Origin: a virus
DNA length: 27,116 nt
Reading direction: 5' to 3' (one strand)
Virus record (IMG/VR): IMGVR_UViG_3300020445_000056
Location: 1 to 27,116 of that record
The position numbers and the translations under genes are program-made. This document shows positions 1-27,116 of this stretch, piece after piece. Under the pieces are notes generated by a model that worked only from the letters and a program-made list of their open reading frames with translations, was not told where the DNA came from and made no database searches. Every line of letters begins with the position of its first letter. The first letter of the stretch is position 1.

Positions 1-183
1 GTCGAGCGAATCTCCAGATCCGTGGACCGAGGAGATAAAGTCGTCATCTGGCCACAGCAGGTGACAAAGAAAGATATAAATGATATGATACTTGTGGGTC
101 TCGATCCACAGAAGATCATAAAACAACATACCTATCAAGGTATACAAGCAAAAATAAAACTTACCGAATGGAAACGAGTATGA
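1..183 (+). CDS. 61: DNA primase gp61, C-terminal end (5' truncated by window)
   Basis: The reading frame is open from base 1 and ends at TGA 181-183, giving the last 60 residues of a longer protein. It includes DINDMILVGLDPQKIIKQHT and ends TEWKRV. T4 gp61, the primase of the primosome that makes RNA primers with helicase gp41, ends in a similar way: an 'IN-D-M-I' segment, then a helix, then a short basic end with a Trp. The stop overlaps the nrdA start as ATGA. The catalytic domains lie outside the window, so the call rests on the tail and on its position next to nrdA. Confidence 0.65.
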   Translation, partial: VERISRSVDRGDKVVIWPQQVTKKDINDMILVGLDPQKIIKQHTYQGIQAKIKLTEWKRV

Positions 184-2510
184 CTGAGATCAGGGTTAAG
201 AAACGTAATGGAAGAGGTGGTGAAGACCTCAAGCTTGAAAAGATACATCGCATGGTAGAGTATGCTTGCGAAGGTCTAGCAGGTGTATCTGAATCCCAGA
301 TTGAAATGAATGCCAACATACAATTCTATGATGGTATTACTACCAATGACATCCAAGAGATCCTAGTAAGGTCTGCTAATGATCTTATCTCATTGGAGAA
401 TCCTAACTACCAGTACGTAGCAGCACGTCTGTTACTGTATGGATTAAGGAAGGATGTGTATGGAGGTCATCCAGACTACCGACCATTCATGGTAGATCAT
501 GTGAAGAATTGTATAGAGAAGGGTGTCTATGATGAGGATATTCTGGACGCATATAGTGAAGAAGAGTGGACTACCATTGATTCCTTCGTGGATAATGATA
601 GAGATAATCTATACACGTATGCAGGTCTCCGTCAGGTCGTAGATAAATATCTTGTACAGGACAGGAGCACTGGTGATGTCTTCGAGACACCGCAGCAGAT
701 GTATATAATGATTGCTGCTACATTATTCCAGCGTTACCCTATCGATACTCGACTATCGTATATTAAAAAGTATTATGACGCAATCTCCAAGCACAGAGTC
801 AACATCCCAACGCCAGTCATGGCGGGAGTCAGAACCCCCATTCGCCAATTTGCAAGTTGCGTTTTGGTTGATGCTGATGACACCCTCGATAGTATCTTTA
901 GCAGTGATATGGCTATTGGCAAATATGTCGCTCAAAGGGCAGGCATCGGCATTAACGCAGGACGAATTCGTGGTATCAACTCTAAAATCCGTGGAGGAGA
1001 AGTTCAACACACAGGTGTGGTCCCCTTTCTCAAAAAATTTGAGTCAACTGTCAGATGCTGTACTCAAAACGGAGTCAGAGGAGGGTCAGCCACTGTCCAC
1101 TTTCCTATCTGGCATCAAGAAATTCAAGACATCCTTGTACTCAAGAACAACAAAGGGACAGAGGACAACAGAGTAAGGAAGTTAGACTACAGCATACAGA
1201 TATCTAAATTATTTTATGAAAGATTCATACGTTCGGAAAGCATTTCTCTTTTCAGTCCTCACGATGTGCCTGGCCTCTATGATAGCTTTGGTACTGGGGA
1301 CTTCGATGACCTCTACAGAAAGTATGAGGGGACGGAATCAATTCCGAGATCAACTGTTAATGCACAAGAACTCATTCTAGATCTCCTTAAGGAGAGAGCA
1401 GAGACAGGTCGTATTTACATCATGAATATTGACCACTGTAATGAGCACTCATCCTTCAAGGATAAAGTATACATGAGTAACCTCTGTCAGGAGATCACTC
1501 TACCTACAGATCCTATCAATCATATAGATGATGAGGATGGTGAGATAGCACTGTGTATCTTGTCTGCTATCAACGTAGGTAAGATTAATAGACTAGAGGA
1601 TATGGAAGAGTTGTGTGACCTCTCTGTCCGTGCTCTAGAGGAGTTGATAGACTATCAGAGATACCCTGTGAAGGCAGCAGAAAGGTCTACATTGTATAGA
1701 AGATCACTTGGTATAGGTTTCATAGGTCTAGCACATTATCTTGCTAAAAATAAGGTTAAGTATGAGGATCCAGCAGCATGGCAGTTGGTACATGATTTGA
1801 CTGAGGCATTCCAATACTACCTACTCAAGGCATCTAATCAGTTAGCAATTGAGCGTGGTCCTTGTGATGGATTTGAAAGGACTAAGTATCATGATGGGAT
1901 CCTACCGATTGATACATATAAGAAGGACGTGGATTCACTTGTTACCCACGAGTTAAAGTATGATTGGGATAGTCTTAGGACATCTATCGTATCCAATGGA
2001 CTCAGGCACAGCACTTTGTCCGCACAAATGCCTTCGGAGAGCAGCTCCGTTGTGTCAAACGCAACCAATGGAATCGAACCACCTAGAGACTACTTGTCCG
2101 TTAAAAAATCAAAGAAGGGACCCCTTAAGCAGATTGTTCCCTCCTTCATATCTTTGAAGAATAACTACACACTTCTATGGGATATGCCTAGCAACGACGG
2201 ATACATTAAGATTGTAGCAGTGATGCAGAAGTTCTTTGACCAAGGTATCAGTGGAAACTGGTCCTATAATCCAGAGAACTATCCTAATTCAGAGGTACCT
2301 GTATCTGTAATGGCACAGGACTTACTAACAACCTACAAGTATGGTTGGAAGACTTCTTACTATCAGAATACATACGATGCTAAGAAGGATGTCGAGGAAC
2401 CAGCTCATCCTATGGGTTGGAAAGATGATGTCCCTGATACTAACTCACTGGTAGATGATATATTAAATTCAGATGTAAGTGAAGCGGAGTGTGAAGGTTG
2501 TTATGTTTAG
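180..2510 (+). CDS. nrdA: Ribonucleoside-diphosphate reductase class Ia, alpha subunit
   Basis: Large subunit of class Ia ribonucleotide reductase, which reduces NDPs to dNDPs for phage DNA synthesis. I chose ATG 180 (MTEIRVKKRNG, 776 residues) because it overlaps the gp61 stop as ATGA; an in-frame ATG at 168 lies inside gp61. Residues 1-95 resemble an ATP-cone regulatory domain. The redox cysteine pair is C227 (ASCVLVDADD) and C459 (ALCILSAINVG). The thiyl-radical site is N434, C436, E438 in NLCQEI. The radical-transfer Tyr pair is in KTSYYQNTYD, and the C-terminal shuttle cysteines are in CEGCYV. All key residues are therefore present. Its partner is nrdB at 3371. The end overlaps ho1. Confidence 0.97.
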   Translation: MTEIRVKKRNGRGGEDLKLEKIHRMVEYACEGLAGVSESQIEMNANIQFYDGITTNDIQEILVRSANDLISLENPNYQYVAARLLLYGLRKDVYGGHPDYRPFMVDHVKNCIEKGVYDEDILDAYSEEEWTTIDSFVDNDRDNLYTYAGLRQVVDKYLVQDRSTGDVFETPQQMYIMIAATLFQRYPIDTRLSYIKKYYDAISKHRVNIPTPVMAGVRTPIRQFASCVLVDADDTLDSIFSSDMAIGKYVAQRAGIGINAGRIRGINSKIRGGEVQHTGVVPFLKKFESTVRCCTQNGVRGGSATVHFPIWHQEIQDILVLKNNKGTEDNRVRKLDYSIQISKLFYERFIRSESISLFSPHDVPGLYDSFGTGDFDDLYRKYEGTESIPRSTVNAQELILDLLKERAETGRIYIMNIDHCNEHSSFKDKVYMSNLCQEITLPTDPINHIDDEDGEIALCILSAINVGKINRLEDMEELCDLSVRALEELIDYQRYPVKAAERSTLYRRSLGIGFIGLAHYLAKNKVKYEDPAAWQLVHDLTEAFQYYLLKASNQLAIERGPCDGFERTKYHDGILPIDTYKKDVDSLVTHELKYDWDSLRTSIVSNGLRHSTLSAQMPSESSSVVSNATNGIEPPRDYLSVKKSKKGPLKQIVPSFISLKNNYTLLWDMPSNDGYIKIVAVMQKFFDQGISGNWSYNPENYPNSEVPVSVMAQDLLTTYKYGWKTSYYQNTYDAKKDVEEPAHPMGWKDDVPDTNSLVDDILNSDVSEAECEGCYV

Positions 2511-3174
2511 TAAAGAATTGAAGGAAGGGACATCCAAGTCCCATTCAGCAGCAGAGAATACTAAGTTTATTTCTCAATTCCTTAAGGGTTGTGTTGACCC
2601 AGACGAGTATCGTAAGTTAATTTCTAACTTCTACTATGTCTATCACACAATGGAAGGGTTGATTCAAGATACAACTGACCCTCTTGCTAAGACACTACAG
2701 CAGTGGCAGAAGGAACTCATCCGCACCACAGGACTAGAGAGAGACCTTAGATATTTCTATGGTCCTATGTGGAGAGAGTATGCTAAGCCATCTGAAGCAT
2801 GCAACAAATATTGCCACAGACTTAATGAAGTGGCCGAAGAGAATCCTTATCTCCTGATTGCTCATCATTATACACGTTATATTGGTGACCTATCTGGTGG
2901 TGTTATACTGAGAGGTATAGCAGAGAAGGCACTCAACACTGCGGGTCAAGGCATGTATTTCTATGAGTTTCCTTACATCGATGATGCTAAGGCATTCAAA
3001 AATGAGTATCGTGCCACACTTGACGGACTAGAGCTTGACGAGAGTCAGAAGGATGCTATTATAGCAGAAGCAAACTACGCTTTTAAACTCAACATGGATA
3101 TGTTTAATGAGATTCAGGGTAGTGCTTCTAAGTCCTTACTGAAGATCATATGGTCAGCAATAAGGGGGAAGTAA
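2503..3174 (+). CDS. ho1: Heme oxygenase
   Basis: Heme oxygenase opens heme to biliverdin IXalpha, the first step to phycobilins, using reduced ferredoxin in cyanobacteria. ATG 2503 gives 223 residues; an earlier GTG at 2479 would run further into nrdA. The proximal heme ligand is H14 in TSKSHSAAEN, the distal helix motif is YIGDLSGG (residues 127-133), and AHHYTRYIGDLSG plus FYEFPYIDDAKAFKNEYR match cyanobacterial HO1 closely. It overlaps the nrdA stop by 8 bases and abuts the next ORF as TAATG. No bilin reductase (pcyA or pebS) is in the window, so the end product is unknown. Its place between nrdA and nrdB looks like an insertion into the reductase cluster. Confidence 0.95.
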   Translation: MFSKELKEGTSKSHSAAENTKFISQFLKGCVDPDEYRKLISNFYYVYHTMEGLIQDTTDPLAKTLQQWQKELIRTTGLERDLRYFYGPMWREYAKPSEACNKYCHRLNEVAEENPYLLIAHHYTRYIGDLSGGVILRGIAEKALNTAGQGMYFYEFPYIDDAKAFKNEYRATLDGLELDESQKDAIIAEANYAFKLNMDMFNEIQGSASKSLLKIIWSAIRGK

Positions 3175-3380
3175 TGACTGAAGAGAAACAGGATAAGTAT
3201 TTTGAATGTCTCGAAGTCTGTGATGACACTGAGCAGGAAGCAAACTGTCGTGAAGTCTGCACACCAGCCCTTAAGGGTGACCCAATAACAGTACCTCTTC
3301 CTGAAGAGGTCTACCCTCCTGAGTTAACTCAAGAGGAAAAGCATGTCCGTGATATCTGGTTAGGCACTCAATGGGAATAA
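3174..3380 (+). CDS. Small acidic Cys-containing protein of unknown function
   Basis: ATG 3174 overlaps the ho1 stop (TAATG) and gives 68 residues, rich in Glu and Asp. Four cysteines lie close together in the first third (FECLEVCDD, ANCREVC), which could bind a metal or form disulfides. The second half is Pro- and Glu-rich (PLPEEVYPPELTQEEK). The gene overlaps the nrdB start by 10 bases, so it is probably co-translated with nrdA, ho1 and nrdB. I do not recognise a family. A redox or metal role is only inferred from the cysteines and neighbours. Confidence 0.75.
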   Translation: MTEEKQDKYFECLEVCDDTEQEANCREVCTPALKGDPITVPLPEEVYPPELTQEEKHVRDIWLGTQWE

Positions 3381-4507
3381 CTGTCTTCAATGAAAAGAAA
3401 GTAGATACTAAAAAGCAACCTATGTTTTTTGGTGCTCCCTTAGGGATGCAACGATACGATGAGTATAAGTATCCTGACTTTGATAAGTTAACACAACAAC
3501 AATTAGGTTACTTCTGGAGACCTGAAGAGGTATCACTCCAGAAGGATAGGTCTGATTACAAGACCCTTAACGACCAACAGAAACACATCTATACTTCTAA
3601 CTTGAAGTATCAGATACTATTAGATTCCGTGCAGGGCAGAGGACCTGGCATGGCATTTGCACCTTACTGCTCACTCCCAGAGTTAGAAGGATGCATAGGA
3701 GTGTGGGAATTCATGGAACAAATCCACTCCAGATCCTACACACATATTATTAAGAATGTATACCCTGATCCATCAGATGTATTCGATGCAGTATTGGATG
3801 ATGATAAGATCATGGCTCGTGCTAAGTCTGTATGTAAAGCATACAATGACTTCTTAAATCTAGCACACGAGTGGGACAACGGTTCTATGTGGAGACCTGA
3901 TAGTAAAGGGTCACCGTCAGTGGAATGGTGTCGCAAAGACTTAAAGAAAGAACTCTATAGGGCTATCTGCAATGTTAACATCCTCGAAGGCATTCGTTTT
4001 TACGTGTCTTTCGCTTGCTCTTTTGCTTTTGGTGAGCTTAAGCTCATGGAAGGATCTGCTAAAATCATATCCCTTATTGCAAGAGACGAGTCTCAGCATC
4101 TTACGCTTACTCAAAAAATAATAAGGAAGTGGCAGGAAGGTGATGACCCTATCTTCTTAGAGATTATAGAAGAAGAAAAGGACTACGTGCAGCAGATGTT
4201 TATCGATGCAGTAGACCAAGAGAAAGAATGGGCTGAGTACCTATTCTCACAAGGTAGTATGATAGGACTGAATGACAGACTACTGTCTCAGTATGTTGAA
4301 TGGATAGCTAATCGTCGCATGCGATCAATTGGCATGGCACCTTACTATGATATTCCAGCAAGAACTAACCCTTTGCCGTGGACAGAACACTGGCTAAATA
4401 GCAAAGGTCAACAGAATGCACCTCAGGAAACTGAGATTGAATCTTATATTGTTGGAGGAATTAAACAAGATGTCCAGTCTGATACCTTTAGTGGATTTAA
4501 GCTCTAA
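3371..4507 (+). CDS. nrdB: Ribonucleoside-diphosphate reductase class Ia, beta subunit
   Basis: Small subunit of class Ia ribonucleotide reductase; it holds the diiron centre and tyrosyl radical that start catalysis in NrdA. It has 378 residues, close to E. coli NrdB. The iron ligands line up as D62, E116, H119, E206, E240 and H243, in RSDYKTL, EQIHSRSY, EGIRFYV and RDESQH. The radical Tyr is Y123 in HSRSYTHI, so this is a tyrosyl-radical type enzyme. The C-terminus ends SGFKL, as expected for the tail that binds NrdA. The start at 3371 overlaps the preceding small gene by 10 bases. Confidence 0.97.
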   Translation: MGITVFNEKKVDTKKQPMFFGAPLGMQRYDEYKYPDFDKLTQQQLGYFWRPEEVSLQKDRSDYKTLNDQQKHIYTSNLKYQILLDSVQGRGPGMAFAPYCSLPELEGCIGVWEFMEQIHSRSYTHIIKNVYPDPSDVFDAVLDDDKIMARAKSVCKAYNDFLNLAHEWDNGSMWRPDSKGSPSVEWCRKDLKKELYRAICNVNILEGIRFYVSFACSFAFGELKLMEGSAKIISLIARDESQHLTLTQKIIRKWQEGDDPIFLEIIEEEKDYVQQMFIDAVDQEKEWAEYLFSQGSMIGLNDRLLSQYVEWIANRRMRSIGMAPYYDIPARTNPLPWTEHWLNSKGQQNAPQETEIESYIVGGIKQDVQSDTFSGFKL

Positions 4508-4736
4508 CCTCTGGGAGAAGGTTAGAAATAAATGGTTTAGAAAAAAGAATGAGCAGATGGAAAACTCCCGAAGAGAGACTGATTTCCTCGCTGAAAGACC
4601 CGAAAGCTGGTATAAGGGACCACTTATCTTTCCTGCGTTCCCTGAAGAGGGAGTTGAAAAGACAACCCCACAAGACTATCGGAGCGAAAAGGTTGGAGCA
4701 GGGTCCAAGGAATACCAAGAGGAATGGTCAGACTAA
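4470..4736 (+). CDS. Possible small protein, overlapping reading frame A after nrdB
   Basis: This frame gives 88 residues from ATG 4470, inside the nrdB end, to TAA 4734-4736. The product begins MSSLIPLVDLSSNLWEKV and ends in a Glu-rich tail. GGAGG at 4453-4457 lies 12 bases upstream but is also part of nrdB coding (Val-Gly-Gly). Codon choice looks like the surrounding phage genes. It shares about 190 bases with another open frame at 4549-4767, and I cannot tell by eye which is translated. No family recognised. Confidence 0.4.
   Translation: MSSLIPLVDLSSNLWEKVRNKWFRKKNEQMENSRRETDFLAERPESWYKGPLIFPAFPEEGVEKTTPQDYRSEKVGAGSKEYQEEWSD
4503..4526 (+). other. Perfect stem-loop at the nrdB stop codon
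   Basis: TCTAACCT (4503-4510) pairs perfectly with AGGTTAGA (4519-4526) around an 8-base loop. The nrdB TAA (4505-4507) lies in the left arm. No T-run follows, so it is not a standard rho-independent terminator. It could protect the nrdB mRNA end or limit read-through into the next gene. Its presence slightly favours the downstream start at 4549. Confidence 0.5.
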
Positions 4737-4767
4737 GAAATGTAACAAAGGAGACAAAAAACCCTGA
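4549..4767 (+). CDS. Possible small basic protein, overlapping reading frame B after nrdB
   Basis: ATG 4549 gives 72 residues: MSRWKTPEERLISSLKDP, then a very basic second half with TIGAKRLEQGPRNTKRNG. The Lys/Arg-rich tail suggests nucleic-acid contact, but no fold is recognisable. The stop TGA 4765-4767 overlaps a late-promoter-like box. It starts 41 bases after nrdB and just past a perfect stem-loop, so it would not overlap nrdB, but no good ribosome site precedes it and it uses codons such as CTG, TCG and CCG. It competes with the frame at 4470-4736. Confidence 0.45.
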   Translation: MSRWKTPEERLISSLKDPKAGIRDHLSFLRSLKRELKRQPHKTIGAKRLEQGPRNTKRNGQTKKCNKGDKKP

Positions 4768-4772
4768 TAAAT
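4765..4772 (+). promoter_or_regulatory. Late-promoter-like box GATAAATA
   Basis: GATAAATA is one base from the T4 late consensus TATAAATA, and cyanophage late promoters are reported as NATAAATA. It overlaps the TGA at 4765-4767 and lies about 90 bases before the next small gene, so it would start a structured leader. Confidence 0.5.
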
Positions 4773-4778
4773 AGTAAT

Positions 4779-4794
4779 GGTATGCTAACATACC
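4779..4794 (+). other. Perfect 6-bp hairpin in late leader
   Basis: GGTATG (4779-4784), loop CTAA, CATACC (4789-4794). It lies at the expected 5' end of a transcript from the GATAAATA box just upstream, so it may be a 5' stabilising hairpin. Confidence 0.45.
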
Positions 4795-4813
4795 TATACG
4801 TTCATCCCCAGAA

Positions 4814-4857
4814 TGGAGACGCAAGTAAGCCGACACGGAACGGAGTATCGTTCATCC
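4814..4857 (+). repeat. Leader repeat, copy 1
   Basis: Imperfect copy of an element also found at 4997-5038. Shared blocks are GACGCAA, GCCGAC, GGAACGG(A/G)GT and (T/A)TCCA/TCATCC, in the same order. It ends one base before the ATG at 4859. It also contains GAACG-gagtat-CGTTC, a short inverted repeat, and its last CGTTCATCC repeats 4799-4807. Confidence 0.5.
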
Positions 4858-4858
4858 T

Positions 4859-5017
4859 ATGTCATTCTTAATAGCTACACTTCTATCATGTGCAGAGGCT
4901 AAGGACTTAATATCCTCAGTATCTGATCGCAATGCAGGACGGGCTAAACCTGAAATCATTGCAGTGGTTAAAGATAGTAGCGAACCAGGATGTGACTGGG
5001 ACGCAACTGCCGACTGA
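4859..5017 (+). CDS. Small phage protein with hydrophobic N-terminus
   Basis: 52 residues from ATG 4859 to TGA 5015-5017. It starts MSFLIATLLSCAEAKDLIS: a short hydrophobic stretch and a Cys in a lipobox-like LLSC setting, although no basic residues precede it, so export is unproven. The rest is small and mixed, ending CDWDATAD. It resembles small proteins I associate with cyanophage genomes, but I know no function. Leader repeat copy 1 directly precedes it and copy 2 overlaps its 3' end. Confidence 0.6.
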   Translation: MSFLIATLLSCAEAKDLISSVSDRNAGRAKPEIIAVVKDSSEPGCDWDATAD

Positions 5018-5038
5018 AGGAACGGGGTCTTATCCACC
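4997..5038 (+). repeat. Leader repeat, copy 2
   Basis: Second copy of the 4814-4857 element (GACGCAA, GCCGAC, GGAACGGGGT, TATCCACC). It begins inside the end of the preceding ORF and finishes 19 bases before the ATG at 5058, so each copy sits just upstream of a small gene. Confidence 0.5.
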
Positions 5039-5057
5039 CTACCTAAGGTAAAATCAC

Positions 5058-5192
5058 ATGGCAAAAGTCACCTACCGTGGTGTCTCATACGACACCAACC
5101 AAGCAAAGAAGCAGTGCTCTAAAGATGAGCATGTCCTCACCTATAGAGGAACATCCTTCAAGAAGGAGCTTCAACATTGCGCTAAGGGATAA
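5058..5192 (+). CDS. DUF4278-like small protein
   Basis: 44 residues starting MAKVTYRGVSYDTNQAK. The YRGVSYD motif at the start and a second YRGT motif near residue 33 (LTYRGTSFKK) match DUF4278-type proteins common in cyanobacteria and their phages; function unknown. It ends at TAA 5190-5192, which lies inside a GATAAATA box, and a strong terminator follows 6 bases later. Confidence 0.7.
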   Translation: MAKVTYRGVSYDTNQAKKQCSKDEHVLTYRGTSFKKELQHCAKG

Positions 5193-5195
5193 ATA
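5188..5195 (+). promoter_or_regulatory. Late-promoter-like box GATAAATA over a stop codon
   Basis: GATAAATA includes the TAA stop (5190-5192) of the DUF4278-like gene. T4 spacing would put the transcript start near 5201, within the left arm of the adjacent terminator, so new transcripts would not re-form the whole hairpin. Confidence 0.45.
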
Positions 5196-5197
5196 CT

Positions 5198-5220
5198 GGG
5201 GACTCATTAGTCCCCTTTTT
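5198..5220 (+). terminator. Rho-independent terminator
   Basis: GGGGACT (5198-5204), loop CATT, AGTCCCC (5209-5215), then TTTTT: a perfect 7-bp stem with a U-run, ending the small-gene transcript from 4859-5192. Confidence 0.9.
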
Positions 5221-5223
5221 ATT

Positions 5224-5382
5224 ATGCAAATGAAACAGTACGAAGTAACCTTTAGACTGCCCACAACTGGTACAAAATACCATAAGACAATAGTGGAAGC
5301 AGAGAATCAGGTGTTCGCCAACAAAATATTTGAGGCACAGTACCCATCTGCTAACAGGTGTGGCAATGCGAGACCGTTATGA
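5224..5382 (+). CDS. Conserved small phage protein
   Basis: 52 residues from ATG 5224 (MQMKQYEVTF); ATG 5230 is an alternative. It looks like a compact alpha/beta protein: a strand KQYEVTFRLP, a strand with HKTIVEAEN, then a helix VFANKIFEAQYP and the end GNARPL. The pattern resembles a small family seen in cyanophages, without known function. The stop overlaps the next start as ATGA. Confidence 0.65.
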   Translation: MQMKQYEVTFRLPTTGTKYHKTIVEAENQVFANKIFEAQYPSANRCGNARPL

Positions 5383-5540
5383 ATTATAATAAAGTGAAAG
5401 CGATTGCTCACAACCTGAAACTCTTAGCCCAAAGCTTAGAGGATGCTATCAAGGAGGATGTTGACTCTTATAATAAGGGAAGAGACCCTCAACGATACGA
5501 TGGAGGTTACGGTGTCTGGGATGAGGAAGTCCCTGACTAA
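5379..5540 (+). CDS. Small helical protein of unknown function
   Basis: 53 residues from ATG 5379, which overlaps the upstream stop (ATGA). The first 30 residues form an amphipathic helix (VKAIAHNLKLLAQSLEDAI), followed by a polar tail with Asp, Gly and Tyr (DPQRYDGGYGVWDEEVPD). No family recognised. The stop TAA 5538-5540 is followed by ATA, forming a weak late-promoter-like box. Confidence 0.6.
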   Translation: MNYNKVKAIAHNLKLLAQSLEDAIKEDVDSYNKGRDPQRYDGGYGVWDEEVPD

Positions 5541-5543
5541 ATA
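5536..5543 (+). promoter_or_regulatory. Weak late-promoter-like box ACTAAATA
   Basis: ACTAAATA matches TATAAATA at six of eight positions and includes the TAA stop of the upstream gene. It lies 18 bases before the coiled-coil gene at 5562. Confidence 0.3.
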
Positions 5544-5561
5544 CTCTCACCGAGGTCCATT

Positions 5562-5756
5562 ATGGACTGGGATTTGGAACTTAAGAACCAAGAACTACAA
5601 AACATGCTAACAATCTACCAAGATCACATCGAAGAGATAGAAGCAGTTAATGAGGAGTTGAAGCAGGAAGTAATCTTCTTGAGGCAGCAACTTGAATACA
5701 AAACTCTCGGATTACCTAATGATGAAGAAACGTATAGCCGTCATGTGCAGCGGTAA
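5562..5756 (+). CDS. Small coiled-coil protein
   Basis: 64 residues starting MDWDLELKNQELQNMLTIY. Residues 5-48 are almost entirely helical heptads (LELKNQELQNML, IEEIEAVNEELKQEVIFL, RQQLEY), a clear coiled coil, probably oligomeric. The last 38 bases overlap the purN start. Function unknown. Confidence 0.65.
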   Translation: MDWDLELKNQELQNMLTIYQDHIEEIEAVNEELKQEVIFLRQQLEYKTLGLPNDEETYSRHVQR

Positions 5757-6249
5757 CGGATCAAATTTTGAAAACATAGTCCGCACCTGTAATAAACACG
5801 AAGTTGTGTTGATGATACACAACAAGAGGGAGTGTGGTGCAGCAAAACGAGCATTCAGATTGGGTATACCCCACTGCCACATCAAGGCAGCAGACGAAGA
5901 CCAGATAATTCAATTGTTTAAAGCGTGGAGGGTTGACCTTATTGTCCTGGCAGGATGGATGAGAGTGATATCACCAGCATTTATAGAAGCATTTCCAGAG
6001 AAGATTATAAACTTACATCCATCTTTACTACCCAAGTATAAGGGATTACATGCTATTGAACAAGCCCTAGATAGTAAAGACAAAGTAACTGGATGCACAG
6101 TTCATTTCGTGAATGAAGAGTTAGATGGTGGTGCAATAATCAAGCAGCAAGAGGTGCCTATACTTCCTGATGATGACATTAAAACACTAACCAAAAGAAT
6201 TCAACGTGCAGAGTATGGGTTACTACCTGATGTAATCAATTCGATATGA
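5719..6249 (+). CDS. purN: Phosphoribosylglycinamide formyltransferase
   Basis: PurN transfers a formyl group from 10-formyl-THF to GAR in purine synthesis. ATG 5719 or 5722 gives the standard start MKKRIAVMCSGNGSNF, with GNGSNF as the phosphate loop. The catalytic Asn and His are in NLHPSLLPKYKGLHA and the Asp in NEELDGG, matching E. coli N106, H108 and D144. At about 176 residues it is shorter than E. coli PurN (212): it ends LLPDVINSI and lacks the final helical part. The core is intact, so it is probably active. It overlaps the coiled-coil gene and, as ATGA, the nuclease gene. Confidence 0.93.
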   Translation: MMKKRIAVMCSGNGSNFENIVRTCNKHEVVLMIHNKRECGAAKRAFRLGIPHCHIKAADEDQIIQLFKAWRVDLIVLAGWMRVISPAFIEAFPEKIINLHPSLLPKYKGLHAIEQALDSKDKVTGCTVHFVNEELDGGAIIKQQEVPILPDDDIKTLTKRIQRAEYGLLPDVINSI

Positions 6250-6578
6250 AACCGCAGTCTGCCAAAGGAAAGGGAAGAAGATTTCAACAGTGGGTCAGAG
6301 ACCAACTGATAGAGCATAGAGAAGTCCATCCTGAGGACATAGAGTCCAGGAGTATGGGTGCTGGAGGTGAAGACCTCATCATGGCACGTGATGCTAGACA
6401 AAAGTTTCCTTTCAGTGTAGAATGTAAGAATCAAGAGAAGTTAAATGTCTATGAGGCATATGCACAGGCATGTGCTAACGCAGGTGACCACGAGCCTATT
6501 TTATTCATGAAGAAGAATCATAAGAAACCTCTGGTCGTAGTAGATGCTGAATGGTTTATAAAGAATTATGGCAGTTGA
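6246..6578 (+). CDS. Putative PD-(D/E)XK nuclease or Holliday-junction-resolvase-like protein
   Basis: 110 residues beginning KPQSAKGKGRRFQQWVRDQL. The basic N-terminus and helix, then GAGGEDLIM with D43, then FSVECKNQ with E59 and K61, form the D-(x)n-E-x-K core of the restriction-endonuclease-like fold. The following helix (VYEAYAQACANAG) and strand (PILFMKKNHKKPLVVVDA) suit archaeal Hjc/RecU-like resolvases. It may cut branched or foreign DNA; the exact substrate is inferred. It overlaps purN (ATGA) and the next gene by 11 bases. Confidence 0.65.
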   Translation: MKPQSAKGKGRRFQQWVRDQLIEHREVHPEDIESRSMGAGGEDLIMARDARQKFPFSVECKNQEKLNVYEAYAQACANAGDHEPILFMKKNHKKPLVVVDAEWFIKNYGS

Positions 6579-7248
6579 AACGATGTTCTCCATCCCCATC
6601 ATTCACTATCAGGTGAGGGACTGGACAGTAAATAAGAAGAGAATATTAGATGCTCTACCAGATGAGAGTGATTATCTGGAGCCTGATGGTAGTCACTACA
6701 CAGACTTCTTTGAAGAGAGAGACGACAAGGAGACTGAGTTACCAAGTTATGCTGAGACAGTAATTGATATAATTAAACCACACCTAGCAGACTTTACCAA
6801 CAAGAGACGGGTAGAGTTTACTGACATGTGGTTTCAGAAGTATGACAACGGCATGCAGCATGGTATACACAACCATGGACATAGTGGATGGTCTTGTGTA
6901 TTATATGTTGAGTATGATCCTCAGGTGCATCTACCAACTACATTCTACTCTCCATTTAACAATCCCTGGAGTGGTAGACTACAGATATTTGAACCACCTG
7001 TAAGAGAAGGAGACTTAGTTATCTTCCCTTCTACTGTGGCACACAATGCACCAGAGAATAAGTCAGACAAGAGAAGGACTATAGTATCATTTAATATTAG
7101 AGGTAAGGTTGATAAGGTTAAGTATCAGTTGTGGGATGGAGATCCTATGGTATATGTAAAGGAAAGTTTTGCAGAGAATACACCAAAGGTTGCTAAGACT
7201 GGTCCTGGTATAGGTAAAGTAAAAGATCCTTACGCTTTTAAACTATGA
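6568..7248 (+). CDS. 2OG-Fe(II) oxygenase-like protein (first of four)
   Basis: 226 residues. The N-terminus MFSIPIIHYQVRDW is typical of the phage 2OG-Fe(II) oxygenase family (PF13759-like). The metal-binding His lie in QHGIHNHGHSGWS (H101/H103), the distal His is H159 in FPSTVAHNAPEN, and R170 in DKRRTIVSFNI is placed to bind 2-oxoglutarate. Such enzymes hydroxylate or otherwise oxidise a substrate; the substrate is unknown. It overlaps both neighbours and is followed by a second oxygenase. The C-terminal 40 residues (after KVDKVKYQL) extend past the core. Confidence 0.75.
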   Translation: MAVETMFSIPIIHYQVRDWTVNKKRILDALPDESDYLEPDGSHYTDFFEERDDKETELPSYAETVIDIIKPHLADFTNKRRVEFTDMWFQKYDNGMQHGIHNHGHSGWSCVLYVEYDPQVHLPTTFYSPFNNPWSGRLQIFEPPVREGDLVIFPSTVAHNAPENKSDKRRTIVSFNIRGKVDKVKYQLWDGDPMVYVKESFAENTPKVAKTGPGIGKVKDPYAFKL

Positions 7249-7853
7249 TTGATACCATAACGAGCTACAAAGGTAAGATATGTCAGGTGGATAGTAACTT
7301 CGTTTATGGTGATACTATTGACCTTGATGTATGTGATATGATGTTGGACTTCTATGATAACCAACAGATATTACCCTACATTGAAGGACAATGTATGGAA
7401 GGTGGTGAGATAAAAGTTAACCCTGATTACAAGGAGTCGAAAGATTTACATGTACCATTTCAAGCTGCTGTTATGCACCTTGAACCGTATGTAATGGAGT
7501 TGCAACGCATCCTGAATATATACATGGAGCACTTCCCTTTCTGTGAACTATCGGACTTCCGAATAGTGGAGCCGATGAGTATCCAGAGGTACCCTAAGGG
7601 TGGTGGGTTTAAGATATGGCATACCGAAAGGTCTAACTGTTTACCAAGTAATGTATACAGACACCTAGTCTTTATGACATACCTTAATGATGTCCCTGAT
7701 GGAGGCACAGAATGGTATCACCAGGACCTTTACGTTCCAGCAAAAAAAGGTTATACTGTTATTTGGCCCGCTGATTGGACACATCATCACAGAGGTAGGG
7801 TTTCCCACACCTCTGAGAAGACCGTAGTTACAGGCTGGTTTAGTTTTATTTAA
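7245..7853 (+). CDS. Prolyl-4-hydroxylase-like 2OG-Fe(II) oxygenase
   Basis: 202 residues, different from the preceding oxygenase: it has the prolyl-4-hydroxylase pattern. The metal triad appears as H126-T-E128 in KIWHTERS and the distal His in WTHHHRGRVSH (H182 in HRG). K192 in SEKTVVTGWFSF fits the 2OG site. LNDVPDGGTEW is typical of this family. The second ligand is Glu instead of the usual Asp, which is tolerated in some members. Start ATG 7245 overlaps the previous stop (ATGA). Substrate unknown; a phage or host protein proline or lysine is possible. Confidence 0.8.
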   Translation: MIDTITSYKGKICQVDSNFVYGDTIDLDVCDMMLDFYDNQQILPYIEGQCMEGGEIKVNPDYKESKDLHVPFQAAVMHLEPYVMELQRILNIYMEHFPFCELSDFRIVEPMSIQRYPKGGGFKIWHTERSNCLPSNVYRHLVFMTYLNDVPDGGTEWYHQDLYVPAKKGYTVIWPADWTHHHRGRVSHTSEKTVVTGWFSFI

Positions 7854-7859
7854 TTACTC

Positions 7860-8072
7860 ATGGCATCAAAAGATCAAGGTAGCTTAGACGTTCACGGCGA
7901 GTGTCAAGATACCAAGTGGAATAGAGCACTCGATATCTTTATAGAATCTGTGCATAAACCTGACCACCTATTAAGGGGTTGCTCTCACAACCAAGAGTGT
8001 TATAATGAATTGATGTGGATCCGAGAGGATATCATCGAACACCTTTCAACTTTACGAAGAGAAATCAAATGA
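7860..8072 (+). CDS. Small protein of unknown function
   Basis: 70 residues starting MASKDQGSLDVHGECQDTKW. It is mixed and mostly helical in the second half (RALDIFIESVHKP, CYNELMWIREDIIEHLSTLRR), with three cysteines. No family recognised. It follows the oxygenase by 6 bases and overlaps the next start as ATGA, so it is likely in the same transcript. Confidence 0.65.
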   Translation: MASKDQGSLDVHGECQDTKWNRALDIFIESVHKPDHLLRGCSHNQECYNELMWIREDIIEHLSTLRREIK

Positions 8073-8410
8073 CTTGTGGATTACATACAGATTTTAATGC
8101 TGCAACGGCAGCAGTTAAGAAAGCATTCAAAGCAGCACTAGATGCTGATACTTTGGAAGAGAATCAACTAGCTGAGGTGTGGAGACACTACCAAGGTCTT
8201 AAGAGCATCGCCAAGAGTCTTCCAGAGCATACTCATATCACATTTGGAACTGACACTACTGATATCAATTTTGATACCGAGAGTCTTAACCTAACAGGGT
8301 CTGATGGGACTGAGTTAAACTTTAACCTTGCTGCTGACACAGTGCCAGTTGCATACGGTGGAAGTGGAGTACCAGGTGGTGCTGGTAGTGATGTTATCAC
8401 TTTCACATAA
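8069..8410 (+). CDS. Protein with helical N-terminus and Gly-rich C-terminus, unknown function
   Basis: 113 residues from ATG 8069, which overlaps the preceding stop (ATGA). Residues 10-45 are helical (AATAAVKKAFKAALDAD, NQLAEVWRHYQGLKSIAKSL). Residues 48-85 look like beta strands with acidic turns (THITFGTDTTDINFDTESL), and the end is Gly-rich (YGGSGVPGGAGSD). The layout suggests a small structural or decoration protein, but this is a guess. A strong promoter for hli follows. Confidence 0.65.
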   Translation: MTCGLHTDFNAATAAVKKAFKAALDADTLEENQLAEVWRHYQGLKSIAKSLPEHTHITFGTDTTDINFDTESLNLTGSDGTELNFNLAADTVPVAYGGSGVPGGAGSDVITFT

Positions 8411-8426
8411 ACTAGGTAATTATACC

Positions 8427-8456
8427 TTGACAGAAGGATTAGATATGATATATAAT
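8427..8456 (+). promoter_or_regulatory. Consensus sigma70-type promoter before hli
   Basis: TTGACA (8427-8432) and TATAAT (8451-8456) are both perfect consensus boxes with an 18-base spacer. The start site would be near 8463, just before hli at 8481. Host RNA polymerase could read it early in infection. Confidence 0.75.
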
Positions 8457-8477
8457 TATGTTACGTTTCTTAACATA
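8457..8477 (+). promoter_or_regulatory. Inverted repeat over the hli transcription start (operator or leader hairpin)
   Basis: TATGTTA (8457-8463) and TAACATA (8471-8477) form a perfect 7-bp inverted repeat with a 7-base gap, directly after the -10 box and spanning the expected start. It could be a protein-binding operator. Confidence 0.5.
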
Positions 8478-8480
8478 GTC

Positions 8481-8681
8481 ATGACTAATTCTTCTACAAC
8501 AGTTACTACCGAAGACGGTGGTCGTCAAAATATGTTTGCTTCTGAGCCTCAGATAGAGGTGATGGATGTAGACCAAAGCAAGGAAGCTGAGCTTGCTAAT
8601 GGTCGTTGGGCAATGATAGGATTTGTTGCTGCCATTGGTGCATACATTACAACAGGACAGATTATTCCTGGTCTTTTTTAA
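8481..8681 (+). CDS. hli: High-light-inducible chlorophyll-binding protein
   Basis: 66 residues from ATG 8481; longer upstream frames would include the promoter and leader. The chlorophyll-binding helix is AELANGRWAMIGFVAAIGAY (residues 36-54), with the ExxNGRxAMxGF motif (E37, N40, R42). Such one-helix proteins sit in the thylakoid membrane and protect photosystems under light stress; many cyanophages carry them. The first 28 residues are a polar Ser/Thr-rich head and the end (GQIIPGLF) is short, as usual. It has its own sigma70-type promoter. Confidence 0.96.
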   Translation: MTNSSTTVTTEDGGRQNMFASEPQIEVMDVDQSKEAELANGRWAMIGFVAAIGAYITTGQIIPGLF

Positions 8682-8692
8682 ATTGTTACAAA

Positions 8693-8700
8693 ACTAAATA
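8693..8700 (+). promoter_or_regulatory. Weak late-promoter-like box ACTAAATA
   Basis: ACTAAATA, 32 bases before the membrane-protein gene at 8733, at late-promoter spacing. Six of eight positions match TATAAATA. Confidence 0.3.
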
Positions 8701-8732
8701 GTTACTCGTAAAAATATTAAAGAAGATTGTAA

Positions 8733-8933
8733 ATGGCAGACCTCGCAGTCGATACCAATACTATTTCACCACTCATAGCACTCCTTTGGCTCTTCTATCC
8801 AATGGCAGTGCTTGTTTTAGTTGAGTTGTTTCTTCGTGCTATGAATGGAGATGACGATGATGACGAACCACGTGGTGGAAAGGGTGTGAGGATTAATGAG
8901 CCTGCCTATGCTACTGTACCAGTGGGCACATGA
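8733..8933 (+). CDS. Small single-pass membrane protein
   Basis: 66 residues. One membrane helix (residues 11-36: ISPLIALLWLFYPMAVLVLV then ELFLRAM), then an acidic run DDDDDE and a polar tail (RGGKGVRINEP). The compact helix with a charged tail resembles small photosystem or membrane-adaptor proteins, but I know no family. Its place between hli and the halogenase series suggests a membrane-linked role in the host cell. The stop overlaps the next small start (ATGA). Confidence 0.7.
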   Translation: MADLAVDTNTISPLIALLWLFYPMAVLVLVELFLRAMNGDDDDDEPRGGKGVRINEPAYATVPVGT

Positions 8934-9022
8934 TTAATCAGACGCTCATTAAAATACCAGCAGGGTTGCATGGTCTAATAGAATTTGGTATACTGGTAGC
9001 AGTAGGTATTACCTTTGGTTAA
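8930..9022 (+). CDS. 30-residue membrane micro-protein
   Basis: ATG 8930 (ATGA overlap with the preceding stop) to TAA 9020-9022, which overlaps the next ATG at 9022. The product MINQTLIKIPAGLHGLIEFG then ILVAVGITFG is mostly one hydrophobic segment, a possible single-pass membrane peptide. Tight overlaps on both sides are the main support for real translation. It could instead be a coupling ORF. No family recognised. Confidence 0.5.
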   Translation: MINQTLIKIPAGLHGLIEFGILVAVGITFG

Positions 9023-9666
9023 TGCAGATAACACACTTCACCAGCGGAGATACTTATACGTTCTTCGCACCTAGGTGGGACTATTACATAGCAGAAGATA
9101 AGATAAAGTCTGACCTGAGTATGCTAAGAGCCGACATACTTAGGCAAGAGAAAGCTATCATCGGCAAGTATGAATTTGAAGATGACTGGGGTACGAAACT
9201 AGGACCAAACAGTCTAACTTCTAGGTCAAACAGATATAATTTATTAGATTGGTCGGAGGCACGTCCTCTTAGGCAAGAGATTCGTGAGGCACACGACGAA
9301 TTCGTATCAGTATTTGAGTTTGCTCAGACTGGACCCCTTTATGTCCAGTGCTGGGCTAATGTCATGAGAAAAGGTGAGCAGATACAAATGCACACCCATG
9401 GTAGAGACGCATGGACATATCTTAGTGGACATATATGTGTAGAGGTGGATGGTACCAATACATATTATCAGAATCCTTTTGGTGGAGACCCTTGGGCATC
9501 ACCCAACGAGGTGGGTAAGATAACTTTGTTTCCTACTCACATACCCCACTTCACAGACCGAGTGGACAGTGGGACAAGAATCACAATAGCATTTGACATT
9601 TATACCCAAGAGGGTTATCATAATAGTATAAAGGATGACATGAAGGAGCACTGGATCCAAATATGA
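9022..9666 (+). CDS. 2OG-Fe(II) oxygenase-like protein next to the halogenase
   Basis: 214 residues, PF13759-like. It shows the metal His pair in QMHTHGRDAW (H124, H126), the distal His in FPTHIPHFTDR (H176) and R186 in GTRITIAFDIY for 2-oxoglutarate. A long N-terminal part (1-100) contains the fold's first strands and helices. Some 2OG-Fe(II) enzymes halogenate, but those lose the metal carboxylate; D129 is present here, so hydroxylation is more likely. It shares base 9022 with the 30-residue gene and overlaps the next start (ATGA), placing it in the halogenase series. Confidence 0.75.
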   Translation: MQITHFTSGDTYTFFAPRWDYYIAEDKIKSDLSMLRADILRQEKAIIGKYEFEDDWGTKLGPNSLTSRSNRYNLLDWSEARPLRQEIREAHDEFVSVFEFAQTGPLYVQCWANVMRKGEQIQMHTHGRDAWTYLSGHICVEVDGTNTYYQNPFGGDPWASPNEVGKITLFPTHIPHFTDRVDSGTRITIAFDIYTQEGYHNSIKDDMKEHWIQI

Positions 9667-9920
9667 TCGACGAATGGCGTTTAGATGACGGCAAGTTACA
9701 TGAGAGGGCACTATGTCTGACTTGTTTAACCCGTCGTGGTGTTACAACTACTAGAAAAGTCTACGAGTTTTGCCATGACTTTACTAGGTTAAATAAGTTT
9801 GAAGGTTACATACCAACTGAGGACAACCCTCTAACTGAAGAGGTTGCTCCTTACAATGGTGACTATGTTCTCTTAGCATCTGAAAAAGTAATGGAAGAAT
9901 GGAATAAGTTTCAACGATGA
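9663..9920 (+). CDS. Small protein with CxxC, unknown function
   Basis: 85 residues from ATG 9663. The first third holds CLTC (residues 18-21) and a third Cys at FCHDF, with several basic residues (TRRGVTTTRK), which could bind a metal or pass electrons. The rest is acidic (TEDNPLTEEVAPYNGDY). It is joined by ATGA overlaps to the oxygenase before and the halogenase after, so it may be a partner protein. No family recognised. Confidence 0.65.
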   Translation: MIDEWRLDDGKLHERALCLTCLTRRGVTTTRKVYEFCHDFTRLNKFEGYIPTEDNPLTEEVAPYNGDYVLLASEKVMEEWNKFQR

Positions 9921-11383
9921 AGATAGTTATTGCAGGAGGAGGGTCAGCAGGATGGATGAGTGCAGCAGCACTCGCTAAATCATTCCCTGACTGGGACATT
10001 ACTATAATTGTGGGCGATGAACCTATTGGAGTAGGTGAGTCAACTACCCCACACATCAATCAATACCTATCTTACATGGGTATAAGTGATGCTGACTTCT
10101 TACAGGAAGCACGTGCTACATTCAAAGCAGGGTCTAAGTTTGAAGACTTCTCTGGTATAGGAGAGTCTTTCTTCTATGGTAATGCTCAGTCATTACCTAA
10201 GGGGACACACTACTATCAATGGATGCTTGCTAAAGCAGAGGGGATGAATCCTCCACCATTTATTGATGTCTTCATGCCATTCATGACAGTGGCAGCAGAA
10301 GGCAAGATGCCACTTAATAATCCGAGGCTAGCACCCTATGACCTTAAAAAGGATCGCAGTTTCCACATCGACTCAGCATCATTCTGCAAATATCTTAAAG
10401 AAACTTTCTGTTCTAATGTTAGAGTCATTGATTCTAAAGTTAAGTCGGTATCTTACGGACGAGGACGAGTACAATATCTCACTGTGGAAAGAGGACCGTA
10501 CGACCAAGGGGCAAAGAAGGTTGACGCAGATCTCTATCTCGACTGTACTGGGCAAGCGTCTGCACTAGGTGGTGCTCTGAGCACTTGGGAACCATACGAA
10601 ACCCTAAGCATAGACACTGCTATCGTAAGGAAGGATGAGTATACAGATAAGGATGCACAGATGCATTGTTATACTCATGCTAAAGGTATGTCAGCAGGTT
10701 GGCAGTGGGCTATTCCTACATGGGATTTCATTAGTAGAGGATATGTATTTGCATCTAGGTATCAGACTGAAGAGGATGCTAAGAAAGAATTTGGTGACGG
10801 TAAAGTAATTAAGTTTAGGACAGGTAGATATGATGAGGCATGGACTGGTAACTGTGTTAAGATAGGTCTAGCATATGGTTTTATTGAACCACTAGAGTCA
10901 ACCTCTCTATTCAATACACATCATGGTATCCTTAACCTTATTGATATCCTAGCTGAGACACCTGACTTCGGACAATTCCAGAGAGACAACTACAATTGGA
11001 ATGTCAGTGAGCATATGGATGGGTGGAGAGAATTCGTAGAAGCACATTACTATTACTCCAAGAGAAAGGACACTGACTTCTGGAGATTCCAGACCGATGA
11101 GGTAAAGTATAAGATAGAAGGTAGTCATGAATTCATTCGTCATTACATGACAAGTGATGAGACTATTAGTCCAGAGCAATTCCATCCTATTGTATACATC
11201 CTTGCAGGTGCAGGACATCACACTATTAATAGAAGGACTCATGCATATCATGGTTACCCTGTGAGTATATCTCAGAGGCAGGTTGATGATTGGAGAGAAG
11301 CATATAATATGAGGAAGGAGTTTGCTAAGGGCATGCCTACCATGTATAAATTCTTAAGTGACACATTCCACACGCCATCATAG
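9917..11383 (+). CDS. prnA: Flavin-dependent tryptophan-halogenase-like enzyme
   Basis: 488 residues. It begins with the FAD-binding GGGSAGW (7-13), as in PrnA and RebH. The catalytic Lys is K70 in RATFKAGSKFEDF, and the partner Glu is E327 in FIEPLESTSLFNTHHGI. The flavin-halogenase WxWxIP motif reads GWQWAIPTW (W262, W264). FADH2 and chloride give HOCl, which moves through a tunnel to Lys to halogenate an indole. All key residues are present, so the enzyme could be active; the substrate may be Trp or a peptide. Similar genes occur in cyanophages but their product is not known. The end overlaps the tRNA gene. Confidence 0.88.
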   Translation: MKIVIAGGGSAGWMSAAALAKSFPDWDITIIVGDEPIGVGESTTPHINQYLSYMGISDADFLQEARATFKAGSKFEDFSGIGESFFYGNAQSLPKGTHYYQWMLAKAEGMNPPPFIDVFMPFMTVAAEGKMPLNNPRLAPYDLKKDRSFHIDSASFCKYLKETFCSNVRVIDSKVKSVSYGRGRVQYLTVERGPYDQGAKKVDADLYLDCTGQASALGGALSTWEPYETLSIDTAIVRKDEYTDKDAQMHCYTHAKGMSAGWQWAIPTWDFISRGYVFASRYQTEEDAKKEFGDGKVIKFRTGRYDEAWTGNCVKIGLAYGFIEPLESTSLFNTHHGILNLIDILAETPDFGQFQRDNYNWNVSEHMDGWREFVEAHYYYSKRKDTDFWRFQTDEVKYKIEGSHEFIRHYMTSDETISPEQFHPIVYILAGAGHHTINRRTHAYHGYPVSISQRQVDDWREAYNMRKEFAKGMPTMYKFLSDTFHTPS

Positions 11384-11445
11384 CACAGTGGTAGTGCAGG
11401 GCTTTTGTAAAGCCAAGGTCGGTGGTTCAAATCCTCCTGATGGCA
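11374..11445 (+). tRNA. tRNA-Thr (anticodon UGU)
   Basis: A 72-base cloverleaf: acceptor GCCATCA (11374-11380) pairs with TGATGGC (11438-11444), then discriminator A. D-stem GCAC/GTGC, anticodon stem GGGCT/AGCCA with loop TTTGTAA (anticodon TGT, reads ACA), T-loop TTCAAAT. The anticodon stem has a G-A mismatch at 27:43 and the T-stem a T-T mismatch at 51:63. The first ten bases overlap the halogenase end, whose TAG stop is at 11381-11383. No CCA is encoded. Confidence 0.85.
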
Positions 11446-11448
11446 TTC

Positions 11449-11456
11449 TATAAATA
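11449..11456 (+). promoter_or_regulatory. T4-type late promoter TATAAATA for psbA
   Basis: TATAAATA exactly matches the T4 late promoter consensus. It lies 3 bases after the tRNA and about 143 bases before the psbA start, so psbA would be read by the phage-modified polymerase late in infection, with a long leader. Confidence 0.8.
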
Positions 11457-11599
11457 AACTGAAGGGCAATGTCAATAAGTCCCCCCGCATGGTGCTAAGG
11501 GCCTCCAGTAAGGAGGATATGCACTCTTACTTCCCCCTAACCAAGACCATGGGGTCATAATGTCTTATCATAACAAGTAAACACCGCACTCTTTTTTCA
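11457..11599 (+). promoter_or_regulatory. psbA leader with hairpins, no clear ORF
   Basis: 143 bases between the late promoter and psbA. It contains CCTCC-AGTAA-GGAGG (11502-11516), GACC-ATGG-GGTC (11545-11556) and a C6 run (11481-11486) that could pair with GGGG at 11551-11554. No strong ribosome site sits next to the psbA ATG. The structure suggests control of psbA translation or mRNA stability. Confidence 0.4.
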
Positions 11600-12694
11600 A
11601 TGACTACTCTGCAACGTCAGAGCAGCCCTCTTGCTAATTGGGACGAGTTTTGTAGATGGGTAACATCAACAGAGAATAGAATCTATGTTGGTTGGTTTGG
11701 AGTTCTAATGATTCCTTGCCTGTTAACCGCTGCCACTTGTTTCATCATAGCATTTATCGCTGCACCTCCTGTTGATATCGACGGGATTAGGGAACCAGTT
11801 GCTGGTTCATTAATGTATGGAAACAACATCATCTCTGGTGCTGTTGTCCCTTCAAGCAACGCAATCGGACTACACTTCTATCCCATTTGGGAAGCTGCAT
11901 CACTCGATGAGTGGTTGTATAATGGTGGTCCATATCAGTTAGTAGTATTCCACTTCCTCATTGGTATCTGCGGATACATGGGTAGACAGTGGGAGTTATC
12001 ATACCGTTTAGGTATGCGTCCATGGATCTGTGTAGCATACTCAGCTCCTGTGTCTGCTGCCTTCGCTGTATTCCTTGTGTATCCTTTCGGACAGGGTTCA
12101 TTCTCTGATGGTATGCCTCTAGGTATATCAGGGACATTCAACTTTATGTTTGTCTTCCAAGCAGAGCACAACATATTAATGCACCCCTTCCACATGGCAG
12201 GTGTAGCAGGTATGTTTGGTGGAGCACTCTTCAGTGCTATGCATGGGTCACTTGTTACATCTTCTCTAATCAGAGAGACTACCGAGCAAGAGTCTCAGAA
12301 CTATGGTTACAAGTTTGGTCAAGAAGAAGAGACCTATAACATTGTTGCTGCTCATGGATACTTCGGACGTTTAATCTTCCAGTATGCATCATTCAACAAC
12401 AGTCGAAGTCTTCACTTCTTCCTTGCTGTTTTTCCTGTCGTTGCTATCTGGCTCACCTCAATGGGCATATGCACGATGGCATTCAACCTGAATGGATTTA
12501 ACTTCAACCAGAGTATCTTAGATGCTCAAGGTAAGGTGGTCCCGACATGGGCTGACGTGCTTAACCGTGCCAACCTAGGTATGGAAGTAATGCATGAGCG
12601 TAATGCTCACAACTTCCCGCTAGACTTGGCGGCACTTCCTGAAGATGGATTGCCTACTCGTATTGCACTCACTGCTCCTGCGGCAGTTGGATGA
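11600..12694 (+). CDS. psbA: Photosystem II D1 protein
   Basis: D1 is the PSII reaction-centre subunit that turns over in light; phage psbA keeps photosynthesis going during infection. All key residues align: Y161, D170, H190, H198, H215, H252, S264, H272, H332, E333, H337, D342, A344. Residue 130 is Q (GRQWELSY), the low-light type. The length is 364 residues, against about 360, because the tail after the A344 processing site (LDLA then [20 protein letters not shown]) is 20 residues and unlike the usual host tail. The start [10 protein letters not shown] is standard. An exact late promoter lies upstream and a terminator downstream. Confidence 0.98.
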
Positions 12695-12837
12695 AGCTAA
12701 GCAGACCATTAAAGCACTGCAAGTTATCCCAGATGAAATTCTTCTACTGGGATGAGTTGCCAGATGACGATTCACATGATACAATAAGAGGGTCACAACG
12801 ACCCTCTTTTTTATGGTATATTTTATTGGTCTGTTAA
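12691..12837 (+). CDS. Possible small protein after psbA
   Basis: ATG 12691 overlaps the psbA stop as ATGA and gives 48 residues: [20 protein letters not shown], then [13 protein letters not shown]. It then reads through the terminator hairpin (12787-12812) to TAA 12835-12837, which is odd for a real gene. The first 35 residues look phage-like and an inner ATG (12733) offers [13 protein letters not shown]. Weak support. Confidence 0.3.
12787..12812 (+). terminator. Rho-independent terminator after psbA
   Basis: AGAGGGTC (12787-12794), loop ACAAC, GACCCTCT (12800-12807), then TTTTT: a perfect 8-bp stem and a U-run. It ends the late psbA transcript. Confidence 0.9.
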
Positions 12838-12893
12838 TAGTATGTGCTATCATCGGTTCGGTATATTACCTACGACTTTATAATCCTCATTGA
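12813..12893 (+). CDS. Possible 26-residue membrane peptide
   Basis: ATG 12813, at the end of the terminator, gives [20 protein letters not shown], then RLYNPH, stop TGA 12891-12893. It is one hydrophobic segment with a basic/polar end, typical of a membrane micro-protein. It stops one base before the next ATG (12895). There is no ribosome site I can see. Low confidence. Confidence 0.3.
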   Translation: MVYFIGLLIVCAIIGSVYYLRLYNPH

Positions 12894-12894
12894 T

Positions 12895-13242
12895 ATGGCA
12901 GACAAACCGATACCAGGATCTTACATAGATACACAGGGCATGGGTGGTCCCATGTCTCCAGAAGACGCAGCGAAGTTTAAGAATACTAAACGAGAATACA
13001 AACCTGCTACGGTAAGACCAAGAAGAATACATACCCCTGAGATTGCAAGGGAGTTAAAGATTCTTATCAATGAAGTGTTAGATGAGCGTGAGTATAAGAG
13101 AAGGATGGCAGGGGCATATGATAATGTCAAACCATTACCTGTATCTTACTTCGACACTATACACTTCGAACACACAGTAATAGAAGAAGAACCACCCTAT
13201 GAAGACTGGAGTCAACCCTATGATCAATCAACCAATCCATGA
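12895..13242 (+). CDS. Protein of unknown function before purC
   Basis: 115 residues from ATG 12895 (MADKPIPGSYIDTQGMGGPM); a longer upstream frame exists but would overlap the membrane peptide. The N-terminus is Gly/Pro-rich and flexible. Residues 28-75 are basic and helical (TPEIARELKILINEVLDERE). The end is acidic with aromatic residues. It overlaps the purC start by 23 bases. It resembles a small virion or scaffold-type protein, but this is a guess. Confidence 0.65.
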   Translation: MADKPIPGSYIDTQGMGGPMSPEDAAKFKNTKREYKPATVRPRRIHTPEIARELKILINEVLDEREYKRRMAGAYDNVKPLPVSYFDTIHFEHTVIEEEPPYEDWSQPYDQSTNP

Positions 13243-13921
13243 AGGTAAAGTAAAGTCAGTCTATGATGTGCCTGGTGATCCATCACGTGTCACCATGCTA
13301 TTCCACGACAAGGTTACTGCATGGAATGGTGAGAGGACAGAGTATCCTAAAGATAAGGGTGCTACTTGCTGTCTTATATCTGCACTCCTCTTTGAATTGA
13401 TGGAGAAGAATGGTATCAAGACTCATTTCATTGACTGTCCATCACTCAATCAGATGTTGTGTAGGAAGTTAACTATCATTCCAGTGGAAGTTATCTGTAG
13501 GAACATAGCAGCAGGTAGCATCGTAAAGAATACTAACATCACAGAAGGACAGATGATTCAACCACCTATCGTTGAGTATTTCCTGAAGGATGACAGTAGG
13601 AATGACCCATTACTCACAGAGGATAGAGTAAGACTAATGGGTATCAATCCTGAACCACTTGCAGTTATAACAAGAGATGTCAACTACCAATTACAAACCC
13701 TCTTTACCCTTTGTGGTATTGATATCGTTGATTTTAAGCTTGAATTTGGTCACGATGCTCATGGTGATCTATACCTTGCTGATGAGTTGAGTCCAGATAA
13801 CATGAGACTATGGAAGAAGGACACTCGTGAGAGATTTGATAAGGATTTGTTTAGGAAAGATGAAGGAGATATAGTAGAAGCATACCGATATATACTTAAT
13901 CAACTCAAACAATTCACCTAA
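13220..13921 (+). CDS. purC: Phosphoribosylaminoimidazole-succinocarboxamide synthase
   Basis: SAICAR synthetase joins CAIR and aspartate with ATP, the eighth step of purine synthesis. ATG 13220 gives MINQPIHEGKVKSVYDVPGD, with the GK-x-K-x-VY nucleotide motif; the upstream ATG 13199 lies in the previous gene. 233 residues, close to E. coli PurC (237). Family motifs are VEVICRNIAAGSIVK, DPLLTEDRVR, DFKLEFG and DELSPDNMRLW. No gap is visible. It works with purN in phage purine supply, but the two genes are 7 kb apart. The TAA stop is inside a late-promoter-like box. Confidence 0.96.
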   Translation: MINQPIHEGKVKSVYDVPGDPSRVTMLFHDKVTAWNGERTEYPKDKGATCCLISALLFELMEKNGIKTHFIDCPSLNQMLCRKLTIIPVEVICRNIAAGSIVKNTNITEGQMIQPPIVEYFLKDDSRNDPLLTEDRVRLMGINPEPLAVITRDVNYQLQTLFTLCGIDIVDFKLEFGHDAHGDLYLADELSPDNMRLWKKDTRERFDKDLFRKDEGDIVEAYRYILNQLKQFT

Positions 13922-13924
13922 ATA
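13917..13924 (+). promoter_or_regulatory. Late-promoter-like box CCTAAATA
   Basis: CCTAAATA includes the purC stop TAA (13919-13921) and lies 21 bases before the large structural gene. It is a six-of-eight match to TATAAATA, followed by an AAGGA ribosome site near 13932. Confidence 0.4.
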
Positions 13925-13945
13925 TTCCGTAAGGATTAATATAGT

Positions 13946-16900
13946 ATGGGTGCTCAGAATATAAGAGACTTAGTTGCTAGGTGTTATGTAGGGATGGGAT
14001 CTCTACTGGCACCTAATTCTCTTGATCAATTAAACCCATACACCCCAACGGTTAACGCAGCAGTGCAGCCTGTAGCGTCAGACCCTGCTGCTATCATTAG
14101 AGAGTTGGTTGGTAGATGCTACGAGGCTACCCCTCCATTGATGCCAAACCCACTCGACCAATTAAACCCACCACCTGTCGTGGTACCAGTGGTCCCAGAC
14201 CCTGTACCTACCCCCTCAGAGGTCATACAGACGTTGGTTGGGAGATGCTACCCAGATTTACCTACCCTTGAGAAAATACCTGATGAGGTGGATGCTGGAG
14301 GTGACTGGACCATCTGTGATGTAACAGACCAGATAGATTGGGCAAGGAAATTTGTTGACTTAGATATCGGTAAGATTATTGTTAAGACACCTGACCCTAA
14401 CGACCCTAGTGGTTTTGTTAGGTGGGATGGTAGTCAGTGTGAGGAGGTGTTGAAATATAGAAGACTGAATCAGATTAAATCAGTAGGTGATGGATGGTGG
14501 GAGCATATCACCACGGGTGAGAGATATTACTGTGATGATACTAACTGGACACCAGATATTAAGTGGGAGAATTGTGTAAGGACTGCACTAGAGTGTATGT
14601 TTAGACCTTACATCGGAGGTAAGTGGACACCACCTAAGGCAGACTGTGATTCACATTACAATAAAGGATGGAGTGCTAACAGGGATGAGGTATGTATTGC
14701 TAACTGTTTTCCAGATAGGATAGCAATCTATGAGTCTTCAACTGCTAATGATAATGCATATCATACGACAGCTACACCACCAGCAGGATACACACTCACC
14801 AGTAGCACACCAGCATTTTATATCCTAAAGAATGAAGAGGGAGATAAGACTGCACCACTATTCAAGTACTACTCAGGGACTAACAACGATACCTTCTTGA
14901 CTATCAACCCAGGTCAACCTGATTCTCCTGGCAATGGTGAGAGAGCAACCATGAATGCTAGTGGCATGGTATTTGTTGACACTCTTGGTCATGTATTTCC
15001 TAGTGCTACTAACGCAACAAGTTACCTAGCAGATGGAGAGACCGCTAAGCCACTGCATAGATTCTTCCAGACATCTCCATTCAATCACAAGTATATGATT
15101 GATGCTGACGTGGAGGGGATGAGACCAGAGAGGACAGATAGATGGTGCTATAGCATCCCTCAGAAGTGTAGTGCTGACCTCAACATACTATTAGACTGTG
15201 AGCATGGAGCAGCAGGGTATGACAACGCACTTGGATTCTACCTAGCAAATGATTCAGGACCACAGTATGGTGTCATTGTATGCTCATCAGCTAAGGGTGG
15301 TCAGGTAATGGAGGAGGTTAATATTAGTAATAACCTGTTGCAACAGTATGGTAATGGGTCTATGGGATTCTTCTTGATACCTAATGGTGCTAGTGTTAAT
15401 TCACTCAGTCTTGGACAGACTGTAACCTTTAGTGCTCAGAGTGATGGATTCAGAGCAGTAGGACTCAGCTCATCACAGGGCAACTACTGTATGTTTAGTG
15501 ATAGATTCTGGAATCCTGCTGACAAAGACTATACTGTATGGCATGGCACATCACATCAGATGTGGGAAGACTTACTCAATGGTGATGATGACTATGATGA
15601 CCTGAAGTTCTGGCACAATGTTAGATGGGCTTATAATGGTTGGATATATGAGGGTGTAGCAGGGTATGTGTATGCTAAGGCAGCACCAGAGAAAGTAATG
15701 AGGAAGTTACAGGTCGGTAACGTATGTGATGGCAGGATACTAGCGTCATCCTTTAAGGATGTAACCATGAGACGACTGGACTGTGGTACTAATAACCCAA
15801 CCATACAATCAAACTCAGAGGACCATGAGTGTGGTCAATGTAGTGGAGGTTACTCAGTCAAGTTGAATACCTTACAGACTGTTGAGGTTAAGAAGAGTGC
15901 TACCTTTAAGGTAGTGAGTCTGGGTGGTATCATAGGTGGTCTTGAAGCAGACTGCTTGAAATTCACGCTGAGATTTGCCAAAAATGGCCAGGATTTAATC
16001 AATAAGCAATTTAAAGTAAAGTATTGGCCCAAGATAGGTCAAGACTTGGTTGATGGTGTGTCTGTATCGGTGGTGCCAGGTGATACAGTCACCCTAGAGG
16101 TAGTAAGTATTGATGTTGGACCACATACAGGATACATTGCACCTTCCATGGGAATATATGCTGAAGAGGAAGGTGTCTTCACTGACATGGTAAACCTACA
16201 ACTAGGCACGGGAGCACATGATGACTACATTGGGGCTACGATGGGTGGCACAGTGACTAACCCTCTAGGCACTACTCTTGGAGCAGTCCAAGGATTTGCT
16301 ATGCAATTCCGTCCTAGTCTCAAGGAGTCTGACGAGTGGCAGCCTGGTGCTAAGGCAGCAGAGACATGGTTGGAAGATGATGTACCACAGGATGAGTATC
16401 CATGGACTAATGTATGGGCTAGTGGTGCTGCTGTTGCTATGCATGGGTCACTTCAAGCTAACCCTGACCTCCCAGGCAACACTAGGATATTCAACAATGG
16501 TTTGATGCCTAATATTCCTGGAGCATATATTGATACAGGATATGTTTATGATGGCAATGAGTATTATCTTGACAGTATTCTACCTACTCTCAACTACAGG
16601 AGACAGACAGGTACATACAATCATTTCTTAGAGGAGCATTTAGTAACCCGTTACGAAACGTTAAGTGGGACACCAGTATCACAAACTGTTAGACAGGCAG
16701 CACCTACTGCCTTTGCTATGGTCACGAGACCGTGGTATGACTTAGGTCTTCAGAGTTTTGGTACATCTTTTAATACTGCTGTAGATAATACATGGGATGG
16801 AAGTAAGCAGTCACCTAACATTCGTGATACATACTACTCACCTTGCACCTTTATTCACGACTATATACTAGACAGCACCGCTGGGTCAGGAGCTGCTAAC

Positions 16901-17323
16901 ATAGCAGATGCCTGTAAGGTAAGGGTTGGCATTACATTTTATCCTGTAGTTACTAACGTTACACAGGCAGCAGGTAGTAGGACTGTCCACTACTGGCAAG
17001 CAATGATACATGTGTTAAGTGTTGTTAACGCTGGCGCAGGTTACACTGAAGGACAGAAATTCGTGCTACACTGGCCTCCTATCAGAGATCCAAAGACTGA
17101 AGACGCATCTGCTAGTCCATACTATCCAGACCAAGAGTCAGGGTTTGCTATGCCTAACACACCAGTCGTTAGTTGGTATGAGGACTCTTCGATGGTCAAG
17201 AGAATGGTCAAGGAGGCAGTTTACATGGAGTCACACAATAAAGACTCCGTTATATGGTATACTTCTACTGACAAGAATGAATTCCGTGTCAGATTCTCAA
17301 TCATTATCACAGAGACTACTTAA
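13946..17323 (+). CDS. Large probable tail fibre or adhesin, 1125 residues
   Basis: ATG 13946 follows AAGGA and a late-type box. Residues 5-107 contain three copies of a short motif with LV(A/G)RCY, joined by Pro/Val-rich linkers, likely an attachment or oligomerisation head. Residues 255-390 contain spaced repeats (PLFKYYSGTNNDTF, PLHRFFQTSPFNHKYMID, FVDTLGHVFP) like the DUF5648-type repeats of phage and secreted proteins. The rest is beta-rich, with many Gly, Thr and aromatic residues, as in fibre or baseplate-decoration proteins. No transmembrane or signal segment. The role in host binding is inferred from size, composition and its place among structural genes. Confidence 0.7.
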   Translation: MGAQNIRDLVARCYVGMGSLLAPNSLDQLNPYTPTVNAAVQPVASDPAAIIRELVGRCYEATPPLMPNPLDQLNPPPVVVPVVPDPVPTPSEVIQTLVGRCYPDLPTLEKIPDEVDAGGDWTICDVTDQIDWARKFVDLDIGKIIVKTPDPNDPSGFVRWDGSQCEEVLKYRRLNQIKSVGDGWWEHITTGERYYCDDTNWTPDIKWENCVRTALECMFRPYIGGKWTPPKADCDSHYNKGWSANRDEVCIANCFPDRIAIYESSTANDNAYHTTATPPAGYTLTSSTPAFYILKNEEGDKTAPLFKYYSGTNNDTFLTINPGQPDSPGNGERATMNASGMVFVDTLGHVFPSATNATSYLADGETAKPLHRFFQTSPFNHKYMIDADVEGMRPERTDRWCYSIPQKCSADLNILLDCEHGAAGYDNALGFYLANDSGPQYGVIVCSSAKGGQVMEEVNISNNLLQQYGNGSMGFFLIPNGASVNSLSLGQTVTFSAQSDGFRAVGLSSSQGNYCMFSDRFWNPADKDYTVWHGTSHQMWEDLLNGDDDYDDLKFWHNVRWAYNGWIYEGVAGYVYAKAAPEKVMRKLQVGNVCDGRILASSFKDVTMRRLDCGTNNPTIQSNSEDHECGQCSGGYSVKLNTLQTVEVKKSATFKVVSLGGIIGGLEADCLKFTLRFAKNGQDLINKQFKVKYWPKIGQDLVDGVSVSVVPGDTVTLEVVSIDVGPHTGYIAPSMGIYAEEEGVFTDMVNLQLGTGAHDDYIGATMGGTVTNPLGTTLGAVQGFAMQFRPSLKESDEWQPGAKAAETWLEDDVPQDEYPWTNVWASGAAVAMHGSLQANPDLPGNTRIFNNGLMPNIPGAYIDTGYVYDGNEYYLDSILPTLNYRRQTGTYNHFLEEHLVTRYETLSGTPVSQTVRQAAPTAFAMVTRPWYDLGLQSFGTSFNTAVDNTWDGSKQSPNIRDTYYSPCTFIHDYILDSTAGSGAANIADACKVRVGITFYPVVTNVTQAAGSRTVHYWQAMIHVLSVVNAGAGYTEGQKFVLHWPPIRDPKTEDASASPYYPDQESGFAMPNTPVVSWYEDSSMVKRMVKEAVYMESHNKDSVIWYTSTDKNEFRVRFSIIITETT
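13958..14266 (+). repeat. Three protein repeats in the N-terminal head of the probable tail fibre
   Basis: Copy 1 residues 5-31 (13958-14038), copy 2 residues 50-75 (14093-14170), copy 3 residues 93-107 (14222-14266, shortened). Shared pattern: I(R/Q)xLV(A/G)RCY, then Pro/Leu-rich, then NxLDQLNP in copies 1 and 2. Linkers are Pro/Val-rich. Confidence 0.7.
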
Positions 17324-17325
17324 CT

Positions 17326-17688
17326 ATGGGAAAAGGTTTCAGCAGTGCCGAGGCATCAGCAGAGAGATCACTTGAAAGGTCTACTAAAGAGCTGAAAGCA
17401 CTTCGTAAAGTCATCGAACAATATAAAGACGATCCTAAGGGTCGTGTTAAGATGATGAAGAAGATGAAAAAGTATTGGCGTAGTCCACTAGCGACCATCA
17501 AGTCGTTGGATTACAAACCACAAGGTAAAAACTGGGAGTTAGATCCCACCGTAGCAGCAGACCTTAAAGCGGTCACTGAATACGTTGACCCAAGGAATCA
17601 GGAGGACGAACCAGAAACTGTCCTAACCTCCGACCAAGAGTCAGAACTTCGTGATAAGCTAACCAAAACCAACGAGGCGAATGATTAA
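17326..17688 (+). CDS. Basic helical protein of unknown function
   Basis: 120 residues from ATG 17326, just after the large gene. The N-terminal half is strongly basic and helical (ERSLERSTKELKALRKVIE, GRVKMMKKMKKYWRS), which could contact nucleic acid or virion proteins; the last 40 residues are acidic (DQESELRDKLTKTNEAND). No family recognised. The end overlaps the next start by 8 bases. Confidence 0.65.
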   Translation: MGKGFSSAEASAERSLERSTKELKALRKVIEQYKDDPKGRVKMMKKMKKYWRSPLATIKSLDYKPQGKNWELDPTVAADLKAVTEYVDPRNQEDEPETVLTSDQESELRDKLTKTNEAND

Positions 17689-17899
17689 TCTCGATGAGAA
17701 GTTTCACAACTACCTAGGTAGTAGCAAGACTTTTAGAATAGATGGGGTGCAGGAACCCGTAAAGGGATACGGGTACCACTGTGATGGCAATGACATCACG
17801 GGTTACTATGTAATGACCACTAACTATAAGCTCTACTACAATCTCAACGAGCAATTCATTAAGATGGAGGCACTAGCAGAACTGGCACACACCCCTTGA
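17681..17899 (+). CDS. Small Tyr-rich protein of unknown function
   Basis: 72 residues from ATG 17681. It is Tyr-rich and beta-like (GYGYHCDGNDITGYYVMTTN, KLYYNLNEQF), with a short helical end. It overlaps the preceding gene by 8 bases, so is probably in its transcript. An exact late promoter follows. No family recognised. Confidence 0.65.
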   Translation: MINLDEKFHNYLGSSKTFRIDGVQEPVKGYGYHCDGNDITGYYVMTTNYKLYYNLNEQFIKMEALAELAHTP

Positions 17900-17921
17900 C
17901 GGTTTCCCGAAAGTCTGCTAT

Positions 17922-17929
17922 TATAAATA
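17922..17929 (+). promoter_or_regulatory. T4-type late promoter TATAAATA
   Basis: Exact TATAAATA match, 139 bases before the beta-barrel-like protein at 18061 and after the preceding gene's stop. Like psbA, it drives a long leader. Confidence 0.75.
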
Positions 17930-18060
17930 CCTTAACATAACTTAAACGAAGGACTCGAAATTATCGTAACCCTGCGTAGAATGTTAAAAAGATTTCCATG
18001 TCGAGGAAGTCTATCATCCGCAGGTCTTTTTATGTACTTGCGAGACAGTCAACTACTATT
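17930..18060 (+). promoter_or_regulatory. Leader of the secreted beta-barrel-like gene
   Basis: 131 bases without a convincing gene. A possible 36-codon frame (17981-18091) overlaps the next gene and is not supported. AAAAAGA (17986-17992) and TCTTTTT (18024-18030) are complementary and could pair in the leader. Confidence 0.3.
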
Positions 18061-18441
18061 ATGTCTATTAAATCAACAATCGCAGCACTAGCTGCATCAC
18101 CATTTCTACTCGCTGGAGCCGCTTTTGCTGGTCCTTATGTGAATGTAGAAGCTAACGTTTCGTATCCTGATGGAGATTATTCCACAGCAACAACCGACGC
18201 TCACGTTGGTTACGAAGGCGGAGAAGGCAAGTTTGGATACTATGTCCAAGGTGGCCCTGCATTCGTTGCTAAGGACGGAGCTGATACCGAGACAGAATTG
18301 TCTGGTAAGGTTGGAGTATCAATCGCTGCTACAGAATCCTTCGGTCTTTACGGAGAACTCTCTGGCATCACTAACGAAGACACATCTGGCGACGGAATCG
18401 TCGATTGGGGTGCTAAGTTGGGTGGTAAGTTCACTTTCTAA
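18061..18441 (+). CDS. Secreted porin-like beta-barrel protein
   Basis: 126 residues with a clear Sec signal peptide (MSIKSTIAALAASPFLLAGA AFA, cleavage after A23). I chose ATG 18061 because it gives this signal. The mature part alternates polar and non-polar residues (YVNVEANVSYPDG, HVGYEGGEGKFGYYVQGG, GVSIAATESFGLYGELSG) and ends GAKLGGKFTF with a terminal Phe, as outer-membrane beta-barrels do. It could insert in the host outer membrane and change uptake or phage exclusion, but this is inferred. An exact late promoter is upstream and a terminator 21 bases downstream. Confidence 0.8.
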   Translation: MSIKSTIAALAASPFLLAGAAFAGPYVNVEANVSYPDGDYSTATTDAHVGYEGGEGKFGYYVQGGPAFVAKDGADTETELSGKVGVSIAATESFGLYGELSGITNEDTSGDGIVDWGAKLGGKFTF

Positions 18442-18462
18442 GCGACAAACCATATCATATAT

Positions 18463-18490
18463 AAAGGGTCACTTCGGTGACCCTTTTTTT
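18463..18490 (+). terminator. Rho-independent terminator with UUCG tetraloop
   Basis: AAAGGGTCAC (18463-18472), loop TTCG, GTGACCCTTT (18477-18486), then more T to 18490. A very stable 10-bp stem ends the beta-barrel-like gene transcript. Confidence 0.92.
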
Positions 18491-18506
18491 CTCTTTACTT
18501 GTAACT

Positions 18507-18758
18507 ATGGCAAAATCACCAGGCAACACTGCAATCTACACTAGACCAGGGTGTGCATTCTGTACAAAGATTAAGGAAGTTTACAAATCTAAGGGGTGGG
18601 GCTTTGCAGAATACACTTTAGATGTTAACTTTACTAGAGAGCAATTCAAACAAGAATTTGGTCAAGGTGCTACCTTTCCTCAAGTTATCATTGCGGGACA
18701 TAAAATGGGTGGATGCACCGAAACTGTTAAATACCTCCGAGAAAATACGTACTTATGA
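18507..18758 (+). CDS. nrdC: Glutaredoxin
   Basis: 83 residues from ATG 18507. Active-site C16-A-F-C19 (TRPGCAFCTKIKE), cis-Pro at P58 in TFPQV, and GGC at 68-70 for glutathione binding. Glutaredoxin reduces NrdA, so it supports dNTP synthesis. The usual CPYC is CAFC here, but both cysteines remain. It lies right after the terminator and ends with an ATGA overlap. Confidence 0.9.
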   Translation: MAKSPGNTAIYTRPGCAFCTKIKEVYKSKGWGFAEYTLDVNFTREQFKQEFGQGATFPQVIIAGHKMGGCTETVKYLRENTYL

Positions 18759-19114
18759 TAGTAATGGATTCAACCGAAGAGCTTTACACACTCATCGACC
18801 GAGCTATTGATGAAGCAATGTTTAATCAACGCTTCATGTTTAAGATGTATGATTACCTCAAGTCAAGTAAGTGGACACGTAAAGCAACGGGTGAATTGAT
18901 TGACTCATCATCGATGGGTGAATTAAAGCAGGAAGTCACAGACTTAAATGCTTACATCAAAGGTGGCGACACTTACATACGTGAGGCATATCATCACATA
19001 CCTAAGCCAAAGGCGAGGAAGATACGTGACTATTTCCAGAGCATGATTGATGATGCGAGTCGTTACTACGACACTCGTAAACCTGGAAGACCTCGTAAAA
19101 GATCTACTAAATAA
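18755..19114 (+). CDS. Protein with AT-hook-like C-terminus, unknown function
   Basis: 119 residues from ATG 18755 (ATGA overlap with glutaredoxin); ATG 18764 is an alternative. It is helical and mixed (LYTLIDRAIDEAMFNQRFMF, KQEVTDLNAYIKGG) and ends with DTRKPGRPRKRSTK, where GRPRK is AT-hook-like, so it may bind AT-rich DNA. Function is otherwise unknown. Confidence 0.7.
   Translation: MIVMDSTEELYTLIDRAIDEAMFNQRFMFKMYDYLKSSKWTRKATGELIDSSSMGELKQEVTDLNAYIKGGDTYIREAYHHIPKPKARKIRDYFQSMIDDASRYYDTRKPGRPRKRSTK
19106..19113 (+). promoter_or_regulatory. Weak late-promoter-like box ACTAAATA
   Basis: ACTAAATA overlaps the preceding stop codon and lies 24 bases before the membrane gene at 19138. Six-of-eight match. 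Confidence 0.25.
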
Positions 19115-19137
19115 AAAAAAGCAGAAGGAGAATGCAC

Positions 19138-19374
19138 ATGGAGTTATCTTTTCTATACATTTCTTTCTTCTTGACAATCGGAAGTTTTCTGCTAGGATTC
19201 ATAGTGTCATGGAATTTAAAACATGTCTATGATGAGTGGAAAGCAAGGGCAGAGTATGCAGCAGTCGTCATGCACCCAGAGATGGAGATGGACGGAGTGC
19301 CTGTTGACCCTTCCGAGTTACTCTACTTGCGTATCTCTGATGAAGATGATACAATAGATGAAGATGAAGATTAA
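19138..19374 (+). CDS. Small membrane protein with acidic tail
   Basis: ATG 19138 is chosen over 19132 because AAGGAG (19125-19130) is then 7 bases away. 78 residues: an N-terminal membrane helix (residues 2-22, LYISFFLTIGSFLLGFIV), a basic middle, and a Glu/Asp-rich end (ISDEDDTIDEDED). It is probably anchored in the host membrane with the tail in the cytoplasm. No family recognised. Confidence 0.65.
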   Translation: MELSFLYISFFLTIGSFLLGFIVSWNLKHVYDEWKARAEYAAVVMHPEMEMDGVPVDPSELLYLRISDEDDTIDEDED

Positions 19375-19389
19375 CCTGTTAAAATCGAT

Positions 19390-19833
19390 ATGAAACTGAT
19401 GATTTCTGAGGTGCTTCAGAAAGCACATAATGCTAAGACCAAAGCAGCAAAGATTAAAATCCTTAAGGAGAATAATACTCCAGCATTGAGGATGATATTC
19501 GTTGCTAACTTTGATGATAGTTTAACCCCTCGTTTACCACCAGGTGAGGACATCCCTTACCGTAAGAATGAGGCACCTATAGGCACTGAGCATACCTTGC
19601 TGGAGAAAGAAGCAAGCAAACTATACTACTACTTCAAGGGTGGTGCAGATAACCTTTCCTCTATGAAGATAGAGAATATGTTTATCAGACTACTAGAAGG
19701 ACTGCATGAGACTGAAGCAGAGGTAGTTGTTAAAGCAATCAATAAGACATTGCACAAGAAGTATAGGATTACTAAGGCAGTAGTCACTGAGGCATTCCCA
19801 TCAATCAAATGGGGTATCAGAAGTAGAGACTAA
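19390..19833 (+). CDS. DUF6433-like conserved phage protein
   Basis: 147 residues. The order MISEVLQKAHNAKTKAAK, FVANFDDSLTPRLPPGEDIP and ENMFIRLLEGLHETEAEVV, then VVTEAFPSIKWG near the end, fits a family shared by T4-like phages (DUF6433), seen near DNA-metabolism genes; no function known. It is mostly helical. The stop overlaps the next start (TAATG). Confidence 0.7.
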   Translation: MKLMISEVLQKAHNAKTKAAKIKILKENNTPALRMIFVANFDDSLTPRLPPGEDIPYRKNEAPIGTEHTLLEKEASKLYYYFKGGADNLSSMKIENMFIRLLEGLHETEAEVVVKAINKTLHKKYRITKAVVTEAFPSIKWGIRSRD

Positions 19834-20153
19834 TGAAGTTTACTGATGAGCAAGTCGCCACAATCAATGCATCTGGTTGTGGATGCCGAGTGATCGCTAC
19901 AGGTATCACACCTGATGCAGCAGAGGACAAGCATCTACCTACTAACTCATACCTTATGGAGTTGGAGAAGGATGGTCAGCAATGGTTTGACATAGTAATG
20001 GGTGGCACTGTTGCCATTTTTGATTGCTATTACGACACATTTGGTCACTGTGTGAAGAAAATGACTTATACTAAGGGAGCAAAGAGTCCTGGGATGTATA
20101 ATCCTAACCCTAAGCCACCTAAACAACCAAAGAAACCACCAAGGAGGGAGTGA
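19833..20153 (+). CDS. Protein of unknown function with basic Pro-rich tail
   Basis: 106 residues. Residues 1-80 look like a mixed alpha/beta domain with the Cys motif GCGCRV and later Cys; the last 25 are Pro/Lys-rich (NPNPKPPKQPKKPPRRE) and probably unstructured. The start shares one base with the previous stop. A GGAGG in its end serves as the ribosome site of the next gene. Confidence 0.65.
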   Translation: MKFTDEQVATINASGCGCRVIATGITPDAAEDKHLPTNSYLMELEKDGQQWFDIVMGGTVAIFDCYYDTFGHCVKKMTYTKGAKSPGMYNPNPKPPKQPKKPPRRE

Positions 20154-20154
20154 A

Positions 20155-20424
20155 GTGACAGTATACCTAGACCCCCGCAAAAAAGCACAGCCTATAGAAG
20201 AAGTGGCCGAAATGACACCAGAGGAGATAGAAAAGAAAAAGAATGAGGAAATGGGCATGAAGGTAGTCCAGGCCGCTGCTAACCTCACTGTTGCACCACT
20301 GGTAGTCAAAATCATATGGAATTGGGTAGTGCCAGGAGTCTTTGGTCTTGCTACTCTTACATATCTTGAGGCAGTAGGACTATACTGTCTATGTAAAATA
20401 TTATTCACTGATTCAAGATCATGA
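20155..20424 (+). CDS. Membrane protein, GTG start
   Basis: Starts at GTG 20155 with AGGAGG about 8 bases before it, inside the previous gene's end. 89 residues: a charged helical N-terminus (EEVAEMTPEEIEKKKNEEMG) and hydrophobic segments near residues 43-58 and 60-82 (VAPLVVKIIWNWVVPGVFGL, TLTYLEAVGLYCLCKIL), probably two membrane passes. No family recognised. The stop overlaps thyX (ATGA). Confidence 0.7.
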   Translation: MTVYLDPRKKAQPIEEVAEMTPEEIEKKKNEEMGMKVVQAAANLTVAPLVVKIIWNWVVPGVFGLATLTYLEAVGLYCLCKILFTDSRS

Positions 20425-21122
20425 GCAAAGTCTGTTTGATATCTGTTACACCTGATGCAGAGAAACTTATAGGATACGTTGCAAGAGTATCCAACCCCAA
20501 GAATCAAGACAACCCTAAGGTAGCTGGTCTACTAGCATATTGTATCAAGCATGGGCACTGGTCCATCTTTGAGCAAGCATTCATGACGTTAGAGATAGAA
20601 ACAACTCGTGGTCTTGCTGCTCAGATACTAAGGCACAGGTCATTTACATTCCAAGAGTTTAGTCAGAGATATGCTGACGCTACTCTCCTTGATGAAGTCC
20701 CAGAGGTACCTGAGTTAAGGAGACAGGACGATAAGAATAGACAGAATAGTATTGATGATGTACCTCCACAGATTATTAATAAACATCAGGTCTTGATGCG
20801 TAGTCATTTTGAGCAGTCAGTTCGTCTCTATGAAGACATGCTTGCTGATGGTATAGCAAAGGAGTGTGCTCGGTTTGTACTACCTCTTGCTACACCTACC
20901 CGACTATACATGACAGGTAGTGTCCGTAGTTGGATCCACTATATAAACTTACGGTCTGCCAATGGCACCCAGAAGGAGCACATGGACATCGCAGAGTTAT
21001 GCCGTCGTCATTTCATCTGTAACTTCCCCCTCACATCTAAGGCACTAGACTGGTGTGAAGAGGAAGAGTGTGACTGTAACGAAGAGGACTACGACATGCA
21101 ACCCTGCTTAAGGATAGACTAA
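20421..21122 (+). CDS. thyX: Flavin-dependent thymidylate synthase
   Basis: ThyX makes dTMP from dUMP using FAD, NADPH and methylene-THF, and is common in cyanophages. The ThyX motif RHRx7S is R71-H-R73 to S81 in LRHRSFTFQEFSQRY. Other family parts are LEIETTRGLAAQI, CARFVLPLATPTRLY and SWIHYINLR. 233 residues, normal. The end is acidic with three cysteines (CEEEECDCNEED), which is not typical. It overlaps the previous stop (ATGA) and shares one base with the next. Confidence 0.96.
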   Translation: MSKVCLISVTPDAEKLIGYVARVSNPKNQDNPKVAGLLAYCIKHGHWSIFEQAFMTLEIETTRGLAAQILRHRSFTFQEFSQRYADATLLDEVPEVPELRRQDDKNRQNSIDDVPPQIINKHQVLMRSHFEQSVRLYEDMLADGIAKECARFVLPLATPTRLYMTGSVRSWIHYINLRSANGTQKEHMDIAELCRRHFICNFPLTSKALDWCEEEECDCNEEDYDMQPCLRID

Positions 21123-21352
21123 TGCCAACATACCCTGTGATAAATAATACTACAGGAGAGAAACAAGAACTCTCCATGTCCATGGCTGCTTATGATGAGT
21201 GGCGAAAGGACAATCCCGATTGGGATAAGGACTGGTCTCAAGGGACTGGTGGTGTTACCTACGGTGATCCTAAACAATCAGAAGGATTTAAAGAAGTAAT
21301 GAGCAAGGTCCAAGAGAAGCATCCAGCGGCAAACCTTTCGAGGTTCCTATAA
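21122..21352 (+). CDS. Small conserved phage protein after thyX
   Basis: 76 residues starting MPTYPVINNTTGEKQELSMS, with MAAYDEWRKDNPDWDKDWSQ in the middle. The MPTYxV start and overall order resemble cyanophage proteins sometimes labelled FmdB-like regulators, but there are no Cys and so no zinc ribbon; I keep the function open. It shares one base with the thyX stop. Confidence 0.7.
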   Translation: MPTYPVINNTTGEKQELSMSMAAYDEWRKDNPDWDKDWSQGTGGVTYGDPKQSEGFKEVMSKVQEKHPAANLSRFL

Positions 21353-21353
21353 T

Positions 21354-22118
21354 ATGGCAGTTGCAAGAAAGAAAAGGAACGGTAACGGTACCCCTAATGG
21401 GAGCACATTATCTAAGAGACAGATGAAACGCAAGCCAATCAACCTCGACCACTTGAAAGTGATTGAGCCGTTGACAGAAAATCAAACCAAAGTATTTACT
21501 GCCTTTAAAGAGGGTAAGAATCTTTGCTTGCATGGATGTGCTGGTACAGGCAAGACATTCATTAGTCTCTACTTGGCATTGCAACAGGTGTTAGACCCGT
21601 CTACACCATACGATAAGATTTACATGGTACGGTCTCTCGTACCTACTAGAGAGATAGGTTTCCTACCTGGAGACCATGAAGATAAGAGTGACCTCTATCA
21701 AATACCATACCGTAACATGGTGAAATACATGTTCAGTATGCCAGATGAGGCGACATTTAACGGGCTGTATGACAACCTACGTGGCCAGGATTCTATTTCC
21801 TTCTGGTCTACGTCCTTCCTACGTGGAGTGACACTTGACAGGGCGATTATAATAGTAGATGAGTTTAGTAACCTAAACTTCCATGAGTTAGACAGTATCA
21901 TCACTCGTGTCGGTCAAGACAGTAAGATTATATTCTGTGGAGATTATTCACAGTCTGACTTGACTAAGGTACATGAGAAGACTGGTGTGCTAGACTTCAT
22001 GAGGATACTTCAAGCAATGCAATCATTTATTTGCGTTGAGTTCGAGATACCTGACATCGTTAGGTCTGGATTTATAAAGGAGTATCTCATTAATAAAATC
22101 AACCTAAACCTAGATTAA
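21354..22118 (+). CDS. phoH: PhoH-like ATPase
   Basis: 254 residues. Walker A is GCAGTGKT (61-68) and Walker B is IIIVDEFSN with D169-E170; FCGDYSQSDL is the next conserved part. PhoH proteins are helicase-like ATPases of unclear role, very common in marine phages. The first 30 residues are a basic tail (ARKKRNGNG, KRQMKRKP). It follows the previous gene by one base and abuts the exonuclease. Confidence 0.95.
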   Translation: MAVARKKRNGNGTPNGSTLSKRQMKRKPINLDHLKVIEPLTENQTKVFTAFKEGKNLCLHGCAGTGKTFISLYLALQQVLDPSTPYDKIYMVRSLVPTREIGFLPGDHEDKSDLYQIPYRNMVKYMFSMPDEATFNGLYDNLRGQDSISFWSTSFLRGVTLDRAIIIVDEFSNLNFHELDSIITRVGQDSKIIFCGDYSQSDLTKVHEKTGVLDFMRILQAMQSFICVEFEIPDIVRSGFIKEYLINKINLNLD

Positions 22119-22790
22119 ATGTTTAATTATGTTGGTCCTGCTAAGCCTCTAAGGGAGGTGAGCAGCAGGACTCTTGAGCAAGGTCGCTTCTATAAGATTG
22201 ATGACGTTTGGATGCCAAGTGTTACAACTGTTGTCGGACACCAGTCTAAGGCAGGTATACTCAAGTGGCAGGAGCGTGTCGGTTTCACCAAGGCGGAACA
22301 GATACGACGCTCGTCAGCATGGCGTGGCACCCAGTACCATAACCTAGTGGAGAACTATTTAAAAAATGATGTGGAAGAAGTTGAGAAAGGCGAGGGTCTT
22401 CCCACGTACCTTTTTAGGGCTGCTCGTCAGACTCTTGATAGGATTGATAATATTCACGCTATTGAAGCCCCTCTCTTTTCTCATAATCTACGCATTGCTG
22501 GTCGGGTCGATTGCATTGCTGAGTTTGATAATGAGCTTGCTATAATTGATTTCAAGACCACTAAGAGTCTTAAGAAACCAGAGCACCTAGAGAAATTCTT
22601 TGTGCAAGAGGCAGCGTATGCTTACATGTACTATGAATTGACTGGTGTAGAGGTGGACAAACTCGTGACACTATCTGTTGCTGAAGATGGAAGTGTGCAA
22701 GTTGAGCAAAAGTATGATAAGATACCTTATATCGATACACTTATCGATTGGATCAGTGAGTATCATGATGGAGTAAAGGATGCTGCCTAA
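22119..22790 (+). CDS. RecB/MGME1-like PD-(D/E)XK exonuclease
   Basis: 223 residues. The PD-(D/E)XK nuclease motifs are present: H74 in RGTQYHNLVENYL, D131 in GRVDCIAEF, D144-F-K146 in AIIDFKTTKS, and Q163 in VQEAAYAYMY, as in the RecB and mitochondrial MGME1 family. It may trim or recycle ssDNA ends in replication or recombination. It directly follows phoH and overlaps the next gene by 11 bases. Confidence 0.85.
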   Translation: MFNYVGPAKPLREVSSRTLEQGRFYKIDDVWMPSVTTVVGHQSKAGILKWQERVGFTKAEQIRRSSAWRGTQYHNLVENYLKNDVEEVEKGEGLPTYLFRAARQTLDRIDNIHAIEAPLFSHNLRIAGRVDCIAEFDNELAIIDFKTTKSLKKPEHLEKFFVQEAAYAYMYYELTGVEVDKLVTLSVAEDGSVQVEQKYDKIPYIDTLIDWISEYHDGVKDAA

Positions 22791-23412
22791 AAAAGATGAG
22801 ATGCTAGGTATACCTATCTACCGTTTCTATTACGATGATAATGCTAGTGTCTTAGAGGCAGCAAAGAAGTTAAAGTTTAGACCTAACAATACCAATTGGA
22901 TTTGGGAAGGTGTTGATGACAGTGGTGACAGGGGAAGTGACCTCTACAACTACTCAGACTTCGCTGATTTATTCGCATGGATGCAGGACTGCATGGCCGA
23001 AGTTGCTGAAGACATGGGCATGCAAAACAAACTCATCTGCAATGCTGCTTGGGCTAACTTAAACAAGACTCATGAATGGTTCTTCGACCATACACATTAC
23101 AACTGTATGATTAGTAGCAATTACTATTGCTCAGGTAATGCAGAAGACAAGACTCAATGGTTCCATCCCAATCCATACTTCCATTATACTAACATCTATC
23201 CTTTAGGTCAGTTTTCGGAAGACAAATACTTACTTACCTTCACTGAACCAACAGAACCTGGTAAGTTTATTGTATTTCCACCCATGATACGTCATCGTGC
23301 GTGGCCTAACACCAGTGAAGAAGATAGGATTACTATCGCAGCAAACTGGTTCCCTACTGGCAACTTAAATGCTGCTGGTGTTTCTCACCTTAGACTGGAT
23401 GTTATACAATGA
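22780..23412 (+). CDS. 2OG-Fe(II) oxygenase-like protein (fourth)
   Basis: 210 residues, PF13759-like. Metal His in FFDHTHYNCM (H104, H106), distal His H172 in MIRHRAWPN, and R183 in EEDRITIAANW for 2-oxoglutarate. FVxFPPMIRHRAWPNTSEED-type context is standard. An in-frame ATG at 22801 is a possible alternative start. The substrate is unknown; it sits in the DNA-replication cluster, unlike the other three. Confidence 0.75.
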   Translation: MLPKKDEMLGIPIYRFYYDDNASVLEAAKKLKFRPNNTNWIWEGVDDSGDRGSDLYNYSDFADLFAWMQDCMAEVAEDMGMQNKLICNAAWANLNKTHEWFFDHTHYNCMISSNYYCSGNAEDKTQWFHPNPYFHYTNIYPLGQFSEDKYLLTFTEPTEPGKFIVFPPMIRHRAWPNTSEEDRITIAANWFPTGNLNAAGVSHLRLDVIQ

Positions 23413-23654
23413 AAGAGATAGAAGAAAAGTTTATGACCCAAAGTAAGTTTGCCTCACTCGTAGAAGATAGGGTAAAGGAATCTAATGGTCTTATAAATTA
23501 CATTGAAGCAGTCGCTTCAGTATGTGAAGAGTTTGAGATAGAAGTAGAGACAGTTAGTAAACTGATATCTAAACCACTTAAAGATAAAATCAAGTGGGAT
23601 GCTCAACAACTTAACTATATGAAACGTACAAGTAGAGCCATTCTAAACCTATGA
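23409..23654 (+). CDS. 33: Late-transcription co-activator gp33
   Basis: 81 residues. KEIEEKFMTQSKFASLVEDR, then NYIEAVASVCEEFEIE and KLISKPLKDKIKWDAQQLNY, match cyanophage gp33. T4 gp33 links the sliding clamp to RNA polymerase for late transcription. The hydrophobic end (RAILNL) may be the clamp-binding tail. Shorter than T4 gp33 (112). It starts with an ATGA overlap. Fits the TATAAATA promoters in the window. Confidence 0.85.
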   Translation: MKEIEEKFMTQSKFASLVEDRVKESNGLINYIEAVASVCEEFEIEVETVSKLISKPLKDKIKWDAQQLNYMKRTSRAILNL

Positions 23655-24016
23655 CAGACTCAGATTTTTTCCATGCACCTGTAGTGCAAGAAGAACTAGA
23701 AGCAATTCAAGATTGTTATACTGAACTCTTGAAGATGTCTGCTGGTCTAAAGGATTTCAGTCCAAAGGAAAGACTAGACCACATTGAGAAGACATTAGAG
23801 TTGGTTGCCAAACAGAAAGTATTCTATGCTAGACTACAGCTAGCATCAAATGAGTTGAAAGATGATGACTCAGCAAAAGCAATTAGAGAGAACATTGAGA
23901 GGATGTCAGTGGAGTATGCAGAGGGTTTAAACCTTACCACTATCCTTGACCACATGGAGAGTAAACTGCGTCACTGGCGTGAGGAACTCCTGAAACAGGG
24001 GGTTGACAACGCCTAA
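23651..24016 (+). CDS. DUF1825-like protein between gp33 and gp32
   Basis: 121 residues beginning MTDSDFFHAPVVQEELEAIQ. The DxxFFxxxxVQxEL start, the helix KTLELVAKQKVFYARLQLAS and the end LDHMESKLRHWREEL resemble DUF1825, a helical protein family of cyanobacteria. It may have been taken from the host. Role unknown. It has an ATGA overlap with gp33 and its TAA is in a late-promoter-like box. Confidence 0.6.
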   Translation: MTDSDFFHAPVVQEELEAIQDCYTELLKMSAGLKDFSPKERLDHIEKTLELVAKQKVFYARLQLASNELKDDDSAKAIRENIERMSVEYAEGLNLTTILDHMESKLRHWREELLKQGVDNA

Positions 24017-24019
24017 ATA
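24012..24019 (+). promoter_or_regulatory. Late-promoter-like box CCTAAATA before gp32
   Basis: CCTAAATA includes the preceding stop TAA (24014-24016). It lies directly before the gp32 leader hairpin. Six-of-eight match. Confidence 0.35.
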
Positions 24020-24049
24020 GTATGTTACGATTATCCCGTAACACATACT
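24019..24049 (+). promoter_or_regulatory. gp32 leader hairpin, possible translational operator
   Basis: AGTATGTTACG (24019-24029), loop ATTATCC, CGTAA-CA-CATACT (24037-24049): an 11-bp stem with a 2-base bulge. T4 gp32 controls its own translation through a structured leader (pseudoknot) followed by an unpaired A/T-rich stretch. Here a 27-base A/C/T-rich stretch with GGAGA follows before ATG 24077, a similar layout. Confidence 0.55.
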
Positions 24050-24076
24050 ACAATACAATTTCGGAGACAAATACGA

Positions 24077-25000
24077 ATGTCATTTGCAAGTCTAAAGAGC
24101 AAGTCTGGTAAGTTCGCTAAGCTTACACAGCAGATTGAAAATCTATCCAAACCTCAGCAAAGAGGTCCAGACGAAAGACTCTGGAAACCAGAGGTAGATA
24201 AGAGTGGTAACGGTTATGCAGTAATTCGTTTCCTACCAGAACCAGAGGGTGAAGACCTTCCATGGGCACAGGTATGGAGTCATGCATTTCAAGGTCCTGG
24301 TGGTTGGTACATTGAGAATTCTCTCACTACCCTCAATCAGAAAGACCCTGTTGGTGATTTAAACAGGACACTATGGAATAGTGGTCTTGATGCTGATAAA
24401 GACGTAGCACGTAAGCAGAAGAGGAAACTCTCCTATTACAGTAACATCCTTGTAATTAAGGATCAACTTCACCCTGAAAATGAGGGTCAGGTTAAACTTT
24501 ACAAGTATGGTAAGAAGATTCATGATAAGATTGCATCAGCAATGCAACCACAGTTTGAAGATGAGTCCCCAATCAATCCATTTGATCTATGGAAGGGTGC
24601 TAACTTCAAGGTTAAAATCCAGACCATCGGTGGATACTGGAACTATGATAAGTCTGAGTTTGATGTCCCATCTGTAGCAGGTGGACTTGAGGACGAAGCA
24701 CTCGAAGCAACTTGGAAGAAGCAGTATTCCCTTAAGGAATTCACTGACTCTAAGAACTTCAAGTCATTTGAAGAGTTAGAAGCACGTCTTAACCTAGTCT
24801 TAGGTAAGACTTCACGTGCTCAGGTGAGGACTAATGAGGAAGATGAGGAATTACTTCCCCAACTTGACAGTCCAGTTGTTAAAGTGGCACCCCCAACCCC
24901 TGCAAAGTCAGGTTTTGGTGCTAAAGTAGAAGAAATCGAGAAAGGGACAGGTGAATCCCCAGACCTTTCTTACTTTGCTTCCCTTGCCGCTGAGGACTAA
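24077..25000 (+). CDS. 32: Single-stranded DNA-binding protein gp32
   Basis: gp32 coats ssDNA in replication, repair and recombination. 307 residues, close to T4 (301). The start MSFASLKSKSGKFAKL is the LAST-type basic self-association head. The core includes GYAVIRFLPEPEGEDLPW, KRKLSYYSNILVIKD and NPFDLWKGANFKVKI. The acidic tail ends PDLSYFASLAAED. It has no Cys, so it lacks the zinc site of T4 gp32 (three Cys and a His). The stop shares one base with the next ATG. Confidence 0.95.
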   Translation: MSFASLKSKSGKFAKLTQQIENLSKPQQRGPDERLWKPEVDKSGNGYAVIRFLPEPEGEDLPWAQVWSHAFQGPGGWYIENSLTTLNQKDPVGDLNRTLWNSGLDADKDVARKQKRKLSYYSNILVIKDQLHPENEGQVKLYKYGKKIHDKIASAMQPQFEDESPINPFDLWKGANFKVKIQTIGGYWNYDKSEFDVPSVAGGLEDEALEATWKKQYSLKEFTDSKNFKSFEELEARLNLVLGKTSRAQVRTNEEDEELLPQLDSPVVKVAPPTPAKSGFGAKVEEIEKGTGESPDLSYFASLAAED

Positions 25001-25374
25001 TGAAGAAACTACTTTTGGCTCCCTTAATTGCCCTAGGATTCGCTGCTCAACCAGCGTCTGCCTTAACATGGGGTGAATTTTGGGAACCATTTGTAGATGA
25101 CCATCATCATTCAACAACTATTATCCACTCAAGTCCTAGACCTCGGAGACCTCACTATGTGAGACCTCACCATGGTCACGGGACATATCATCAGCATGCA
25201 GAGGTAGATGGATTCACAAGAGGATGGCACCGAGTGGGACAGCACCATCACGATTCAAATCATTTTCCATCATACTGCATGAAGCTCACCAGATATAAGA
25301 GGTACGTCCCTGGTAACCACCATCGGTCAGGCTTCTACAAATACTGGACACAAGAAGAGCGTCACGCTTGCTGA
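25000..25374 (+). CDS. Secreted histidine-rich protein
   Basis: 124 residues. Sec signal peptide MKKLLLAPLIALGFAAQPAS A, with cleavage after A21 (ASA then LTWGEFW). The mature part has 18 His, in clusters such as DDHHHS, RPHHGHGTYHQH, GQHHHDSNH and GNHHRS, with many Arg and aromatic residues and two Cys at SYC and HAC. This composition suggests metal (Zn, Ni or Cu) binding in the periplasm or on the surface. It overlaps the gp32 stop (TAATG), so may be co-transcribed with gp32. No family recognised. Confidence 0.7.
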   Translation: MKKLLLAPLIALGFAAQPASALTWGEFWEPFVDDHHHSTTIIHSSPRPRRPHYVRPHHGHGTYHQHAEVDGFTRGWHRVGQHHHDSNHFPSYCMKLTRYKRYVPGNHHRSGFYKYWTQEERHAC

Positions 25375-25401
25375 TATTATTTCGATTTCTGAACAATCAA
25401 A

Positions 25402-25430
25402 ACCCCGCTAAAAAAGCGGGGTATTTTTTT
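25402..25430 (+). terminator. Terminator between convergent gene groups, possibly bidirectional
   Basis: ACCCCGCT (25402-25409), loop AAAAA, AGCGGGGT (25415-25422), then ATTTTTTT. It ends the plus-strand gp32 group; on the minus strand it is followed by a short T-run (TTTTGATT), so it may also serve gp53. Confidence 0.9.
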
Positions 25431-25459
25431 GTCTGTCAGGGTCGGGTAAGTATTTTTAC

Positions 25460-26326
25460 CTAGGATGACCCATATTGGTTAGTGGTCGTTGTATTGCTAT
25501 CTGAAGTAGTACTGGTAGTTACTGTGGTACTACCATCTGATAAAGACTGTCCTTGTCCTATAGTTGCTTCTGATGTCGTAAATTCTTTGGACGAATAATC
25601 CGCAGCAGACGCAAATTCGATATTTGACGTTAATCCGATATTTGTTGAATATGTTGGTTTTACGCCAGTATAGGTTTCTTCGATAACCCCCATAGACCTC
25701 TTTGTTTGAGTTTCTATGTCAACTTCATCACCTGGTAGATATCGGACTAATGTCTGATATTCCTCAATGAAGCCTGGGATGTAATCTTCCCTTAGAAGGT
25801 AGATATTGCGTTTATACTCATTTAACCTATATTCTGTTTCGTAATTGGTGACAGGTACGACCAGATCTTCCTTTTCGACGACTGTTCCGTCATATCGCCT
25901 ATATGTCCAATCTTCGGGTACCTCCAGTCCTGCTTTAACGACTGTTCTTCCTCGCATATCAGGAATTCTTTGAGTTTCCCAATGGTGGGTATCTTCGACT
26001 TTGGTTGCTCCATACTTCTGCTCACACATTTTGTATAATTCGTCTTCGGTCATAGGCCATTCAGAATACAAATTAATGATATTATTGACTATGAGTACAA
26101 TCCAGTCATATCCCGAATTTCCATAATAATCGAATGCTACACCATCTGGTCTTTGGTTGTTTCCAATGGTATATTGTGAAAATCCCAGAATAACGTCATC
26201 TAGGTTTTCTCTGATTTTAATCCTTCTGAATAGGTTTTTCGCTAAAACATGAGGATCGACGTTATTGTTCCTATACGATGAGGAACGCACATAAACGTCT
26301 GGTAAGTAAGAAAAGTATTTTGACAT
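25460..26326 (-). CDS. 53: Baseplate wedge protein gp53
   Basis: 288 residues. KYFSYLPDVYVRSS, then KNLFRRIKIRENLDDVILGF, then PDGVAFDYYGNSGYDWIVLI and NLYSEWPMTEDELYK, match gp53, a wedge component of the T4 baseplate that is involved in joining wedges. It is longer than T4 gp53 (196), with an extra Ser/Thr-rich end (STTVTTSTTSDSNTTTTNQY), likely disordered. The start overlaps the stop of the tube-cap gene (TAATG). Confidence 0.85.
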   Translation of the reverse strand: MSKYFSYLPDVYVRSSSYRNNNVDPHVLAKNLFRRIKIRENLDDVILGFSQYTIGNNQRPDGVAFDYYGNSGYDWIVLIVNNIINLYSEWPMTEDELYKMCEQKYGATKVEDTHHWETQRIPDMRGRTVVKAGLEVPEDWTYRRYDGTVVEKEDLVVPVTNYETEYRLNEYKRNIYLLREDYIPGFIEEYQTLVRYLPGDEVDIETQTKRSMGVIEETYTGVKPTYSTNIGLTSNIEFASAADYSSKEFTTSEATIGQGQSLSDGSTTVTTSTTSDSNTTTTNQYGSS

Positions 26327-27116
26327 TATGCGAAACCACCTGAATTGAATGGACCAAAGTCCCCTATGTTTCTACCTAAAGAGCGAGCACCTCTACTTGG
26401 TCGTCTGATACCATTCCTTGAAGGAGGATCCACTCCTGCAAAGGACTCTTTTGTGAGGTATGAAGTCTCTTGGAATGCGAGTGACATGCGATATGCTGAG
26501 GGACCAAAGTCCACCAAATCTTGTCCTTCGCTCGTTGTTTGTAGAGTGTCGTTAGCGAAATCTACTGACATACTCTTTAATACTAATTCGGTGGGGAATT
26601 GCATCAATAGATTTAACATTCCACCTCTAGCACCATTCTTAGGATTGCTTATCGTTTCACTTTCACCACTATCACTATATCTGACAATACTGATTTTGAA
26701 GAATTCAGGTATAGTCAACCATTTGTTCTCACCTGATACTCCTGGAAGCATTGCCATCCTTAGTGCATCAACAATCTTGTAAATGTCAGTAACGTCCTGA
26801 CTGGTCTTTGGTACCAGATTGAAATTAAAGTTGTGACTTCTAAACCCATTGACTCCTGCAAAGATTGCTTTCTCATATGGGTTGAATATTTTTTGGTCTA
26901 ATAGTGCTGAAACATCGTTAGCACTAAGGTTTGAAGCATTTCCAACCCCAGATAATCCAACAGCACCACTTATTACTTTACTAGCAGCACCAAATAACAT
27001 GGCACTCTTACCAGACTTGGCAGCTTCCTGCATTCTCACACCAAAACCATCATCAATTTCACCTCCGCTGTCTATTATCTTTCCAGCTTCATTCAATACA
27101 GTCTGACCTGCGAAAC
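26326..27116 (-). CDS. 48: Baseplate tail-tube cap protein, gp48/gp54 type (5' truncated by window)
   Basis: The frame is open to the window edge: codons upstream of TTG 27096 read FAGQTV without a stop, so the start lies outside. SHNFNFNLVPKTSQDVTDIY then KIVDALRMAMLPGVSG, and later YRMSLAFQETSYLTKESFAG, match the T4 gp48/gp54 tube-cap fold (tube initiation at the baseplate). I prefer gp48 but cannot exclude gp54. The order tube cap then gp53 on one strand fits a baseplate gene group. Confidence 0.75.
   Translation of the reverse strand, partial: FAGQTVLNEAGKIIDSGGEIDDGFGVRMQEAAKSGKSAMLFGAASKVISGAVGLSGVGNASNLSANDVSALLDQKIFNPYEKAIFAGVNGFRSHNFNFNLVPKTSQDVTDIYKIVDALRMAMLPGVSGENKWLTIPEFFKISIVRYSDSGESETISNPKNGARGGMLNLLMQFPTELVLKSMSVDFANDTLQTTSEGQDLVDFGPSAYRMSLAFQETSYLTKESFAGVDPPSRNGIRRPSRGARSLGRNIGDFGPFNSGGFA

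Follow-up and report, generated by a model that had tools for sequence, protein, structure and literature searches.

Flavin-dependent halogenases have been known in cyanophages since the early T4-like cyanophage genomes, and one of them, VirX1, is a useful biocatalyst. An earlier note on the DNA described here, made from the sequence alone, knew of no described pathway. This was incomplete, since cyanophage flavin halogenases have been described (VirX1, and the prnA genes of family T4-GC_212), although, to our knowledge, no natural substrate is known for any of them. Cyanophage prnA genes are distributed sporadically, and the region near psbA is a hot spot for insertions (PMC3037559). They appear also in PMC2984593, and were found in 20 of 153 cyanophages (PMC10452541). 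VirX1 accepts many aromatic compounds as substrates for halogenation, with iodide preferred to bromide and bromide to chloride, and its active site is large and open (reviewed in PMC8407142).

The DNA that we analyzed, referred to below as ‘the window’, is a viral record of 27,116 nt (IMGVR_UViG_3300020445_000056). Besides psbA and hli, it carries genes for ribonucleotide reductase, heme oxygenase, thymidylate synthase, PhoH, a single-strand DNA-binding protein and baseplate proteins, and from this content we infer that it is a fragment of a T4-like cyanomyovirus, a virus that infects ocean cyanobacteria. The earlier note drew attention to a series of five genes at 8733-11383, here termed A to E, and all five open reading frames are present with the ATGA and one-base junctions that it described (Table 1). 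The overlaps are of 4, 1, 4 and 4 nt, and take the form ATGA at A/B, C/D and D/E, and TAATG at B/C. About eleven more junctions elsewhere in the 27 kb window overlap or abut (e.g. 6246/6249, 7245/7248, 20421/20424, 23409/23412, 23651/23654 and 25000/25000), and so overlap by itself is no sign that A-E are a special unit. Purifying selection acts on genes A, C, D and E (dN/dS mostly 0.02-0.18); for gene B, with 30 codons, the ratio is too noisy for use.

Table 1. Genes and candidate signals in and around the five-gene series, in window coordinates
Feature	Position	Strand	Basis or remark
Sigma-70-type promoter-like site, TTGACA-18-TATAAT, 12/12	8427..8456	+	consensus match only
hli, high-light-inducible protein	8481..8681	+	phrog_178 1.2e-26; ATG start at 8481
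Gene A, small single-span membrane protein with acidic run	8733..8933	+	phrog_7843
Gene B, 30-residue hydrophobic protein	8930..9022	+	phrog_17067
Gene C, 2OG-Fe(II) oxygenase-fold protein	9022..9666	+	PF13759, phrog_81, structure matches
Gene D, four-helix protein, psbA-upstream family	9663..9920	+	AlphaFold model, family alignment
Gene E, flavin-dependent halogenase	9917..11383	+	PF04820, phrog_2928, VirX1 6QGM, S-MbCM6 54%
tRNA-Thr(TGT)	11374..11445	+	overlaps last 10 nt of E
T4-type late-promoter-like CTATAAATA	11448..11456	+	consensus match; may be chance
psbA, photosystem II D1	11600..12694	+	constant downstream neighbour of E

Judged by its sequence, gene E encodes an intact flavin-dependent halogenase of the known cyanophage, VirX1-like kind. 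It matches PF04820 over model positions 1-447 of 458 (1.1e-82; 278.7 bits, against a curated cut-off of 21), and the cyanophage PHROG phrog_2928 at 3.9e-125. Among solved structures, its best match is VirX1 of cyanophage Syn10 (PDB 6QGM, 1.9e-65), to which it aligns over nearly its full length, with K70 and E327 opposite the catalytic residues of VirX1. The GxGxxG motif is present as G7-G9-G12, and the WxWxIP motif as W262QWAIP267; G7, G9, K70, W262, W264, P267, E327 and S328 are invariant among 17 members of the E clade. The features on which the note had founded its halogenase claim—K70, E327 and WxWxIP—are thus where it placed them, and conserved in the clade. Against relatives that are 96, 81 and 76% identical, dN/dS for E is 0.16-0.18, which argues that the halogenase protein is maintained. 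The distance from VirX1 (about 30% identity) might suggest that E has lost halogenation, and is now a flavin monooxygenase or an inactive protein, but with the catalytic residues invariant throughout the clade and purifying selection this strong we regard such a loss as extremely unlikely.

Local alignments of E stop at residue 453 of RebH and residue 415 of PrnA, short of the C-terminal part in which the tryptophan-binding residues lie. Free tryptophan in particular is probably not the substrate of E. Most likely, by analogy, it acts on a small aromatic compound as VirX1 does, although VirX1 is distant enough at this level of identity that its chemistry may not carry over. As for a possible origin of E in a cyanobacterial host, the bacterial relatives among the 80 matches listed are at most 34% identical to it, and none of these 80 is cyanobacterial by title.

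To collect relatives of the locus, we searched viral contigs with the halogenase and, separately, with D alone. The close clade of halogenases, 53-100% identical to E, falls into 36 clusters at 95% identity. In every cluster that could be scored (31 of 31), the first gene recognised downstream of E is psbA; the contigs of the other five end before psbA. D precedes E in 35 of the 36, with one other gene intervening in three of those 35. Only 12 clusters have a 2OG gene in the series, nine with the C type before D and three with another type between D and E, and the clade tree requires no fewer than four changes in 2OG content. More broadly, a 2OG gene directly adjoins 40 of 140 viral halogenase genes (28.6%), compared with 99 of 395 other large ORFs at the same loci (25.1%), and so halogenases as a group show no clear excess over background. 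A gene resembling phage lysozyme (T4-GC_942, PF18013; L001 3411-4004) lies before D-E or E in most clade members, occupying the place that genes B and C hold in the window.

Genes A and B have one hydrophobic stretch each, in keeping with their earlier description as small membrane proteins. A is present in 34 phage records, hli precedes the gene series in relatives too, and phage P-RSM1 has the order hli-A-B-psbA with no halogenase anywhere in its genome. A and B are parts of a common hli-A-B-psbA block, with A a generic hli-associated cyanophage gene.

Gene D is predicted to form four helices (AlphaFold mean pLDDT 89.9). No PDB fold matched it with an E-value below 0.001, BFVD gave weak matches only, to uncharacterised cyanophage proteins, and no carrier-protein family matched. 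Besides Met1, the only invariant residues in the family alignment are Arg15, Tyr34 and Phe36. The label ‘CxxC protein’ given to D earlier has to be dropped; CxxC is no feature of the family, L010, L016 and others having lost the second Cys, and this rules out a CxxC redox protein beside the halogenase.

What, then, is D? When the D proteins that adjoin E served as seeds for a scan of contigs, E lay behind D in 67 of 68 cases, and the 68th contig ended after D. This count at first backed D as the exclusive partner of the halogenase, an idea since weakened by loci in which D stands directly before psbA without E. Such loci occur in four isolates, P-TIM40 (L152), S-WAM1 (L150), S-SZBM1 (L151) and P-RSM6 (L294), and, with no halogenase between, in 29 contigs, several of them near-duplicates, from a scan seeded with the D proteins of P-TIM40, S-WAM1 and S-SZBM1. 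From them it follows that D is in the main a psbA-upstream gene. The very stable adjacency could nonetheless reflect joint action of D and E, and a specific two-protein system, with D as helper, carrier or substrate protein of E, would also fit the position of D in 35 of 36 clusters and its low dN/dS among close relatives (0.02-0.04). We think such a system unlikely, given the psbA-linked D genes without E, the retention of E without an adjoining D in S-MbCM6 and L023, the wider relatives of D in phages without a halogenase (S-T4, S-WAM2 and S-BM3), and the want of a carrier-family match or a confident PDB match for D. All four of the isolates with D-psbA carry another flavin halogenase elsewhere in the genome. 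This is a point on the side of a D-E system; a strict rule that D co-occurs with some halogenase in each genome fails in the wider relatives of D, however, and the halogenase in these four isolates is a small, unexplained coincidence.

The assignment of gene C holds at the level of fold. C scores 30 bits against PF13759 (2OG-FeII_Oxy_5; curated cut-off 27), it matches phrog_81, and its AlphaFold model (pLDDT 89.2) resembles 2rg4 (Z 17.3), 3bvc (Z 17.3) and PHD2 (Z 14.9), all of which points to a double-stranded beta-helix, prolyl-hydroxylase-like 2OG-Fe(II) oxygenase fold. 2OG oxygenases usually have an HxD/E...H iron triad, and a distal Arg for 2OG. The invariant residues of C are H124, H126, H176 and R186, with no carboxylate at the +2 position. 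HxH occurs in place of HxD/E in the PF13759 proteins of the window, at 9022-9666 and 6568-7248, and so a three-His iron site is possible in these proteins. An additional 2OG-Fe(II) oxygenase, at 22780-23412, adjoins an exonuclease gene; such genes are common in the window.

The five genes had been read as one unit that makes a halogenated and hydroxylated product. We reject this reading. Contig L011 has the order A-B-D-E, with C cleanly missing, and the 112 residues of halogenase that it covers are 96% identical to E; in 24 of 36 clusters, two thirds of the clade, the series lacks a 2OG gene; the 2OG adjacency of viral halogenases (28.6%) stands against a background of 25.1%; and there are loci with D ahead of psbA but no E. 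In relatives, then, the genes come apart, which the note had named as grounds for refutation: A and B are found without C-E, D without E, and C, which L011 and most of the clade do without, is separable too. The enzymes of a dedicated biosynthetic cluster should be conserved together, and these are not.

The same view narrowed to a dedicated unit, in which C and E, with D, make the hydroxylated, halogenated product, has some points in its favor. The order C-D-E recurs with short overlaps or spacers in nine clusters, a different 2OG gene lies between D and E in three more, and with at least four changes on the tree an oxygenase may have been gained repeatedly. We still judge this unit very unlikely, since most of the clade does without the oxygenase, L011 lacks precisely C while keeping its halogenase, 2OG adjacency is at background across viral halogenases, and the nearest isolate relative of C is in S-RSM4, the genome of which is without any halogenase. 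C is best explained as an exchangeable 2OG oxygenase cassette with a role of its own, and, with the order C-D-E recurring in nine clusters, some co-selection of C may occur.

Candidate signals frame the series. A sigma-70-like site lies upstream of hli-A-B-C-D-E, at 8427-8456, and the only exact match to CTATAAATA in the window, at 11448, lies between E and psbA. A single hli-A-B-C-D-E transcript, and a separate late start for psbA, would fit these positions. The tRNA-Thr(TGT) gene is absent from the closest relatives, L008-L010, whose halogenases end differently, and looks like a recent insertion at the 3' end of E. The non-coding leader of psbA, at 11460-11585, is strongly conserved: L008 has an almost identical sequence, and L010 a well-preserved one. 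It matches the RNA PhotoRC-II only weakly (17.7 bits, cut-off 39), and so is possibly a divergent form of that RNA.

The explanation that we favor, and consider likely, is that a single functional halogenase of the VirX1 kind has been inserted between D and psbA, that C is exchangeable, and that the five genes are neighbors and not a pathway. E would be a two-component flavin-dependent halogenase, lodged within the variable hli-psbA hot spot, after D and before psbA, and probably transcribed together with its upstream neighbors; A, B and D would be members of the general hli-psbA neighborhood. As in other enzymes of its family, E would bind reduced FAD from a host reductase, and O2 would convert this to the C4a-hydroperoxide. 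Attack on the hydroperoxide by halide would yield hypohalous acid, and this would pass through a tunnel to K70, next to E327, where an electron-rich aromatic small molecule would be halogenated. In the simplest history, the halogenase entered once between D and psbA, although halogenase loss in the other D-psbA lineages may be the alternative.

The constancy with which E directly precedes psbA could instead reflect function, with E halogenating a photosynthetic protein or pigment, or a virion protein; the large, open active site of VirX1 (PMC8407142) is consistent with such a target. But the region near psbA is a general insertion hot spot (PMC3037559), other cyanophage halogenases are located elsewhere, often by structural genes, and we found no protein-substrate signature. 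A function of this sort is quite improbable. A long shot, more specific still, is that the halogenase clade fixed between D and psbA is part of a module for the takeover of photosynthesis, in which E, with reduced flavin of photosynthetic origin and D as helper, halogenates a pigment, a quinone-like compound or a photosystem protein during infection.

In sum, E is a viral flavin halogenase with its motifs intact; enzymes of its kind were known already, and so was the hot spot near psbA in which it lies. What is new and most useful is that its clade keeps a constant address, directly before psbA, in marine contigs and in the isolate S-MbCM6. This address suggests when the clade is expressed, and S-MbCM6 is a culturable phage in which a halogenated product could be sought, though D is not beside its E. 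There is a warning here, too: in genomes such as these, short overlaps and a neighboring oxygenase are not enough to make a pathway.

Among the known halogenases, the tryptophan halogenase of Synechococcus phages S-MbCM6 and S-MbCM25 (T4-GC_212) is 54% identical to E and shares its place upstream of psbA. It differs in being preceded by a phage-lysozyme-like gene (T4-GC_942), with no A-D series. The prnA-type genes of the cyanomyoviruses P-SSM2, Syn9, S-SSM7, S-PM2 and P-TIM40 and of the pelagiphage HTVC008M belong to the same Pfam family and have the same sporadic distribution as auxiliary genes, but they are only about 24-31% identical to E and occupy other genome positions. The S-PM2 match (L212, NC_006820.1, 121319-122608) spans one in-frame TAA, and this copy may be decaying or mis-sequenced. 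RebH and PrnA, the tryptophan 7-halogenases, share the fold family and the catalytic Lys and Glu with E, but local alignment halts before their C-terminal part. VirX1, finally, is like E a viral flavin-dependent halogenase, alignable end to end, with the same Lys/Glu pair and the GxGxxG and WxWxIP motifs. It is only about 30% identical to E, and in Syn10 the neighbors of its gene are another halogenase and a stretch of genes, some with gp37/gp38-like labels; psbA does not adjoin it, as it does E.
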